From positions 868,001 through 932,000 of the forward strand of contig NZ_FOZD01000001.1 in the NCBI RefSeq assembly GCF_900113185.1: a stretch of DNA of 64,000 nt, given 5' to 3'. This DNA is from Agromyces sp. CF514 (GTDB lineage Bacteria > Actinomycetota > Actinomycetes > Actinomycetales > Microbacteriaceae). Each line of letters begins with the position of its first letter. Within the stretch, counting starts at the first letter, position 1. The translations under genes and the position numbers were made by a program. Below, one piece after another: positions 1-64,000 of the stretch. The notes beneath the pieces are model-generated. The model had not been told where the DNA came from and did no database searches. It saw only the letters and a list, made by a program, of their open reading frames with translations.

Positions 1-159
1 CGCATCAAGAACACCGCCGAAGACCTCGGGGGCAAGGCCAAGGAGGCCTACGGTAAGGCGACCGGCGACGACGAGAAGGTCGCGGAGGGCAAGGCCGACC
101 AGGCGAAGGCCGATCTGAAGAACGCCGGAGAAGACGTCAAGGACGCCTTCAAGCACTGA
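1..159 (+). CDS. CsbD-like stress protein, C-terminal part
   Basis: This is the 3' end of a gene that begins before the window; 52 residues are visible before the TGA. The peptide is very rich in Lys, Ala, Asp, Glu and Gly, with repeats of the type GKAKEAYGKATGD and EGKADQAKADLKNAGEDVKD. This is the pattern of the small CsbD family, which are general-stress, hydrophilic proteins of unknown biochemical function. Family size is usually 55-70 residues, so only a few N-terminal residues are probably missing. It is followed by a strong hairpin shared with the convergent aminotransferase gene. The family call rests on composition and repeat pattern only. Confidence 0.8.
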   Translation, partial: RIKNTAEDLGGKAKEAYGKATGDDEKVAEGKADQAKADLKNAGEDVKDAFKH

Positions 160-201
160 CCTCCAGATCCCCCGGCGTGGAAACGCGACCGGGGCCCAGA
201 G

Positions 202-238
202 CGAGAACGCCCGCACCCGGGGAGTGCGGGCGTTCTCG
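202..238. terminator. bidirectional hairpin terminator
   Basis: A perfect 15-bp stem (202-216 with 224-238, left arm CGAGAACGCCCGCAC) encloses a 7-nt loop. It lies between the convergent csbD-like gene and the aminotransferase gene. There is no long T-tract, which is usual for high-GC actinobacterial terminators. Confidence 0.8.
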
Positions 239-285
239 TGCGTCGGGGAGGCCCGGCGCGGACCCGGCGAACCGCCGCGGGAGTC

Positions 286-1512
286 TCAGGCGAAGAGGCG
301 CTGCAGGCGCTGCACGCCCTCGAGCAGCGGGGCGTCGCCCAGCGCGTAGCTGAAGCGCAGGAACCCGCTGGGGCCGAACGCCTCGCCGGGCACGGCGGCG
401 ACCTCGGCCTGCTCGAGGATCAGGTCGGCGAGCTCGAGCGAGTTCGTCGGCGTGACGCCGCCCCACTCGCGACCGAGCAGGCCGGTGACATCGGGGTACA
501 CGTAGAACGCGCCCTCGGGCACCGGAACCGTGAGGCCCTCGATCTTCGACAGCTCCGAGACGATGAGGCGTCGGCGGCGGTCGAACGCGCGGCGCATCTC
601 TTCGACCGCGTCCTGCGGGCCGTTGAGGGCCGCGATCGCGGCACGCTGCGAGATGTTCGACACGTTCGACGTGAGGTGGGACTGCAGGTTCGCGGCGCCC
701 TTGATCACGTCGGCGGGGCCGACCATCCAGCCGAGGCGCCAGCCGGTCATGGCGTAGGTCTTGGCGACGCCGTTCACGAGGATCGTCTGGTTCGCGAGGC
801 CGGGCACGGCCTCGACGATCGAGACGGCGCGGGGCGCGGGAGCACCGACCTCGGTGTCGAGCCCGGCGTACGTGAGGTTCTGGTAGATCTCGTCGGAGAT
901 CACCCAGATGCCGTGCTCGAGCGCCCACTCGCCGATGGCGCGGGTCTGCTCGGGCGAGTACACCGCGCCGGTCGGGTTCGACGGCGACACGAAGAGCAGC
1001 ACCTTGGTGCGCTCGGTGCGCGCCGCCTCGAGCTGTTCGACCGTGACGAGGTAGCCCTGGTCGGAGCCCGCGAAGACGTCGACCTGCACGCCGCCCGCGA
1101 GCTTGATCGCCTCGGGGTAGGTGGTCCAGTAGGGGGTCGGCACGAGCACCTCGTCGCCCGCGTCGAGCAGCACCTGGAACGCCTGGTAGACGGCCTGCTT
1201 GCCGCCGTTCGTGACGACGACCTGGCCGGGCGAGACCTCGAGGCCCGAGTCGCGCAGTGTTTTGGCGGCGACCGCCTCGCGCAGTTCGGGCAGGCCGACG
1301 GCGGGCGTGTAGCGGTAGTTCTTCGGGTCGTGCGTAGCCGCGAGCGCCGCCTCGACGATGTGGTCGGGCGTCGCGAAGTCGGGCTCGCCTGCGGCGTACG
1401 AGATGACCGGGCGGCCCTCGGCCTGCAGGGCCTTCGCCTTCGCATCGACCTTGAGGGTCGCGGACTCGGCGATGGCGGCGATACGTGCGGACAGGCGCGG
1501 CTTCTCGGTCAC
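286..1512 (-). CDS. class I/II pyridoxal-phosphate aminotransferase (aspartate aminotransferase-like)
   Basis: The 408-residue product matches fold-type I aminotransferases over its full length. An N-terminal arm with the [13 protein letters not shown] substrate loop is followed by the cofactor region ([11 protein letters not shown], then SDEIYQ). The Schiff-base lysine is near residue 250 in [16 protein letters not shown]. This subgroup usually transfers the amino group of aspartate (AspB/AspC type), though aromatic or alanine specificity cannot be excluded. The start is ATG. The gene sits alone on the minus strand, convergent with the csbD-like gene. An AspC-like gene upstream of secE-nusG is a common actinobacterial arrangement; here four genes lie in between. 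Confidence 0.88.
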
Positions 1513-1613
1513 CCGTGAAGTCTACCGAGCGGATGCCGCGGGCGGGCCGTCGAGCCGACCGGCATCAGCCCTCGATCCGGACCGCGTGTCGGGTGCCGGG
1601 TCTCCGCAGCGGT

Positions 1614-3068
1614 TCAGTCGGCGTCGCGCGCCGAGAGCGGTTGCGCGATCTCCTCGAGGGGCTTGCGCTCGGCATCCACCCCGAGGAACACCTCGACGAG
1701 CCCTGCGGCGATCATGAGGCCAGCGCCGATGCAGTAGCCGATCGCGATGGCCGGGATCCCGTCCTCGATGAGCCGCCCGAAGAGGATCGGGCCGATGATG
1801 CCGCCGAGCCCGGTGCCGAGCGCGTAGAAGAACGCGATCGACATCGCCCGGGTCTCGAGCGGAAAGATCTCGCTCACCGTCAGGTAGGCGCTCGACGCGC
1901 CGGCCGATGCGAAGAAGAACACGACGACCCAGCACGCGGTCAGCCAGAACGCGTCGAGCACGCCGCCCGCGAACAGCGCGGCCGTGATCGCGAGCAGCAC
2001 GCCCGAGCCGATGTACGACGTCGAGATCATGACCCTGCGGCCGATGCTGTCGAAGAACCGGCCGAGCAGGAGCGGCCCCAGGAAGTTGCCGATCGCGATG
2101 GGCACGAGCGACCACGGTGCGATGTCGTCGGGCACGCCGAGCAGTTTCGTGAGCACGAGCGCGTACGTGAAGAAGACGGCGTTGTAGAGGAAGGCCTGTC
2201 CGACGAACAGCGAGAGTCCGAGGACGAAGCGCTTGGGGTACTCGGTCACGGCCGTCTTCGCGATCTCGACGAATCCGGTACTCCTGCGCTGCCTGATGCT
2301 GATCGCCCGGTCGTCGGCGACCGGTTCGAGCGTGGTGCCCGTCTCCGCCTCGATCGTCCGCTCGATCTCCCCGACGAGCTGCTCGGCCTCCTCGTCGCGG
2401 CCGTGGATGAACATCCAGCGCGGCGACTCCGGCACGTTGCGACGCACGAGCAGGATCACGAGGCCGAGCACCGCGCCCAGGCCGAACGCGAGGCGCCAGC
2501 CGACGTCGGGGGCGAACAGGGCGGGGTTCAGCAGGAAGACCGTGAGTACCGCGCCGAACGCCGTGCCGAGCCAGTACGAGCCGTTGATGGCGAGGTCGAC
2601 CGCGCCGCGACGCCTGGCCGGGATCAGCTCGTCGATGGCCGAGTTGATCGCCGCGTACTCGCCGCCGATTCCGGCGCCCGTGAGGAACCGGCACACGAAG
2701 AACCACATGGGGGTGAACGAGAACGCGGTCGCGACCGTGGCGAGCAGGTACAGCCCGAGCGTGATGATGAACAGCTTCTTGCGGCCGAACCGGTCGGTGA
2801 GGTACCCGAACACGAGCGATCCCACGCAGGCGCCCGCGACGTAGATGCCGGCCGCGAGTCCGACCTGGGCCGTGGTGAGCCCGAGTCCGCTGTCGGGCTC
2901 GGTCAGCCGGCTTCCGAGCGCGCCCACGATCGTGACCTCGAGTCCGTCGAGGATCCACACCGTGCCGAGCCCGAGCACCACGAGCCAGTGCCATCTGGCC
3001 CACGGCAGCCGGTCCATGCGCGCCGGGATCTTCGTCGAGATCGTCTTCAGCGTGGTCGTCGTCGTCAT
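1614..3068 (-). CDS. MFS transporter, sugar/metabolite:H+ symporter type
   Basis: This 484-residue protein has about 12 hydrophobic segments and the major facilitator signatures. The loop-2 motif [11 protein letters not shown] follows helix 2, and [29 protein letters not shown] fits the sugar-porter/aromatic-acid symporter branch. A second, degenerate loop-2 motif ([10 protein letters not shown]) starts the second half. A charged cytoplasmic loop around residues 205-270 separates the six-helix halves. Substrate is unknown; sugars, organic acids and aromatic acids are all possible. GGAGGGGG lies upstream of the ATG. No catabolic genes adjoin it, so context does not help. Confidence 0.85.
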
Positions 3069-3176
3069 CGTCGGCCCCCTCCGTCACGGGCGACGTTAGA
3101 CGCGCGGGGCAGGCATGTCCGGGGGTTGACAGGCGCGCGAATCGTGCGCCGCCCGGTCGATGGGCGGATGCCGGGA

Positions 3177-4691
3177 CTACAGGTTCTGCCCGATGTCCCA
3201 CAGCCGGTCGGGGCGACCGTCGATCGCCTCCGACACCGCGAGCGCCTGGTCGTCGCTGAGGGAGGCGACGTAGTCGACGACGCCGCGGCCGACGCCGAGG
3301 CGGTGCACGTCGCCGGCATCCGGGATCGGCACGCCCTCGGGCTTGACGACCCGCAGCAGCGCGTAGCCCTCGGTCGCGAGGTCGACGAGTTCGCGCAGGC
3401 GCTGGGGCACGCGGTGGCGGTCGATGTCGTCGGTGATCCACGCCGTGAGGCCCTTGACGGCGCGCGTGAGCACCCGGCTGAGGCCGCGCTGGTACATCGC
3501 GATGTCGGCGCGGTCGAGGATGAAGTGGCGGTGCACGAACTTCAGCACCTCGACCTCGTGCCAGGCGAGTCGGTCGAGGGTCACGAGGCCCGTGCGGATC
3601 TCGTCGGCGGGAGCCGGCACGACCGAGGTCTGCAGGTGGCTGATCCACCGGTTCGTGAACGACGAGAGCGAGCGCTCGGAGGCGATCGAGCCGTCGAACG
3701 GGATCGCGAGCAGCCCGTCGACGAGGTCGTCGGCCACGACGTCGACCGCCTCGGCGAACGCCTCGTCGGAGGCGATCCAGGCGTCGCTCCGGTGCAGCTT
3801 GCGGCGCAGGCCCTCGAGCGCGGCGCCCGGGGGAGCCGAGCGTGCGGCGATCGCGTCGTCGTCGAGGTCGCGCAGCATCGCCCCGTCCTCGATGAAGCCG
3901 CGGAACTCGCGGGCGACCGAGCCCTGGCTGAGCAGGCCCGCACGGTAGAAGTCGTCGACGTCGTGGATCGAGTACGCGATGTCGTCGGCGATGTCCATGA
4001 TCGAGCACTCGAGCGACTGCTGCAGCGGCGGCAGTCCGGTGCGGGCCGAGAACAGGTCGGCCGCGTCGAGGTCGTACGCCGAGAACTTCGCGACCTCGAC
4101 CCCGCCCGAGACACGGCGCATGCCGCGCGGCAGCGGACCCGACGGCAGCGACGCGGCGTCGACGAAGCGCGTCCACGGGTACTTCGCGACCGCGGCCCGC
4201 ACCGCCGCGGTCAGGTTGAGGCCGTGCGGGGCGTTCGCCGAGACATCCAGCGTCGCGATGATGCGGTAGGTCTGCGCGTTGCCCTCGAACCCGTCGGACA
4301 GCCCCAGCGTCTCGCGCGCGAGCCGGTCGAGCACGCGCTCGCCGAGATGCCCGAACGGCGGGTGCCCGAGGTCGTGGGCGCTCGCGGCGGCCTGCACGGC
4401 GACGGCGTCGCAGCCGTGCTCGAGGGCGAGCGCACGGGCGGGCGACGCGGCATCCGCCAGCCCGACCGCGATGGCGCGTGCGACCGCGGTGACCTTGATC
4501 GAATGCGTGAGCCGGTTGTGGATCAGCGGGCCCGCGCCGGGCTGCGCGATGACCTGGGTCACGGCCGAGAGCCGAGAGAAGTACGGCGAGAAGCGGATGC
4601 GCTCGAGGTCGAGCCGGAACTGCGAGTGCTCGCCCGTGACCTGCACGCTCGTGCTGGGCTCGGTCACGAGCCTCGTTCCGCGTTCGAGCAT
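3177..4691 (-). CDS. dgt: dGTP triphosphohydrolase-like HD-domain protein
   Basis: The 504-residue product carries the HD phosphohydrolase layout of dGTPases: RFSPYFSRLSAVTQV and HNRLTHSIKVT near residues 30-65, then the metal-binding HDLGHPPFGHLGE near residue 105, and a distal SIMDIADDIAYSIHDVDDF aspartate motif. Members hydrolyse dGTP to deoxyguanosine and triphosphate and limit dNTP pools. I chose the ATG at 4691 (MLERGTRLV) because the frame continues upstream only into low-quality sequence overlapping the next promoter; the longer start at 4796 is less likely. The gene is divergent from the glycosidase-like gene, with about 150 bp between the starts. Confidence 0.85.
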   Translation of the reverse strand: MLERGTRLVTEPSTSVQVTGEHSQFRLDLERIRFSPYFSRLSAVTQVIAQPGAGPLIHNRLTHSIKVTAVARAIAVGLADAASPARALALEHGCDAVAVQAAASAHDLGHPPFGHLGERVLDRLARETLGLSDGFEGNAQTYRIIATLDVSANAPHGLNLTAAVRAAVAKYPWTRFVDAASLPSGPLPRGMRRVSGGVEVAKFSAYDLDAADLFSARTGLPPLQQSLECSIMDIADDIAYSIHDVDDFYRAGLLSQGSVAREFRGFIEDGAMLRDLDDDAIAARSAPPGAALEGLRRKLHRSDAWIASDEAFAEAVDVVADDLVDGLLAIPFDGSIASERSLSSFTNRWISHLQTSVVPAPADEIRTGLVTLDRLAWHEVEVLKFVHRHFILDRADIAMYQRGLSRVLTRAVKGLTAWITDDIDRHRVPQRLRELVDLATEGYALLRVVKPEGVPIPDAGDVHRLGVGRGVVDYVASLSDDQALAVSEAIDGRPDRLWDIGQNL

Positions 4692-4828
4692 CGTCGAGTC
4701 CCCGTCCGTTCGGTGCGGTCGGAGCGCGGATGCCGCGCCCCGGCGTTCCTCCCAATCTACGGGTGGAGCGTGCGCCCGCAGTCGCGCTGCGCGCACATCA
4801 CGACTGGGTCACGCGACCCACTTCGGGG

Positions 4829-4834
4829 TATGCT
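4829..4834 (+). promoter_or_regulatory. candidate -10 element for a leaderless transcript
   Basis: TATGCT lies 6 nt before the GTG at 4841, so transcription would start at or next to the start codon. No Shine-Dalgarno sequence is visible before this GTG. No convincing -35 element was seen. Confidence 0.45.
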
Positions 4835-4840
4835 CCGCGC

Positions 4841-7800
4841 GTGACGATGCACCCCGGCGCGAAGAGGCGCCCCGCTCGACCCGCGCTCGCCGTGGTCGCC
4901 GCCCTGATCCTGCTCGCGCTCGGAGCGGGGGTCGCGTTCGTGCTGACCGACGCGCTCGGCATCAGCACCGAGTCCGCCGAGATCCCGGTCGAGTCGTCGC
5001 ACTCGGTCGATGCCGCGGCAGCCGTGCCGCCGCCGGAGTTCACCAACGTCGCGGCACCGAACGCGCCGCGCGTCGTCGCGGCCGTCGACGAGCTCCGGGA
5101 CGCGGTGTCGGATGCCGCGGCCACCGACGGCACGGCGACCCTCGAGGTCGTCGCGGGCGACGGCGATCCGGCCGACGAGGCGTACGCGCTCGAGGGCACG
5201 GCGACCGCACTGCGCGTCGTGGCCGCGAGCGAGACCGGCGCCGTGCGCGGCGTCTACGACCTCGCCCAGGCGGTGCGCGACGGCCGCTCGACGACCGAGC
5301 ACCTGGGCGGGCTCGTCGAGTCGCGGCTCGGGTTCCGCATGGCGGACCTGGGCGCGGTCGGCGTCACGGTCGACGAGGCCGCGTGGGCGGCGGGCGACGA
5401 CTACTCGCACAACTCGAAGGCGTTCGAGGACGTGATCCTGCCCGATGCGCCGTACATCGACGAGGCGGCGCTCGACGTCGCACGCGAGGACTTCGACGCG
5501 TACGTCGGGCACCTGCTCGCCGAGGGGTACACCGCGATCGCGGTGCCCGGCCTGCTCGAGTACCTGACCTTCTCCGACGTCGGCGACGGCACCGAGGTCT
5601 ACGAGTCCGGTGACGAGCACGTGGCCCGCGCCCTCGCCATGCGCGACGCCTTCGGGCCGATGTGGCAGTCCGCTCGGGATGCCGGCCTGCAGGTGTTCCT
5701 GCGCACCGACATGCTCGTCGTGACGACCCCGCTCGAGGAGTACCTCACCGAGCGGTTCGGCTCGCTCGACACCGAGAACCCCGAGTTCTGGCAGGTCTAC
5801 GCGGCGGGCCTCGACGAGCTCTACCGCGAGATGCCCGCGATCGACGGCGTGCTCATCCGCATCGGCGAGGCCGGCCAGGTCTACGACCTGCCCGACTGGG
5901 ATTACCGCTCGGCGCTCGCCGTGACGACCGTCGACGCCGTGCAGGCGATGCTCACGACCCTGCTCGACCAGGCCGAGCGCGCCGACCGCGAGGTGATCTT
6001 CCGCACCTGGACGGTGGGCGTCGGCGCCGTCGGCGACCTGCACACGAACGCCGACTCGTACCGCACGGTGTTCGAGGGCATCGACTCCGACCGGCTCATC
6101 GTGTCGACCAAGTACTCGCTCGGCGACTTCTACAGCCACCTGCCGATCAACGACACGCTCGAGGTCGGCGACCAGCGCCGCATCATCGAGTTCCAGAGCC
6201 GCCGCGAGTTCGAGAACTTCGGCGCATGGCCGAACGACCTCGGCGACCTGTACGCGCAGACGCTCGACCGCCTCCTCGCCGCGAACCCGCACATCGAGGG
6301 CATCTGGACGTGGACGCAGGACGGCGGCCCGTGGCGTGCGGGTCCGCTCTCGCTCGAGCTGAAGGCGGGCTTCTGGCAGCTGGCGGAGCTGAACACCGAG
6401 CTCGCGGTGCGACTCGCGCGCGATCCGTCGCTGGACCCCGCCGAGGTCACGGCCGACTGGGCGAGGCGGTGGTTCTCGGATGACCCGTCGACCGTGCAGT
6501 CGATCGCCGACGCCATGGCCGATTCGCGCGAGGCCATCGCCGACGGGCTCTACATCGGCCCGTACGCCGAGCACCGCGTGCAGGCGATCGGCCTCGAGCC
6601 GCCGCCCATGATGTGGATCTTCGAGTGGGACATCCCGACCGGCGACAGCGCGGCGCTCGACGTGATCTACGCGATCGCGCGCGACGACCTCGACGAGGCG
6701 ATCGCGGGCGGGCCGCGGGCGCTGGAGGCCGTCGAGCGCATGCAGGAGCGCATCGAGGGCACGGATGCGGGCACGTGGAAGGATGCCGCGCTCCGCGACG
6801 CGTTCGTCGACTCGCTCGCCTACGAGCACAGCACGCTCGCCATGCTCGCCGACTACCGCGCCATGGTGCTGCGCAAGGCGCAGTGGCACGACACGCGGGA
6901 TGCCGCCGCCTTCGGCGCGTGGCAGGAGGCGAGGGCGGCGTGGCTCGAGTCCTCGGCCGCCCACGAACGCGACTACGCCGGTGACCCGTACCGCCCGGCG
7001 TACAACCTCACGGCCGCGCGGCTCGGGCTCGAGCGCGGCGATCGCGACCAGGCCATGGGCTGGGCCGCGGGAGCGAGCCTCGTGCTCGTGCTCGCATGGC
7101 TCGCCTACGGCGCCGCGGCCGGGTCGCCCCGGATCGGCCGATGGCGCGGCGCCCGGCTCGCGCGTGCGATGTGGGTCGCCGGCACCCGGCCCTGGCGGGC
7201 GCCCGAGGTCGTCGCGGAGCTCGGCCGGGTCGAGCGCGTGCTGCTCGTGGCGATCCCCGCCGTCGCGCTCGTGCTGAGCCGGTGCATCCTCACCTGGTTC
7301 GCCGCACCCGCGCACCTCGTGGTGACGCTCGGCGCGTGGCTCGTGTTCGGAGCCGTGGTGCTGCTCCTGGCACGCCTGCTCGGCGGCCGAGCAGGCGTCG
7401 CCCCGGTCGCCGCGGCCCTCGCCGGAACCGTGCTGCTGCGGGTCGCCCTGCTCTCGTTCGCGCTCGCCCCGACCGGGCCGGGCGGGTACTGGTTCGGGTT
7501 CTGGACAGACCCGGTCGCGCGCTCGGCGTACTCGACCGTCGCGTTCGCGCTGTTCGCCTGGGTGCTCGTGGCTGCGGCGTGGGCGCTCGCCCAGTCGATC
7601 GGCGCCAGACGGGCGATCGGGGTCGTGACGGCGGCGTGCGGCGCCGCGCTGGCAGCGATCGCCGGGCTCGTCGCGATCGTCGGCCTCGAGGCCGCGCTCA
7701 CGGCCTGGAACGACCAGATGGCGCTGCTGCCGTGGGGCCTCTCGCGCATCCTCGGCATCACGGTCTACCTCGACATCCCGGCGGATTCCGCCTGGTGGGC

Positions 7801-7903
7801 GGCCCTCGCCGGCGTCGTCGTGGCGGCCCTCGGAGCGGTGCTCGCGTTCGCCTCTCGGGGGCGGAAGTCGCCTCGGTTTGGCGGTGGGGCATCCGTCGCC
7901 TAA
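4841..7903 (+). CDS. membrane-anchored glycosidase-like protein with C-terminal multi-helix membrane domain
   Basis: The 1020-residue product starts with a short basic stretch and one hydrophobic segment (about residues 12-35). Residues about 60-150 look like the GH20b/alpha-glucuronidase N-terminal alpha/beta domain (EAYALEGTATALRVVAAS, GAVRGVYDLAQAVRDG). Residues about 150-730 resemble a TIM-barrel glycosidase of the GH67/GH20 kind (ESRLGFRMADLGAVGV, then a WTWTQDGGPWRAGP tryptophan-rich loop). From about residue 735 to the end there are roughly seven hydrophobic helices. No family was confirmed and the catalytic acid cannot be assigned. Start: GTG 4841, with ATG 4847 as the alternative; both support a leaderless message. 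Role inferred: an extracellular, membrane-tethered hydrolase acting on uronic-acid or hexosamine polymers. Confidence 0.6.
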   Translation: MTMHPGAKRRPARPALAVVAALILLALGAGVAFVLTDALGISTESAEIPVESSHSVDAAAAVPPPEFTNVAAPNAPRVVAAVDELRDAVSDAAATDGTATLEVVAGDGDPADEAYALEGTATALRVVAASETGAVRGVYDLAQAVRDGRSTTEHLGGLVESRLGFRMADLGAVGVTVDEAAWAAGDDYSHNSKAFEDVILPDAPYIDEAALDVAREDFDAYVGHLLAEGYTAIAVPGLLEYLTFSDVGDGTEVYESGDEHVARALAMRDAFGPMWQSARDAGLQVFLRTDMLVVTTPLEEYLTERFGSLDTENPEFWQVYAAGLDELYREMPAIDGVLIRIGEAGQVYDLPDWDYRSALAVTTVDAVQAMLTTLLDQAERADREVIFRTWTVGVGAVGDLHTNADSYRTVFEGIDSDRLIVSTKYSLGDFYSHLPINDTLEVGDQRRIIEFQSRREFENFGAWPNDLGDLYAQTLDRLLAANPHIEGIWTWTQDGGPWRAGPLSLELKAGFWQLAELNTELAVRLARDPSLDPAEVTADWARRWFSDDPSTVQSIADAMADSREAIADGLYIGPYAEHRVQAIGLEPPPMMWIFEWDIPTGDSAALDVIYAIARDDLDEAIAGGPRALEAVERMQERIEGTDAGTWKDAALRDAFVDSLAYEHSTLAMLADYRAMVLRKAQWHDTRDAAAFGAWQEARAAWLESSAAHERDYAGDPYRPAYNLTAARLGLERGDRDQAMGWAAGASLVLVLAWLAYGAAAGSPRIGRWRGARLARAMWVAGTRPWRAPEVVAELGRVERVLLVAIPAVALVLSRCILTWFAAPAHLVVTLGAWLVFGAVVLLLARLLGGRAGVAPVAAALAGTVLLRVALLSFALAPTGPGGYWFGFWTDPVARSAYSTVAFALFAWVLVAAAWALAQSIGARRAIGVVTAACGAALAAIAGLVAIVGLEAALTAWNDQMALLPWGLSRILGITVYLDIPADSAWWAALAGVVVAALGAVLAFASRGRKSPRFGGGASVA

Positions 7904-7965
7904 ACTTGCTGAGGTTGCGCACGACGACCAAGCTTTCCCGTGCCCGGATGTCTTCGGATTTCGAG

Positions 7966-7971
7966 TATGGT
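7966..7971 (+). promoter_or_regulatory. candidate -10 element for tRNA-Trp/secE
   Basis: TATGGT lies in the 110-bp gap before tRNA-Trp, about 43 nt upstream of the mature 5' end, a plausible distance for a processed leader. The -35 element is not clear. Confidence 0.3.
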
Positions 7972-8013
7972 TGGCCGGTCGCAGTGTGCGATCCTCGGAG
8001 GCGACGTCTCCGA

Positions 8014-8086
8014 AGGGCGGTGGCTCAATTGGTAGAGCAGCGGTCTCCAAAACCGCAGGTTGCAGGTTCGAGTCCTGTCCGCCCTG
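8014..8086 (+). tRNA. tRNA-Trp (anticodon CCA)
   Basis: All four arms can be drawn. The acceptor stem is AGGGCGG (8014-8020) with CCGCCCT (8079-8085), and the discriminator is G8086. The D-arm is GCTCAATTGGTAGAGC. The anticodon stem GCGGT/ACCGC encloses loop CTCCAAA, with anticodon CCA at 8047-8049. The T-arm is GCAGG-TTCGAGT-CCTGT. CCA is not encoded. Its place directly before secE is conserved in many actinobacteria. Confidence 0.97.
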
Positions 8087-8126
8087 CGAGCCGGCAGTGA
8101 TTGCCGGCCCACGAAAGGTGTACGAG

Positions 8127-8402
8127 GTGGCCCGAAAGATCATCGACGAACCCAGCGAGGATGTCGTCGCCAACGCGAAGCGCGAGCGCGCGGCGCGGCG
8201 AAACCCCTTCGCGCGGATCGCGTTGTTCATCCGGCAGGTCATCGCCGAGCTGAAGAAGGTCGTCACCCCGACCCGCAAGGAACTCTTCAGCTTCACCGTG
8301 GTCGTGCTCGTGTTCGTCGTCATCATGATGGCGCTCGTCTGGGCACTCGACTCGGTGTTCGGATGGGTTGTGCTGTACGTCTTCGGGTCGACAGGGGCCT
8401 GA
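8127..8402 (+). CDS. secE: preprotein translocase subunit SecE
   Basis: The 91-residue product has a charged N-terminal half and one C-terminal transmembrane helix (about residues 55-82), joined by the SecE signature FIRQVIAELKKVVTPTRKEL. SecE clamps SecY in the SecYEG channel of the plasma membrane. The start is GTG 8127 (VARKIIDEP), supported by GAAAGG 8 nt upstream; GTG 8118 overlaps that site and is unlikely. The gene follows tRNA-Trp by 40 bp and precedes nusG by 62 bp, the standard tRNA-secE-nusG order. Confidence 0.95.
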   Translation: MARKIIDEPSEDVVANAKRERAARRNPFARIALFIRQVIAELKKVVTPTRKELFSFTVVVLVFVVIMMALVWALDSVFGWVVLYVFGSTGA

Positions 8403-8464
8403 TCAGCCACTCGTCCTGAAGAACCGCGCGCCGCAAGGCGCACGCAAGAGAAGGAATCGAGAAA

Positions 8465-9394
8465 TTGGCAAAGACTGAGCGCGACGACGTCGACTGGGCC
8501 ACGGCCGCAGAGCAGTCGGCCGAAGACGACGAGGCCCAGGAGGGCAACTCGCTCGAACACGACGAGCAGTCGGTCGAGCCCGCCGAGCACCGCGCGGTGC
8601 ACGTCGTCGACGACGAGGGCAACGACGTCGACCTCGATGCCGTTCTCGACGCCATCGCCGAGGCGAACGACCCCGAGGCCGACGCCGTCGTCGACGACGC
8701 ACTCGACATCGACTCGGTCGAAGAGGCCGACGCCGCACTCGAGGCCGTCACCGAAGAGAGCGAAGAGCCCGAGCATGACCCCTACGAGGAGTTCCGCAAC
8801 GAGCTGCGCTTCCTCCCGGGCAAGTGGTTCGTCATCCACTCCTACGCGGGCTTCGAGCGCCGCGTGAAGGCGAACATCGAGCAGCGCCGCGAGTCGATGG
8901 CCATGGCCGACTACATCTACCAGGTCGAAGTCCCGATGGAAGACGTGGTCGAGATCAAGAACGGCCAGCGCAAGATGGTCACCCGCGTGCGCATCCCCGG
9001 CTACGTGCTCGTGCGCATGGACCTGAATGAAGAGAGCTGGTCGGTCATCCGCCACACTCCCGGCGTCACCGGCTTCGTGGGCAACGCCCACAACCCGGCG
9101 CCGCTGCGCTTCGAAGAGGCCTTCGGCATGCTCAAGAGCCTCGTCGAGATCAAGGACGTCGCCCCCGCCAAGGGTGCGAAGGCCGGTTCCTCGGCCGGTG
9201 CCGCACGAGTCGTGCAGGCCGAGGTCGACTTCGAGATCGGCGAGACCATCACCATCAAGGACGGCTCGTTCGCCGGCCTTCCCGGCACGATCAGCGAGAT
9301 CAAGCCCGAGAGCGGCAAGCTCACCGTGCTCGTCTCGCTCTTCGAGCGCGAGACCCCGGTCGAGCTCAGCTTCGACCAGGTCACCAAGCTCTAA
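8465..9394 (+). CDS. nusG: transcription termination/antitermination factor NusG
   Basis: The 309-residue product has the NGN domain from about residue 118 ([20 protein letters not shown]) to 220, and a C-terminal KOW domain (about 255-309, [18 protein letters not shown]). NusG binds RNA polymerase through NGN and contacts Rho or S10 through KOW. About 115 strongly acidic residues, mostly Asp, Glu and Ala, precede the NGN domain; an extension is usual in actinobacteria, but the E. coli protein has none. TTG 8465 is the start, with an AGAAGGA site upstream. Confidence 0.95.
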
Positions 9395-9420
9395 CCACCT
9401 TCACAGGTACGACGCAGCGG

Positions 9421-9442
9421 CCCTCCGGGTATACTCGGAGGG
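9421..9442 (+). promoter_or_regulatory. hairpin overlapping a TATACT -10-like element before rplK
   Basis: CCCTCCG (9421-9427) pairs with CGGAGGG (9436-9442) around an 8-nt loop containing TATACT (9430-9435). The site may be a weak nusG terminator, an rplKA promoter, or both. The transcript from this -10 would have a leader of about 110 nt. Confidence 0.45.
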
Positions 9443-9551
9443 TTGTGCTGCGTGCGGCAGAGCCCACCACCACGAACCACCGCCCTCCGGAACCGCCGGT
9501 CGAGCGGGAGAGTGCCCAGGACATGGGCGTTCGAACAGAAAGAGAGAAATC

Positions 9552-9980
9552 ATGGCACCGAAGAAGAAGGTCACTGGTCTGATCAAGCTTCAGATCAAGG
9601 CCGGCGCCGCCAACCCCGCCCCGCCCATCGGCCCGGCGCTGGGTCAGCACGGCGTCAACATCATGGAGTTCTGCAAGGCGTACAACGCGCAGACCGAGTC
9701 GCAGCGCGGCAACGTCATCCCCGTTGAGATCACCGTCTACGAGGACCGCTCCTTCACCTTCATCCTGAAGACCCCGCCCGCCGCAGAGCTCATCAAGAAG
9801 GCTGCCGGCGTCGCAAAGGGTTCGGGCGTCCCCCACACCACCAAGGTCGGCAAGCTGACCCAGGCGCAGGTGCGCGAGATCGCCGAGTCGAAGATGGTCG
9901 ACCTCAACGCCAACGACCTCGACGCAGCGTCGAAGATCATCGCCGGCACCGCCCGCTCGATGGGCATCACGGTCGAGTAA
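9552..9980 (+). CDS. rplK: 50S ribosomal protein L11
   Basis: The 142-residue product is a full-length L11. The N-terminal domain starts [17 protein letters not shown], the proline-rich signature ([21 protein letters not shown]) follows, and the C-terminal rRNA-binding domain contains [15 protein letters not shown]11 binds the GTPase-associated centre of 23S rRNA and supports EF-G, RelA and thiopeptide interactions. The ATG has a weak purine-rich site (AGAAAGAGAGA) upstream. It is followed by rplA after 133 bp. Confidence 0.97.
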
Positions 9981-10024
9981 TCGCCTCGCCGATCGACGAG
10001 TCGCACGGCGACGCAGGTCGGCAC

Positions 10025-10042
10025 CGGATGCCGCGGCATCCG
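10025..10042. repeat. perfect 18-bp palindrome CGGATGCCGCGGCATCCG
   Basis: The palindrome lies in the rplK-rplA spacer. The same 18 bases occur again at 37602-37619. It is the two-armed form of the GGATGCC word that recurs throughout the window. Confidence 0.7.
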
Positions 10043-10113
10043 ATCCTTCAGAATTTCACTCGTGGCAGCGCCCGCCAGGCGCGATGACCACACTCTCTCC
10101 AAGGAGAATCAAC

Positions 10114-10803
10114 ATGGCACAGAAGTCCAAGGCCTACCGGGCCGCGGCCGAGAAGATCAAGGCCGACACCTTCTACACCCCGACCGACGCCGTCGCGCTC
10201 GCGAAGGAGACCGGCTCGGCGAAGTTCGACTCGACCGTCGAGGTCGCGCTGAAGCTCGGCGTCGACCCCCGCAAGGCAGACCAGATGGTGCGCGGCACCG
10301 TCATCCTGCCCCACGGCACCGGCAAGACCGCTCGCGTCATCGTCTTCGCGACCGGCCCCGCCGCTGAGGCTGCCATCGCAGCCGGCGCCGACGAGGTCGG
10401 CGGCGCAGAGCTCATCCAGAAGGTCGCCGACGGCTACACCTCCTTCGACTCGGCGGTCTCGACCCCCGAGCTCATGGGCCAGGTCGGTCGTCTGGGCAAG
10501 GTCCTCGGCCCGCGCGGCCTCATGCCGAACCCCAAGACCGGCACCGTGACCCCGAACGTCGGCCAGGCCGTCTCCGACATCAAGGGCGGCAAGATCGAGT
10601 TCCGCGTCGACAAGCACGCCAACGTGCACTTCGTCGTCGGCAAGGCCTCCTTCACCGCCGAGCAGCTCGACGAGAACGTCAAGACCGCGCTCGAAGAGAT
10701 CGTGCGTCTCAAGCCGTCCAGCGCCAAGGGCCGCTACATCCAGAAGGGTGCCGTCTCGACCACGTTCGGCCCGGGCATCCCGCTCGACGTCAACGCGATC
10801 TGA
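10114..10803 (+). CDS. rplA: 50S ribosomal protein L1
   Basis: The 229-residue product matches L1 end to end, including [23 protein letters not shown] in domain I, the [21 protein letters not shown] signature in the middle, and the returning domain I strand near the end. L1 forms the mobile L1 stalk at the ribosomal E site and is known in other bacteria to repress its own operon by binding mRNA. AAGGAG lies 7 nt before the ATG. A strong hairpin follows the stop codon. Confidence 0.97.
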
Positions 10804-10850
10804 GTCGCACAGACTCCTCCCGCCTCGGCGCTCGCGCCGCATGACGGAAC

Positions 10851-10882
10851 GAAGGGCCCATCGGTTCGCCGATGGGCCCTTC
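10851..10882. terminator. terminator with UUCG tetraloop after rplA
   Basis: A perfect 14-bp stem (10851-10864 with 10869-10882) closes a TTCG loop, an extra-stable tetraloop in RNA. It lies 48 bp after the rplA stop and can also serve the convergent acylphosphatase gene. Confidence 0.9.
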
Positions 10883-10965
10883 GTCGTCGGCGCTGACGTG
10901 CGGCGCCACTCGGCCCCGGGCGTGCGACCTTCACAGAACCGGTGACTGGCGCATGCGGCATCCGC

Positions 10966-11238
10966 TCACCGGACGATGCGGAAGCCCTCGTCGTCGTCGC
11001 GCAGGTCGAGGTCGGACACGGTGACACCCGTCACGCGCGACTCGGGCGAACCCTGCTCGAGGCGGCGCAGCATCTCGCCCACGGCGGTCGGCGGGCCCTG
11101 CACCTCGACCTCGACGGTGCCGTCGGAGACGTTGCGCACCCACCCCGTGACGGCGAGGCGCTCGGCGTGCTTGCGCGCGAGGTACCGGTAGCCGACGCCC
11201 TGCACGAGGCCGCTGACCGAGACGCGTCGACGGATCAT
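10966..11238 (-). CDS. acyP: acylphosphatase
   Basis: The 90-residue length is normal for the family. The phosphate-binding signature GLVQGVGYRYLARKHAE (about residues 10-26) contains the catalytic arginine, and GWVRNVSDGTVEVEVQG supplies the catalytic asparagine. These small cytosolic enzymes hydrolyse acyl phosphates to carboxylate and phosphate. It stands alone, convergent with rplA and divergent from the DUF1801 gene. Confidence 0.95.
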   Translation of the reverse strand: MIRRRVSVSGLVQGVGYRYLARKHAERLAVTGWVRNVSDGTVEVEVQGPPTAVGEMLRRLEQGSPESRVTGVTVSDLDLRDDDEGFRIVR

Positions 11239-11343
11239 CCGATCACCCTATCCGGAGGCCGCCAGGCACGCCGTGTCCCCAGTTCGCGGGGCGGCGGCCC
11301 GCTGGCGCTGGCCGTGGACGGGCGCCGGTGGCAGGATTCGGCC

Positions 11344-11709
11344 ATGGGCATCATCGACGCGCATCTCGACCGCGCCTCCGTCGGCAATCGCGCTGCCCTC
11401 GAGCGCGTCTACGCGATCGCGCGCGAGAGCACACCGGACCTCACCGAGGGCGAGAGCTACGGCATGCCCGCGCTGCTCTATCGCGGCAAGGGCTTCGTCG
11501 CCGCGCTCGAGTCGAAGGTGCACCTGGGCCTCTACCCGTTCAGCGGCAAGGTGCTGCCGGCGATCAGCGACCGGCTCGACGGCTTCGACTGGTCCCAGGG
11601 CGCCTTGAAGTTCTCGGCGAACCACGAGATCCCCGACGACCTGCTGCGGCTCATCTTCGAGACCCGACGGGAAGAGATCGACCGTCAGCTCGACGGGCGC
11701 AAGCGCTGA
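11344..11709 (+). CDS. DUF1801-family protein
   Basis: The 121-residue product has the DUF1801/YdhG-like pattern: a helical start, then ESYGMPALLYRGKGFVAALESKVHLGLYPFSGKVL, and ALKFSANHEIPDDLLRLIFETRREEID near the end. The family fold resembles frataxin/MoaD-like proteins and has no defined biochemical role. The ATG at 11344 was chosen over longer in-frame starts, which run into the acylphosphatase promoter region. The gene ends before a strong bidirectional hairpin. Confidence 0.8.
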   Translation: MGIIDAHLDRASVGNRAALERVYAIARESTPDLTEGESYGMPALLYRGKGFVAALESKVHLGLYPFSGKVLPAISDRLDGFDWSQGALKFSANHEIPDDLLRLIFETRREEIDRQLDGRKR

Positions 11710-11764
11710 GCGCTCGCCGGTCGGGCGCGGCGCATCCGCATCGCGCGTCGTGCACGCGCAGACG

Positions 11765-11802
11765 GCGGATGCCGCCCCGAGACGACTCGGGGCGGCATCC
11801 GC
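11765..11802. terminator. bidirectional hairpin terminator
   Basis: A perfect 17-bp stem (11765-11781 with 11786-11802) with loop ACGA lies between the convergent DUF1801 and permease genes. Its base contains the recurrent GCGGATGCC word. Confidence 0.9.
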
Positions 11803-11827
11803 TCTGCTGTGATGGACGGGCGTCCGG

Positions 11828-13351
11828 TCAGTCGACCTTCGCCAACGACGCGGTCTCGGCGCGGCGCACGGCCAGCCGCTCGGCGACCTCGATCGCGTCG
11901 CCCGCGGGAGCGTCGGACTTGCGGTCGGGGCGCGCGATGAACAGGTATGCGAAGCCCGAGACGAGCACGACGCCGAGCCCGATCCAGACGGCGTAGTCGA
12001 CCACGAAGTCGCCCGACGAACCGGGGGTGGCGAGCAGCCAGATCGCGAACACGCCGTAGGCGAGTGCGAGCACGTTGATCACGATGCCGGCGCCGCCGAG
12101 CGAGAAGGTGCCGGCGGGCTTCCACCCGCGCAGGCGCTGGCGCAGGGCGCCGAGCACGACCATCTGGAACGCGATGTAGATGCCGAGCACGGCGAACGAC
12201 GTCACGGGCAGCGTGATCGCCGGGTCGAAGTAGATGAAGACGGTGATGATCGCGGGAACCGTGCAGGCCACGATGAGCGCATTGCGCGGCACCTTCGTGT
12301 TGGTGCTCACCTTGGCGAGCCAGCGGTGGCCCGGGATCATGCCGTCGCGCGCGAAGCTGTAGAGCAGGCGGCTCGCGGCGGCCTGCAGGCTCAGCACGCA
12401 GGAGATGAACGCGAGCACGGCGACGACGAGGAAGATCTTGGCGCCGACGGGGCCGAGCGTGGCCTCGAGGATGCCGGGGATCGGGTCCTTGTCCTCACCC
12501 GAGACGATCGATGCGAGGTCGGGAGCGGCGAGCACGTAGCCGCCGAACGAGAACAGCGCCGAGACGCCGCCGACGAGGATCGTGAGCACCATCGCACGGG
12601 GGATGCGACGGCCGGGGTTCGAGACCTCTTCTGCGACATCCCCGCAGGCTTCGAAGCCGTAGAAGAGGAAGAGGCCGGCGATCGCCGAGCCGATGAACGC
12701 CGTGGCGTACGAGCCGTCGCCCTGCACGTTCATGGTGTCGAAGAAGACGCTGAACTCCTGCTTGCGCTGGAAGACGAGCAGGTAGAGGCCGACGCCGATG
12801 ACGCCGAGGAGTTCGGCCGCGAGGCCGATCTGCGCGACGCGGGCGAGGGTCTTGGTGCCGGTGAAGTTGAAGACGAGCGCGAGCACGAGCAGCCCGAGCG
12901 TGAATGCGAGCGTCGTCTCGGGCGTCGAGGCGATGCCGACGAGGCTCGCGGCGAATCCGGCGCCGTATCCGGCGACGGCGGTGATCGTGACGATCATGGC
13001 CCAGATGTAGACCCAGGCGGCCATCCACGCGTAGCGGCGGCCCCAGAGGCGACGTGCCCAGGGGTAGATGCCGCCGTGGATCGGGTACTGCGAGACGACT
13101 TCGCCGAAGACCAACGAGACGAGCAGTTGGCCGGCACCGACGATGACGATCCACCAGATGGACGGAGGTCCGCCGATGGAGAGCGCCGTCGCGAAGAGCG
13201 AGTAGACGCCCACGAGGGGCGAGAGGTACGTGAAGCCGAGGGCGAAGTTGGCCCAGAGGCTCATCGAGCGGTTGAACGAGTCCTGGTAGCCGAGGACTTC
13301 GAGGTGATCGCTGTCGCCGAGGTCGGTCGGCTTGGCTGGTTCGACGGACAT
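11828..13351 (-). CDS. APC-family amino acid permease
   Basis: The 507-residue product has about 12 hydrophobic helices and the APC superfamily start (NRSMSLWANFALGFTYLSPLVGVYSLF), including the unwound first helix. FYGFEACGDVAEEVSNPGRRIPRA is a typical helix 6-7 signature of GABA, choline and amino acid permeases in the plasma membrane. Neighbouring genes for semialdehyde oxidation and glutaryl-CoA formation make a GABA, 5-aminovalerate or related omega-amino-acid substrate the best guess. The leader has a TATAGT -10-like sequence (reverse complement of 13450-13455), and an inverted repeat GCGACCAC-N6-GTGGTTGC lies at 13399-13420. Confidence 0.88.
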   Translation of the reverse strand: MSVEPAKPTDLGDSDHLEVLGYQDSFNRSMSLWANFALGFTYLSPLVGVYSLFATALSIGGPPSIWWIVIVGAGQLLVSLVFGEVVSQYPIHGGIYPWARRLWGRRYAWMAAWVYIWAMIVTITAVAGYGAGFAASLVGIASTPETTLAFTLGLLVLALVFNFTGTKTLARVAQIGLAAELLGVIGVGLYLLVFQRKQEFSVFFDTMNVQGDGSYATAFIGSAIAGLFLFYGFEACGDVAEEVSNPGRRIPRAMVLTILVGGVSALFSFGGYVLAAPDLASIVSGEDKDPIPGILEATLGPVGAKIFLVVAVLAFISCVLSLQAAASRLLYSFARDGMIPGHRWLAKVSTNTKVPRNALIVACTVPAIITVFIYFDPAITLPVTSFAVLGIYIAFQMVVLGALRQRLRGWKPAGTFSLGGAGIVINVLALAYGVFAIWLLATPGSSGDFVVDYAVWIGLGVVLVSGFAYLFIARPDRKSDAPAGDAIEVAERLAVRRAETASLAKVD

Positions 13352-13467
13352 GTGCGCCTTTCGGGGTCGTCAGGAGGTGCCGTCGACGCCCCCTCGCCGC
13401 GACCACCTCATCGTGGTTGCGCCAGCATAGCCATACTTCCGGTCGTAAAACTATAGGTTGGGATGAT

Positions 13468-14169
13468 TTAGTTCGCGGATGCCGCGACGACACCCGAGCC
13501 GAGCAGGTCGGGCAGCTCGGACATGCTCGAGAAGAGGTGCGAGGCGCCGGCGGCGAGCAGGGCGTCGGGGGGAGTGGACGCGGGGCCCCCGGGCGCGAAC
13601 CCGAACACGGTGGCTCCGGCGGCGACGCCGGCAGTCACGCCCGCAACCGTGTCCTCGACCACGGCGCACTCGTGCGGATCGACGCCGAGGCCTATGGCCG
13701 CGGCGAGGTAGACGTCGGGCGCCGGCTTGCTGCGCGCGGTCTCCATGCCGCTGTACACGTGCTCGCCGAACGTATCGGCCAGGCCGATCTTGCCGAGCTG
13801 CAGCTCGATCTTCGGTCGGTCGGCGCCCAAGGCGCAGGCGATACGCCCGCGGAAGGCCGAGGCGATGGTCGTGACCGCGGCGACGGCGCCGGGAATCGGC
13901 TCGAGGTCGACCGCGAGGGCGCGGTTGCGTCGCTCGCGGAACTCGAGCAGCCAGGCCTGGTCGGGCCGCACCCCGGTGTGCTCCGCGATGACGTCGAACT
14001 CGTCGGTCAGGGCGCGGCCGATGAAGCGCTCGACGCACTCCTCGCGGCTGATCTGCCAGCCGAGCTCGTGCAGCATTCCGCGCAGCACGCCGTTGGTGAT
14101 CACCTCGGAATCGACGAGCACCCCGTCGCAGTCGAAGAGCACGGCCTGGAATCGCTGCACGGGAGTCAC
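13468..14169 (-). CDS. HAD-superfamily hydrolase (beta-phosphoglucomutase-like)
   Basis: The product is 233 residues from GTG 14169; a further in-frame GTG at 14160 is also possible. It contains HAD motif I FDCDGVLVDSE, a helical cap domain, a motif III lysine in the SGMETARSKPAPDVYLAAA stretch, and motif IV VVEDTVAGVTAGVAAG. This is the subfamily IA pattern of phosphoglycolate phosphatase and beta-phosphoglucomutase. Substrate is unknown. It lies between the permease and the aldehyde dehydrogenase on the same strand, but a terminator hairpin precedes it, so it may be transcribed separately. Confidence 0.82.
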   Translation of the reverse strand: MTPVQRFQAVLFDCDGVLVDSEVITNGVLRGMLHELGWQISREECVERFIGRALTDEFDVIAEHTGVRPDQAWLLEFRERRNRALAVDLEPIPGAVAAVTTIASAFRGRIACALGADRPKIELQLGKIGLADTFGEHVYSGMETARSKPAPDVYLAAAIGLGVDPHECAVVEDTVAGVTAGVAAGATVFGFAPGGPASTPPDALLAAGASHLFSSMSELPDLLGSGVVAASAN

Positions 14170-14198
14170 CCCATCGACGCTACCGCGCGCTCGACGCG

Positions 14199-14232
14199 CG
14201 GATGCCCCGGGGCGTCGGCCCCGGGGCATCCG
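14199..14232 (-). terminator. terminator after the aldehyde dehydrogenase gene
   Basis: A perfect 14-bp stem (14199-14212 with 14219-14232, arm CGGATGCCCCGGGG) with a 6-nt loop lies 25 bp past the aldehyde dehydrogenase stop. Confidence 0.8.
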
Positions 14233-14256
14233 GTCGTGCGAGATGCGAAGCGGCGA

Positions 14257-15621
14257 TCAGCCGATGCGGATCATCTTCTTGTTGACGAACTCGTCGGCTC
14301 CGAAGCGGCCGAGCTCGCGGCCCGAGCCGGAGCGCTTGATGCCGCCGAAGGGCAGCTCGGCGCCGTCGGCGCCGACGACGTTCACGAAGACCATGCCGGC
14401 GTCGATCTTGTCGGCGACGCGCAGCGCCTGCTCGGAGTCGGTCGTGAAGACGTACGAGCCGAGGCCGAACGGGGTGTCGTTCGCGAGCTCGATCGCGGCG
14501 TCTTCGTCGGCGACCTTGAAGACCTGGGCGACCGGGCCGAAGAACTCCTCGTGGAACGCGTCGGAGCCGGGCTTGACGTCGGTGAGGATCGTGGCCGAGT
14601 AGTAGTTGCCGTTGCGGGTGCCGCCCGAGTGCAGCGTGGCACCCTGCGCGACGGCGCGCTCGACCTGGTCGGCCAGGCCGTCGGCCGCCTTCGCAGAGGA
14701 GAGCGGGCCGAGGGCGGTGCCCTCCTTGGCGGGGTCGCCCTCGGCGACGGCGTTCATCGCGGCCGTGAACTTGTCGAGGAACGGCTGGTAGAGGTCCTCG
14801 ACGACGATGAAGCGCTTGGCCGCGTTGCAGGCCTGGCCGTTGTTGTCGACGCGGGCGAAGACCGCCGACTCGACGGTCGCGTCGAGGTCGTCGGTCGAGA
14901 GCAGGATGAAGGGGTCGGAGCCGCCGAGCTCCAGCACGACCTTCTTCAGGTGGCGACCGGCGATCTCGGCGATCGCGGCACCGGCGCGCTCGGAGCCCGT
15001 GAGCGAGACGCCCTGCACGCGCGGGTCGGCGATGACGGTCTCGATCTGGGCGTGCGAGGCGTAGACGTTGACGTACGCACCCTCGGGGAACCCGGCGTCG
15101 AGGAAGATCTGCTCCATCGCGGCGGCCGACGCGGGGCACTGCTCGGCGTGCTTCAGCAGGATCGTGTTGCCGATGATGAGGTTCGGGCCGGCGAAGCGCG
15201 CGACCTGGTAGTAGGGGAAGTTCCACGGCATGATGCCGAGCAGCGGGCCGAGCGACGAACGGCGGATGAGTGCCGAACCCTCGCCCGCGAGCAGGTCGAT
15301 CTGCTCGTCGGCGAGCAGCGACTCGGCGTTGTCGGCGTAGTACTCGTAGATCGCGGCGGCGAACTCGACCTCGCCGACGGCCTGCTCGATGGGCTTGCCC
15401 ATCTCGCGGACGATGATCTCGCCGAGCTCCTGAGCACGCTCGTTGTGCAGTTCGGCGACGCGGCGGATGAGGGCGGCGCGCTCGGCGACGGTCGTGTTCT
15501 TCGACCAGGTGCGGTGCGTCTCGGCGGCCTTCGCGATGGCGGCCTGCAGTGCCTCGTCGGAGATCGTGTCGTAGGACTCGACCGTCTCGCCGGTGGCGGG
15601 GTTGATCACGGCATAGCTCAT
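14257..15621 (-). CDS. NAD(P)-dependent semialdehyde dehydrogenase (succinate/glutarate-semialdehyde type)
   Basis: The 454-residue product is a full aldehyde dehydrogenase. The oxyanion asparagine is in GIMPWNFPYYQVARF, the general-base glutamate in VVLELGGSDPF, and the catalytic cysteine in NNGQACNAAKR. Its length and motifs match the GabD/Sad branch, which oxidises succinate or glutarate semialdehyde. AAGGAG lies 8-9 nt before the ATG at 15621. A CGTTAACG palindrome (15692-15699) lies in its promoter. Being close to a CoA-transferase and glutaryl-CoA dehydrogenase favours glutarate semialdehyde as the in vivo substrate; this is inference. Confidence 0.88.
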   Translation of the reverse strand: MSYAVINPATGETVESYDTISDEALQAAIAKAAETHRTWSKNTTVAERAALIRRVAELHNERAQELGEIIVREMGKPIEQAVGEVEFAAAIYEYYADNAESLLADEQIDLLAGEGSALIRRSSLGPLLGIMPWNFPYYQVARFAGPNLIIGNTILLKHAEQCPASAAAMEQIFLDAGFPEGAYVNVYASHAQIETVIADPRVQGVSLTGSERAGAAIAEIAGRHLKKVVLELGGSDPFILLSTDDLDATVESAVFARVDNNGQACNAAKRFIVVEDLYQPFLDKFTAAMNAVAEGDPAKEGTALGPLSSAKAADGLADQVERAVAQGATLHSGGTRNGNYYSATILTDVKPGSDAFHEEFFGPVAQVFKVADEDAAIELANDTPFGLGSYVFTTDSEQALRVADKIDAGMVFVNVVGADGAELPFGGIKRSGSGRELGRFGADEFVNKKMIRIG

Positions 15622-15691
15622 GGGGTTTCTCCTTCTCGGGTGCACTCGCAGAGCTTCGTCTGCCTCGGTGCATACGCTCGGTTCAAAGATA

Positions 15692-15699
15692 CGTTAACG
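15692..15699. promoter_or_regulatory. CGTTAACG palindrome in the aldehyde dehydrogenase promoter
   Basis: The 8-bp palindrome lies 71 bp upstream of the ATG, next to AT-rich sequence (GATGATTAGATT). It is a candidate operator. On the minus strand it is directly preceded by AATCATCC, a word shared with the permease promoter. Confidence 0.35.
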
Positions 15700-15777
15700 G
15701 ATGATTAGATTCGACCCGGATGCCGCAGGCAGCCGATTCCGCTTGCCGCGGGCGGCGGCGGCGGCGAGGTCTGAGGG

Positions 15778-16554
15778 CTACGGGCGGCCGGGTGCCGCGG
15801 GGGAGACCAGCACCCGGAACGGCGTGCCGTCGCAGGGGATCGCCGCGGCCGCGCCGCCCGCGAGCTGGCCGACCTGCAGCGACGGCTCGGTCGACAGCAC
15901 GACGCGCGAGTCGGCGTTCACGAGCGCGAGCGGCTCGTCGGCGGCGAGGAACCGGGCGAGCAGCTCCGTCTCGAGGCGGCGCACGGTCACGTCGGCGCCG
16001 ACGACGCCGACCATGCGCTCGCCGTCGGGCGCGTGCACGGGCATCGTGAGCGTGAGCAGGTAGTCGCACGTGCAGAGGTGGTCGACGTACGGGCCGGTGA
16101 CGTGCGCCTGCCGCGTGGTGGACGGGATGCGGTACCACTCGAGCGACCGGAAGTCCCGCAGGTACTCGGTGTAGCCGCGGGTCGAGAGATCGAGCCGCGT
16201 CGGCGCCTCGGTCGAGCCGAGCACGGGGTTGTCGTCGAGCGGGCCCAGCCACCAGGCGAAGTGCACGTCGCGTCCGCGCACGATCTCGCCGTCGGCGATG
16301 AACCCGGCTCCGACGTATCGCGGCTCGGGTTCGACGAGCAGGGGAAGCACGAGGCCCGCGACGACCTGGTCGAGCTCGGCGGGGCGCACCTCGCCGACCG
16401 TCGCGTCGCTGGCGATCTCGCGGATGCCGGGGGCGATCGCCTGCTCGATCGGCGCACGCCAATCGGCGAGCTGCTCGAACACCTCGGCGAACAGGCGCGA
16501 GACGGCCGCGGCGGCGTCGAGCGCGGCCGCGGGCGTGGGCTGCTCAGTGGTCAT
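15778..16554 (-). CDS. soluble Cache-domain ligand-binding protein
   Basis: The 258-residue product has no signal peptide or membrane helix. An N-terminal helix (residues about 10-60) leads into a Cache/PDC fold: RYVGAGFIADGEIV, YTEYLRDFRSLEWYRIP, TGPYVDHLCTCDYLLTLTMPV and VGVVGADVTVRRLE are typical conserved segments. Cache domains normally sit outside the cell in sensor kinases and chemoreceptors, where they bind small carboxylates, amino acids or amines. The usual RxWY amino-acid contact is RSLEWY here. The ATG overlaps the end of the GntR gene by 11 nt, so the two are probably translated together. I infer a cytosolic co-sensor for the catabolic cluster. Confidence 0.75.
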   Translation of the reverse strand: MTTEQPTPAAALDAAAAVSRLFAEVFEQLADWRAPIEQAIAPGIREIASDATVGEVRPAELDQVVAGLVLPLLVEPEPRYVGAGFIADGEIVRGRDVHFAWWLGPLDDNPVLGSTEAPTRLDLSTRGYTEYLRDFRSLEWYRIPSTTRQAHVTGPYVDHLCTCDYLLTLTMPVHAPDGERMVGVVGADVTVRRLETELLARFLAADEPLALVNADSRVVLSTEPSLQVGQLAGGAAAAIPCDGTPFRVLVSPAAPGRP

Positions 16555-17305
16555 CGATGCCTCCTCCGCGTTCGACCCTGGCCTTCGCGGCGAGCAGCCG
16601 CGCGGACAGCGCGGTCACGAGCTCGCCGGCGGCCGCTCGCGCGTCGATCGGACGGTGGGCCGCGACGGCGGCGACGATGCGGCGGTCGGAGGCCGCGGCA
16701 TCCGCTCGCTCGTCGGCTTCGTCGAGGCCGAGCAGCAGGAGCGGGCCGAACTCCGCCTGGAGGCGGATCTGCTCGCGCACGAGCCTGGCCGACTGGCTGA
16801 GCACGGCGAGCTCGAGGAAGAAGCCGCCCTGGTTCGTGCGCGCGCCGGCCGCGGTCGTGAAGTCGGCGGCGTCGAGCCAGGCGCCGAGGCGCTCGGCATC
16901 GGCGTCGGAGGCGCGCTCGGCGGCCCGCTCGGCGATGCCCGCGAGGATTGCGCCGAAGTAGACGGCCATGTCGCTGAGCTCGACCTGTGCGAGCGCGCGC
17001 AGGCGAGCCGTGAGGATCGTGCGGTGATCGGCGTCGTCGGGCGAGACGAAGCTTCCGCCCTCGCGCCCGCGGCGCGTCTGGACGAGCCCCGCCTCGCGGA
17101 GGATGCCGAGACCCTCGCGCACGGTGATGAGCGCGACGCCGAAGCGACGGGCGAGCTCGGGTTCGCTGGGCAGGCGCTCGCCGGGGTCGAGCACGCCCAG
17201 CACGATGCCGTCGGTGAGGCGCTGCGCGACCTGTTCGGCGCGGCCCGCATCGGCGAGCTGGGCGAACACGGCTTCGCGTGCGCCGGGGCCCACCCTCGAT
17301 TCCAT
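16544..17305 (-). CDS. GntR-family regulator, FadR/FCD type
   Basis: The 253-residue product has an N-terminal winged helix-turn-helix (about residues 18-85, LTDGIVLGVLDPGERLPSEP then ARRFGVALITVREGLGILRE) and a helical FCD effector domain to the end. FCD regulators usually repress catabolic operons and release DNA on binding an organic acid or acyl-CoA. I chose ATG 17305 (MESRVGPGA); upstream sequence is the divergent promoter. Its 3' end overlaps the Cache gene by 11 nt. It is divergent from the CoA-transferase gene, with a palindromic candidate operator between them. Confidence 0.88.
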   Translation of the reverse strand: MESRVGPGAREAVFAQLADAGRAEQVAQRLTDGIVLGVLDPGERLPSEPELARRFGVALITVREGLGILREAGLVQTRRGREGGSFVSPDDADHRTILTARLRALAQVELSDMAVYFGAILAGIAERAAERASDADAERLGAWLDAADFTTAAGARTNQGGFFLELAVLSQSARLVREQIRLQAEFGPLLLLGLDEADERADAAASDRRIVAAVAAHRPIDARAAAGELVTALSARLLAAKARVERGGGIDDH

Positions 17306-17359
17306 GCGTTTCAGGCTAGTGGAGGGGGAAGGCGCGGGAGGGCGACGCGCCAGAAAAAG

Positions 17360-17377
17360 ATTCACTATAGGATGAAT
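17360..17377. promoter_or_regulatory. candidate GntR operator between regulator and CoA-transferase
   Basis: ATTCA (17360-17364) and TGAAT (17373-17377) frame CTATAGGA. On the minus strand this includes a TATAGT -10-like hexamer, so a bound regulator would block its own promoter. It is the only AT-rich patch in the divergent region. Confidence 0.5.
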
Positions 17378-17404
17378 ATGGATCGACGGTGATGGAGGCG
17401 GGCG

Positions 17405-18655
17405 ATGGTGAACGAGCAGCGGGGCACGGCGACGACCGGCGTGCTCGCCGGCATCCGCATCGCCGACTTCTCGCGTGTGCTGGCCGGGCCCTACGCCACG
17501 ATGATGCTCGCCGACTTCGGGGCCGACGTCGTGAAGATCGAACCGCCGACCGGCGACGACACCCGGCACTGGACCCCGCCCGTCGACGCGAGCGGGCAGG
17601 CCACCTACTTCGGCAGCGTCAACCGCAACAAGCGATCGGTCGCGCTCGACCTGACGGATGCCGCGGGGCTCGCCGAGGCGCGCAGGCTCGCCGCCTCGGC
17701 CGACGTCGTGATCGAGAACTTCCGTCCGGGCGTCATGGCCCGGTTCGGACTCGCCTACGACGACGTGCGGGCGCTGAACCCCGCCGCCGTGTACTGCTCG
17801 ATCACGGGCTTCGGCGCAGGCCGGGGGGCTGCCCTGGCCGGGTACGACCTGCTCGTGCAGGCGGTCGGCGGACTCATGTCGATCACCGGCGAACCCGACG
17901 GCGACCCGGCCAAGGCCGGCGTCGCGCTCGTCGACGTGCTCACCGGGCAGAACGCGCTCGCCGGCATCCTGCTCGCGCTGCGCGAGCGCGACCGCACCGG
18001 GTTCGGCCAACTCGTCGAGGTCGACCTGCTCGGCAGCCTGCTCTCTGCGCTCACCAACCAGGCCGCCTCGACCCTCGCCACCGGTGCGCCGCCGCGACGG
18101 CTCGGCAACGCGCACCCGAGCATCGCGCCCTACGCCGTGTTCCACGCGGCCGACCGCGAGCTCGTGATCGCCGTCGGCAACGACAAGCAGTTCCGCGCCC
18201 TCGCCGCGGCGCTCGGCGAGCCCGCGCTCGCCGACGACACGCGCTTCGCCGCCAACGCCGCGCGCGTTGCACATCGCCACGAGCTGACCGAGATCATCGA
18301 GAGCGTGCTCGCCGAGGCCTCCGCAGCTCACTGGATCGGGCTGCTCGAGCCCGCAGGCGTGCCCGCCGGGCTCGTGAACGACATCGGCGAGGCCATCGCG
18401 TTCGCCGAGGCGCTCGGGCTCGAGCCCGTCGCGGAGACGCGGCGGGAAGCCGCCGAGGCCGCCGGCGATGCCGCCGATGCCGCTGCCGAAGAGGCCGACC
18501 CGGAGGCGTCGGCGACCACGGCCGTGAGCCGCACGGTCGCGAACCCGATCCGGCTCTCGGCCACCCCCGCGACCTACCTGACCCCGCCGCCCGCGCTCGA
18601 CGAGCACCGCGGGGCCGACTGGCATCCGACCCCCTCGAAAGGACCGCACGCATGA
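17405..18655 (+). CDS. class III (CaiB/BaiF) CoA-transferase, probably succinyl-CoA:glutarate CoA-transferase
   Basis: The 416-residue product has the CoA-transferase family III start (GIRIADFSRVLAGPYATMMLADFGADVVKIE) and the region KAGVALVDVLTG with the catalytic aspartate. Class III enzymes move CoA between carboxylic acids through mixed anhydrides. Paired with glutaryl-CoA dehydrogenase, the human SUGCT/C7orf10-type reaction (glutarate activated with succinyl-CoA) is the best guess. A low-complexity Ala/Glu-rich stretch (about residues 345-370) near the C-terminus is unusual. Its stop overlaps the next start as ATGA. Confidence 0.85.
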   Translation: MVNEQRGTATTGVLAGIRIADFSRVLAGPYATMMLADFGADVVKIEPPTGDDTRHWTPPVDASGQATYFGSVNRNKRSVALDLTDAAGLAEARRLAASADVVIENFRPGVMARFGLAYDDVRALNPAAVYCSITGFGAGRGAALAGYDLLVQAVGGLMSITGEPDGDPAKAGVALVDVLTGQNALAGILLALRERDRTGFGQLVEVDLLGSLLSALTNQAASTLATGAPPRRLGNAHPSIAPYAVFHAADRELVIAVGNDKQFRALAAALGEPALADDTRFAANAARVAHRHELTEIIESVLAEASAAHWIGLLEPAGVPAGLVNDIGEAIAFAEALGLEPVAETRREAAEAAGDAADAAAEEADPEASATTAVSRTVANPIRLSATPATYLTPPPALDEHRGADWHPTPSKGPHA

Positions 18656-19851
18656 CCGCAACCGCCCCGCGCATCGACTCCGTCTTCGACCTCGACGCCC
18701 TGCTCACCGAGGAGGAGCGCGAGTGGCAGCAGCGCGCCCGCGCGATCGCGCAGGAGCAGATCGCGCCGATCATCGAGGACGACTTCGAGCACAAGCACTT
18801 CCGCCGCGAGCTCGTCAAGGTGCTCGGCGACGCGGGCCTGCTCGGCATGCACCTGCAGGGCTACGGATGCGCCGGCGCCGGCGCGGTGGCCTACGGGCTC
18901 GTGTGCCTCGAGCTCGAGGCCGCCGACAGCGGCTGGCGCACGTTCGTCTCGGTGCAGGGCTCGCTCGCGATGAGCGCGATCCACAAGTACGGATCCGAGG
19001 AGCAGAAGCAGCGGTGGCTGCCCGGCATGGCCGCGGGCGACCTCATCGGATGCTTCGCGCTCACCGAGCCGCAGGGCGGCAGCGACCCCGCCGCGATGAC
19101 CACGACCGCTCGCCGTGATGGCGACGAGTGGGTCATCGACGGCGCCAAGCGCTGGATCGGCCTCGCCTCGCTCGCCGACGTCGCCGTCGTGTGGGCGCGC
19201 GTCGACGACCCCTCGGGCGCATTCGGCGAGGGCGGTGCCGCCGTGCGCGGATTCCTCGTGCCCACCTCGACCGCCGGCTTCACGGCCACCCCGATCGACG
19301 GCAAGCTCTCGATGCGCGCGTCGGTGCAGTGCGACATCGACCTCGAGGGCGTCCGCGTGCCCGCCGACGCGATCCTGCCCGGCGCCCGCGGACTCTCCGG
19401 CCCCTTCGGCTGCCTCAACGAGGCGCGGTACGGCATCGTCTGGGGCGCGATGGGCGCCGCGCGCTCGTGCCTCGAGTCGGCGCTCGAGCGCTCGACCACG
19501 CGCGAGGTGTTCGGCAAGCCGATCGGCGCGAACCAGCTCACGCAGGCCAAGCTCGCAGACATGTTCGTCGAGGTCGAGAAGGGCGTGCTGCTCGCACTGC
19601 ACCTCGGCCGCCTCAAGGAGGCCGGCACGCTCACGCCCGCGCAGATCTCGGTCGGCAAGCTCAACAGCGTGCGCGAGGCGCTCGAGATCGCGCACCAGGC
19701 GCGCTCGATCCTCGCGGGCGACGGCATCACGAACGCGTTCCCGGTCATGCGGCACGCGGCGAACCTCGAGTCGGTGCGCACGTACGAGGGCACCGACGAG
19801 ATCCACCAGCTCGTCATCGGCCGGGCACTCACGGGCATCGCGGCCTTCTGA
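18652..19851 (+). CDS. gcdH: glutaryl-CoA dehydrogenase-like acyl-CoA dehydrogenase
   Basis: The 399-residue product has acyl-CoA dehydrogenase domains in order: the N-terminal helical domain, the beta domain with GCFALTEPQGGSDPAAMTT and DGAKRWIGLASLADVAVVWA, and the C-terminal helical domain ending VRTYEGTDEIHQLVIGRALTG. The catalytic base is the glutamate in TYEGTDEIH, the position used by glutaryl-CoA dehydrogenases. The enzyme would oxidise and decarboxylate glutaryl-CoA to crotonyl-CoA with FAD. It overlaps the CoA-transferase gene by 4 nt, indicating one operon. Confidence 0.88.
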   Translation: MTATAPRIDSVFDLDALLTEEEREWQQRARAIAQEQIAPIIEDDFEHKHFRRELVKVLGDAGLLGMHLQGYGCAGAGAVAYGLVCLELEAADSGWRTFVSVQGSLAMSAIHKYGSEEQKQRWLPGMAAGDLIGCFALTEPQGGSDPAAMTTTARRDGDEWVIDGAKRWIGLASLADVAVVWARVDDPSGAFGEGGAAVRGFLVPTSTAGFTATPIDGKLSMRASVQCDIDLEGVRVPADAILPGARGLSGPFGCLNEARYGIVWGAMGAARSCLESALERSTTREVFGKPIGANQLTQAKLADMFVEVEKGVLLALHLGRLKEAGTLTPAQISVGKLNSVREALEIAHQARSILAGDGITNAFPVMRHAANLESVRTYEGTDEIHQLVIGRALTGIAAF

Positions 19852-19855
19852 CCGC

Positions 19856-19901
19856 ACGACGTCGACGCACGATGTCGACGCCCGACGTCGACGCCCGACG
19901 T
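19856..19901. repeat. 13-bp tandem repeat, 3.5 copies
   Basis: Units ACGACGTCGACGC (19856-19868), ACGATGTCGACGC, CCGACGTCGACGC and partial CCGACGT follow directly after the gcdH stop. Each unit contains the palindrome GTCGAC. No gene is present in 19852-20050, which otherwise holds only an A/C-rich leader for the next gene. Confidence 0.75.
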
Positions 19902-20050
19902 TTCCACCGAACCGTCGATGTTCGCCCGTCCTGAGCGAAGATAGGGCGGGCATCGACGGATCGAAGACGATTCGGAGGCGTCGCAGCACGCACCATCCCT
20001 ACGAACCCGCAACACGCACCACCAACACGCACCACCATGAAGGAGCAGTC

Positions 20051-20308
20051 ATGAAGGCAATGGAGCCTCGACTCACCCGCGCCGTCGTCGAGTGGACCGG
20101 ATGGGGCACAGCCCCCACTCCGGTCCGCGACGACGCACGCGTCATCGCGAAGTTCGGCGCCACCGCCGGACCCGCACTCGTCAAGGCGGCCCGACGCCTC
20201 GAGGCGGACTACAGCGGCTGTTCGACGGAGTTCCGCACGCGGCATCCCGAACTCGGCATCGACGCCGTCGAAGCACTCGCCTGGGCCAGCACGCACGACG
20301 CGGGCTGA
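20051..20308 (+). CDS. small hypothetical protein (85 residues)
   Basis: I do not recognise this gene. GAAGGAG lies 6 nt before ATG 20051, a near-ideal ribosome binding site. The product begins MKAMEPRLTRAVVEWTGWGT and has one region of helix-forming residues (VIAKFGATAGPALVKAARRLEADY), one Cys, and no signal peptide or membrane segment. Codon use matches its neighbours. It is separated from gcdH by a repeat-bearing gap and ends at a shared terminator. It may be a lineage-specific cytosolic protein. Confidence 0.65.
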   Translation: MKAMEPRLTRAVVEWTGWGTAPTPVRDDARVIAKFGATAGPALVKAARRLEADYSGCSTEFRTRHPELGIDAVEALAWASTHDAG

Positions 20309-20331
20309 CGCGGCGCAGCCGCCGTCGACGA

Positions 20332-20367
20332 CGAAGGGCGCCCGGGTCGAGACCCGGGCGCCCTTCG
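20332..20367. terminator. bidirectional hairpin terminator
   Basis: A perfect 17-bp stem (20332-20348 with 20351-20367) lies between the convergent 85-residue ORF and the small membrane protein gene. Confidence 0.88.
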
Positions 20368-20384
20368 CGGTGCGTGCGCGGCGA

Positions 20385-20714
20385 TCAGTTGATGCCGGGA
20401 ATGATGAGCCAGTGGTTGACGAGCACGACCCAGATCGCCGTCACCACGAGGGCGGCGATGGTGACGCCACGGCCGGTGCGGCCTCCGGCGAAGAGCGCGA
20501 CGACGAGCACGATGAGCGTGGCCACGCCGAGCACGAGCGCGCCCCACGGGATGCCCGGCACGAAGAACGAGAGCAGGAACAGCGCGGCGACGATGACCTC
20601 GATGACGCCGACGACGGTCGAGCCGCCGCGGGCGCGCAGGCGCCAGATGCCGTCGATGAGGGCGAGCACGCCGCCGATGAGTGCGAGGAGCAGGAGCCAG
20701 GTCAGGGTGATCAT
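20385..20714 (-). CDS. small membrane protein, four predicted helices
   Basis: The 109-residue product is almost entirely hydrophobic, with four helices (approximately residues 3-23, 35-55, 57-78 and 85-104) and a basic loop RLRARGG after the first. No catalytic motif is visible and no family was recognised with confidence; it resembles uncharacterised Microbacteriaceae integral membrane proteins. The ATG at 20714 has GGGAACCTC upstream, a weak site. It is monocistronic. Confidence 0.7.
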   Translation of the reverse strand: MITLTWLLLLALIGGVLALIDGIWRLRARGGSTVVGVIEVIVAALFLLSFFVPGIPWGALVLGVATLIVLVVALFAGGRTGRGVTIAALVVTAIWVVLVNHWLIIPGIN

Positions 20715-20841
20715 GAGGTTCCCTTCGGGTAGCGGTGTGGGGGCACCGGGCCGTCGGCAGTTTCCGACGACCCCGCCACGCTAGCGATCGCGTGGAGGGC
20801 GAGGTTGGGGGTTGCGCCGCGCATCCGGAGCCGTGTATCCC

Positions 20842-20881
20842 GCGCGAAGCGGGACGCCGGGCGCGAAGCGGGGGGCGCCGG
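20842..20881. repeat. two-copy direct repeat upstream of the amino acid ABC operon
   Basis: GCGCGAAGCGGGACGCCGG (20842-20860) is followed directly by GCGCGAAGCGGGG-GGCGCCGG. The 292-bp gap 20715-21006 holds this repeat and the presumed promoter; I see no gene in it. Confidence 0.55.
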
Positions 20882-21006
20882 GGAATGCAACGCGGGGTCA
20901 CGCGGTTTCACTCTGCGACGCCCGCGTGATGGACTCGAATCGCGCCCGGGCGGCCGAACACGGCACCGGCGCACGACGCCATCCCCACGAACGGAGCACC
21001 ACCCGC

Positions 21007-21813
21007 ATGTCACGTGTCCGCAGCATCCTCGGCCTCGCCGCCGCATCCGCCGCCGTCCTCGCCCTCGCCGCCTGCTCGAGCAGCGCGCCCGCCGCGAGCG
21101 ACGACGCGGCCGGTGATGAGTACGGACTCGTGAAGGCGGGCACGCTCACCGTCGCGACCGAGGGCACCTACCGTCCCTTCACCTTCCACGACGAGGGCTC
21201 GGGCGACCTGGTCGGCTACGACGTCGAGATCGCCGAAGCCGTCGCCGACGAGCTCGGCCTGAAGGTCGAGTTCCAGGAGACCCAGTGGGACGCGATCTTC
21301 GCGGGCCTCGACGCGGGTCGGTTCGACGTCATCGCGAACCAGGTCTCGATCAACCCCGAGCGCGAGGAGAGCTACCTCTTCTCGACGCCGTACACGGTCT
21401 CGCCGAGCGTGGTCGTCGTGAACGAGGGCGACACGTCGATCAAGACCTTCGACGACCTGAAGGGCAAGACGACCGCGCAGTCGCTCACGAGCAACTTCTA
21501 CCAGCTCGCCGTCGACGCGGGCGCGAACGTCGAGTCGGTCGAGGGCTGGGCGCAGGCCGTCGCCCTCCTCGAGCAGGGCCGGGTCGACGCGACCGTCAAC
21601 GACAAGCTGACCTTCCTCGACTACGTGAAGCAGAACCCCGACGCGAAGCTCGAGGTCGCGGCCGAGACCGACCCCAGCGAGAGCGCCCTCGCGTTCACGA
21701 AGGACAAGACGGCGCTCGTGAAGGCCGTCGACGAGGCCCTCGCGAAGCTCAAGGAAGACGGCACGCTCGCCGAGATCGGCGAGAAGTACTTCGGCGCCGA
21801 CGTCTCGGAGTAG
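21007..21813 (+). CDS. ABC transporter substrate-binding lipoprotein, polar amino acid type
   Basis: The 268-residue product has a lipoprotein signal peptide with lipobox LAAC (Cys about residue 23). It is followed by the family 3 solute-binding fold: GTLTVATEGTYRPFTFHD, LVGYDVEIAEAVADELGLKVEF, and the hinge region with FDVIANQVSINPERE. Such proteins capture polar amino acids; closest in style are cystine/glutamine binders (TcyA, FliY). The gene starts a three-gene operon with a permease and ATPase. GGAG lies about 9 nt before the ATG. Confidence 0.92.
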   Translation: MSRVRSILGLAAASAAVLALAACSSSAPAASDDAAGDEYGLVKAGTLTVATEGTYRPFTFHDEGSGDLVGYDVEIAEAVADELGLKVEFQETQWDAIFAGLDAGRFDVIANQVSINPEREESYLFSTPYTVSPSVVVVNEGDTSIKTFDDLKGKTTAQSLTSNFYQLAVDAGANVESVEGWAQAVALLEQGRVDATVNDKLTFLDYVKQNPDAKLEVAAETDPSESALAFTKDKTALVKAVDEALAKLKEDGTLAEIGEKYFGADVSE

Positions 21814-21926
21814 TACCTTCCAGAACAAGCGCGCGAGTGCTTCGACGTGAGTGCGAGCGCGTCCGCCGGTCGGACGCGCTCGCTTCCTCGCGTCGGAGCC
21901 TCGCCTGATCGGAAGGGGCTGCCGAC

Positions 21927-22598
21927 GTGGACTCGAACTCGGGTTGGCAACTGTTCCTCGACTCCTTCTGGCCCATCGTGTGGGGCGGGATCAGCGGCAC
22001 GATCCCGCTGGCGCTCGCGTCGTTCGCGATCGGCCTCGTGCTCGCGCTGGGCGTGGCGCTCGCGCGCATCTCGAAGAATCGCGTGCTCTCGGGGGCCGCA
22101 CGCTTCTTCATCTCGGTGATCCGCGGCACGCCGCTGCTCGTGCAGCTGTTCGTGATCTTCTACGGCCTGCCCGCCGTGGGCCTCGTCATCGACCCCTGGC
22201 CGAGCGCGATCATCGCATTCTCGCTGAACGTCGGCGGGTACGGCGCCGAGATCATCCGGGCCGCGATCCTCTCGGTGCCGAAGGGCCAGTGGGAGGCCGG
22301 CTACACGATCGGCATGTCGTCGGGCACGACGCTGCGTCGCATCATCCTGCCGCAGGCCGCGCGGGTGTCGGTGCCGCCGCTGTCGAACACCTTCATCTCG
22401 CTCGTGAAGGACACGTCGCTCGCGTCGCTCATCCTCGTGACCGAGCTGTTCCGCGTCTCGCAGCAGATCGCCGCTTTCAGCCAGGAGTTCATGCTGCTCT
22501 ACCTCGAGGCCGCGCTCGTCTACTGGCTGTTCTGCCTCGTGCTCTCGAGCGGGCAGACCGTCATCGAGAGGAGGCTCGACCGCTATGTCGCCGTCTGA
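21927..22598 (+). CDS. polar amino acid ABC transporter permease
   Basis: The 223-residue product has about five membrane helices and the HisM/GlnP-type start ([21 protein letters not shown]). The EAA loop that touches the ATPase is [22 protein letters not shown]. It starts at GTG 21927 with GGAAGGGG upstream. Its end overlaps the ATPase gene by 14 nt. It imports the amino acid captured by the upstream binding lipoprotein. Confidence 0.92.
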
Positions 22599-23448
22599 GC
22601 ACGAGAACCCCGAACAGGGCGACGGCGGGGCGGATGCCGGTGGCGGGCCGCGTGCAGCCGACCCCCTCGCGCCCCGAGAGACGCCCGACGACGCCGTGCT
22701 GCTGACCGCACGCGGCATCCGCAAGTCGTTCGGCGACAACGAGGTGCTGCGCTCGATCGACCTCGAGGTGCGCCGCGGCGAGGTCGTGGTGCTCATCGGC
22801 CCGAGCGGATCGGGCAAGACGACCGTGCTGCGCTCGTTGAACGGACTCGAGACGCCCGACGCCGGCATCCTGAGCTTCGACGGCGGACCCGAACTCGACT
22901 TCGCGGCCACGGTGACCAAGCAGGGCAGGCTCGCGATGCGGGACCGCTCGGCGATGGTGTTCCAGCAGCACAACCTCTTTCCGCACATGACCGTGCTCGA
23001 GAACGTCATCGAGGGGCCGGTGCGGGTGCAGCGGGTGCCGAAGACGCGCGCGATCGCCGAGGCCGAGGCGCTGCTCGACCGCGTGGGCCTCGCCGAGAAG
23101 CGCGACGCCTACCCGTTCGCGCTCTCGGGCGGGCAGCAGCAGCGCGTCGGCATCGTGCGCGCCCTGGCGCTGAAGCCCGACCTGCTGCTGTTCGACGAGC
23201 CCACGAGCGCGCTCGATCCCGAGCTGGTGGGCGAGGTGCTGAAGGTCATCAAGGAGCTCGCCGACGAGGGCTGGACCATGGTCGTCGTCACGCACGAGCT
23301 CGGCTTCGCCCGGCAGGTGGCCGACGAGGTGCTGTTCATGGACGGCGGCGTCGTGGTCGAGCGCGGTGCACCCGCACAGATGTTCACGAACCCGCGCGAG
23401 GAGCGCACACGCCGCTTCCTCGACCGGATCCTGCGCCCGCTCGACTGA
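22585..23448 (+). CDS. polar amino acid ABC transporter ATP-binding protein
   Basis: The 287-residue product has Walker A GPSGSGKT (about residues 73-80), Q-loop [12 protein letters not shown], signature LSGGQQQR, Walker [14 protein letters not shown] and switch histidine VVTHELGFA. It belongs to the GlnQ/HisP group. An extra 35-residue Gly/Asp/Pro-rich N-terminus precedes the domain, so a later start is possible, but the overlap with the permease gene supports ATG 22585. Confidence 0.93.
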
Positions 23449-23480
23449 GCAAACGGCGGGGCGGCGCGTAGCGTGGAGGC

Positions 23481-24236
23481 ATGCCCGCCGTCACCACCGG
23501 ACTCCCGCCGGAGCCCCGGGTGCGGCGAGCCCGGTGGTGGCTCGGCATCTTCAGGCTGTGCATCGTGGTGCTCGAGGTCGTCGCCCTGATCGGCAACTTC
23601 CGCTACGTGCTGGGGTTCCGCAGCTTCGCGACCGCCAACTTCTTCAGCTACTTCACGATCCAGTCGGCGTTCCTCGCCGTCATCACGCTCTCGATCGCGG
23701 CCGGGTTCGCGCTTCGCGCCCCCCGCGACCCGGCGTGGCTCGGCATCCTGCGCACGGTGGTCACCGTGTACGTGGTGCTGTCGGGCATCGTGTTCGCCAT
23801 CATCGTCGCGGAGTCCTCGTCGCACGGGTACCGCGTCGACGTTCCGTGGTCCGACACGTTGCTGCACTTCATCGTGCCCGCGCTCGCCGTGATCGCCTGG
23901 AGCGTCGACAGCGTGCTCGGCGTGAACCCGCCGGTGCCGTGGTCGACGGTCGGCTGGGTGCTCGTGTTCCCGAGCGGATGGCTCGTCTACACGCTGATCC
24001 GAGGAGCGGATGTCGGGTGGTACCCGTACTTCTTCCTCGACGAGGCGCAGGTCGGCAGCGTGCTCGGGGTCGTCGTGTCGTGCGCCCTCGTGCTGCTGAT
24101 CTTCCTCGGGCTGACGACGACGCTCGTCGCCGTCAACCGCGGGCTGTGGCGAAGGGCTCGAGATCGGCGAGCACGGCCGTCACGAAGTCCTGATCCGACA
24201 GCTCCTCGAGTCGCGTCGCCTGCGATGCGGCGATGA
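23481..24236 (+). CDS. Pr6Pr-family membrane protein
   Basis: The 251-residue product has six predicted membrane helices, as in the Pr6Pr/FAR-17a-AIG1-like group: FRSFATANFFSYFTIQSAFLA near helix 2, then SDTLLHFIVPALAVIAW, and GWVLVFPSGWLVYTLIRG with WYPYFFLD. Function of bacterial members is unknown; eukaryotic relatives are lipid hydrolases with threonine and histidine active residues. The last 35 residues are Arg/Pro-rich and lie inside the convergent amine oxidase gene, a 104-bp overlap. Confidence 0.78.
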   Translation: MPAVTTGLPPEPRVRRARWWLGIFRLCIVVLEVVALIGNFRYVLGFRSFATANFFSYFTIQSAFLAVITLSIAAGFALRAPRDPAWLGILRTVVTVYVVLSGIVFAIIVAESSSHGYRVDVPWSDTLLHFIVPALAVIAWSVDSVLGVNPPVPWSTVGWVLVFPSGWLVYTLIRGADVGWYPYFFLDEAQVGSVLGVVVSCALVLLIFLGLTTTLVAVNRGLWRRARDRRARPSRSPDPTAPRVASPAMRR

Positions 24237-25683
24237 TGCCGACGAGCGCGGCCTCGCCGCTTCCCGTCGCGGCGCCCACGTCGATCCACCTCGCGACCGT
24301 CGGCGACCCGCCCACCACGCTCAGGGTCGACGCGGCGGCGCCCGCCTGGGCTTCGGCCGCGGCGTCGGTCTGGTCGTCGGCCGGGATATCCGCCCTCCAG
24401 AACGGCTCGTCGAAGGCGAGCCAGACGACGTCGACGACCCCCATGCCGAGCTGGGAGATCGCGAGCTGGTAGGGCCGGGGCAGGGGCGGCTCGAAGCGCA
24501 CCTGGTCGGTCTTCAGCACGCCGAGCGGCAGCGTGACGACGGCGCGGTCGACCGTCAGGGACTCGCCCGTGTCGAGGCGCAGGCTCACGCGGTCGTCGGT
24601 GCGGGTGACCTGCGTCACGCCGCTCATGGTCACGACCTCGAGGCCGTCGGCGAGCCGGTCGAGCAGGTCGGAGATCGGCGCGGTCGGCAGGCGCGGTGCC
24701 GTCGGGTCGCCGTCGGCGTTCGCGGCGAACGGGGCGAGCAGCGGCGCGGGGTCCCAGCGCTGCGCCGACACCACGGTCGCCTCGGCCCCGGTGAGCGGCT
24801 CGAGCCCGCTCGCGAGCGCATGCCGTAGCCACGCCGCCGGGCTGACGCCGTCGTCGCCGGGGGTCTCGGATGCGGGCGCCTCGCCCGACTGCTGCAGCGC
24901 AGCCGTGACCGACACGTCGTGGGGCAGCGCCTGCGACCACTCATGGGCGCGCTCGAGCGCCTCGGCGCCCGAGGGCGAGGGCACGAGCGGCGTGCCGTCG
25001 GCGCGCACCACCGCGGGTCCTCCGAGGAACGGGATCGTGTCGACGGATGCCGCGGCCAGCGCCTCGACCAGGCCCTCGTCGTCGCCGACGAGCCAGCTGC
25101 CGAGCTCGACCGGGGTGCCGAACGCATCGTCGACGACGGAGAGCACGCGGCCGCCGATGCGATCGCGCGCCTCGATCACGATGACGTCGAAGCCCTGATC
25201 GGCGAGCTCGCGCGCGGCCGTGAGCCCGGCCAGGCCGGCGCCGATGACGGCGATGCGCTCTCCGGGCGCCGCGAGTTCCAGGATGTCGCCCGCTGCGCGG
25301 AACCCCGAGCTCTGGGCACCCTGCAGCGTGCCCGCGCCGACGGTGGAGGTCGCCTCGCCCGCGAACACGATCCGCCCCTCGATCGGCTTGGCGAGACGCG
25401 TGCGCATCTGCTCGGTCGACCCGAACTCGGCGAAGCTGAACGAGCCGCGCGCGTAGGGATCGGTGCCCCAGGCGGAGCGCCGCATGTTCGTCGGGCGCGG
25501 CACGGCCGACGGGGTCGGAGTGGGCGTCGGCGTCGCGGTCGGCGTCGGCTTCGGCGTGGGGGAGGGCTCGTTCCACGTGCAGCTCGCGAGCACGATCGCG
25601 GCGGCACCGGCGAGGCCCGTGGCGAGTCCCGCCGTGAGGAAGGTGCGACGGGGGATCCCGCCCGACGCGCCCCGATCGTCCAT
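24133..25683 (-). CDS. Tat-exported flavin amine oxidase lipoprotein, apparently circularly permuted
   Basis: The 516-residue product begins with a twin-arginine signal (PRRTFLTAG) ending in lipobox LASC (Cys35), then a Pro/Thr repeat linker (residues 38-65). Residues 68-135 hold the block normally found at the C-terminus of monoamine oxidases: WGTDPYARGSFSF, then GRIVFAGEATS and GFRAAGDIL. Only after this comes the normally N-terminal Rossmann motif VIGAGLAGLTAARELA (residues 146-161) and ARDRIGGRV. The protein stops after VLADLEPFATARG, where the C-terminal block usually follows. All expected parts are present, in rotated order. It probably oxidises amines or polyamines on the outer face of the membrane. 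ATG 25683 is the start, since it begins the Tat signal. Confidence 0.85.
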   Translation of the reverse strand: MDDRGASGGIPRRTFLTAGLATGLAGAAAIVLASCTWNEPSPTPKPTPTATPTPTPTPSAVPRPTNMRRSAWGTDPYARGSFSFAEFGSTEQMRTRLAKPIEGRIVFAGEATSTVGAGTLQGAQSSGFRAAGDILELAAPGERIAVIGAGLAGLTAARELADQGFDVIVIEARDRIGGRVLSVVDDAFGTPVELGSWLVGDDEGLVEALAAASVDTIPFLGGPAVVRADGTPLVPSPSGAEALERAHEWSQALPHDVSVTAALQQSGEAPASETPGDDGVSPAAWLRHALASGLEPLTGAEATVVSAQRWDPAPLLAPFAANADGDPTAPRLPTAPISDLLDRLADGLEVVTMSGVTQVTRTDDRVSLRLDTGESLTVDRAVVTLPLGVLKTDQVRFEPPLPRPYQLAISQLGMGVVDVVWLAFDEPFWRADIPADDQTDAAAEAQAGAAASTLSVVGGSPTVARWIDVGAATGSGEAALVGIIAASQATRLEELSDQDFVTAVLADLEPFATARG

Positions 25684-25737
25684 GCGACTCAGGCTAGCCG
25701 ACGCGGGTTCGCCGGAGGCGTCCGCCCGGCGAACGCC

Positions 25738-25793
25738 GAACCACGAAAACCGAACGAAGAAGGCCGAACGACGAAGACCGAACGACGAAGGCC
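25738..25793. repeat. 14-bp tandem repeat, four copies, upstream of the amine oxidase gene
   Basis: The units are GAACCACGAAAACC, GAACGAAGAAGGCC, GAACGACGAAGACC and GAACGACGAAGGCC, head to tail, with a partial copy at 25731-25737. They occupy the gap between the aminotransferase stop and the amine oxidase start and may be regulator binding sites. Confidence 0.85.
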
Positions 25794-25821
25794 GGCCCCG
25801 CGGCATCCGCGAGTCCGGCCT
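25789..25821 (-). terminator. terminator after the class III aminotransferase gene
   Basis: AGGCCGG (25789-25795) pairs with CCGGCCT (25815-25821). Inside, CGCGG-CAT-CCGCG can extend the structure. It starts 18 bp after the aminotransferase stop on the minus strand. Confidence 0.6.
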
Positions 25822-25838
25822 CCGTCAGGTGCCCGAGG

Positions 25839-27251
25839 TCAGGCGACGTACGAGTCCGCCACCGTGAGGGCCTCGTCGAGGATGTCGAGGCCGCGCACGA
25901 GCTCCTCCTCGGTGATCACGAGCGGCGGCGCCACGTGCAGGCGGTTGAAGTGCACGAACGGCCAGAGGCCGGCCTGCTTGCAGGCCGCGGCGACGGCGCC
26001 CATGGGCGCTGCGTCGGCCCCGCCGGCGTTGAAGGGCACGAGGGGCTCGCGCGTCTCGGGGTCCTTCACGAGCTCGATCGCCCAGAACAGGCCGAGTCCG
26101 CGCACCTCGCCGACCGACGGGTGCTTCGCCGCGATCTCGCGGAGGCGGGGTCCGACGACGCGCTCCCCGAGGTCGCGGACGCGCTCGAGGATGCCGTCGC
26201 GCTCGAACACCTCGAACGTGGCGACGCCGGGCGCGCAGGCCAGCGGGTGGCCCGAGTAGGTCAGGCCGCCGGCGAACGCGACCGTGTCGAAGTGCGAGGC
26301 GATCTTCTGCGAGATCACGACGCCGCCGAGGGGTGCGTAGCCCGAGTTGACGCCCTTCGCGAAGGTGATGAGGTCGGGCACGACGCCGAAGTGGTTCACC
26401 GCGAACCACTCGCCGACGCGGCCGAAGCCGACCATGACCTCGTCGGCGATGTAGACGATGCCGTACTTGTCGGCCAGTGCGCGCACGCCCTCGAGGTAGC
26501 CGGGCGGCGGCACGAGCACGCCGTTCGTGCCGACGATCGTCTCGAGGATGACCGCCGCGATCGTGTTCGGGCCCTCGAGCGCGATGACCTGCTCGAGGTG
26601 TGCGAGCGCACGCTCAGCCTCCTGCTCGGGGCTGTCGGCGTGGAACGACGAGCGGTATGCGTAGGGGCCCATGAAGTGGGCGACGCTGCCGTCGCTCGGC
26701 TCGTTCGCCCAGCGGCGCGGGTCGCCCGTGAGCGAGATCGCCGTGGCGGTGCCGCCGTGGTAGCTGCGGTACATCGACAGCACCTTGCGGCGCCCGGTCA
26801 CGGCGCGGGCCATGCGCACCGCGTACTCGTTGGCGTCGGCGCCGCCGTTCGTGAAGAACACCTTGTCGAGGTCGCCGGGGGCGACCTCGGCGATGCGGCG
26901 CGCCAGCTCGCCGCGCACGTCGTTCGCCATCGACGGCTGGATCGTCGCGAGACGGCCGGCCTGCTGTTGGATCGCCGCGACGAGGTCGGGGTGCTGGTGG
27001 CCCAGGTTCAGGTTCACGAGCTGCGAGCTGAAGTCGAGGTACGCATTGCCCTGGTAGTCCCAGAACGTCGAGCCCTCGCCCGCCGCGATGGGCAGCGGGT
27101 CGATGAGGGCCTGCGCGCTCCACGAGTGGAACACGTGGCCGCGGTCGTCGGCGCGCACCTGCGCCTCGGCCGCGGGGGCCGGAAGTGCGTGCACCGCGCC
27201 GTGGCGGTCGGTGAACACCGCGGTGGTCTCGGGGGAGAGGGTGTCGGTCAT
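25839..27251 (-). CDS. class III aminotransferase (omega-amino acid or beta-alanine:pyruvate type)
   Basis: The 470-residue product has the class III layout: WDYQGNAYLDFSSQLVNLNLGH near residue 65, FFTNGGADANEYAVRMAR and YRSYHGGT for phosphate and ring binding, and VYIADEVMVGFGRVG before the Schiff-base lysine in TFAKGVNSGYAPLG (near residue 290). This branch acts on omega-amino acids, taurine, beta-alanine or polyamines with pyruvate or 2-oxoglutarate. With MmsA next to it, beta-alanine to malonate semialdehyde to acetyl-CoA is the simplest pathway. AAAGGA precedes ATG 27251. Two palindromic sites lie just upstream. Confidence 0.87.
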   Translation of the reverse strand: MTDTLSPETTAVFTDRHGAVHALPAPAAEAQVRADDRGHVFHSWSAQALIDPLPIAAGEGSTFWDYQGNAYLDFSSQLVNLNLGHQHPDLVAAIQQQAGRLATIQPSMANDVRGELARRIAEVAPGDLDKVFFTNGGADANEYAVRMARAVTGRRKVLSMYRSYHGGTATAISLTGDPRRWANEPSDGSVAHFMGPYAYRSSFHADSPEQEAERALAHLEQVIALEGPNTIAAVILETIVGTNGVLVPPPGYLEGVRALADKYGIVYIADEVMVGFGRVGEWFAVNHFGVVPDLITFAKGVNSGYAPLGGVVISQKIASHFDTVAFAGGLTYSGHPLACAPGVATFEVFERDGILERVRDLGERVVGPRLREIAAKHPSVGEVRGLGLFWAIELVKDPETREPLVPFNAGGADAAPMGAVAAACKQAGLWPFVHFNRLHVAPPLVITEEELVRGLDILDEALTVADSYVA

Positions 27252-27291
27252 GGGGAAGTCCTTTCTTGGTGGTCCGCCGCCTCGCCCTGCT

Positions 27292-27306
27292 ACATTCGGT
27301 GAATGT
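27292..27306. promoter_or_regulatory. palindromic operator ACATTC-GGT-GAATGT
   Basis: Perfect 6-bp arms with a 3-bp spacer lie 41 bp upstream of the aminotransferase ATG. The same arms recur at 27371-27385. The nearby PucR regulator is the likely binder; this is inference. Confidence 0.6.
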
Positions 27307-27368
27307 CGGAGGTGCGGGGCGGCGCGCCGTACCCAGCCGCCCGGCTCCGGCGTGTCGGCAGCCGTGCC

Positions 27369-27387
27369 CGACATTCGCCGAATGTCG
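27369..27387. promoter_or_regulatory. palindromic operator CGACATTCG-C-CGAATGTCG
   Basis: Perfect 9-bp arms around one base; it contains the same ACATTC-N3-GAATGT core as 27292-27306. The two core centres are 79 bp apart, about 7.5 helical turns. It sits between the mmsA stop and the aminotransferase start. Confidence 0.6.
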
Positions 27388-27412
27388 AGAGGGTGGGACG
27401 GTGGGGTGGGCG

Positions 27413-28993
27413 TCAGTGGTTCTGGGGGAAGCCCAGGTTGATGCCGGTGTTGGCGGAGTCGCCGCGCGTGGCGGGGTCGAGCCAGCGGCTCGTGATGGCC
27501 TTCTCGCGGGTGAAGAAGTCGAAGCCGTGCACGCCGTACGCCTTGCTGTCGCCGAAGAGCGACTGCTTCCAACCGCCGAACGAGTGGTAGGCGACGGGCA
27601 CGGGGATCGGCACGTTGATGCCGATCATGCCGACCTGCACCTCGTTCTGGAAGCGCCGGGCCGCGCCGCCGTCGTTCGTGAAGATCGCGGTGCCGTTGCC
27701 GAACTGGCCGGAGTTGATGAGGTCGAGGCCCTCGTCGTAGCTCTCGACGCGCACGACCGAGAGCACCGGGCCGAAGATCTCCTCGGTGTAGGCGCGGCTC
27801 GTGGTCGGCACGTGGTCGAGCAGGGTCGGGCCGAAGAAGAAGCCGTCCTCGTGGCCGTCGACCGTGAGGCCGCGACCGTCGATGACGACGGTCGCGCCGT
27901 CGGCCTCGGCGATGTCGACGTAGGAGGAGACCTTGTCGCGGTGCACGTCGGTGATCAGGGGGCCCATGTCGGGCTCGACGCGCGCGCCGTCGGGGGTGGC
28001 GATGCCCGCGCCGTTGCCGATCCTGAGCCTCGCAATGCGCTCGGTGATCTTGGCGATGAGCTCGTCAGCCACGGGCTCGACGGCCAGCACGACCGAGATC
28101 GCCATGCAGCGTTCGCCCGCCGCGCCGTAGCCGGCGTTCACGGCCTGGTCGGCGACGAGGTCGAGGTCGGCGTCGGGCAGCACCAGCATGTGGTTCTTCG
28201 CGCCGCCGAGTGCCTGCACGCGCTTGCCGTGCTTCGAGGCGGTCTCGTAGATGTACTGGGCGATGGGGGTCGAGCCGACGAACGAGATCGACTGCACGAT
28301 CGGGCTCGTGAGCAGGCCGTCGACTGCGAGCTTGTCGCCCTGCAGCACGGTGAAGACGCCGTCGGGCAGGCCGGCCTCCTTCCAGAGCTCGGCGAGCCAG
28401 ATCGCCGCAGAGGGGTCCTTCTCGGACGGCTTCAGCACGACCGCGTTGCCCGCCGCGATCGCGATCGGGAAGAACCACATCGGCACCATGGCCGGGAAGT
28501 TGAACGGGCTGATGACGCCGACGACGCCGAGCGGCTGCTTGATCGAGTAGACGTCGATGCCCGACGAGGCGTTCTCGGAGAATGCGCCCTTGATGAGGTG
28601 CGGGAATCCGGTCGCGAGCTCGACGACCTCCTGGCCGCGCAGGATCTCGCCCATGGCGTCGGAGACGACCTTGCCGTGCTCGCGCGTGATGATCGCGGCG
28701 AGCTCGCCCTTGCGGGAGTTCAGCAGCTCGCGGAACGCGAACATCACCGTCTGGCGCTTCGCGATCGAGTATCCGCTCCACTCGACGAACCCGGCCTGCG
28801 CCGACGCGAGCGCCGCATCGATCTCGGCCTGGTCGGCCAGCGCGACCACGGCCTGCACGGCACCGGTCGCGGGGTTGTAGACGGGGGCGGTGCGGCCCGA
28901 GTTCGAGGCGCGCAGCGCGCCGTCGATCCAGTGCCCGATGGCGGGCACGTCGGAGGTCGCGGCGGGCGACGAGGCGGTCTCGGTGAGGCTCAT
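27413..28993 (-). CDS. mmsA: CoA-acylating methylmalonate-semialdehyde dehydrogenase
   Basis: The 526-residue product matches MmsA/IolA. SPFNFPAMVPMWFFPIAIA carries the asparagine of the oxyanion hole, and QALGGAKNHMLVLPDAD has the Asn that replaces the usual general-base Glu in this subgroup. The catalytic cysteine is in AAGERCMAISV. It converts methylmalonate or malonate semialdehyde to propionyl- or acetyl-CoA with NAD and CoA. The last 30 residues (LDPATRGDSANTGINLGFPQ) are the normal family tail. It is divergent from the PucR regulator and upstream of the aminotransferase. Confidence 0.93.
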   Translation of the reverse strand: MSLTETASSPAATSDVPAIGHWIDGALRASNSGRTAPVYNPATGAVQAVVALADQAEIDAALASAQAGFVEWSGYSIAKRQTVMFAFRELLNSRKGELAAIITREHGKVVSDAMGEILRGQEVVELATGFPHLIKGAFSENASSGIDVYSIKQPLGVVGVISPFNFPAMVPMWFFPIAIAAGNAVVLKPSEKDPSAAIWLAELWKEAGLPDGVFTVLQGDKLAVDGLLTSPIVQSISFVGSTPIAQYIYETASKHGKRVQALGGAKNHMLVLPDADLDLVADQAVNAGYGAAGERCMAISVVLAVEPVADELIAKITERIARLRIGNGAGIATPDGARVEPDMGPLITDVHRDKVSSYVDIAEADGATVVIDGRGLTVDGHEDGFFFGPTLLDHVPTTSRAYTEEIFGPVLSVVRVESYDEGLDLINSGQFGNGTAIFTNDGGAARRFQNEVQVGMIGINVPIPVPVAYHSFGGWKQSLFGDSKAYGVHGFDFFTREKAITSRWLDPATRGDSANTGINLGFPQNH

Positions 28994-29119
28994 GAGCAGT
29001 TCCTTCGTGGTGGAGCGACGGATGCCGCGGCCGCACGGGTGCGGCCGGCCCGGACATTCCGCCCGGTCGTCGGTTAGGCTGGCACCTCCAAGCTTTTCAG
29101 AGGGTGTGAGGGTGCGCCG

Positions 29120-30760
29120 ATGTCAGACCGTCGCGAAGACCGAGTGATCCAGACGGATCGTCCGGCTGTGTTGCAGCTCGGTGACGGCCTGCCGACCGTG
29201 CGCGAGATCCTCGCGCTCGACGCCGTGGCGAACGGCCTGCCCGAGGTGCTCGCGGCCGACGAGCTGCTCGACGCGCGCGTTCGCTGGGTGCACGTGTCCG
29301 ACAGCGGCGGGGTCGCCCGCCTGCTCGACGGCGGCGAGCTGCTGCTGTCGACCGGCTCCGGCTGGCCGACCGAGCCGGCCGACCTCGACGCGTTCATCGC
29401 GGGCCTCGTCGCGGCGGGGCTCTCGGGCCTCGTGCTCGAGCTCGGCGTGCACTACCGCTACGTGCCCGCCGTGGTCGAGCAGTCGGCCCGCGACCACGGT
29501 CTCGCGCTCGTCGTGCTGCACCGCGAGGTGAAGTTCGTGGCGCTCACCGAGGCGGTGCACAACCGCATCATCTCGGAGCAGACGGCCGCCCTCAGGGCAC
29601 GCGACGAGGTGCGCGAGCGGTTCACCGCGCTGAGCCTGCGCGGCTCGCCAGCCGACTTCATCGTGCACCAGCTCGCCCAGACGCTCGGCTCGGCGGTCGT
29701 GCTCGAGAACCTCGCCCACGAGGTCGTCGCCGCCGAGGTTCCGCCGTCGGCGGAAGAGGCGCTCTTCACCAACTGGGAGGCGCGTTCGCGGCGCGAACAC
29801 CGCGGTTCGGCCTCGGGCTCGGGCGACTGGCTCATCGTGCCCGTCGAGGCGCGCGGCACGCGATGGGGGCACCTGGTCGCGCTGCCGGGGCCGGCGCATC
29901 CCGCTGGGCGCACGAGCGTGCTCGAGCAGGGCGCCATCGCGCTCGCGCTCGGGCGTCTCGCCGACGGCGCGGCCGACGAGTGGACCCGCATCGGGCGGCA
30001 GCGCCTCGTCGACGGCCTGCTCGCCGGGCGCTTCGCGGGTGTCGCCGGCGCGGCGGCGCGGGTCGAGGCCGCGGGCCTGCCGGTCGAGGGGGCGGTGCTC
30101 TACGGCCTCGTCGCGTCGGGCGCGACGATCGCTCCGGGGGTGGCGGATGCCGCGGCGCGGGCGCTCGCGGGTCGGGCGATCGACGGTGCCGCGAACGCCG
30201 CCGGTGCGCCCACCGGCGCCAGAATCGTGCTGCTGTCGCTGCCGAAGCCGATGACGGATGCCCAGACGCAGGCCCTCGGGCTGGCGCTCGTGGGCGGCGA
30301 CTCGGCTGCCGCCGAGCGGCTCGTGCTCTCGGTCGGCTCGCCGGCCTCGGGGCTCGAGGGTGCGCTCGGCTCGGTGCAGGAGGCGACCGACCTCGCTCGC
30401 GGCGCTCGCCCTCGCGGGGCTCGCGGGCTCATCGTCCGCCGCGCCGACGATCGACCGCTCATCAGGCTCGTGACCTCGCTCCGCGACGATCCCCGGTTGC
30501 TGCAGCACAGCGAGCGCATGCTCGCCCCGCTCATCGAGTACGACCTCGCGCGCGACGGCGACCTGTTGAGCGTGCTCGGGGCGATGCTCGCGCACCCGGG
30601 CAACCGCACGGCGGCGGCCGGGGCGTCCCACCTGTCGCGGTCGGTGTTCTACCAGCGGCTCTCGCTCATCGGCGACCTGCTCGACCTCGACCTCGACGAC
30701 GGCGAGGCCCAGACGGCCCTGCACCTGGCCCTGCTCGTGCGTCGCGGCGCCGCGCGCTGA
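29120..30760 (+). CDS. PucR-family transcriptional regulator
   Basis: The 546-residue product has the N-terminal PucR sensory domain (about residues 22-150, LPTVREILALDAVANGLPEV), a central GGDEF-like/CdaR region, and a C-terminal helix-turn-helix (about 490-546, GNRTAAAGASHLSRSVFYQRLSLI). PucR-type activators such as GabR of Corynebacterium glutamicum control GABA use; purine and proline catabolism are other known targets. It is transcribed away from mmsA with a 126-bp shared promoter. Effector is unknown; an amine, semialdehyde or beta-amino acid is likely. Confidence 0.9.
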   Translation: MSDRREDRVIQTDRPAVLQLGDGLPTVREILALDAVANGLPEVLAADELLDARVRWVHVSDSGGVARLLDGGELLLSTGSGWPTEPADLDAFIAGLVAAGLSGLVLELGVHYRYVPAVVEQSARDHGLALVVLHREVKFVALTEAVHNRIISEQTAALRARDEVRERFTALSLRGSPADFIVHQLAQTLGSAVVLENLAHEVVAAEVPPSAEEALFTNWEARSRREHRGSASGSGDWLIVPVEARGTRWGHLVALPGPAHPAGRTSVLEQGAIALALGRLADGAADEWTRIGRQRLVDGLLAGRFAGVAGAAARVEAAGLPVEGAVLYGLVASGATIAPGVADAAARALAGRAIDGAANAAGAPTGARIVLLSLPKPMTDAQTQALGLALVGGDSAAAERLVLSVGSPASGLEGALGSVQEATDLARGARPRGARGLIVRRADDRPLIRLVTSLRDDPRLLQHSERMLAPLIEYDLARDGDLLSVLGAMLAHPGNRTAAAGASHLSRSVFYQRLSLIGDLLDLDLDDGEAQTALHLALLVRRGAAR

Positions 30761-30802
30761 GTCGGCGTCGGAGCGCCCGCCGGCGGCATCCGATCGTCTA
30801 AT

Positions 30803-30838
30803 CACTTGCTATTGACAAGTGCACTTGCAAAGAGCAAG
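30803..30838. promoter_or_regulatory. overlapping palindromes in the VOC/HxlR promoter
   Basis: CAAGTGCACTTG (30816-30827) is a perfect 12-bp palindrome. CTTGC-AAAGA-GCAAG (30824-30838) is another. CACTTGC is repeated directly at 30803 and 30822. A TTGACA -35-like hexamer lies within (30812-30817). This looks like a repressor site over a promoter. Confidence 0.55.
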
Positions 30839-30886
30839 CTAGGCTCTGTCAACACGACCTGAATCGACGATCTCCCGGAGGCGATC

Positions 30887-31348
30887 ATGACCGCGACCAG
30901 CATCTTCGTGAACTTTCCCACCACCGACCTCGACCGAGCGAAGGCGTTCTACGAGGCGCTCGGGTTCAGCATCAACCCGGCCTTCACCGACGACAACGCC
31001 GCGTGCGTCGTGCTCAGCGACACCATCTACTTCATGGTGCTGAAGCGCGAGTACCTCGCCACCTTCACCGACAAGCAGATCATCGACCCCAAGACGCACG
31101 CGCAGATGTCGATCGCGCTCAGCCGCGACTCGCGCGATGAGGTCGACGAGGTGCTCGCCAAGGGGCTGGCGGCCGGCGGCAGCGAGCCGCGCGAGGCGCA
31201 GGACTACGGCTTCATGTACTCGCGCGACCTCGACGACCCCGACGGCAACAACCTCTCGTTCCTCTACATGGACCCGGTGGCTGCCGAGCAGGGTCCCGAG
31301 GTCTACCTGGCCGAGCAGGGCGCAGCGCCGTCGGCTGCGACCGCCTAG
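30887..31348 (+). CDS. VOC (glyoxalase/bleomycin resistance fold) family protein
   Basis: The 153-residue product is a single VOC module pair: IFVNFPTTDLDRAKAFYEALGF at the start and DYGFMYSRDLDDPDGNNLSFLYMDP near the end. Members bind a divalent metal and act as glyoxalases, extradiol dioxygenases or drug-binding proteins. Metal ligands are not complete enough here to predict a reaction. GGAGGC lies 6 nt before the ATG. The HxlR gene follows after 10 bp, so the pair is probably one transcript. Confidence 0.85.
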   Translation: MTATSIFVNFPTTDLDRAKAFYEALGFSINPAFTDDNAACVVLSDTIYFMVLKREYLATFTDKQIIDPKTHAQMSIALSRDSRDEVDEVLAKGLAAGGSEPREAQDYGFMYSRDLDDPDGNNLSFLYMDPVAAEQGPEVYLAEQGAAPSAATA

Positions 31349-31358
31349 TCTCGACCGC

Positions 31359-32081
31359 ATGGCGACACGAGGCGCGCGCGGCTACGGCCAGTACGGCGGA
31401 GCCGCGCGCGCGCTCGAACAGGTCGGCGACCGATGGGCCCTGCTCATCGTGCGCGACCTGCTCGTCGGCGCCCGCAGGTACGGCGACCTCAAGGCCGGCC
31501 TGCCGCGCATCCCGACGAACATCCTCAGCGACCGGCTCCGCGAGCTCCAGGAGGCGGGCATCGTGCGACGGGTGCCGACCGTGCGCGGCGGCTACGAGCT
31601 GACCGCGCTCGGCCGCGGGCTCGAACCCGTCGTCGTGGCGCTCGAACGCTGGGGTTGGGCCGTGCTCGGCACCCCCGCCGAGGGCGAGAGCGTCAGCGCC
31701 GACTCGCTGATCATGGCGCTTCGCGCCGCATTCCGAGCGGATGCCGCAGCCGGACTCCCGCCGACCGAGTACGTGCTGCACGTCGCCGAGGTCTCGGTCT
31801 CGGCGATCGTGGTCGGGCGCACGCTCGACGTCGTCCCGGTCGGGGCCGGAGCGCTGCAGCAGCCGCGCCGCCGCTCGGCGCTCGAACCCGTGCCGTCCGG
31901 CGTGCTCGAACTCGAGGTCGAACCGGCCGCGCTTCCCGGGCTCCTCTCGGGTGCGCCGGCCGGCGTGCACGGGCTCGAGGTCGTCTCGGGGGCCGCAGCC
32001 CTGCTCGAGCGCTTCGGCGCCACGTTCCGCATCGAGCCGGTGACGCCGACGACCGATGCCCGGGCGGCGGCGGCCGCGTAG
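31359..32081 (+). CDS. HxlR-family transcriptional regulator with extended C-terminus
   Basis: The 240-residue product has an HxlR winged helix at residues about 10-100 (RALEQVGDRWALLIVRDLLVGARRYGDL and LSDRLRELQEAGIVRR). Typical HxlR proteins have 100-140 residues; here about 120 further residues (VLHVAEVSVSAIVVGRTLDVVPV onward) form an SCP2-like extension seen in some actinobacterial members. It probably represses the VOC-HxlR transcript through the palindromes upstream, in answer to an electrophile or lipid. Confidence 0.87.
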   Translation: MATRGARGYGQYGGAARALEQVGDRWALLIVRDLLVGARRYGDLKAGLPRIPTNILSDRLRELQEAGIVRRVPTVRGGYELTALGRGLEPVVVALERWGWAVLGTPAEGESVSADSLIMALRAAFRADAAAGLPPTEYVLHVAEVSVSAIVVGRTLDVVPVGAGALQQPRRRSALEPVPSGVLELEVEPAALPGLLSGAPAGVHGLEVVSGAAALLERFGATFRIEPVTPTTDARAAAAA

Positions 32082-32234
32082 ATCCTCCAGCCGGCGCCCG
32101 CGTCCGGCGGAGCGGCGCCAGGCCGCGGTCGCCGCGCGCGCTATCGAAGCGAGACCGGCGCCGACCGTACCGGTGCGAACTGACCTCTACGCTGGCAGAT
32201 GCGGTTTCCCCGCCCCGAAGTCGATGGAGCATCC

Positions 32235-32888
32235 ATGCCGCTGACCACCCCCTTCACCAAGATCGCCGCGCTCGGGTTCGCGGCGATCGTCGTCTTCGGC
32301 ATGGCGGGGTGCGCGCCCGGGGCCGTCGCCGACGAACCGACGGCTCCTGCGACCTCGTCCCCGCTCGAGGCGACGCCCACGCCCACGCCGACCCCGACTC
32401 CGACGGTGGTCGCGCTCGACCCGGCCGACGTCACGACGTGGGTCATCACTACCGAGGGCATGGGCCCGATCCAGCAGGGTGCGGCGTACCCTGAGGTCGT
32501 CGCGGGCCTGCCTGCGTTCGAGGCCGCCGAGGACTGGTGTCCTTGGGTCGTCGGCCTGAGCTCCGACGGCGTGGCGCCGATGCTCCTGACGCACCCCGAG
32601 GGCGCCGTGGAGATCACGTCGGTATGGGTGAATGGGCGCGTCGCCGACGGCGGCACGGCACCCGCATCACCGGCGACCGAGGCCGGCATCCGCCTCGGAT
32701 CGACGATGGACGAGCTCACCGCTGCGTATCCCGATCTCGAGGCCGTGAACCAGACCGGACCCGAGTCGTTCGGATACGCGGTCGGCGACGAGGCGTCGGG
32801 CTACCTCGACTTCCTGGTCGAGGACGACCAGGTCGTGCTCATCGGCGTACAGGGTGTCGCGGGCGTGCCCAAGGAGTTCTGCGGCTGA
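32235..32888 (+). CDS. hypothetical lipoprotein
   Basis: The 217-residue product has a lipoprotein signal peptide with lipobox MAGC (Cys about residue 26). A Pro/Thr repeat linker (about residues 34-57) and a domain of about 160 residues follow. That domain contains TEGMGPIQQGAAYPEVVAGL, and GIRLGSTMDELTAAYPDLE repeats the same idea, so it may be a duplicated small fold like those with the ...G-x-S/T-x-xE-L-xxxYP motif. There are two Cys in the domain (DWCPW and the final FCG) that may form a disulfide. GGAG lies 6 nt before ATG 32235. Confidence 0.75.
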   Translation: MPLTTPFTKIAALGFAAIVVFGMAGCAPGAVADEPTAPATSSPLEATPTPTPTPTPTVVALDPADVTTWVITTEGMGPIQQGAAYPEVVAGLPAFEAAEDWCPWVVGLSSDGVAPMLLTHPEGAVEITSVWVNGRVADGGTAPASPATEAGIRLGSTMDELTAAYPDLEAVNQTGPESFGYAVGDEASGYLDFLVEDDQVVLIGVQGVAGVPKEFCG

Positions 32889-32956
32889 GCTCACGGGTGA
32901 GTCCCGCGGCGACCCGCCCGGTCCGCCCCGGCGCAGCCCGCGCAGGGCGGAAAGCT

Positions 32957-32990
32957 GAACGGCCCGGTCACCAAGGTGACCGGGCCGTTC
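32957..32990. terminator. bidirectional hairpin terminator
   Basis: A perfect 16-bp stem (32957-32972 with 32975-32990, arm GAACGGCCCGGTCACC) lies between the convergent lipoprotein and aldehyde dehydrogenase genes. Confidence 0.88.
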
Positions 32991-33002
32991 GAACGTCGGC
33001 GA

Positions 33003-34379
33003 CTACTTCGCGACGAACGAGAGCCGGCGGTTGGCGAACTCGCCGATGCCGATCGGGCCCATCTCGCGCCCGAAGCCCGAGCGCTTGACGCCGCCGAACG
33101 GCAACTCGGCGGCTTCGGCCGCGATCGTGTTGACGTGCGTCATGCCGACCTCGAGCCGTGAGGCGAGGCGCGAGGCGCGTGCCTCGTCGGTCGAGAACAC
33201 CGAGCCGCCGAGCCCGAGGTCGCAGTCGTTCGCGAGCTCGAGCGCCTCCTCGTCGCTGTACACGCGGTAGACCGTGGCGACCGGGCCGAAGATCTCCTCG
33301 CGGTACGAGGCGGAATCGCGCGGCACGCCGGTCAGCACGGCGGGCGAGTAGTACGCGCCGGGGCCGTCCGAGAGCACGCCGCCGGCCTCGAGCGTCGCGC
33401 CCGCGGCGATCGCCTGCTGCACCTGTGCGTGCACCGTCTCGGCGGCGGCCCGGCTCGACATCGGCGCGAACTGCCCGTCGCCGAGGGCGAGCTGGTCGCC
33501 CGGCACGAGGCCGTCGGCGAGGCGACGCAGTTCGGCGACGAACTCGTCGTAGATCTCGTCCATGACGATGAGACGCTTGTTCGAGTTGCACACCTGGCCG
33601 ACGTTGTAGACGCGGAAGTCCCACGCCGCCTTCGCGACGGCCGCGACGTCGTCGGAGTCGAGCACGACCATCGGGTCGATGCCGCCGAGCTCGAGCACGG
33701 CCTTCTTGAGGTGACGGCCGGCCTGCTCGCCGATGATGGCGCCGGCCCGCTCGGACCCGGTGAGCGAGACGCCCTGCACACGGGGGTCGGCGATCATGTT
33801 CGCGATCTGGTCGTGCGAGGCGAACACGTTCTGGTAGCCGCCGATGGGCACGCCCGCCTCCTCCATGATCTCCTGGATCGTGAGGGCGGAACGGGCGCAG
33901 ATGTCGGCGTGCTTCAGGATGATCGTGTTGCCGAGCACGAGGTTCGGTGCCGCGAAGCGCGCCACCTGGTAGTACGGGAAGTTCCACGGCATCACGCCGA
34001 GCAGCGTGCCGACGGGCAGCTGCTCGATGATCGCCTTGCCCGGGATCGTCGACGGGATCTCGTGATCGGTGATCAGGCTCGGCCCGTGCACCGCGTAGTA
34101 CTCGATGATCGACCGGGCGAACTCGACCTCGTCGAGCGACTCGGCGATCGACTTGCCCATCTCGACCGCGATGAGCCTCGCCAGCTCGTCGCGGCGCTCG
34201 TCGAACAGCTCGGCCACCCGCTTGACGATCGCGGCGCGCTCCTGCACGCTGCGCTCGCGCCATTCGCGGTAGGCCGCGTCGGCCGCGGCGACCGTCTGCT
34301 CGATCTGCTCGTCGGTCGCGGCCTCGAACGTCTCGACGATCTCGCCGGTCGCCGGGTTCTGCACTCGATACTTCGCCAT
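33003..34379 (-). CDS. NAD(P)-dependent aldehyde dehydrogenase (succinate-semialdehyde/aminobutyraldehyde type)
   Basis: The 458-residue product has GVMPWNFPYYQVARF, the general base in AVLELGGIDPM, and catalytic Cys in YNVGQVCNSNKR. It is a close paralogue of the enzyme at 14257-15621. AGGAGG abuts the first of two ATG codons (34385) and lies 6 nt from the second (34379), which favours the second, MAKYRV, as the true start. With a PuuB-like oxidase upstream, the substrate may be gamma-glutamyl-aminobutyraldehyde or succinate semialdehyde. Confidence 0.88.
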   Translation of the reverse strand: MAKYRVQNPATGEIVETFEAATDEQIEQTVAAADAAYREWRERSVQERAAIVKRVAELFDERRDELARLIAVEMGKSIAESLDEVEFARSIIEYYAVHGPSLITDHEIPSTIPGKAIIEQLPVGTLLGVMPWNFPYYQVARFAAPNLVLGNTIILKHADICARSALTIQEIMEEAGVPIGGYQNVFASHDQIANMIADPRVQGVSLTGSERAGAIIGEQAGRHLKKAVLELGGIDPMVVLDSDDVAAVAKAAWDFRVYNVGQVCNSNKRLIVMDEIYDEFVAELRRLADGLVPGDQLALGDGQFAPMSSRAAAETVHAQVQQAIAAGATLEAGGVLSDGPGAYYSPAVLTGVPRDSASYREEIFGPVATVYRVYSDEEALELANDCDLGLGGSVFSTDEARASRLASRLEVGMTHVNTIAAEAAELPFGGVKRSGFGREMGPIGIGEFANRRLSFVAK

Positions 34380-34401
34380 CGTCATCCTCCTTCGTCGCGC
34401 C

Positions 34402-34785
34402 TCAGCGCGAGATGAACACCTTCCGGAGCGCCTCGCGCACCGTCCACACCGTCTGCATGCCGGCCTCGAGCCGCACGACCGAGCCCGGCCTGAGCTCGAT
34501 CGGGGCGAGCGCCGGGGACTCGAACTCCACGGTCGCGTCGCCCGCGAGCACGACGAACACCTCGTCGACCTCGACGTCGCGCATCGCGCCGACCGACATC
34601 TCCCAGACGCCGATCTCACCGGCATCCGACTCGTCGAGGGCGAGGTACCCCGTGGTCGGGGCGCCGGCGACGACCTGGTCGGCCGCGACCGGCTCGTGCT
34701 CGAGCGCGAGGCCCGGGGCATCGGTCAACGCTCCGGCGACGAGCCGCAGCGCGTCGGCCTGCCCGCCCGCCTGCTCGCCGCTCAC
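34402..34785 (-). CDS. cupin-domain protein
   Basis: The 127-residue product has a single cupin barrel: GVWEMSVGAMRDVEVDEVFVVLAGDATVEFE, then IELRPGSVVRLEAGMQTVWTVREALRKVFI. It belongs to the RmlC-like group with the EVFVVLAG strand and WTV ending (DUF861/EutQ-like) found next to oxidases of the PuuB/DadA kind. Only partial metal ligands are visible. It starts at GTG 34785, overlapping the oxidase stop as GTGA, so it is translationally coupled. Role is unknown, possibly a small-molecule-binding helper. Confidence 0.82.
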   Translation of the reverse strand: MSGEQAGGQADALRLVAGALTDAPGLALEHEPVAADQVVAGAPTTGYLALDESDAGEIGVWEMSVGAMRDVEVDEVFVVLAGDATVEFESPALAPIELRPGSVVRLEAGMQTVWTVREALRKVFISR

Positions 34786-36233
34786 GAGTCGAACCCCAGG
34801 CCGAGCGCGTCGAGCGTCTTCAGCAGCACGTTGCGCTTGCCGCGGTTGTGGTCGGCCCGATCGAGCGACCAGCGGGTCGCGTTGATGCCGATCGCGGCGG
34901 CGGGCTCGGGCGGGAAGGGCAGCGGGCGCTTGCGCACCATCTCGAGCCGCGTGCGCTCGTTGTCGCGGCGCTCGAGCAGGTCGAGCATGGTCTCGGCGGC
35001 GAACCGGGTCGAGCCGACGCCGAGCCCCGTGAAGCCCGCGGCGTAGGCGACGCGGTGGTCGCGCGCGGTGCCGAAGAACGCCGTGAACTGCGTGCTCGTG
35101 TCGATCGCGCCGGCCCACTGGTGGCTGAACTGCAGGCCCTCGAGCTGCGGGAACGTCGTGAAGAAGTGGCTCGCGAGCTTCTGCCACGTCTCGGGTCGCT
35201 TCTCGTACTCGCTGCGCACCTTGCGGCCGTAGTGGTAGATCGCGTCGTACCCGCCGAACAGGATGCGGTTGTCCTTCGAGAGGCGGTAGTAGTGGAACTG
35301 GTTCGCCATGTCGCCGATGCCCTGGCGGTCGTTCCAGCCGATGTCGGCCAACTGCTGCGGCGAGAGCGGCTCGGTCATGAGCACGTAGTCGTAGACCGGC
35401 ACGGTCATGAGCCGGTTGCGCTTGAGCAGCGACGGGAACACGTTGGTCGCGAGCACCGCGTGCGTGGCGTCGACCCGGCCGCCGTCGGTGACGATGCTCA
35501 CGGCACCCGTCGACCCCGGCGTCTCGATGCCCTTCACGGGCGAGTGCTCGAAGATCTCGACGCCGAGCTCCTCGGCGACGCGCGCGAGCTCCGAGACGAG
35601 GCGGGCGGGGTGCACCATCGCGTTCGTGCGCTTCTCCCAGACTCCGGCGAGGAACGTGGGGGAGGCGACGGATGCCTGCACGGCTGCCTCGTCGAGGAAG
35701 ACGACGTCGTCGCCCTCGCCCTTCTCGACGGCGCCGGCGTGCCACTCGCGCAGCCATTCGACCTGGTGCTCCTCGATGGCGGGTGCGAGCTGCCCGGTGC
35801 GCTCGAAATGGAAGTCCATGCCGTACTCGGCCTCGGACGCCTCGATGGCGTCGAGGTTCTCCATGCCGAGGCGGTGCAGCGTCGGCATCTCGTCGGGCCA
35901 GCGGGACTCGCCGTTCTCGTCGCCGTGCGTGAGGCTCGCCTCGCAGAAGCCGCCGTTGCGGCCCGATGCCGCCCATCCGATGGTCTTCGCCTCGACGAGC
36001 ACGACGCGCGCGTTCGGGTTGCGACGCTTGGCGAGCACCGCGGACCAGAGGCCCGTGTAGCCGCCGCCCACGATCACGAGGTCGGCGACGCGGGTGCCCG
36101 CGAGCTTCGCCCGCCCGCCGGTGGCCCCTTCGGGCAGGTCTTCGAGCCAGAACACGGCCTGACGGGTTGCGGCGAGCGAGTGCTCGACGACGCTTGCGGG
36201 TGGTTGACGTCGTTCGAAGACGGTGGTTCCCAC
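34782..36233 (-). CDS. FAD-dependent oxidase (gamma-glutamylputrescine oxidase-like, DAO family)
   Basis: The 483-residue product has a D-amino acid oxidase fold: the FAD motif DLVIVGGGYTGLWSAVLAKRR near residue 50, GWAASGRNGGFCEASL next to it, and the C-terminal FAD block YAAGFTGLGVGSTRFAAETMLDLL. GFCEA replaces the usual GFxxx near the flavin. Relatives include PuuB and many IPR-like amine oxidases that make an aldehyde, ammonia and hydrogen peroxide. The start is GTG 36233 after GGAG. The order oxidase-cupin-aldehyde dehydrogenase gives a simple amine-to-acid route. Confidence 0.87.
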   Translation of the reverse strand: MGTTVFERRQPPASVVEHSLAATRQAVFWLEDLPEGATGGRAKLAGTRVADLVIVGGGYTGLWSAVLAKRRNPNARVVLVEAKTIGWAASGRNGGFCEASLTHGDENGESRWPDEMPTLHRLGMENLDAIEASEAEYGMDFHFERTGQLAPAIEEHQVEWLREWHAGAVEKGEGDDVVFLDEAAVQASVASPTFLAGVWEKRTNAMVHPARLVSELARVAEELGVEIFEHSPVKGIETPGSTGAVSIVTDGGRVDATHAVLATNVFPSLLKRNRLMTVPVYDYVLMTEPLSPQQLADIGWNDRQGIGDMANQFHYYRLSKDNRILFGGYDAIYHYGRKVRSEYEKRPETWQKLASHFFTTFPQLEGLQFSHQWAGAIDTSTQFTAFFGTARDHRVAYAAGFTGLGVGSTRFAAETMLDLLERRDNERTRLEMVRKRPLPFPPEPAAAIGINATRWSLDRADHNRGKRNVLLKTLDALGLGFDS

Positions 36234-36298
36234 GGGGTATCACTCCGATGCGGTTGTGGTCGTTCCATCCTTCCGCGCAGCGCACGGAGCGCGCCAGT

Positions 36299-36320
36299 GG
36301 CGGATGTCTCGACATCCGCC
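36299..36320 (-). terminator. hairpin after the serine hydrolase gene
   Basis: GGCGGATGTC (36299-36308) and GACATCCGCC (36311-36320) form a perfect 10-bp stem with a 2-nt gap, 30 bp after the serine hydrolase stop. Confidence 0.6.
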
Positions 36321-36349
36321 CGCGATCGGACAGGCTGTGCCGCCCGCCG

Positions 36350-37528
36350 CTACGTGAGCCGCTGCAGCGCCTGCTCGATCACGATCAGTGTGCGGAAGCT
36401 CCGCACCATCTCGCGCGTCGATGCGAAGTTCAGCACGATCTCGGCATCGTGCACGGGGTCGTGGAACAGGTGCGTGGCGAGCACCCCGATGTGGCCGACG
36501 GGGCGGGGCAGCCCGCGCAGCAGGGGTGAGAAGCCCTCGAACCGCACCTGCATCATGCCTGCGCCGTATCGGATGCCGGGGCGGAACCGGTTGGGCATCG
36601 TGCTCAGGTAGGCGAGGCTCGCGTCGCCGATCAGCTCGCCCCGGTGCAGCGCGCGCGAGAAGGCGCGCAGGTCGCCGGGCGTCGCGACGATGCCGCCGCC
36701 CGCCCAGTCGCAGCTCATGCTGGTGAAGCGACTGGCCTCGATCCGGCCGAGGCGGAACGGCGCGAGATCCATCGCAGCGGCATCGGGTGCCGACGGGGGG
36801 CGGAACAGCAGGGCGCTGTCGCGCAGGCCGAGCGGCGCGAACACGCGCTCGTGCAGCAGGTCGTGGAACGCCCTCCCGGTCGCCTGCTCGAGCACGCGCC
36901 CGAGCAGCACGTACCCGGTGTCGGAGTAGGCGAACCGCGCGCCCGGGCGGCCGACCGGTCGCTGGCGCTCGCGGCTGAAGGCGAGCAGCTCGGCGGGCGT
37001 CCAGAGGCGGTCGGGGTCGTCGAGCACGAGTCGGCGCATCCGAGATCCGCGCGTGACCGGACCGTCGAAGTAATCGGCGACGCCCGACGTGTGCGTGAGC
37101 AGGTGGTGCACGGTCGCGCCGCCCGCGGCATCCGCGGTGCCGTCTCGTTCGAACAGCCTGGCGAGTTCGTCGTGGGGGAGCAGCGCACTGAGTGAGGTGT
37201 CGACGGCGAAGGCGCCCGCCTCGACGAGCTGCATGACGAGCGTGGCCGTGAACGTCTTGCCGATGCTCGCGACGTGGAACCGTCGCTCCTGGTCGCCGAA
37301 GCGGTAGTCGAGGCCGAGGCGCTCGGATGTCACGGCGACCTGCGGAGCGCCCAGCGCGCCGCGGCGGCGGGTGACCCGGGCGAGGTGGGCGTCGAGCCGC
37401 GCGGCGAACGCGTCGGTGTCGAGACGACGGCCGGCGTCGGGCAGAGAGCCGGCGTCGGTTCGTGGCCCGGCGTCGATGCGCGCATCGGCGTCGAGCGGGC
37501 GTGGGGTGGGTCGGCGTGCGGCGGCCAT
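36350..37528 (-). CDS. serine hydrolase of the class C beta-lactamase/DD-peptidase family
   Basis: The 392-residue product contains the catalytic SxxK in VASIGKTFTATL (about residue 100) and the family's tyrosine motif in FAYSDTGYVLLGRVLEQATGR. HIGVLATHLF takes the place of the HxG/KTG strand. No clear signal peptide is present; a run of Asp/Arg/Pro repeats (DADARIDAGPRTDAGSLPDA) precedes the domain. Members are esterases, peptidases or lactamases. ATG 37528 has GGAGGGG 10 nt upstream. It is divergent from a PadR regulator that may control it. Confidence 0.85.
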   Translation of the reverse strand: MAAARRPTPRPLDADARIDAGPRTDAGSLPDAGRRLDTDAFAARLDAHLARVTRRRGALGAPQVAVTSERLGLDYRFGDQERRFHVASIGKTFTATLVMQLVEAGAFAVDTSLSALLPHDELARLFERDGTADAAGGATVHHLLTHTSGVADYFDGPVTRGSRMRRLVLDDPDRLWTPAELLAFSRERQRPVGRPGARFAYSDTGYVLLGRVLEQATGRAFHDLLHERVFAPLGLRDSALLFRPPSAPDAAAMDLAPFRLGRIEASRFTSMSCDWAGGGIVATPGDLRAFSRALHRGELIGDASLAYLSTMPNRFRPGIRYGAGMMQVRFEGFSPLLRGLPRPVGHIGVLATHLFHDPVHDAEIVLNFASTREMVRSFRTLIVIEQALQRLT

Positions 37529-37557
37529 CTGCGAGAATCCCCTCCGACAGGTCGCGG

Positions 37558-37573
37558 TTCGTGATGTCACGAA
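37558..37573. promoter_or_regulatory. palindrome TTCGTGA-TG-TCACGAA
   Basis: Perfect 7-bp arms with a 2-bp spacer lie 29 bp before the serine hydrolase ATG and 71 bp before the PadR ATG. It is a candidate operator. Confidence 0.55.
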
Positions 37574-37574
37574 T

Positions 37575-37586
37575 CGGTATATACCG
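37575..37586. promoter_or_regulatory. palindrome CGGTATATACCG
   Basis: This perfect 12-bp palindrome lies directly next to the site at 37558-37573 in the divergent promoter. PadR proteins typically bind inverted repeats of this size over their own -10 region, and TATACC inside it is -10-like. Confidence 0.6.
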
Positions 37587-37601
37587 GAACGTAGCATTAA
37601 T

Positions 37602-37619
37602 CGGATGCCGCGGCATCCG
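37602..37619. repeat. second copy of the 18-bp palindrome CGGATGCCGCGGCATCCG
   Basis: Identical to 10025-10042. It lies in the leader of the PadR gene, 25 bp before its ATG, where it could fold into a small hairpin in the mRNA. Confidence 0.7.
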
Positions 37620-37643
37620 TCGTCGACGAATCGAGGCAACCGC

Positions 37644-38180
37644 ATGGGCAACGTGATCCTCGGGCTGCTGCTGATCGGCCCGCAGACGCTGTACTCGCTG
37701 AACAAGCAGTTCGAGCAGGGCATCTCGCTCTTCTACCGCGCGAGCTACGGCAGCCTGCAGAGCGCGCTCAAGTCACTGCTCGCGAAGGGCCACGTGACCT
37801 TCGTCGAGGGCATCGACGGCGGGCGCAACAAGAAGACCTACTCGATCACGGATGCCGGCAGCGCGGCATTCGACGCCTGGATGCACGCGCCCGTGGTCGG
37901 CGGCGACCTCGAGGTCGCCGCCCTCTCGAAGCTCTACCTGCTCGGACTCGTCGACGACGCCGACGCCCGGCTGGCCGTGCTCGACGACCTCGTGGCCGCG
38001 GTCGAGGGCGAGGTCGCCGCGCTCGAGGGGTTCGCCGTGCAGATCGACGCGCTCGACGTGCCGCCGCAGTACGCGCAGCTGTTCCGGTATCGGCGGGCGA
38101 CGCTCGACTACGGGCTCATGTCGCACCGTGCGAGCCTCGACTGGTTCCGGGCGCTCGCCGCGGAGGAACGCGCGCGCTGA
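37644..38180 (+). CDS. PadR-family transcriptional regulator (long form)
   Basis: The 178-residue product has a PadR winged helix (residues about 5-75, ILGLLLIGPQTLYSLNKQFE with LQSALKSLLAKGHVTFVEG and KKTYSITDAGSAAFDAW) and a helical dimerisation tail, the subfamily 1 (Vir_act_alpha_C) architecture. ATG 37644 was chosen because GAGG lies 7 nt upstream; the in-frame ATG at 37605 falls inside an 18-bp palindrome. It is convergent with the ScfR-like gene with a 13-bp gap. Confidence 0.87.
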   Translation: MGNVILGLLLIGPQTLYSLNKQFEQGISLFYRASYGSLQSALKSLLAKGHVTFVEGIDGGRNKKTYSITDAGSAAFDAWMHAPVVGGDLEVAALSKLYLLGLVDDADARLAVLDDLVAAVEGEVAALEGFAVQIDALDVPPQYAQLFRYRRATLDYGLMSHRASLDWFRALAAEERAR

Positions 38181-38193
38181 CGGCGACAGGCGG

Positions 38194-39723
38194 TCAGGCC
38201 CCGGGCGCGTGCGCCTCGAGGAACTGGAACACCTCGGTCTGGTCGACCCCGGGGAACGTGCCCGTCGGCAGTGCCGCGAGCAGCGAGGTCGGGGTGCGCG
38301 CGGCCGGCCACGAGGCATCCGCCCACCGTTCGGCGAGGCCCGCGGGAGCCTGGCAGCACGCCGGGTCGGGGCAGCGTGAAACCGCACGGTGCGGTGTCTC
38401 GCGACCGCGGAACCACTTCACGTGCTCGAACGGCACGCCGACCGACACCGAGTACTCGCCCTCCTTCGCCTTCTCGATGCGCGAGGTGCACCAGAACGTG
38501 CCCGACGGCGTGTCGGTGTACTGGTACCAGGGGCTGAAGCGGTCCTCGACGTCGAACACCGTGCGGGCGGTCCAGTTGCGGCACATCGTGGTGCCCTCGA
38601 TCGCCCCGAGCGCGTCGCTCGGGAACCGCACCCGGTCGTTCTCGTAGGCCTTGATGATGGTGCCCGACTCGTGCACCTTCGTGAAGTGCACCGGGATGTC
38701 GAGGCGCGCCGTCGCGACGTTCGTGAACCGGTGCGCGGCGGTCTCGTACGACACGGCGAACGCGTCGCGCAGGTCTTCCATCGAGATGCGGCGCAGGTTC
38801 TTCGCCTCGGTGAGGAACCGCACCGCGGCCTGCTCGGGCAGCAGGATCGCGGCCGTGAGGTAGTTCGTCTCGATGCGCTGGCGCAGGAACTCGGCGTAGT
38901 CGCGCGGCTCGTGGTGGCCGAGCAGGTGCGAGGCGAGCGCCTGGAGGATCGGCGAGCGCGAGTCGCGCGAGGGCGACTGCGCGGTCGGCAGGTAGATGCG
39001 CCCGTTGCGCTTGTCGGTCACCGAGCGGGTCGAGTGCGGCAGGTCGCCGACGTAGTGCAGCGAGTACCCCAGGTGGCTGGCCATGTCGGCGACGAGCTGG
39101 TGCGACACCGGGCCGCCCGTGTGGCCGACCGCCTCGAGCAGTTCGCCCGCCTTGGCCTCGAGCTCGGGGTAGAAGTTGTCTCGGGCGCGCATCTCGGCAC
39201 GCAGCAGGCCGTTCGCGCGTCGCGCCTCTTCAGGGGTCGCGGCGCGCTCGCGGTGCAGGCGGTCGATCTCCTGATGCAGCGCGAGGATCGTCGTGAGCGT
39301 CTGGTCGCTCATGCCCTTCGCGACGCGGAACGTCGGCAGCCCGAGCGCCGCGAAGACCGGACCGCGCTGGGCCCGCTCGACCGCGATCTCGAGGGCTGCG
39401 CGCTCCGAGGGCGCGTCGGTCTTCAGGAGTTCGTCGGCCGTCGTGCCGAGGGCGAGCGCGATCGTGCGCAGCATCGACAGGCGCGGTTCGCGCTTGCCGT
39501 TCTCGATGGCGCTGACCTGCGACGGGGCCCGATCGATGGCCGCCGCCAGCTCGCCGAGGGTCATTCCGCGTGCCGTGCGGTGCTCGCGGATGCGTCGCCC
39601 GAGCGTGAGCGCGTCGACCTCGGTGCCCGGCTCGGCGTCGCCCTCGACGACGGCGCGACCGGCGATGGCGGCCGTGCGCGGGTCGCGAGCGGCGAGTCGG
39701 GGGCTTCGATCGGCGGTGATCAT
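38194..39723 (-). CDS. ScfR/RamB-like regulator (XRE helix-turn-helix plus IrrE-like domain)
   Basis: The 509-residue product has an XRE helix-turn-helix at about residues 40-98 (RRIREHRTARGMTLGELAAA then QVSAIENGKREPRLSML), a degenerate ImmA/IrrE-like region (ASHLLGHHE in place of HExxH), and the C-terminal domain with a Cys cluster (CPDPACC) seen in short-chain fatty acyl regulators. RamB of Corynebacterium controls acetate and propionate genes and senses acetyl-CoA state. This gene is divergent from a C4-dicarboxylate carrier, a plausible target. The start is ATG 39723. Confidence 0.87.
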   Translation of the reverse strand: MITADRSPRLAARDPRTAAIAGRAVVEGDAEPGTEVDALTLGRRIREHRTARGMTLGELAAAIDRAPSQVSAIENGKREPRLSMLRTIALALGTTADELLKTDAPSERAALEIAVERAQRGPVFAALGLPTFRVAKGMSDQTLTTILALHQEIDRLHRERAATPEEARRANGLLRAEMRARDNFYPELEAKAGELLEAVGHTGGPVSHQLVADMASHLGYSLHYVGDLPHSTRSVTDKRNGRIYLPTAQSPSRDSRSPILQALASHLLGHHEPRDYAEFLRQRIETNYLTAAILLPEQAAVRFLTEAKNLRRISMEDLRDAFAVSYETAAHRFTNVATARLDIPVHFTKVHESGTIIKAYENDRVRFPSDALGAIEGTTMCRNWTARTVFDVEDRFSPWYQYTDTPSGTFWCTSRIEKAKEGEYSVSVGVPFEHVKWFRGRETPHRAVSRCPDPACCQAPAGLAERWADASWPAARTPTSLLAALPTGTFPGVDQTEVFQFLEAHAPGA

Positions 39724-39977
39724 CTTCCGATGGTCACACGGGCGGGCGGATGTCGCAAACGGAACTCCATGCGAAGTTCCGCGTCCGCGCGGCAGAACGG
39801 CGACATTGCGCGTGGAATGGCTCGAGTCGTGCGTGAAATTCTCACGAAGTTCGCAGTGCACGAGCCCGCGGCATCCGCTCAGGACACGGTCCCTCCGGTA
39901 CTGGCGACGGCGGGGTCCGCGCCGATATGCTCACGAACAGGTGCCATCGATGGCTCCATCGTGCGGCTGGGGGGCTC
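39724..39977. promoter_or_regulatory. divergent control region between ScfR-like regulator and Dcu carrier
   Basis: This 254-bp gap contains inverted repeats: GGAACT-N8-AGTTCC near 39760 and CGTGA-AATTC-TCACG near 39832. GTCGCAAACGG on the plus strand reads CCGTTTGCGAC on the other, resembling the TTTGCAAA core reported for RamB. No gene is visible in it. Confidence 0.4.
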
Positions 39978-41444
39978 ATGGAATACGTGGTCGTCATACT
40001 GCAGGCCATCGTCGTCATCGGTGCGATCGTCATGGGCGTCCGCACCGGCGGCCTCGGCCTCGGTCTCTGGGGAGTGGTCGGCACCGCGATCCTCGTGTTC
40101 GGCTTCCACCTGCCGCCCGGCTCGATCCCGATCGACGCGTTCTTCATCATCATCGCGGTCATCACGGCCTCGTCGGCGATGCAGGCGGCGGGCGGCATCG
40201 ACTACCTCGTCTCGATCGCGTCGAAGATCATCCAGGCGAACCCGAAGCGGCTCACCTACGTTGCGCCCATCGTGGCGTTCGTGTTCACGGTGCTCGCGGG
40301 CACCTCGAACATCTACTTCGCGCTCATCCCGATCATCTACGAGACCGCCTACCGCAACGGGCAGCGCCCCGAGCGGGCGCTCGCCTCCTCGACCGTGACC
40401 TCGGCGCTCGGCATCACCGCGAGCCCCGTCTCGGCGGCGATGGCCGCCTACCTCGTGCTGATGGACGGCACCGGCTACGGGCTCCCGCAGATCCTGGCGA
40501 TCACGATCCCGGCTTCGCTGGTCGCGTGCGTCGCCACCTCGGTGGTGCAGCAGCGCATCGGCAAGGAGCTCGTCCACGACCCGAAGTTCCTGGCCAAGGT
40601 CAAGGAGGGCGCCGTCCAGTTGCCCCCGGTGCTCCAGGCCGAGTTCGCCGGAGCCACCGGGTCGACGGCGACCGCGGCGGCCGGCGGCGGCGAGGCCGTC
40701 ACCGGTGCGGGCGACGCGCAGACCCCCACGGTGACCGCGACGGCCCCGAAGCCGTCGAAGGCCGACCGCATCGAGCACCCCGTGCCGAAGGGCGGCGCGA
40801 CGGCCGCCTGGATCTTCCTCTCCGGCACGTTCCTCATCGTGCTGTTCGGCCTGTTCTCGGGCCTGCGGCCGTCGTTCCCCGACGAGAACGGCGACCTCGT
40901 GCCGATCGGCATGTCGACCGTCATCGAGATGGTCATGTTCAGTGCCGCCCTCGTGATCATCCTCGTGCGCAAGGTGAAGCCGTCGGTGGTGGTGGAGCAG
41001 CCGCTGCTGAAGGCCGGATTCGTCGCCGCCGTCGCCCTGTTCGGCATCGCCTGGATGGCGGACACGTTCATCAGCGCGAACGAGGAGACGATCATCGCCC
41101 CGCTCGGCGCGTTCATCGAGCAGCAGCCGATCATGCTCGCCGTCGCCCTCTTCCTCGTCGCCGGCCTCACCACGAGCCAGTCGGCCACGACCAACACGCT
41201 CATCCCCATCGCGCTCGCCGCGGGCCTCGCACCCGGCGTCATCACCGCGATGTGGCCGTCGCTCGTCGGCGTCTGGCTGTTCCCCGCGAACGGTTCGCAG
41301 ATCGCCGCGGTCGAGACCGACCTCACCGGGTCGACGAAGCTGACGCAGGTGCCGATCTGGCACTCGTTCACGATCCCGATGCTCGTGTCGTGGGTCGCGG
41401 TGGTCGCCGCGGGCCTGCTGATGCAGCTCGTCATCCCGGTCTGA
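39978..41444 (+). CDS. Dcu-type C4-dicarboxylate transporter
   Basis: The 488-residue product matches the DcuA/DcuB family: FFIIIAVITASSAMQAAGGIDYLV, VAPIVAFVFTVLAGTSNIYFALIP and ALGITASPVSAAMAAYLVLM in the first half, and LTTSQSATTNTLIPIALAAG in the second. About 10-12 helices are split by a hydrophilic loop (about residues 200-275) rich in Ala, Thr and Pro, longer than usual. Enteric Dcu carriers exchange fumarate, malate, aspartate and succinate under anoxia; in an actinobacterium aspartate or fumarate uptake is more likely. ATG 39978 follows GGGGGG. Confidence 0.88.
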   Translation: MEYVVVILQAIVVIGAIVMGVRTGGLGLGLWGVVGTAILVFGFHLPPGSIPIDAFFIIIAVITASSAMQAAGGIDYLVSIASKIIQANPKRLTYVAPIVAFVFTVLAGTSNIYFALIPIIYETAYRNGQRPERALASSTVTSALGITASPVSAAMAAYLVLMDGTGYGLPQILAITIPASLVACVATSVVQQRIGKELVHDPKFLAKVKEGAVQLPPVLQAEFAGATGSTATAAAGGGEAVTGAGDAQTPTVTATAPKPSKADRIEHPVPKGGATAAWIFLSGTFLIVLFGLFSGLRPSFPDENGDLVPIGMSTVIEMVMFSAALVIILVRKVKPSVVVEQPLLKAGFVAAVALFGIAWMADTFISANEETIIAPLGAFIEQQPIMLAVALFLVAGLTTSQSATTNTLIPIALAAGLAPGVITAMWPSLVGVWLFPANGSQIAAVETDLTGSTKLTQVPIWHSFTIPMLVSWVAVVAAGLLMQLVIPV

Positions 41445-41530
41445 GGACGGCCGAGTCGGCCCCGACGGGGGCCCTGCCGGCCGTTCCTGCGGCCGCACGA
41501 GACATCCGCTCACCCAGTCAAGGAGGAACC

Positions 41531-42880
41531 ATGTCCGAGTCCGACGACCTGAACGCAGCCGCTGCCGCGCTGATGCCCGACGTGCTCGAGCGGCATGCGG
41601 CGCTCGTGCGGATCCCGTCGGTGGCGTTCCCGGGCTTCGACCCCGCGCCGGTGCACGCCATGGGCCAGGCCGTCGTCGACCTGTTCGCGGATGCCGGCGC
41701 CGAGGGCGTGCGCCTGCTCGACGTGCCCGACGGCTACCCGTGCGTCTACGCGGACCTGCCCGGCCCCGAGGGGTCGCCCACCGTGCTGCTCTACGCCCAC
41801 TACGACGTGCAGCCGGCGCCCGAGTCGCAGAACTGGTCGAGCGATCCGTGGGAGCCCGTGACCAAGGAGGACGGTCGCATCTACGGTCGTGGATCGGCCG
41901 ACGACAAGTCGGGGCTCGCGATCCACTACGGCACGCTGAAGCTGCTCGGGCCCGACCGGCCGTGTCGCGTGAAGATCCTCGTCGAGGGCGAGGAGGAGAC
42001 GATCTCGCACCTCGAGCCCTTCGTCGAGGCCAACCCCGACCTGTTCGCGGCCGACGCGTTCGTCATCGGCGACATCGGCGGTCAGGCCTCCGGGCGTCCG
42101 GGTCTCACGACCGCGCTCCGAGGGGATGTCGCGTGCACGGTGACCGTGCGCACGCTCGAGTTCCCGGTGCACTCGGGCGAGTTCGGCGGTGCGGCGCCCG
42201 ACGCGATGACGGCGATGATCCGCATCCTCGACTCGCTGCACGACGAGCACGGCGACACCGTGATCCCCGGCGTGCCGAGCGGCGCCTGGGAGGGGGCCGA
42301 CATGGATGAGGACGTGTATCGCGGCGGGTCGGCGATCCTGCCCGGCGTCGAGTTCCTCGGCACCGGGTCGCTCTCGGACCGCATCTGGGCGAAGCCGTCG
42401 GTGACCGTGCTCGGCATGGACCTGCCGAGCACCGCCGAGGCCTCGAACGTGCTGCTGCCCGAGGTGAAGGCCAAGCTGTCGATGCGCATCATCCCCGGCG
42501 TCGACGCCGAGGAGCAGTTGAACGCGCTCATGGACTACCTGCGGTCGAAGCGTCCGTGGAACTGCGAGGTGACCGTCGAGAAGGTCAAGACCGGCTACCC
42601 GTTCCACGTCGACGAGTCGCACCCCGCGATCGTCGCCGGCGAGGACGCCCTCACCGAGGCGTACGGCGTCGAGGTCGAGCGGATCGGCAGTGGGGCCTCG
42701 ATCCCGCTCGTGGCCTCGCTGAAGAAGGTCTCGCCCGATGCCGCGATCCTGCTCTGGGGTGCGGAGGACACGGCGAAGTCCCGCATCCACGCCTCCGACG
42801 AGTCGGTCGACCCCGGTGAGATCGAGCGGATGATCGCGGCGCAGGTCGGCTTCATCCGCAAGTTCGTCGCGGCCGAGTAG
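41531..42880 (+). CDS. M20-family dipeptidase
   Basis: The 449-residue product has the M20 di-zinc signature: LLYAHYDVQPAP (first His and Asp), GRGSADDKSG (bridging Asp), and VEGEEE (catalytic Glu and ligand). The lid dimerisation domain (about residues 200-310) contains the conserved substrate-binding HSGEFGG. The last ligand His is in KSRIHASDES. It would release amino acids from dipeptides or N-acyl compounds. AAGGAGG lies 5 nt before ATG, an ideal site. It follows the Dcu carrier by 86 bp on the same strand and may supply or use its substrates (for example aspartyl dipeptides). Confidence 0.92.
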   Translation: MSESDDLNAAAAALMPDVLERHAALVRIPSVAFPGFDPAPVHAMGQAVVDLFADAGAEGVRLLDVPDGYPCVYADLPGPEGSPTVLLYAHYDVQPAPESQNWSSDPWEPVTKEDGRIYGRGSADDKSGLAIHYGTLKLLGPDRPCRVKILVEGEEETISHLEPFVEANPDLFAADAFVIGDIGGQASGRPGLTTALRGDVACTVTVRTLEFPVHSGEFGGAAPDAMTAMIRILDSLHDEHGDTVIPGVPSGAWEGADMDEDVYRGGSAILPGVEFLGTGSLSDRIWAKPSVTVLGMDLPSTAEASNVLLPEVKAKLSMRIIPGVDAEEQLNALMDYLRSKRPWNCEVTVEKVKTGYPFHVDESHPAIVAGEDALTEAYGVEVERIGSGASIPLVASLKKVSPDAAILLWGAEDTAKSRIHASDESVDPGEIERMIAAQVGFIRKFVAAE

Positions 42881-42888
42881 CCGCGCGA

Positions 42889-42926
42889 GCGGATGCCGCG
42901 GGCGGGCGCCTGCCCGCGGCATCCGC
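42889..42926 (+). terminator. terminator after the M20 dipeptidase gene
   Basis: A perfect 15-bp stem (42889-42903 with 42912-42926, arm GCGGATGCCGCGGGC) with an 8-nt loop lies 8 bp past the stop codon. Confidence 0.88.
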
Positions 42927-42954
42927 TCTCCCGCGTGGTCGACGCTTAGGCTCA

Positions 42955-43007
42955 CGCGGACGCGAATGGTCGCTGCGCGCTTCGAATGGCGACCACTCGC
43001 GTCCGCG
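42955..43007. repeat. palindromic element A1, upstream of DUF559 gene 1
   Basis: 19-bp arms (42955-42973 with 42989-43007; 18 of 19 pair) enclose a 15-nt loop. The inner arm ends are GGTCGC and GCGACC. The outer arm word is GGACGCGAA. It lies 103 bp before the ATG of the nuclease-like gene. Confidence 0.9.
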
Positions 43008-43110
43008 CTCGGACGGTGCGCGGCCACGAGTGCTGGGGACAACCGCACGCGTCCCCACAGATCGTCGGATTCGACCGCGTGCGCAGGGATCGGTGCCGGA
43101 TGGTTGGGCG

Positions 43111-44007
43111 ATGCGCCCTCCCCGACCGCTCCCCGAGCAGCTCCGCTCGGCGCCCTTCGTCGTCGCCCTCGCCCTCGATGCAGGCGTTTCGCGTCGACGG
43201 CTCCGACACGATGCCCTCGCCCGCCCGTTCCACGGGGTGCGGTCGGCGACCGCCGTCGATACGGTTGAGTCGCGTGCGGTCGCCTACGCTGCGGCGATGG
43301 CGGGCGACCACGTCTTCTCGCACGCCACCGCGGCGCTCCTGCACGGCATGCCGCTTCCGCTCGCGGTCGAACGCGAGGTCCGCGTCCACGTGACGGCGCT
43401 CGCGCAGGGCCGCGCACCGCGGGGTCGAGGCGTGATCGGGCACTCCACGCGCGCCGAACCGGTCGTCACCGCGGTACGGGGCCTGGCGGTGCTCGGGCCG
43501 GCCGACACGTGGTGCTCGCTCGCGGGAATGCTCTCGCTCGACGATCTCGTCGCCGCGGGCGACCGCCTGGTCGGCCTGCCGGTCCCGCTCTCGAGCTTCG
43601 AGCTGATCGACGAGGCGATCGTTCGGCACGGACGCCGCCCAGGTCGCGCGAGGCTGCGGCTCGCCCGTGCGCAACTGCGGGCGAACTCGTACTCCCGACG
43701 CGAGAGCCTAGCGCGGTTGAGTCTTGTCCGAGCGGGTCTGCCCGAGCCCGAACTGGTCGCCATCCTGCACCTGCGGTCGGGCCGAAGCACGAAGGGAGAT
43801 CTCGTCTTCAGACGGCACAGGGTGCTGGTCGAGTACGACGGCGATCAGCATCGCACCGACGACCGGCAGTGGGCTACGGACGTCTCGCGTCTGAACGACC
43901 TCGTCGCGGACGGTTGGATCGTCATCCGCATGACGAAGCGGATGTCGCGCGCCGAGCTCGTGGCTCGGGTCATCCGTGCCCTCGAGGACCGGGGCTGGCG
44001 TCCCTGA
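43111..44007 (+). CDS. DUF559/Vsr-like endonuclease, copy 1
   Basis: The 298-residue product has an N-terminal region of AbiEi-like style (GVSRRRLRHDALARPFHGVR, then HVFSHATAALLHGMPLP) and a C-terminal PD-(D/E)XK nuclease domain. Likely catalytic residues are Glu in SRRESLARL, Asp in KGDLVF and Glu in VLVEYDGDQH; RHRVLVEYDGDQHRT is the DUF559 hallmark. The paralogue at 62802-63698 has exactly the same length and aligned N-terminus (MRxPxPLP), which fixes the start at ATG 43111. No good ribosome binding site is seen. Palindromes flank the gene on both sides. Function is unknown; mobile or repeat-processing nuclease is the hypothesis. Confidence 0.85.
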   Translation: MRPPRPLPEQLRSAPFVVALALDAGVSRRRLRHDALARPFHGVRSATAVDTVESRAVAYAAAMAGDHVFSHATAALLHGMPLPLAVEREVRVHVTALAQGRAPRGRGVIGHSTRAEPVVTAVRGLAVLGPADTWCSLAGMLSLDDLVAAGDRLVGLPVPLSSFELIDEAIVRHGRRPGRARLRLARAQLRANSYSRRESLARLSLVRAGLPEPELVAILHLRSGRSTKGDLVFRRHRVLVEYDGDQHRTDDRQWATDVSRLNDLVADGWIVIRMTKRMSRAELVARVIRALEDRGWRP

Positions 44008-44020
44008 GCCGCGCCGTGCA

Positions 44021-44069
44021 CGGACGCGAACGGCCGCCACCTCGTCGGGATGGCGACCATTCGGGTCCG
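44021..44069. repeat. palindromic element A2, downstream of DUF559 gene 1
   Basis: 18-bp arms (44021-44038 with 44052-44069; 15 of 18 pair, two of the misfits being G-U compatible). Counting from the shared GGYCGC/GCGACC ends the loop is 15 nt. It starts 13 bp after the stop codon. Confidence 0.8.
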
Positions 44070-44090
44070 CGCTGCGCTGGCCCGATCGCC

Positions 44091-44145
44091 GCGCGGACGC
44101 GGGTGGTCGTGATTCTGTCGAGATGGCGGCCATCTTCGTCCGCGC
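44091..44145. repeat. palindromic element A3, degenerate extra copy
   Basis: 20-bp arms (44091-44110 with 44126-44145; 15 of 20 pair) enclose a 15-nt loop ending GAGATG, like A2 (GGGATG). The outer word is again GCGCGGACG. The whole 199-bp gap 44008-44206 is filled mainly by A2 and A3. Confidence 0.75.
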
Positions 44146-44206
44146 TGGCTGCGGCCGGGGATGAGCATGCGTGCGAGTGCGGCCCGACAAGGGAACGCGC
44201 ACGCGG

Positions 44207-44656
44207 TCAGGCGATGGCGCCGGCGGGCGCGGCGGTGTCGCCGAGCTGCGCCAGGTAGTGCACGTTGGTCATGATGCCGAGCACGTTGCCGAACGGATCG
44301 ACGACCGAGGCGGTGATGAAGCCGGGGCCGTGCTCGGTGATCGGGAGCAGCGGCGTCGCGCCGAGCTCGACGAGCCGTGCGAGCGAGCCCTCGAGGTCGT
44401 CGACGTGCCAGTGCATGAGCGGTCCGGCGCTGCGCCCGTCGACCGTGGTGGGGGCGAGCGTGTCGGGCGCGAACCGGCGGTCGATGAAGCCGAGTTCCTG
44501 CTGGTGGTCGCCGATGCGGAACTCGACGTAGGCGGTGCGGCCGTCGGGGCCCTCGCGGTGGAAGTACGGCTCGATGCCGAGCACCTCGGTGTACCAGGCG
44601 GCCGCGGCGGCGGGGTCTTCGACGTACTGGTTGACGGTGGCGATGCCTCGAAGCAT
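44207..44656 (-). CDS. VOC-family protein (glyoxalase fold)
   Basis: The 149-residue product has the VOC layout: IATVNQYVEDPAAAAAWYTEVLG, then AYVEFRIGDHQQELGFID, and in the second half MHWHVDDLEGSLARLVELGA and ITASVVDPFGNVLGIM. His/Glu metal-ligand positions are partly kept (HWHV, VVDPFG). ATG 44656 (MLRGIATV) has GAGGGAG upstream. It is divergent from a WYL regulator with 105 bp between starts, so it is a probable target of that regulator. Confidence 0.87.
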   Translation of the reverse strand: MLRGIATVNQYVEDPAAAAAWYTEVLGIEPYFHREGPDGRTAYVEFRIGDHQQELGFIDRRFAPDTLAPTTVDGRSAGPLMHWHVDDLEGSLARLVELGATPLLPITEHGPGFITASVVDPFGNVLGIMTNVHYLAQLGDTAAPAGAIA

Positions 44657-44761
44657 GGGAGTCTCCCTCGGTGTCGAGCGACCCGGTGCCGCCCTGATGC
44701 ATTCCATGTTGCTCCAGATAAGTGCTCACCTTCTGACTACTTTTCTGACGACAATGGAACC

Positions 44762-45907
44762 ATGCGCGCAGATCGCCTCGTGGCCACCCTCCTCCTCATG
44801 CAGGCCCGCGGCCGGGTGACGGCGGCCGAGCTCGCGGAGGAGCTCGAGATCTCGGTCGCCACGGCTCGTCGCGACCTCGAGGCGCTCTCGGCCGCGGGCA
44901 TCCCGGTCTACCCGCAGGCGGGCCGCGGAGGCGGGTGGCAGCTCCTCGGCGAGGGGCGCACCGACCTCAGCGGCTTCACCGCGTCCGAGGCACGGGCGCT
45001 GTTCCTGACCCTCGGCCCGCGGGCGGGCGAGAGCGAGGCCGCGCGCTCGGCACTCCGCAAGGTCATGCGCGCCCTGCCGGAGACGTTCCGCGCCGATGCG
45101 GAGGCGGCGGCCGACTCGGTCGTCGTCGAGGCAGGGGGCTGGGGCGCCTCGGCGGTGCGGCCTGCAGCGGTCGGCGTGCTGCAGGCCGCCGTGGTCGAGC
45201 GGCGCCTCGTGCGGTTCGACTACGCAGCGTGGGGCAAGCCCGCGCGCTCGCGCACGGTGCGTCCGCTCGGGCTCGTCGACAAGGGCGGCACCTGGTACCT
45301 CATCGCCGATCCGGTGACGGATGCCGCGGGCGGCGGTTCGGACGCGGGCGGGACGGATGCCGCGGGCGGCGGTTCGGGCGCGGCCAGGACGGATGTCGCG
45401 AGCGGCCGTGGCACCGCAGCGCGGCCGCCGGCGGCATCCCGAACTGCGGCATCCGGAACCGAGGCATCCGAAACCGCACTGCGCAGTTACCGCGTGGACC
45501 GCATGGCGGGCGCCGAAGCGCTCGAGGAGGTGTTCGAGCCGCCCGCCGGGTTCGACCTCGACGAGGCATGGGCGACGCTCAGCGCCGAGGTCGGCCGCGC
45601 CCGCACGCGCGCGAACGCGTTGGTGCGCGTCGCTCCGGCAGTGCTCGACGAGTTCCGCGGCTGGGTGGGCGGCACCGAGCGCGTCGACGAGGCCGAGCCG
45701 GCCGCCGACGGCCGGGTGCTCGTGCGTGTCACGGCGCCGAGCGACGAGGCGCTCGCCCGGCGACTGGTCGCCTGGAGCGACGGCGCCGAGGTCGTCGAGC
45801 CCGAAGGGGTCCGCGACCGGCTCGCGGCGATCGGCGCCCGACTGGTCGAGGCCTACGGGGCGGTCGAGGCGCCCAGCAGTTCGTCGACGCCCACGACCTC
45901 GGCGTAG
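44762..45907 (+). CDS. WYL-domain (YafY-type) transcriptional regulator
   Basis: The 381-residue product has a DeoR-like helix-turn-helix (residues 1-60, TAAELAEELEISVATARRDLEAL and GGGWQLLG), a WYL ligand-binding domain (about 145-290, VERRLVRFDYAAW and GTWYLIADP) and a WCX tail. Between two WYL strands lies a low-complexity insert of about 45 residues (about 187-232) coded by 36-bp direct repeats. WYL regulators sense nucleotides or nucleic acids. The 3' end overlaps the convergent isochorismatase gene by 55 bp. Confidence 0.88.
   Translation: MRADRLVATLLLMQARGRVTAAELAEELEISVATARRDLEALSAAGIPVYPQAGRGGGWQLLGEGRTDLSGFTASEARALFLTLGPRAGESEAARSALRKVMRALPETFRADAEAAADSVVVEAGGWGASAVRPAAVGVLQAAVVERRLVRFDYAAWGKPARSRTVRPLGLVDKGGTWYLIADPVTDAAGGGSDAGGTDAAGGGSGAARTDVASGRGTAARPPAASRTAASGTEASETALRSYRVDRMAGAEALEEVFEPPAGFDLDEAWATLSAEVGRARTRANALVRVAPAVLDEFRGWVGGTERVDEAEPAADGRVLVRVTAPSDEALARRLVAWSDGAEVVEPEGVRDRLAAIGARLVEAYGAVEAPSSSSTPTTSA
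45316..45384 (+). repeat. 36-bp in-frame direct repeat inside the WYL regulator
   Basis: A block starting GACGGATGCCGCGGGCGG occurs at 45316 and again at 45352, and a decayed third start (GACGGATGTCGCG) at 45388. It encodes TDAAGGGS-type linker repeats. Confidence 0.75.
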
Positions 45908-46425
45908 CTGTCGCCGAGTGCCGCCATGAACGCGGCGTGCACCTGTGCGGCCGGCACGACCTGGCCGCCGAACTCCAGGTCGGGCGCGGCGCAGGCGTCG
46001 TGCGCCACGGTCACCGAGTAGCCGCGGTCGGCTGCGGCGCGCACGGTCGCGTCGACGCACATGCTCGACATCATGCCGACGATCACGACGCCGTCGACGT
46101 CGGCGCCGGCCTCGCGGAGCCGCTCGTCGAGGTCGGTGTCGAGGAACGAGTTCGGATTGGCCTTGACGACGACGGGCTCGCCGTCGAGGGGCGCCACGAG
46201 CGGGTGGATTTCGACGCCTGCCGTGCCGGGCGCGAAGAACGCGGCATCCGGCGCATCCCACACGTGCTGCACGTGCACGACCGGCTGACCGGCCTCGCGA
46301 TGCGACGCGAGGAGACGTGCGGCCGCGGTCGCAGCCGCTTCGGGGCCGACGAGCGGGTATGCGCCGCCCGGGAAGTAGTCGTTCTGGATGTCGATGATCA
46401 CGAGTGTGCGGGTCACGCGAGTCAC
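45853..46425 (-). CDS. isochorismatase-like cysteine hydrolase
   Basis: The 190-residue product has the isochorismatase/nicotinamidase triad: Asp in VIIDIQNDYF, Lys in VVVKANPNSF and Cys in GMMSSMCVDATVRAA, followed by the usual ACAAPDLEF loop. The family hydrolyses amides such as nicotinamide, ureidoacrylate or N-carbamoyl compounds. GTG 46425 and GTG 46416 are both possible starts; the second gives the more typical N-terminus. The stop lies inside the convergent WYL gene. Confidence 0.88.
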   Translation of the reverse strand: MTRVTRTLVIIDIQNDYFPGGAYPLVGPEAAATAAARLLASHREAGQPVVHVQHVWDAPDAAFFAPGTAGVEIHPLVAPLDGEPVVVKANPNSFLDTDLDERLREAGADVDGVVIVGMMSSMCVDATVRAAADRGYSVTVAHDACAAPDLEFGGQVVPAAQVHAAFMAALGDSYAEVVGVDELLGASTAP

Positions 46426-46520
46426 GCTAGTCCACCCATCGGGAGCGCGGGCCGCAAACCCCTGTTCGATTCGTCCGGGCCGCCCCTAGGCTTGCGACAC
46501 CACGACCGAGCGGAGCCGCC

Positions 46521-47357
46521 GTGACCGAGTCCGACACCGAGCAGCGCCTCAGCCGCTGGCAGCGCACGACCGTCTCCGACGGCACGCTCGCGTTCGAGTG
46601 CCTCGAGCGCGGCGATGGTCCGGGCGTGATCCTGCTCCCCGAGATCCCCGGCATCATGCCGAGCACGATCGCCCTCGGCGATCGCCTCGTCGCCGAAGGA
46701 TTCACGGTCGTCATGCCGTCGCTGTTCGGCGTGCCGGGCCGGCGGCCGGGTGCGGCAGGTCAGGTCGCGACGGTCGCGAGGCTTTGCGTGACAGCCGAGT
46801 TCCGCGCGTTCTCGCGCGACCTTCGAGGACCGGTCACCGATTTCCTCCGACTCGTCGCGGTCGAGCTCGCCGCCCGCACTCCCGGGCGAGGCGTCGGCAT
46901 CGTGGGCATGTGCTTCACGGGCGGCTTCGCGATCGCGACGGCGGTGACGACCGATCGCATCGCCGCGACGGTCGTGAGCCAGCCCGCTGCGCCGTTCCCG
47001 GTCACGCCGTCGCGGGCACGGAGCGTCGGGGTGCCGGGGGCGGATCTCGAACGCTACGCCGCCGCGCACGCAGACGGCCCGGCCTGCGTCGTGGGGCTCA
47101 GGTTCACGCGAGACCTGAAGTCGAGCAGGGGCCGGCTCGTCGCACTGCAGCGTCACCTCGGTGATACGGCCGTGGTCGTCCCCATCCCGTCGGGCCGCGA
47201 CGCTCGTGACGGCACACCCGCGGGCGCGCACTCGGTACTGACCGGCGACGTGCGCGAGGAGCCGCCGAACCAGGCGTTCGCGGAACGGGAGAAGATCTTC
47301 GAGTTCCTCCGCGAGCGGCTCGCGCCCGTCGATGTGCCAGCCCCGCCCGAGGGCTGA
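46521..47357 (+). CDS. dienelactone hydrolase-family alpha/beta hydrolase
   Basis: The 278-residue product carries a nucleophile elbow with Cys (GIVGMCFTGGFA, about residue 133) rather than Ser, as in dienelactone hydrolases. The GVILLPEIPGIMP strand-loop lies at the start and AHSVLTGD supplies the catalytic His. Substrate cannot be predicted; chloroaromatic breakdown genes are absent. The start is GTG 46521 with CGGAG 7 nt upstream. It is convergent with the HxlR gene with a 10-bp gap. Confidence 0.87.
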   Translation: MTESDTEQRLSRWQRTTVSDGTLAFECLERGDGPGVILLPEIPGIMPSTIALGDRLVAEGFTVVMPSLFGVPGRRPGAAGQVATVARLCVTAEFRAFSRDLRGPVTDFLRLVAVELAARTPGRGVGIVGMCFTGGFAIATAVTTDRIAATVVSQPAAPFPVTPSRARSVGVPGADLERYAAAHADGPACVVGLRFTRDLKSSRGRLVALQRHLGDTAVVVPIPSGRDARDGTPAGAHSVLTGDVREEPPNQAFAEREKIFEFLRERLAPVDVPAPPEG

Positions 47358-47367
47358 CGGGCGGCGA

Positions 47368-47775
47368 TCAGGCCGAGGCCGCCCGATCGCGCGAGGCGAG
47401 CACCTCGGGAACGTGCCGCTCGGCCCACTCGCGCATCGCCTGGATCGGCTCGAGGAGCGAGACGCCGAGCGGCGTGAGCGAGTACTCGACCCGGGGCGGC
47501 GAGTCCTGGAACGCGCGACGGCTGATCAGCCCGTCGTCTTCGAGGGCGCGCAGCGTCTCGGTGAGCACCTTCGGCGTCACCCGCCCGACCTGCGCCTTCA
47601 GCTCCGTGAAGCGCAGCGTGCCGGCGCGCGCGAGCGCCAGGATCACGAGCATGGTCCAGCGCTCGCCGATGCGCCCGAACACGACGCGGCTCGGGCAGTC
47701 GGGGGCGAGCACGTCGTGGCCCGCGACCTCCGTGGTGCCCGGTTCGTCCACGACGGATGTGACGTCGACGCGCAT
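47368..47775 (-). CDS. HxlR-family transcriptional regulator
   Basis: The 135-residue product is a normal-length HxlR protein: a Cys in APDCPSR near the start, then IGERWTMLVILALARAGTLRFTEL, GRVTPKVLTETLRALEDDGL and RVEYSLTPLG of the winged helix. The conserved Cys often senses electrophiles or diamide-type stress in this family. It is divergent from an NAD-binding epimerase-like gene with 71 bp between the starts. HxlR proteins commonly control such an oxidoreductase neighbour. Confidence 0.9.
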   Translation of the reverse strand: MRVDVTSVVDEPGTTEVAGHDVLAPDCPSRVVFGRIGERWTMLVILALARAGTLRFTELKAQVGRVTPKVLTETLRALEDDGLISRRAFQDSPPRVEYSLTPLGVSLLEPIQAMREWAERHVPEVLASRDRAASA

Positions 47776-47846
47776 GATGTGACCCCAGGTTTCGTCGAGG
47801 GAAGTTCCGTTGAAGATACCGGACGTCGATCCGTAGCGTGATCGAC

Positions 47847-48707
47847 ATGACCATTCTCCTCACCGGCGCGACCGGGTACATCGGATCCGCCGTCCTCGAC
47901 GCCCTCCTCGACGACGGGCACGACGTGCTCGCCGTCGTCCGCAGCGACCGCGCGGCCGAACAGGTCGCCGCCCGCGGCGCCACCGCGCTCGTCGGCGACG
48001 TGACGGATGTCGCGTGGTTCGCACGCGTGCTGGCCGACGTCGACGGCGCGATCCACGCCGCGGCTCCCGACGCCGACGCCGAGGCGTTCAACGCCGCCGT
48101 GGTCGACGCGGCGGTGCAGGCGTTCTCGGGCACGGCCAAGCGCTTCGTGCTCACGAGCGGCGTCTGGGAGTACGGCGGCGGTGCGATCGTCGACGACGGC
48201 CCGCTCGCGCCACCCGCGCTCGTCGCCTGGCGCGTGCCGATCGAGGAGCGCCTGCTCACCTCGGGGGTCGACGCGGTGATCGTCGCTCCGGGCATCGTCT
48301 ACGGCCAGGGCAAGGGACTGCTGAACCTCGTGACCGACGCACCGACGACCGCCGACGGCGAGCTCACGCTCGTCGGCGACGGCGAGCAGCGCTGGTCGTT
48401 CGTGCACGTCGACGACCTCGCGCAGCTCTACCTGGTGGCGCTCACGAGCCCAGCCGCAGCCGGCCGCGTGATCGGCTCCGACGGCGCGCCGGTGAAGGTG
48501 CGGGCGCTCGCCGAGGCGGCGGCCGCGGCATCCGGAGCCCCAGGCGTCGTCACCGAAGCCGTCGCGGCGACGCGCGAGCGCCTCGGAGCGGCCTTCGCCG
48601 ACGCGCTGCTGCTCGACCAGGCGGCCGACGGCGCGAAGGCCCGCGCACTCGGCTGGGTGCCGCAGCGCGCGAGCGTGCTCGACGAGGTCGTGCCGGCCGG
48701 CGTCTGA
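47847..48707 (+). CDS. NAD(P)-binding SDR/epimerase-like oxidoreductase
   Basis: The 286-residue product is an extended SDR/NmrA-like enzyme: TGATGYIGSAVLDALL at the N-terminus for NAD(P), VLTSGVWEYGGG in place of the usual Ser-Tyr-Lys region, and FVHVDDLAQLYLVAL in the second half. ATG 47847 (MTILLTGATG) is preferred over GTG 47838. TAGCGT (47834-47839) lies 7 nt before the ATG, suggesting a leaderless message. It is probably induced through the divergent HxlR regulator. Confidence 0.87.
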   Translation: MTILLTGATGYIGSAVLDALLDDGHDVLAVVRSDRAAEQVAARGATALVGDVTDVAWFARVLADVDGAIHAAAPDADAEAFNAAVVDAAVQAFSGTAKRFVLTSGVWEYGGGAIVDDGPLAPPALVAWRVPIEERLLTSGVDAVIVAPGIVYGQGKGLLNLVTDAPTTADGELTLVGDGEQRWSFVHVDDLAQLYLVALTSPAAAGRVIGSDGAPVKVRALAEAAAAASGAPGVVTEAVAATRERLGAAFADALLLDQAADGAKARALGWVPQRASVLDEVVPAGV

Positions 48708-48734
48708 CGGGTCGCGGGGTGCGGGGCGCGTGCG

Positions 48735-50390
48735 TCAGGCGTCGGATGCCGCGTACACGCGCTCGCCCTCGACGAAGGTCTGCAGCACGCGTGTCGCGCC
48801 GATCTGCGTAGCGGGTCCGTCGAACGGATCGCGGTCGAGCACGACGAGGTCGGCGTACTTGCCGACCTCGATCGTGCCGGTGACGTCGTCGAGGTGGTTC
48901 ACGTAGGCCGAGCCCGCCGTGTACGCGGTGAGCGAGGTCGCGAGGTCGATCGCCTGGTCGGGGAGGAACACGTCGTACTCGCCCTCCTCGTATCCGGGTG
49001 CCGCGACGCGGTTCACCGCCACGTGGATCGCCGCGAGCGGGTTCGGCGTCGAGACCGACCAGTCGCTGCCCGCGGCGAGCACGGCGCCAGAGCGCTGCAG
49101 GTCGCCGAACGGGTACTGCCACGCGTCGCGCGGCGAGCCGAGGAACGGCAGGGTCAGTTCGACCATCTGCGGCTCGAGCGCAGCCCAGAGCGACTGCATG
49201 TTCGCCACGACGTCGAGCTCGCGGAACCGGCGGATGTCGTCGGGGTGCACGACCTGGATGTGGGCGATGTGGTGGCGGCGGTCGCCGCGGCCGTTGGCGG
49301 CGATCGCGTGCTCGACGGCGTCGAGGCACTCGCGCACGGCCCGGTCGCCGATCGCGTGGAAGTGCAGCTGGAACCCGAGCTCGTCGAGCTTCGCCGCCGC
49401 GGGCGCGAGCACGGCCGGGTCGACGAACGAGATGCCCGAGTTGTCGGTGAAGTGGCCGTGGCCGTCGCAGTACGGCTCGAGCATCGCGGCCGTGAAGTTC
49501 TCGGCGACGCCGTCCTGCATGATCTTGATGCTCGTCGCGGCGAAGCGGCCGCCGCGGTACGCCTCGCGCTTGGCGACGAGCTCGTCGATCTGCTCGAGGC
49601 CGCGCAGGCGGTCCCACCAGATCGCCCCGACCACGCGCCCGGTCAGCTTGCCCGCGGCTGCGGCCGCGACGTACGCGGGGCCGGGGTCGCCCGCGTCGCC
49701 GTAGCTGCCGACGATCGCGTCCTGCCACGCCGTGATGCCGTAGGAGTGCAGGTACTCCTGCCCGAGCAGCAGCGCCTGCATGAGCTCGTCGTCGGTCGTT
49801 CGCGGCAGCAGCCGGTTCACGAGTCCCATCGCGCCCTCGTGCAGGGTTCCGGACGGCGCGCCGGCGGCGTCGCGCTCGATGCGCCCGTCGCTCGGGTCGG
49901 GTGTGTTCGCGTCGATGCCGGCGAGTCGCAGTGCCGCGGAGTTCACCCAAGCCCCGTGCCCGTCGCGGTTCGGCAGGAACGCCGGGCGGTCGGGCACCAC
50001 GGTGTCGAGGTCGGCGGCCGTGGGGGTTCCGCCGGGGAACGCCGACATCGACCAGCCGCCGCCGAGCACCCACTCCGCCTCGGGGTTGGCGTCGGCGTAC
50101 GCGCGGATCTCGTCGAGGTACGCCTCGCGCGTCTCGAGCTCCGCGAGGTTGCAGCGCATGAGGTCGAGCCCGCCCCACACCGGGTGCACATGGGCGTCCT
50201 GGAACCCGGGCACGAGCATGCGGCCCGCCAGGTCGACGTGCTCGGTCTCGGGGCCGATGAGCTCGCGCACCTCGTCGTGGCCGACGGCGACGATGCGTCC
50301 GGCGGTGACGGCCACGGCCGATGCACGCGTGCGCTGGGTCGTCGCGGTGAAGACGGGTCCGCCCGAGAAGACGAGGTCGGCGTAGGTCAT
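48735..50390 (-). CDS. YtcJ-like amidohydrolase
   Basis: The 551-residue product is a metal-dependent amidohydrolase of the YtcJ/AepA (amidohydrolase 3) group: PGFQDAHVHPVW (first two metal His), AATSIKIMQDGVAENFTAAM, LHFHAIGDRAV and HHIAHIQVVHPDD for later ligands, and AGSDWSVSTPNPL with the catalytic Asp. Members hydrolyse amides, formamides or cyclic ureas. AAGGAG lies 5 nt before ATG 50390. It follows the polyamine transporter genes on the same strand, but a hairpin separates them. It may act on N-acyl amines brought in by the transporter. Confidence 0.88.
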   Translation of the reverse strand: MTYADLVFSGGPVFTATTQRTRASAVAVTAGRIVAVGHDEVRELIGPETEHVDLAGRMLVPGFQDAHVHPVWGGLDLMRCNLAELETREAYLDEIRAYADANPEAEWVLGGGWSMSAFPGGTPTAADLDTVVPDRPAFLPNRDGHGAWVNSAALRLAGIDANTPDPSDGRIERDAAGAPSGTLHEGAMGLVNRLLPRTTDDELMQALLLGQEYLHSYGITAWQDAIVGSYGDAGDPGPAYVAAAAAGKLTGRVVGAIWWDRLRGLEQIDELVAKREAYRGGRFAATSIKIMQDGVAENFTAAMLEPYCDGHGHFTDNSGISFVDPAVLAPAAAKLDELGFQLHFHAIGDRAVRECLDAVEHAIAANGRGDRRHHIAHIQVVHPDDIRRFRELDVVANMQSLWAALEPQMVELTLPFLGSPRDAWQYPFGDLQRSGAVLAAGSDWSVSTPNPLAAIHVAVNRVAAPGYEEGEYDVFLPDQAIDLATSLTAYTAGSAYVNHLDDVTGTIEVGKYADLVVLDRDPFDGPATQIGATRVLQTFVEGERVYAASDA

Positions 50391-50413
50391 GAGGCTCCTT
50401 GGTGCGCGGATGA

Positions 50414-50445
50414 CGGATGCCGCGGGGGCGAGCCCGCGGCATCCG
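50414..50445 (-). terminator. terminator after potC
   Basis: A perfect 13-bp stem (50414-50426 with 50433-50445, arm CGGATGCCGCGGG) with a 6-nt loop lies 57 bp beyond the potC stop and 24 bp before the amidohydrolase start. Confidence 0.8.
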
Positions 50446-50501
50446 ATGGTCGTGAACTGAACGGGGTGGCGGTGACGTGCCGGGGTCGAGGACCGCGCGG
50501 C

Positions 50502-51365
50502 TCAGCCGCCGCCCATGGTGCGGGCGATGTCGGCCGCGGAGTCGCCTGCGCGGCGCAGCACGTACGCCACGAGGCCGAGCGCGATGAGCGTCAGCACGAG
50601 CATGATCGTCGAGACGGCCGCGATCTCGGGCCGCAGGCCGCTGCGCAGCGCGCTCAGCACGTACACCGGCCACGGCGTCGAGCCCGAGACCGAGACGAAC
50701 GCCGCGATGACGGTGTTGTCGAGGCTCAGCGTGAACGAGAGCAGGAACCCGGCGAGCACCGCGGGCATCGCGAGCGGCAGCGTGACCTTGCGGAACGTGC
50801 GCGTGGGCGTCGCGTAGAGGTCGGCCGACGCCTCCTCGAGGTTCGCCTCCTGGCCGACGAGGCGAGCGCGCACCAGGTACGACACGACCGCGACCGAGAA
50901 CAGCGAGTGGCCGATCACGAGGCGCACGATGCCGTCGTTGAACAGCGACATGCCGAGGTCCTGGCCGAGGAACACCATCCAGGGCAGCAGCGCGACCGCG
51001 TCGACGATCTCGGGCGTCACCGACACGAGCAGCAGCAGGCCGAGGAACCACCAGACCCACTTGCCCGGATGCCGCGCCATCGCGATGCCCGCGAGGGTGC
51101 CCAGCACCGTCGCGACGAGGGCGGCGATGAAGCCCGTCTGCACCGAGATCCAGACGGCGTCGCGGATCGCGGGCTTCGCGAGCAGCGCGAGGAACGAGTC
51201 GAATCCGAAGTGGTCCCACGAGACGAGCAGGCGCCCCACGTTGAACGACGAGACGATGATCACGAGGATCGGCGCGAACAGGAAGAGCATCACGAGGACG
51301 CCCCACACGTTGAACGCGACGTCCGACCACGACTTGCGGGGTCGCTGGGTCAGCCGGTCGCTCAT
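50502..51365 (-). CDS. potC: polyamine ABC transporter permease PotC
   Basis: The 287-residue product has six helices and the PotC layout: FLFAPILVIIVSSFNVGRLL in helix 1 and the EAA loop LEEASADLYATPTRTFRKVTLPLAMPAVLAG. It forms the membrane channel with PotB. ATG 51365 overlaps the potB stop by 4 nt. A Gly/Arg-rich tail (ADIARTMGGG) ends the protein. Confidence 0.92.
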   Translation of the reverse strand: MSDRLTQRPRKSWSDVAFNVWGVLVMLFLFAPILVIIVSSFNVGRLLVSWDHFGFDSFLALLAKPAIRDAVWISVQTGFIAALVATVLGTLAGIAMARHPGKWVWWFLGLLLLVSVTPEIVDAVALLPWMVFLGQDLGMSLFNDGIVRLVIGHSLFSVAVVSYLVRARLVGQEANLEEASADLYATPTRTFRKVTLPLAMPAVLAGFLLSFTLSLDNTVIAAFVSVSGSTPWPVYVLSALRSGLRPEIAAVSTIMLVLTLIALGLVAYVLRRAGDSAADIARTMGGG

Positions 51366-52321
51366 GCGACGACCTCCTCTTCACGAATCGGGGCGGATGT
51401 CGCGGGCCCGGCAGGTGCCGCGGGCGCCGTCGGTGCGGAGGCCGCGGCACCGATCACCAGGCGGTTGCGTGCCCGGAACGGCCAGGAGACGAGCCAGACG
51501 ATGCCCGCCCCGATGCCCGCCGTGAGCAGGATCACGAAGATGAGCACGACCGCCATCGCCGAGCCCAGGGCCCAGTTCTGCGCGGTCTGGAACTGGCTGG
51601 CGACCAGCTGGCCGACCATGTTGCCCTTCGCCCCGCCGAGCACGGTCGCCGTGATGTAGTCGCCCATCAGCGGGATGTACACGAGCAGCACGCCCGCGAT
51701 GATGCCGGGCTGCGCGAGCGGCAGCGTGACGCGGAAGAACGTGGTCCACTTGCCGGCGCCGAGGTCCTTCGACGCTTCGCGGAGCGGGCCGTTGACCCGG
51801 TCGAACGCCACGAACAACGGCAGGATCATGAGCGGCAGGTAGTTGTAGACGACGCCGATCAGCACCGCGCCGCGCGTGTTCAGGATCGCGAGGGGTTCGA
51901 ACCCGATCGCCTGGAGCATCGACGACAGCCAGCCCTCGGGCGAGAGGATCACCTGCCAGCCGATGGTGCGCACGAGGAAGTTGGTCCAGAACGGCACCAT
52001 CACGAGCGCGACGAGCAGGCCGCGCTTCGACGGCGGCGCCTTGACCGCCATCCAGTACGCGACCGGCAGGCCGATGAGGAAGCAGAGCACCGTGCCGGCC
52101 ACGCCCACCCAGAGCGTGTTCTGGAACGTCGCGAAGAAGGTCGGGTCGAGCACCTCGGCGTACCGGTCGAACGAGAGCCTGTCGGTCGCCTGGGTCGCGA
52201 AGATGCTCGGCTTGTAGCCGAAGCTGAACCACACGACCATCGCCACCGGGGCGATGAAGAAGATCAGCAGCCAGGCCCATGCGGGCGCGGCGAGCAGGAA
52301 TCCTGGGGATCGTCTACGCAC
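51362..52321 (-). CDS. potB: polyamine ABC transporter permease PotB
   Basis: The 319-residue product has six helices, the PotB-type start (FLLAAPAWAWLLIFFIAPVAMVVWFSF) and the EAA loop REASKDLGAGKWTTFFRVTLPLAQPGI. About 30 Ala/Pro-rich residues extend the C-terminus. GTG 52321 overlaps the potD stop by 8 nt; the downstream overlap with potC is 4 nt. Confidence 0.92.
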   Translation of the reverse strand: MRRRSPGFLLAAPAWAWLLIFFIAPVAMVVWFSFGYKPSIFATQATDRLSFDRYAEVLDPTFFATFQNTLWVGVAGTVLCFLIGLPVAYWMAVKAPPSKRGLLVALVMVPFWTNFLVRTIGWQVILSPEGWLSSMLQAIGFEPLAILNTRGAVLIGVVYNYLPLMILPLFVAFDRVNGPLREASKDLGAGKWTTFFRVTLPLAQPGIIAGVLLVYIPLMGDYITATVLGGAKGNMVGQLVASQFQTAQNWALGSAMAVVLIFVILLTAGIGAGIVWLVSWPFRARNRLVIGAAASAPTAPAAPAGPATSAPIREEEVVA

Positions 52322-53504
52322 CGGCGGCCGCCTTCATCTTGTTCCAGATCTGCACGATGCGCTCCTGCGCCTCGGTGAGCTCGCCCTCGTGCATGGTCGC
52401 GAGCTGCTCGGGCGTGAAGAACACGAGGTCGAGCATCGGCAGGCCGGCATCGGCCGCCGCCTGCTCGGCGTCCTTCGCGCCCGTGTGGTACCCGATGTAG
52501 TCGAGCTCGTCGAGCGCGTTCTCGGGAGTGAGCACGTAGTTGATGAAGGCGTGGGCGGCCTCGGGGTGCGGTGCGCCGGCGGGGATCGCCCAGTTGTCCA
52601 TCCAGAGTTCGGTCGTCGGCGAGCCGAGCACGAACTTCCAGCGGTCGGGGTCGGGGCTCTCGAGGATCCCGAGCCGCGCGTCGCCGTTGTACGACTGCAT
52701 GAGCATCTGCGTCGCCTGCGGGATCGCGCCGCCGCCCGGGTACGGATCGAACGCCGAGATGTGCGGCGCGAGCTCCTCGACGAGGAACTTCTCGGCCGCG
52801 TCGAGCTCGGCCTCGTCGGTCGTGTTCCACGGGACCCCGTTGGCCCAGAAGTAGAGGCCCGTGAGCTCGGCGGGGTCGTCGAGCACCGACGTCTTGCCGC
52901 TCGCCTCGTTCTGCGCCGCGTCGATGAAGTCGTTCCAGTCCTTGAGCTCGCGCTTGATCAGGGTCACGTCGTAGACGAATCCGGTCGTGCCCCATGCCTT
53001 GCAGATCGAGTACTCGTTGTCGGGGTCCCATGCCCGCCCGAGGAACGCCGGGTCGACGTGCTCGATGTTCGGGATCAGGTCGCGGTTCAGCTTCGACAGC
53101 AGCCCGTGCTCGGCCATCTGCGCGATGAACGTGCCAGTGGGAACCACGATGTCGTAGCCGCTCGTGCCGCGGGCGCCGACGAGCTTGGCCACCATCTCCT
53201 CGTTGGAGTTGAAGGCGCTCAGCGACACCTTCGGACCGAGGTCGGCGGTGAACGAGTCGAGCACGTCGGGTGCGTCGTAGTCGCCCCAGGTGTAGATCGA
53301 GAGGCGGTCCTCGAGTGCGCCGCCCGACGCCTGGGTCGTCGTGGCGGCGCTCCTCGGCGCGCAGCCGGCGAGGGTGGCGGTCACGCCCGCCGCGCCGGCC
53401 GTCGCCGCGGCGAAGCTCAGGAACCGGCGCCGCGTGAGCTCGCGGCGGATCGTCTTGGCCGCGCCCGTGGGCGCGAGGATGCGGATGTCGGGTTCGGATG
53501 CCAT
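52314..53504 (-). CDS. potD: polyamine-binding lipoprotein PotD (Tat signal)
   Basis: The 396-residue product has a twin-arginine motif (TRRRFLSFAAATAG) and lipobox LAGC. It is followed by a PotD/PotF-type periplasmic binding fold: LSIYTWGDYDAPDVLDSF, YDIVVPTGTFIAQMAEHGLLSKL, and WDPDNEYSICKAWGTTGF near the ligand cleft. Acidic and aromatic residues typical of spermidine/putrescine sites are present, but specificity cannot be fixed. AGGAG lies 7 nt before ATG 53504. The operon order is potA-potD-potB-potC. Confidence 0.92.
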   Translation of the reverse strand: MASEPDIRILAPTGAAKTIRRELTRRRFLSFAAATAGAAGVTATLAGCAPRSAATTTQASGGALEDRLSIYTWGDYDAPDVLDSFTADLGPKVSLSAFNSNEEMVAKLVGARGTSGYDIVVPTGTFIAQMAEHGLLSKLNRDLIPNIEHVDPAFLGRAWDPDNEYSICKAWGTTGFVYDVTLIKRELKDWNDFIDAAQNEASGKTSVLDDPAELTGLYFWANGVPWNTTDEAELDAAEKFLVEELAPHISAFDPYPGGGAIPQATQMLMQSYNGDARLGILESPDPDRWKFVLGSPTTELWMDNWAIPAGAPHPEAAHAFINYVLTPENALDELDYIGYHTGAKDAEQAAADAGLPMLDLVFFTPEQLATMHEGELTEAQERIVQIWNKMKAAAGA

Positions 53505-53523
53505 CGAGTGCTCCTGATCGGGT

Positions 53524-54708
<1,185 letters not shown>

Positions 54709-54817
54709 TTGATGACGCCTCCTGTTCACCCGCGCGCCATCGCGCCGGAGGCCCATTCAATCCCTGCGGCGGGGTCCGTGCAACGCGAACCCGCGTTGAC
54801 GAGACACTCCATCGTGA

Positions 54818-54870
54818 GCGGATGCCGCGGCCCGACAGTCCGTCTGGTCGGTCGGGCCGCCGGCATCCGC
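54818..54870 (-). terminator. terminator after the MacB-like permease gene
   Basis: Arms 54818-54836 and 54851-54870 pair over 19 bp with a single bulge, loop 14 nt. It ends the export operon 22 bp past its last stop, within the 183-bp gap before potA. Confidence 0.8.
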
Positions 54871-54891
54871 CCCGGGATGCGTGCGGCGGGA

Positions 54892-56079
54892 TCAGCTGTT
54901 GAGCGCGGCCGTCGGCGAGGTGCGCGCCGCTCGTGCGGCGGGAAGCGCACCCGCGACCGCCCCGACGACCACCGTCGCGGCCACTCCGGCGACGAGCACC
55001 GCGGCGGGCACCGCGACCAGCCACCCGTTCGAGGCGGCGACGACCGCCGTGATCGCCCAGCCGATCACGGTGCCCGCGATGCCGCCGCAGAGCGCGAGCA
55101 GCATCGCCTCGACGAGGAACTGGGAGCGGATGTGCCCGCGCGTCGCGCCCAGCGACCGGCGCAGGCCGATCTCCTGACGTCGCTCGAGCACCGTGATGAC
55201 CATGGTGTTCGCGACGCCGATGCCGCCGACGAGCAGGGCGATCGAGCCGATGCCGACGAGCAGCCCCGTGAACGCCTGGTCGATCGTGTTCTTCGCCGCG
55301 AGCGCATCGGACGGGCGACTGACCTTCACCTCGGTCGGCGACTCCGGGTCGATCGTCGAGGGCAGGAGTCGCCGGACCTCGGCCACCCGCTCGTCGTCGC
55401 CGCGTTCGTAGACGGTCGTCGGCGAACCGTCGAAGGCGAAGAGCTCGCTCGCGATCGGGCCGCCGACGAGCGCCGTCACGTCGAGCTCGGGTGCGAGCGG
55501 CGAGCGGGCGAGGATGCCGACGACCGTGAACTCCTGGTCGCCGATCTGCACCATGCTCCCGACGCTCACGATGCCGAGGCGCTCGGCGACCTTCGCGCCC
55601 AGCACCACCGCCGGATACCGTTCCGACGTCGCGTTCAGCCACGAGCCCGACGCGAGGGTCGAGCTCGTCGTTCCGAGCAGTTCGAGATCGGTCGCCGCGA
55701 CCGAGAGCCCCTGGGTCGCCCCTCGGTCGACGCGGTCGTTCCGGTAGACGTGGACCTGGTCGAGCACCGAGGTCCAGCTCGCCTGCTCGACGCCGTCGAC
55801 GCGACGCACGCGGTCGACGGCGTCGGAGGGCAGGGCGGTGTCCGCCCCGAAGAAGTCCTTGCCCGCCGAAGCGGTGAGCAGGTTCGTGCCGAGGGCGGCG
55901 AGGCGCTGCTTCACGAGCGCCTCGCTCGAGGTCGAGATGCCGACGACGGCGATCATCGCCGCGATGCCGATCGCGATGCCGAGCGCCGAGAGCGCGGCTC
56001 GCATCGGACGTGCCCGCAGCCCGTGGAATCCCAGTCCCACCAGGTCGCCGGTGCGCAGCCGCGAGCGCAGGCCGTTCAC
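54892..56079 (-). CDS. MacB-like ABC transporter permease (FtsX family)
   Basis: The 395-residue product has four helices in the MacB pattern: helix 1 near residues 28-50 (RAALSALGIAIGIAAMIAVVG), a large extracellular domain of about 200 residues, then three C-terminal helices including GIGSIALLVGGIGVANTMVITVLERRQEIGLRRSLGAT. These mechanotransmission transporters move lipoproteins, peptides or antibiotics across the envelope. GTG 56079 overlaps the ATPase stop as GTGA. It is the last of four overlapping genes. Confidence 0.9.
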   Translation of the reverse strand: MNGLRSRLRTGDLVGLGFHGLRARPMRAALSALGIAIGIAAMIAVVGISTSSEALVKQRLAALGTNLLTASAGKDFFGADTALPSDAVDRVRRVDGVEQASWTSVLDQVHVYRNDRVDRGATQGLSVAATDLELLGTTSSTLASGSWLNATSERYPAVVLGAKVAERLGIVSVGSMVQIGDQEFTVVGILARSPLAPELDVTALVGGPIASELFAFDGSPTTVYERGDDERVAEVRRLLPSTIDPESPTEVKVSRPSDALAAKNTIDQAFTGLLVGIGSIALLVGGIGVANTMVITVLERRQEIGLRRSLGATRGHIRSQFLVEAMLLALCGGIAGTVIGWAITAVVAASNGWLVAVPAAVLVAGVAATVVVGAVAGALPAARAARTSPTAALNS

Positions 56080-56783
56080 GATGCCACCCTCAGTGGCACG
56101 CGCTCGACCCGTCGATCGCCGACGAGCCGGCCGTCGCGGATGCCGAGCTGCCGCGGCATCCGCTCGGCGACCTGCTGGTCGTGCGTGATGACGACGACCG
56201 TCGTGCCCGACGCGTTCAGCTCGCCGAGGATCGAGACGACGGTCGCACCCGACCGCGAGTCGAGCGCCCCGGTGGGCTCGTCGGCGAGCACGAGCGGCGG
56301 CTCGCCGACCACCGCGCGGGCGATCGCGACGCGCTGGCGCTCACCTCCCGAGAGCTCGTGCGGCCGATGGTGCGCACGGGGCGCGAGCCCCACCCGCTCG
56401 AGCGCCGTCGCGGCGCGCGCCCGACGCTCGCGCGCCGGCACGCCCGTGTAGAGCAGGCCGGTGGCCACGTTGTCCAGCGCGCTGACTCCTTCGGCGAGGT
56501 GGTACTGCTGGAAGACGAATCCGATGGTGTGCGCCCGGAGCGCCGACAGCTCCGCATCGGTCAGGTCGCCGGTGTCGTGCCCGTCGAGGTGCAGCTCGCC
56601 CGAGCTCGGCCGGTCGAGCGTGCCGATCAGGTTCAGCAGCGTCGACTTGCCCGAGCCGCTCGGGCCGACGATCGCGAGCATCTCGCCGCGATCGATGTCG
56701 AGGTCGACCGCAGACAGGGCGAGCGTGGGCGGCGACCCGTACGACCGCGAGACGCCGCGGAGCGAGACGAGCGGGGCGCTCAC
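56076..56783 (-). CDS. MacB/LolD-type ABC transporter ATPase
   Basis: The 235-residue product has Walker A VGPSGSGKSTLLNLIGTLDRP, Q-loop FVFQQYHLAEGVSALDNV, signature ELSGGERQRVAIARA, Walker B LVLADEPTGALDS, and the switch His in VVVITHDQQVA. LDRPSSGE and DEPTGALDS are hallmarks of the LolD/MacB subfamily. The start is GTG 56783, overlapping the adaptor gene by 4 nt. Confidence 0.93.
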   Translation of the reverse strand: MSAPLVSLRGVSRSYGSPPTLALSAVDLDIDRGEMLAIVGPSGSGKSTLLNLIGTLDRPSSGELHLDGHDTGDLTDAELSALRAHTIGFVFQQYHLAEGVSALDNVATGLLYTGVPARERRARAATALERVGLAPRAHHRPHELSGGERQRVAIARAVVGEPPLVLADEPTGALDSRSGATVVSILGELNASGTTVVVITHDQQVAERMPRQLGIRDGRLVGDRRVERVPLRVAS

Positions 56784-57925
56784 TTCGCCACCACGATCTC
56801 GTCGCCGGCCTCGAGATCGCCGCCCGTCACCTCGACGAAGCCGTCGGCGAAGGCGCCGAGCTCGACCGGCACGAGCTTCGACTCGCCGCCCTCGACGACC
56901 TCGACCACTGAGCCGCCGCCGGCCGTCGCGAGCAGCGCGAGCACGGGCACCAGCAGGGCGTCCTCGCGCTTGACGGAGGTGAGTTCGCCCGTCACGGTGA
57001 CGTCGTCGAATCCCTCGGCGCTCGCCGGGTCGTCGAGCGAGATCGTCACGGGCAGCTTCACCTTCTTGCCGCCCTGTCCGTCGTCCTGCTCTGCGGGGGA
57101 CCCGACGGCCGAGACGGTGCCCTCGACCGCGCCGCCGCCGGGCAGGCTCAGCGTCACCTTCGCGCCCACGGCCGCGACCTCGGCGAGGTTCGGCGCGATG
57201 TCGGCGGTCACGCGCTTACCGGTGCTCGAGACCGAGACGACGGCAGCGCCTGCGGCATCGCCGATGCGGGCCTTCTGCGCGGCGATGCGTTGCGGTGCAT
57301 CGGCGAACACGACGCGTCCGGGTTCGATGACCCCGGTCTCTTCGAGGCCGAGGGACTCCTGCCACGCCTCGATCGCCTCCTGGGTCGACCAGGCGAACTC
57401 CTCGTCGGGCTCGCGGTCGAAGAACCCGAGGGCCGCGAGGTTCTGCTCGAGCTGCAGCACGTCGGGGCCGTCCTCCATGCCCGACGCGAACGGCCGCCAC
57501 ATCGGCAGCGACCCGATGAGCAGCACGACCGGCCGGTCGTCAACGCGGAACAGCTCGCCGCCGCGATCGACGACGGTGCCGACGCCGGGCATGGAGGTCA
57601 CGGTGCCGCCGAGCGAGGTGCCGAGATCGTGCACCCCGCCGTACGCGAGTCGACCCGAGATGCGCACGCGCTCGGTGAGGTCGCCCCTGGCGACGGTCTG
57701 GGTCTGCACCTCGCCGAGGTCGGTTCCGTGATCGGCGTCGGATGCCGAGGCCTGCGGGCGGCCTGCGAGCAGCACGGCCGCGACGATGCCGGTCGTCGCG
57801 ATGCCGGCGAAGGCGATGAGCCATGCCCGGCGTCGGCGTCGAGGGCTTCGGGAGGGCGCGGCATCCGTCGTCGGCTCGACAGCGGGCTCGAGCGCAGACT
57901 CGCCCGCAGGCTCCGGCGCGGTCAT
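56780..57925 (-). CDS. membrane-fusion (HlyD-like) adaptor with peptidoglycan-binding module
   Basis: The 381-residue product has a cytosolic Pro/Glu-rich start, one membrane helix (about residues 35-55, RAWLIAFAGIATTGIVAAVLL), a split barrel domain, and a PG_binding_1-like module (about 155-200, DVLQLEQNLAALGFFDREPDEEFAWSTQEAIEAWQ) in place of the coiled-coil hairpin of Gram-negative adaptors. Barrel domains to the C-terminus (EVAAVGAKVTLSLPGGGAVEGTV, ELTSVKREDALLVPVLAL) follow. It would connect the MacB-like exporter to the cell wall. ATG 57925 overlaps the lipoprotein stop by 4 nt. Confidence 0.88.
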   Translation of the reverse strand: MTAPEPAGESALEPAVEPTTDAAPSRSPRRRRRAWLIAFAGIATTGIVAAVLLAGRPQASASDADHGTDLGEVQTQTVARGDLTERVRISGRLAYGGVHDLGTSLGGTVTSMPGVGTVVDRGGELFRVDDRPVVLLIGSLPMWRPFASGMEDGPDVLQLEQNLAALGFFDREPDEEFAWSTQEAIEAWQESLGLEETGVIEPGRVVFADAPQRIAAQKARIGDAAGAAVVSVSSTGKRVTADIAPNLAEVAAVGAKVTLSLPGGGAVEGTVSAVGSPAEQDDGQGGKKVKLPVTISLDDPASAEGFDDVTVTGELTSVKREDALLVPVLALLATAGGGSVVEVVEGGESKLVPVELGAFADGFVEVTGGDLEAGDEIVVAK

Positions 57926-58491
57926 TCGTCGTCTCCGGGCATCTCGGGGAAGCCCGCCTCGTCGTTGCAGGCGTCCATGACCGCGGGGTCGACCTCGTCG
58001 ATCGACATGGCCTGCATCGAGACCATGCCGCCGTCCGCTGAGATCTCGGGGTCGCGGTAGTCGTATCCGGCCTCGCGCATGCACGCGGCGAACGCGAGCA
58101 TCGCCTCGTTCAGTTCGTCTGCGTCGGGCATGCCCGGCTGCACGGGCGGCTCGCCGACCTGCTCGATGCACTTCTCGTGGGCCGCCTCCATCGCCTCGAG
58201 GTCGATCTCGCCCGGATCGACCGAGTCGAGCGAGCCGGTCGTCGTGTCGTCGCCGCCGGCATCGCCGGAATCGCCGGTGGTGGAGCCCATGGTCATCGAC
58301 ACGTCGACGCCCTCGGCCTTCATGCAGTCGCCGAACTCGAGCGACCAGTCGTCGTAGGCGGCGTCCGAGTCGCCCGCGGCGAGGTCGGGGGCGTCGGATG
58401 CGTTCGGCGTGCACGCCGAAAGCGCGACGACCAGGCCGATGCCCGCCAGGGCGAGCAGCGCGCGGGGTCGACGCCGGGTGAGGTGGTTCAT
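57922..58491 (-). CDS. lipoprotein with paired Cys motifs, exporter operon
   Basis: The 189-residue product has a lipoprotein signal with lipobox LSAC (Cys about residue 27). The acidic mature part contains FGDCMKAEGVDVSM and FAACMREAGYDY, two copies of a C-M-(K/R)-x-(E/A)-G-(V/Y)-D motif, plus HEKCIEQVG and DACNDEAGF, so two disulfides are likely. AAAGGA lies 6 nt before ATG 58491. It is the first gene of the exporter operon and may be its sensor or cargo. No family name is known to me. Confidence 0.82.
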   Translation of the reverse strand: MNHLTRRRPRALLALAGIGLVVALSACTPNASDAPDLAAGDSDAAYDDWSLEFGDCMKAEGVDVSMTMGSTTGDSGDAGGDDTTTGSLDSVDPGEIDLEAMEAAHEKCIEQVGEPPVQPGMPDADELNEAMLAFAACMREAGYDYRDPEISADGGMVSMQAMSIDEVDPAVMDACNDEAGFPEMPGDDE

Positions 58492-58636
58492 GGTGGTCCT
58501 TTCGTCGGGCCCCGGAATCGGTGCCGGAACCCAGCACACTCACAGCGCGGTCGTAGCGGAGTAAAAGGCGGCGCTGACCTTTTCGTTACCCTCGGCGGGG
58601 TTCACTGGAGGTTCGGCCGATGACTGGAGGAACCGA

Positions 58637-59305
58637 GTGCGCGTGCTGATCGTGGAAGACGAGCCGTACCTCGCCGAGGCCGTGCGAGCCGGACTCGCGC
58701 TCGAGGCGATCGCCGCCGACCTCGCGCCAGACGGCGAGGCGGCGCTCTTCGCGGTCGACGTGAACGACTACGACGTGATCCTGCTCGACCGCGACCTTCC
58801 CGGCGTGCACGGCGACGAGGTCTGCCGAACGCTCGCCGCGCGCGAGGAGCGCCCGGCGATCCTCATGCTCACCGCGGCCAGGCGGCTCGGCGACAAGGTC
58901 GGCGGCTTCGAGCTCGGCGCCGACGACTACCTCGCCAAGCCGTTCGAGTTCCCTGAGCTCGTGGCCAGGGTGCGGGCACTCGGCCGCCGGAGGTTCACGG
59001 CGCTTCCGCCGCGCCTCGAGGGCGCCGGGGTCACGCTCGATCCCTTCCGTCGCGAGGTGTACCGCGACGGCCGTTTCGTGCGGCTCAGCCGCAAGGAGTT
59101 CTCGGTGCTCGAGGTGCTCATGCGCGCCGCAGGAGGCGTCGTCAGCGCCGAGACCCTGCTCGAGAAGGCGTGGGACGAGAACGCGAACCCCTTCACGAAC
59201 TCCGTGAAGATGACCATCTCCACGCTCCGGCGCAAGCTCGGCGAGCCGTGGATGATCCGCACCGACCCGGGTGCCGGCTACGCGATCGACGTGCCGCGTG
59301 GGTGA
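58637..59305 (+). CDS. OmpR/PhoB-family response regulator
   Basis: The 222-residue product has a receiver domain (residues 1-115: acidic pair in VEDEPYLAEA, phospho-acceptor Asp in DVILLDRDLPG, Thr in LMLTAA, Lys in YLAKPFEFPEL) and a winged helix for DNA binding (about 125-222). GTG 58637 follows GGAGG by 7 nt. The histidine kinase gene overlaps its end by 8 nt. It is divergent from the exporter operon, which it probably activates. Confidence 0.92.
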   Translation: MRVLIVEDEPYLAEAVRAGLALEAIAADLAPDGEAALFAVDVNDYDVILLDRDLPGVHGDEVCRTLAAREERPAILMLTAARRLGDKVGGFELGADDYLAKPFEFPELVARVRALGRRRFTALPPRLEGAGVTLDPFRREVYRDGRFVRLSRKEFSVLEVLMRAAGGVVSAETLLEKAWDENANPFTNSVKMTISTLRRKLGEPWMIRTDPGAGYAIDVPRG

Positions 59306-60635
59306 CGCCGCGGCATCCGCCCCTCGGACGTTCCGGCTGACGGTCCGGGCGCGGCTCGCGCTCACCTACGCCGGCCTGCTCGTCGTCGCGGGCGCCGTGA
59401 TGCTCGCGATCATTGCCTTCTTCATCGGGCTCGTGCCGACGTACGAGTTCGCCGCCGCCACCCCGCTCGCGGGGGCGACGGCCGACGGCTCCGTCGCGAT
59501 GCTCAGCGTGCCGAGCGAGTCGGCCGACCTGGTCGCCGGCACCGCCGTGCCCACCTACGACCCCGGCATCCTCGCCGAGACGACCTCCGCGTCGGTCGTC
59601 GTCGGCTCGCGCGACGACATCCTGCAGCTGCTGCTCTGGGTCTCGGCGGGCGCGCTCGTGGTGCTCGCGGCCGTCGGCGCGTGGGCCGGTTGGTTCGTCG
59701 CCGGGCGGATGCTGCGGCCGCTCCAGGAGGTCAACCTGGCCGCCCATCGTGCCGCACGCGGCCACCTCGACCACCGCATCGCGCTCGGCGGCCCCCGCGA
59801 CGAGATCACCGACCTCGCCGACACGTTCGACGAGATGCTCGAGGGGCTCGAGCGGTCGCTCGGGGCCCATCGGCGGTTCGCGGCGAACGCCTCGCACGAG
59901 CTCCGCACGCCGCTCGCCACCACCCGGGCCATGCTCGACGTCGCGTTGAGTTCGGCGGGCGCCGGGGATGCGGCGGGCGCTGCCGGCGCTGCGGGCGCCG
60001 GGAGTGCCGCGGGCACGGCCCTGCTGGAGCGCCTGCGCGAAACCAACGAGCGCAGCATCGCGACGGTCGAGGCGCTGCTCGACCTCTCCGAGGCCGAGGC
60101 CGGCGAGGCGAGCACGGAACCGATCGAGCTCGGCGAGCTCGCGGCATCCGTCGTCGAGGAGGCGCGGCCCGAGGCGGCGCTCGCCGGAGTGCGCATCGAT
60201 CTCGCGGTCGCACCCGGAACGGTCTCGGGTGATCGCGTGCTGCTCAGGCAGATGCTCGTGAACCTCGTGCAGAACGGCATCCGGCACAACGTGCGCGGCG
60301 GGGTCGTGCGGGTGTCGACCCGCACCACGAGACGCTCGAGGACCATCGAGGTCGCGAACAGCGGTGCCGAGCTCGATCCGGCGACGGTGGCCGAGCTCAC
60401 CGCGCCGTTCTTCCGGGTCCGCGGGCGCACGAGCGCGGCCGCCCAGCGCGGCCGCGGGCTCGGACTCTCGATCGTCGCGGCGATCGCCGAACGCCACGGA
60501 GCGGCGCTGCAGCTCGTGCCCCGAGCGAACGGCGGGCTTCGCGTCGCCGTGCGGTTCCCGCGCGAGGCCGCCGCTCAGGCGAAGCCGAAGACCGGCGGGA
60601 AGACGACCACGAGGATCGCGGCCCAGGCGAGGTAG
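59298..60635 (+). CDS. sensor histidine kinase
   Basis: The 445-residue product has two membrane helices (about residues 18-45 and 110-135) around a short extracellular loop of about 65 residues, then HAMP, the phospho-acceptor His in RFAANASHELRTPLATTRAM, and an ATPase domain (NLVQNGIRHNV for the N box, RGRGLGLSIVAAIAERHGA for the G2 box). An Ala/Gly repeat insert (SSAGAGDAAGAAGAAGAGSAAG) lengthens the dimerisation helices. GTG 59298 overlaps the regulator gene. The 3' end overlaps the next, convergent gene by 61 bp. Confidence 0.92.
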   Translation: MGDAAASAPRTFRLTVRARLALTYAGLLVVAGAVMLAIIAFFIGLVPTYEFAAATPLAGATADGSVAMLSVPSESADLVAGTAVPTYDPGILAETTSASVVVGSRDDILQLLLWVSAGALVVLAAVGAWAGWFVAGRMLRPLQEVNLAAHRAARGHLDHRIALGGPRDEITDLADTFDEMLEGLERSLGAHRRFAANASHELRTPLATTRAMLDVALSSAGAGDAAGAAGAAGAGSAAGTALLERLRETNERSIATVEALLDLSEAEAGEASTEPIELGELAASVVEEARPEAALAGVRIDLAVAPGTVSGDRVLLRQMLVNLVQNGIRHNVRGGVVRVSTRTTRRSRTIEVANSGAELDPATVAELTAPFFRVRGRTSAAAQRGRGLGLSIVAAIAERHGAALQLVPRANGGLRVAVRFPREAAAQAKPKTGGKTTTRIAAQAR

Positions 60636-62128
60636 ACCGGCAGGTACCCCGTCTGCCAGCGCTCGAGGCGGTCGAACGGCTCGCGCCCGCGGAGGAATCC
60701 GAGCTGCAGCCACGCGGCCCAGGCCAGGTTCGCGAGCAGGATCAGGTTGAGCCCGAGCGAGGCCGTCTTGTTCGGGCTGAAGCCGAACTCGCCGGTGCGC
60801 CCGACCATCGCGACGAGCACGAAGAGGTCGACCACGAGCGCCGCGACGAGCATGACGAGCTGGATGCGGTCGAACCAGCCGGGACGCTGCAGCGGGTCGC
60901 GCGACGAGTACGAGTACACGAGCAGCCCGAGCACGACGACGAGCACGAGGTCGAAGGCGATGAGGAGCTCGCGATCGGCGTCGACGATGTTCCACTGCAG
61001 GGTCGCGGCGACCACGAGCGCGATGAGCATGAGCGTGAACAGCGGCGTGAAGACCTTCGTGAGCACGGGGGCGATGTTCTCGATCACGCGCTGCTTGGCA
61101 TCGACGAGCCAGGCGGCCACGAGTACCGCGCCCGGGATCGCGCACGGCAGCACCCAGTCGTTGAAGAACCAGAACACGTCGACGCCGATCGTCGAGAACA
61201 CGCCGATCGTGAGCGCCGACAGCGCGCCGCCGACGAGCGCGATGAGCACGTAGTACACGACCCATTCGCCGCTGAAGCGCACGAAGTCCATCCGCGAGTC
61301 GCTGCGGCGCCAACCGCCTCCGACATATGCGAGTCCGGTCACCAGCCACAGTCCGACGATGGCGGCGATCGACGCGATGAGCTCGGTGTCGGTCGGCGGC
61401 ACGCCGAAGACGTACAGGTCGCCCGGCTCGCCCCACGGGAACACGTTGAGCACGAGGGCGGCCAGCATGAACGCGCCCGCGACGGCCAGCACCGGTCCGC
61501 GGGGCGGGCGGTGCCGCCACACGAACCAGGCCGCGAGGAACGGGAGCACGAGCACCGAGAGGTTCCGGAGGAAGAACGCGGGATCCGCGCCGAGCAGCCT
61601 CGCAGCCGTGACCGCGAGTCCGGCGCCGACGCCGAGCCCGAGGGCGACGGCGAGCCCGTTGGAGCGCTTCCAGAACGGGGTGCGCCGGCCCGCGGCATCC
61701 GCTCGGTCGAGGGCTCCGGATGCCTCGGCGTACCCGTCCGTGCCCGGCGCGCCCTGAGCGCCCGAGTCGTCGTCGAGCACGAGCTGCTTCCAGAGGCGCT
61801 CGGAGTGCACGCGGGCGTACTCGTGCGAGAGGTCGTCGACCGCGCCGAGGCGTTTGACGGCCACGAGGAACGCCTCGTCTTCGTGGAGTCCGACCTCGCG
61901 CAGTGCGTCGACGCGGTCGAGCAGGTGGCTCTCGAGCTCGTCGAGGTCTGCGCTGGTCACGGCGTCGTGGCGCTGCATCCATGCGCGCCAGGAGGCGACG
62001 AGTGCGCCGAGCTCATCAGGAGCGCCGGGGCCGGGCCTGGGAGCGTGTCCGTGGCCGTCGGCCGGGGTCGCGGCGTCAGGGCGGTCGGGGCCGTCCGTTG
62101 CGGCCGAGCGCGGGGTCTCGGGCGCCAT
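60575..62128 (-). CDS. permease-prefix-domain membrane protein, PadR partner
   Basis: The 517-residue product has an N-terminal soluble domain (residues about 40-120, WRAWMQRHDAVTSADLDELESHLLDRVDALREVGLHEDEAFLVAVKRLG), which is the permease prefix domain 1 pattern. About twelve membrane helices follow from about residue 160 to the end, resembling DUF4153-type membrane proteins. The prefix domain is typically found just downstream of PadR genes. No enzyme motif is visible. ATG 62128 follows the PadR stop after one base. Confidence 0.8.
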   Translation of the reverse strand: MAPETPRSAATDGPDRPDAATPADGHGHAPRPGPGAPDELGALVASWRAWMQRHDAVTSADLDELESHLLDRVDALREVGLHEDEAFLVAVKRLGAVDDLSHEYARVHSERLWKQLVLDDDSGAQGAPGTDGYAEASGALDRADAAGRRTPFWKRSNGLAVALGLGVGAGLAVTAARLLGADPAFFLRNLSVLVLPFLAAWFVWRHRPPRGPVLAVAGAFMLAALVLNVFPWGEPGDLYVFGVPPTDTELIASIAAIVGLWLVTGLAYVGGGWRRSDSRMDFVRFSGEWVVYYVLIALVGGALSALTIGVFSTIGVDVFWFFNDWVLPCAIPGAVLVAAWLVDAKQRVIENIAPVLTKVFTPLFTLMLIALVVAATLQWNIVDADRELLIAFDLVLVVVLGLLVYSYSSRDPLQRPGWFDRIQLVMLVAALVVDLFVLVAMVGRTGEFGFSPNKTASLGLNLILLANLAWAAWLQLGFLRGREPFDRLERWQTGYLPVYLAWAAILVVVFPPVFGFA

Positions 62129-62129
62129 G

Positions 62130-62495
62130 TCAGACCGTCCCGAAGGCCAGGCGCATGCGCGGGCCGCCGTCGTCGGGCCAGACCTTGCTCAGCACGTCGC
62201 CCACGACCGACCACTGGCGCCGCTGCTCGGCGAGCACGCCGGCCCCCTGCTCGGTCAGGCGGTAGTGCTTGCGCGGGCGCCCGGTGTCGGACTGGCGCCA
62301 CTCGGAGTGCACGTGGCCGAGGCGCTCGAGCCGGTGCAGCAGGGGGTAGAGCATGCCGTCGCTCCACTCGAGCTCGCCGCCAGAGAGCGCGGTGATGCGC
62401 TGCAGGATCGCGTACCCGTACGACTCGCCGTCGGCGAGGATGCCGAGCACGACCGGGGTCGCGGCCGCCGCGACGAGGTCTTTGCCGATGCGCAT
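62130..62495 (-). CDS. PadR-family transcriptional regulator (short form)
   Basis: The 121-residue product is a compact PadR winged helix (ATPVVLGILADGESYGYAIL, then LYPLLHRLERLGHVHSEWRQ and RKHYRLTEQGAGVLAE) with a short dimerisation helix. AGGAGG lies about 7 nt before ATG 62495. It is cotranscribed with the membrane protein gene. Two palindromes with arms ATACCTYG upstream fit a self-repressing PadR circuit. Confidence 0.92.
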   Translation of the reverse strand: MRIGKDLVAAAATPVVLGILADGESYGYAILQRITALSGGELEWSDGMLYPLLHRLERLGHVHSEWRQSDTGRPRKHYRLTEQGAGVLAEQRRQWSVVGDVLSKVWPDDGGPRMRLAFGTV

Positions 62496-62520
62496 GGTGT
62501 TCCCTCCTGCGTTGGTGCGT

Positions 62521-62539
62521 ACCTTGCAGCTCAAGGTAT
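62521..62539. promoter_or_regulatory. PadR operator 1 (ACCTTG-CAGCT-CAAGGT)
   Basis: Perfect 6-bp arms with a 5-bp spacer (62521-62537), followed by AT, giving the right half CAAGGTAT. It matches the arms of operator 2 except one position per half. Confidence 0.65.
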
Positions 62540-62552
62540 CTGGATCAGCAAT

Positions 62553-62573
62553 ATACCTCGCACTGCGAGGTAT
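62553..62573. promoter_or_regulatory. PadR operator 2, 21-bp palindrome
   Basis: Arms ATACCTCGCA and TGCGAGGTAT are perfect reverse complements around one central C. It lies 58-78 bp before the PadR start codon; centres of the two operators are 34 bp apart. Confidence 0.75.
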
Positions 62574-62583
62574 CGCCACTCGC

Positions 62584-62611
62584 GCCTCGCACCTCGCACC
62601 TCGCACCTCGC
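62584..62611. repeat. 7-bp tandem repeat ACCTCGC (four units)
   Basis: GCCTCGC (62584-62590) is followed by three exact ACCTCGC units (62591-62611). The unit equals the half-site of PadR operator 2. Confidence 0.75.
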
Positions 62612-62618
62612 GCCCCGT

Positions 62619-62687
62619 CCCCGTCGTTCAGTCACGTGTGGTCGCTTCGCGCGCCGGAGAGCGACCACAAGTGACTGAACGACGGGG
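62619..62687. repeat. palindromic element B1, upstream of DUF559 gene 2
   Basis: 27-bp arms (62619-62645 with 62661-62687; 26 of 27 pair) enclose a 15-nt loop. The inner ends are GTGGTCGC and GCGACCAC, as in A1. The outer arm word is GTCGTTCAGTCAC. It lies 114 bp before the ATG of the nuclease-like gene. Confidence 0.93.
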
Positions 62688-62801
62688 GATCGGGGGTGCT
62701 CACACGGCGAGCGCTCCTCCCCAGGCGCGGCCGGATCGTCGAAACGCACTCGGGCGACGTCCGCTCCGGGCGCGCGCCGAGCCGACCGGCACACTCGTCG
62801 G

Positions 62802-63698
62802 ATGCGTCGACCGACTCCGCTTCCGGTATCCCTCGTCGATCGGCCGTTCACGGCTCCTGAGGCGATCGCATCCGGGGTTTCGCGGCGCAGGCTCCGCAGC
62901 GGCGACCTGGCCCGACCGTTCCGTGGAGTCCGGGCGCCCCGCGCCGATGAGGCAGTCGCGCATCGGTGCGCCGCGTACGCCACCGTCATGCCCCCCGGCC
63001 AGGTCTTCTCGCACGCCACGGCAGCGATGCTGCTCGGCCTCCCGTTGCCGCGCGCCGTCGAACGCGACGCACGCGTGCACGTGACCGCTCTCGAAGGCGG
63101 CCGGGCACCGAGGCGGAGCGGCGTCGCCGGATACTCCACGACGGGGCATCCGTTGGTCCGGCAGGTTCGCGGGCTCCGCGTGCTGGCACCGGCCGATGCC
63201 TGGTGCTCGCTCGCGGGTCTGCTCCGACATGACGACCTCGTCGCCGCCGGTGACCGGCTCGTGGGCCTGCCGTCGCCGATGGCGACGTTCGACGAGATCG
63301 ACCGGGCGATCGTGCGTCACGGCAACCGAGCGGGCGCGGCGAAGCTGCGCCGAGCTCGGGCGGACCTCCGCGCGGATTCCTACTCGCGCCCCGAGACGCT
63401 CGCGCGCCTCGCCCTGATCCGCGCGGGCCTCCCCGAACCCGAACCGAATGGGGTCATCGAGCTCCGATCCGGTCGCCGCACGCGCGGAGACCTCGTGTTC
63501 CGCGCCTATCGGGTGCTCGTCGAGTATGACGGCGAGCAGCATCGGCTCGACCTCGAGCAATGGACGACGGATGTCACGAGGCTCAACGACCTCGCCGCCG
63601 ACGGCTGGCTCGTGATCAGGGCGACGAAACGGATGCCCCGCGCTGAACTCGTGGCGCGCGCGGAATCCGCGCTGCTCGAACGAGGATGGCGGCGCTGA
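62802..63698 (+). CDS. DUF559/Vsr-like endonuclease, copy 2
   Basis: The 298-residue product is a paralogue of 43111-44007, the same length without large gaps. Shared blocks include GVSRRRLR, QVFSHATAAMLLGLPLP, LAPADAWCSLAGLL, HDDLVAAGDRLVGLP and the nuclease core SRPETLARLALIRAGLPEPE, RGDLVFRAYRVLVEYDGEQH. Putative catalytic residues (Glu, Asp, Glu) are all kept, which argues for selection on activity. ATG 62802 gives MRRPTPLP, aligned with copy 1. No clear ribosome binding site is seen. It is flanked by B1 and B2. Confidence 0.87.
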   Translation: MRRPTPLPVSLVDRPFTAPEAIASGVSRRRLRSGDLARPFRGVRAPRADEAVAHRCAAYATVMPPGQVFSHATAAMLLGLPLPRAVERDARVHVTALEGGRAPRRSGVAGYSTTGHPLVRQVRGLRVLAPADAWCSLAGLLRHDDLVAAGDRLVGLPSPMATFDEIDRAIVRHGNRAGAAKLRRARADLRADSYSRPETLARLALIRAGLPEPEPNGVIELRSGRRTRGDLVFRAYRVLVEYDGEQHRLDLEQWTTDVTRLNDLAADGWLVIRATKRMPRAELVARAESALLERGWRR

Positions 63699-63714
63699 CA
63701 CGCCGGCCCCGCGC

Positions 63715-63779
63715 CCGTCGTTCGGTCACTCGTGGTCGCTTCGATGCGGGTATTCCGGCCACGGGCGACCGAACGATGG
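63715..63779. repeat. palindromic element B2, downstream of DUF559 gene 2
   Basis: 25-bp arms (63715-63739 with 63755-63779; about 20 of 25 pair, most misfits G-U compatible) enclose a 15-nt loop. The left arm starts CCGTCGTTCGGTCAC, like B1. It starts 16 bp after the stop codon. Confidence 0.85.
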
Positions 63780-64000
63780 CGTGCGTACGGCGGGCGGGGC
63801 GCGGGCAGCCGGGCATGTTTCCGCGGCGCGGAAATACCGCGGAAGTTCACCCCCCGAACCGTCGGTCGGGGTGCCCCGGCGGCCCGCAGAGTGGAACCAC
63901 AGCCACCCCGGAAGGCGTCGAGGCAGACGCCGGAAGGGCCGCAGGAGACATCCGCCAGAGACATCCGACCGCAGCCGAGGCCACACCGAGGCAGCGCCGG
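63780..64000. promoter_or_regulatory. gene-free end of window with palindrome
   Basis: I see no supported gene here. TTTCCGCG-G-CGCGGAAA (63818-63834) is a perfect palindrome, and CCGCGGAA repeats the right half at 63837-63844. These may belong to the promoter of a gene that starts beyond the window. Confidence 0.4.

Follow-up and report, generated by a model that had tools for sequence, protein, structure and literature searches.

We find that genes for DUF559-family proteins lie between matched pairs of palindromic (dyad) elements, that the type of palindrome follows the sequence of the protein, and that further copies of the A type and of eight other types searched are dispersed, mostly in genomes that carry the cognate gene. 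We favour, with a probability of about 0.6, the interpretation that these are two-part units, each consisting of an EDxHD/Vsr-like nuclease and its own dyad elements, in which both binding and cutting are inferred.

The first unit occupies positions 42955–44146 of the window (the whole 64,000-nucleotide stretch of DNA analysed). The upstream dyad element A1 (42955–43007; no strand is assigned to any of the elements) has a 15-nt core between 19-nt arms that pair at 18 of 19 positions. A gap of 103 bp separates its end from the ATG (43111) of a 298-aa DUF559 gene on the plus strand (43111–44007), whose product combines an AbiEi-like N-terminal region with a C-terminal EDxHD/Vsr-like nuclease. 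The matched part of the downstream element A2 (44019–44073) starts 13 bp past the stop codon, and a second downstream copy, A3 (44092–44146), is more weakly paired, with arms that are 79% complementary. The three elements form a single family, A2 and A3 being 75% and 66% identical to A1. The neighbours of the gene are what we take, from reading the translations, to be an M20 dipeptidase-like gene and a VOC-like gene. An earlier sequence-only reading had described this layout, including the spacings of 103 and 13 bp and the decay of A3; the layout held and its coordinates are confirmed.

The inner core TGGTCGC-N-GCGACCA occurs twice in the window, compared to 0.04 occurrences expected by chance, and the second match (62639–62667) precedes another DUF559 gene; thus the inner core located a paralogue. 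This gene (62802–63698, plus strand, 298 aa) is 66% identical to the first and lies between the elements B-left (62619–62687) and B-right (63715–63779), which match each other at 90% over 30 nt. B-left has the inner TGGTCGC core in common with the A type, while the outer arms of the B elements are unrelated to it, and no solo copies of the B type were found in this genome (G000). A third homologue, 40% identical and with its own matched palindromes of GTCGCAGATGGCGAC type, is represented by L032 (G000:C1:1805257-1806105) and L155; the gene after the L032 unit reads as an enolase, and a similar unit is present in G004. No matched pair was seen at four more genes of the DUF559 family in this genome (L033, L034, L037 and L039), but their reading frames were chosen with uncertainty and we do not count this as evidence.

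The arrangement is far more general than the window shows. For 95 homologues from the same genus, Agromyces, and from Herbiconiux, Subtercola and Agreia, we aligned the 350 bp before the gene locally to the 350 bp after it, and obtained a median score of 48, compared to 26 for 370 pseudo-genes slid along the window. A flank match scoring at least 36 was found for 69 of the 95 genes and at 7 of 367 control positions, and the same match with a palindrome on both sides for 49 of the 95 genes and at none of the 367 control positions. In the listed matched pairs, the left and right elements agree within a locus and the sequences vary between loci. The downstream element starts a median of 11.5 nt past the stop codon, and the matching upstream copy lies ∼106 nt before the start. 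The family is detected in 217 of 395 genomes across the class Actinomycetes, and matched pairs (score ≥41) are present at 23 of 34 class-wide loci from several families; the gene-between-palindromes arrangement thus reaches across the class. The sequence-only reading had named two observations that would count against it. One of these, homologues without flanking palindromes, is partly met, since 26 of the 95 relatives have no matched pair at threshold. The other, palindromes at the same density beside unrelated genes, was not borne out: unrelated genes do adjoin the dispersed copies, as they do with REPs, but matched pairs enclosing a gene were seen for DUF559 genes and at none of the control positions, and copies of each type are found chiefly where a genome has the gene that belongs to it. 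We rejected the idea that this is mainly a plasmid or phage gene, having found merely five plasmid records and one phage record. The phage record (MT837503.1, 6.7 kb, from human faeces) encodes a full-length homologue of 33% identity at 4956–5972.

The similarity of the elements covaries with the identity of the proteins (Mantel r 0.55, matched by 0 of 2000 permutations). Nearly all pairs of proteins more than 70% identical share a palindrome type, and almost none do so below 55% identity. In same-type pairs, identity is raised along the whole length of the protein, somewhat more at residues 101–130 and 261–298; specificity confined to one stretch of the protein is therefore not established.

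Copies of the palindromes are also dispersed away from the gene. There are ∼13 A elements genome-wide, including about 10 dispersed copies, and the strict A form occurs seven times in this genome, compared to zero for a reversed-pattern control. Across 60 genomes, strict A elements are found in eight and the reversed pattern in none; a homologue at 54% identity or more is present in 13 of these genomes, 6 of which have A elements, compared to 2 of the 47 others (P = 7.6e-4). Eight further types, searched across the same number of genomes, all have dispersed copies, mostly in carriers of the cognate gene. The per-type counts are lower bounds, with strands merged. Type 1 occurs in at least 9 places in the carrier G041 and at least 2 in G040, type 2 in at least 7 places, all in G006, and type 6 in at least 8 in G053 and at least 3 in G021, both of them carriers. 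Type 7 occurs in at least 7 places in G014 and at least 4 in G035 (both carriers), and in at least 5 across three genomes without a type-7 unit, while types 3, 4, 5 and 8 follow the same pattern with a few copies in non-carriers. Solo elements without a detected cognate gene were seen for the A type in G004 and G042 and for type 7 in G046. In another family, a further type was detected in 6 of 11 genomes of one genus, at 2–9 copies each, and in none of five genomes from outside it. Thus the search for palindrome copies that the sequence-only reading had proposed as a check did find them, with each type concentrated where its gene is.

The solo elements are mostly intergenic and often 3′ of genes; based on rough gene calls, 17 lie between convergent genes, 22 between tandem genes, 3 between divergent genes and 3 in a called reading frame, with 5 unresolved. 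We considered that solos might be scars of full units and rejected this, as no DUF559 remnant was detected within 1.5 kb of 50 solos; nor did the flanks of this genome's own solos give any convincing match to unit loci.

The elements share a geometry even where their sequences are unrelated. When 88 flanking elements of unrelated sequence were centred on their axis, pairing was random within ∼6 nt of the axis, 73–98% at about 8–27 nt and random again beyond ∼31 nt; that is, a random core between paired arms, about 56–60 bp in total. The A-type elements of the genome with intact inner arms have a core of exactly 15 nt in every case (matches with spacings of 8, 23 and 28 were judged to be chance). 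Such a geometry suits a site of about 56–60 bp bound by a dimer better than it suits a free hairpin. At one orthologous solo site, paired arm changes (CAGAT/ATCTG in L013 versus CGAAT/ATTCG in G008) may fit either of these. The orientation of the left element relative to the right is random (35 direct, 34 inverted). A search for structured RNA gave only weak hairpin matches to miRNA families, far below gathering scores. The palindromes of the L175 and L168 units, which are built on AAGTCGGGCAA with a short TCATGA centre and are partly tandem-doubled, differ in geometry from the 15-nt core type.

The arms and the core behave differently. Among copies within a genome, the arm columns are 90–99% conserved and the 15-nt cores 59–71%, with core length constant; in G006, for example, seven copies have an arm conservation of 99% and every core is different. 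Similarly, at orthologous sites the arms have 20 mismatches in 216 positions and the cores 22 in 90 (P = 8.5e-4). Copying of a whole element would carry its core along. Since the arms are nearly identical and the cores completely different, simple whole-element copying does not explain the pattern; either the arms are kept by selection or conversion, or the core is not copied.

The protein is likely to be an AbiEi-like DNA-binding region joined to an EDxHD/Vsr-like nuclease, although both the binding and the cutting are inferred. The Pfam scan returned DUF559/MTES_1575; the DUF559 (PF04480) match is marginal, at 20.8 bits against a gathering score of 20.6, and the paralogue matches at 20.6 bits with neighbours included in the frame. 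No transposase domain (Transposase_17) was present in the scan, and the HxH motif is also absent. Seven residues (E198, D230, E241, Y242, H247, D257 and R260) do not vary among the 95 relatives, and the invariance of the catalytic set argues that the enzyme is active. The gene is under purifying selection, with dN/dS of 0.14–0.28 over eight pairs. A single-sequence AlphaFold model was discarded (pLDDT 44) and a model from an eight-row alignment was used (pLDDT 84.9). With this model, Foldseek reported nothing at E below 0.001; the relevant matches were to PvuRts1I, AbaSI and the catalytic domain of I-Bth0305I (3r3p; probability 0.92, TM 0.65 by target length, with a weak E of 0.38). According to a review, the homing endonuclease I-Bth0305I forms a dimer on a target of nearly 60 bp (PMC3943268), which is the size of the elements described here. 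PADLOC matched residues 16–133 to AbiEi (E 1.6e-4), and Pfam AbiEi_4 was matched in one of eight relatives; no defence system was found beyond this weak AbiEi match.

Both the unit and the solo elements are variably present at orthologous sites. The gap between a padR-like gene and a gene denoted ‘bright’ holds the B unit in G000, a unit of B type in G004 (whose contig stops just upstream of the unit, so that the padR side is unseen), a unit with unrelated palindromes in G008 and a reversed unit in G047, while neither gene nor palindrome is found in this gap in G044, G027, G020, G016, G050 and others. Units also occupy other gaps in this neighbourhood. At two solo sites, L003 and L005, the element is present in G000 and G004 and missing in G044/G008 or G040, and L016 is occupied in G000 only, among six genomes. 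At the L005 site, G044 has a different palindrome in place of the A type, and the best match of that palindrome among the 95 units is the unit of G044 itself (L161; score 58, with the next at 30). This presence and absence of units and solos, and the replacement of types at the same gap, argue for mobility or turnover. The empty orthologous sites showed no target duplication and no clean ends. Thus a comparison of insertion sites, also proposed by the sequence-only reading, found variable presence and no clean insertion with defined ends, and the self-spreading option that it had offered beside a domesticated one is not shown. In G037 a unit (L188) is decaying: 61 codons from the start of the gene and 55 from its end are all that is left, and only a partial palindrome is seen alongside; the element may fade along with the gene.

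In the interpretation we favour, a dimer of the protein would bind a single element. Each of its subunits would read one of the two conserved arms, the catalytic domains would lie above the variable core, and the DNA would be cut or nicked within the core or close to it. The flanking pair would turn the gene and its elements into a cassette, solo elements would be non-autonomous satellites, as REPs are to RAYTs, and elements would be spread or maintained through the repair of breaks. How recognition leads to spread is unsettled; it may involve conversion or copying of arms by break repair, selection for sites useful to the host, or both. Against this reading stand the 26 of 95 relatives without a matched pair, the Foldseek E of 0.38, the near-identical arms around differing cores, the empty sites lacking target duplication or clean ends, the solos in genomes with no detected cognate gene, and the lack of any binding or cutting data. 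A bolder version, which we consider rather more apt to fail than to hold, is that an EDxHD nuclease recognises the arms of its own multi-copy dyad sites and, through the repair of breaks, both spreads and rewrites them, as a new selfish or domesticated class, widespread in Actinomycetes, in which the core is unspecified and the specificities of gene and site switch together. If this were true, the system would be convergent on REP/RAYT without any transposase.

An alternative that remains possible is domesticated site-binding, in which the protein binds, and perhaps nicks, dispersed dyads for the host, with selection rather than spread keeping the arms; suggested roles are chromosome organisation, transcription ends or repair. 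The conservation of arms while cores drift, both among copies and at orthologous sites, the dN/dS of 0.14–0.28 and the small number of solos between divergent genes (3, versus 17 convergent and 22 tandem) are all in its favour. However, the unit is patchy and without a fixed locus, types are replaced wholesale between species whose neighbouring genes are 93% identical, and binding alone needs no invariant nuclease site.

Two further explanations fare less well. We think it unlikely that the unit is a homing cassette of switching specificity, in which cassettes swap at common gaps by break repair between flanking genes and solos are side products. The gap upstream of ‘bright’ does hold units with unrelated palindromes in different species, and the EDxHD fold may be common to the homing enzyme I-Bth0305I, if only by that weak match, but the empty sites have no palindrome or other recognisable target, and classical homing does not predict dispersed solos. 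Least likely is a reading of the palindromes as ordinary transcription terminators or 3′ hairpins that surround the gene by chance, as might be supposed from the short distance between stop codon and downstream element (median 11.5 nt) and from the frequent position of solos 3′ of genes. Against this, the gene has a matching copy ∼106 nt before its start as well, and the core of the A family is fixed at 15 nt; moreover, palindrome type follows protein sequence and such pairs occur at 0 of 367 control positions, and these last two results largely refute it.

Compared to known systems, our favoured two-part unit is closest in organisation to REP/RAYT (the REPtron). Both have palindromes on the two sides of a gene and dispersed intergenic copies, and in both the repeat type tracks the protein type; by the published description, a RAYT gene invariably lies between two REPs in inverted orientation, and flanking repeats change jointly with palindromy kept between orthologues (PMC2817692). 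However, the DUF559 units use an EDxHD/PD-(D/E)XK-like nuclease where the RAYT is a Y1 HUH transposase; the GTAG (GT(A/G)G) head is found at 0 of 176 outer ends; the elements are about 56–60 bp with a variable 15-nt core, while REPs are 20–40 bp; flanking orientation is random (35:34) where REPs are always inverted; and a genome has about 5–13 copies, where REPs number more than 100. The organisation is thus common to both, but the enzyme, the head and the orientation do not meet the definition, and we describe the unit as REP/RAYT-like in its working without membership; the sequence-only proposal, in which a PD-(D/E)XK nuclease takes the place of the transposase in a unit of REP/RAYT kind, is supported as organisation only. 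CGTC-tagged REPs have been reported without association to transposase genes (PMC3733652), and their partner might be a DUF559-type nuclease.

Likeness to other systems is partial. The unit may resemble the EDxHD homing endonuclease I-Bth0305I in catalytic-domain fold and acidic/His catalytic residues (on the weak match above), and the reported size of the dimer target is similar, but the DUF559 gene is intergenic, outside any intron or intein, it is flanked by elements that are palindromic and present in many copies, and its product has the AbiEi-like N-terminal region. That region matches AbiEi antitoxins of type IV toxin-antitoxin systems, and known AbiEi proteins bind inverted repeats; in contrast, the C-terminal half of the DUF559 protein is an inferred nuclease, and no AbiEii toxin gene was found adjoining the gene. 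MITEs are likewise small dispersed dyad elements that need a protein in trans, but here there is no transposase, no target duplication was seen and the core is not common between copies. No paper that ties DUF559 genes to palindromes was found in the open-access literature searched, a scope that left out most subscription papers and bioRxiv preprints, and the novelty of the link is provisional.

DUF559 proteins are common, and to our knowledge no function has been assigned to them. The palindromes provide a testable candidate DNA target for each of hundreds of these proteins, and together they form a large natural collection in which nucleases and their sites change specificity. The REP/RAYT arrangement would prove to have arisen with an unrelated enzyme. 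A concrete question is also raised, namely how elements come to be copied or maintained when their arms are nearly identical and their cores, though fixed in length, are unrelated. As a separate observation, the 10-mer GCGGCATCCG occurs 42 times in the 64-kb window (for example at 42890–42925), compared to ∼1 expected from dinucleotide shuffles, and recurs in flanks from other Agromyces; it may be a genome-wide signature motif.
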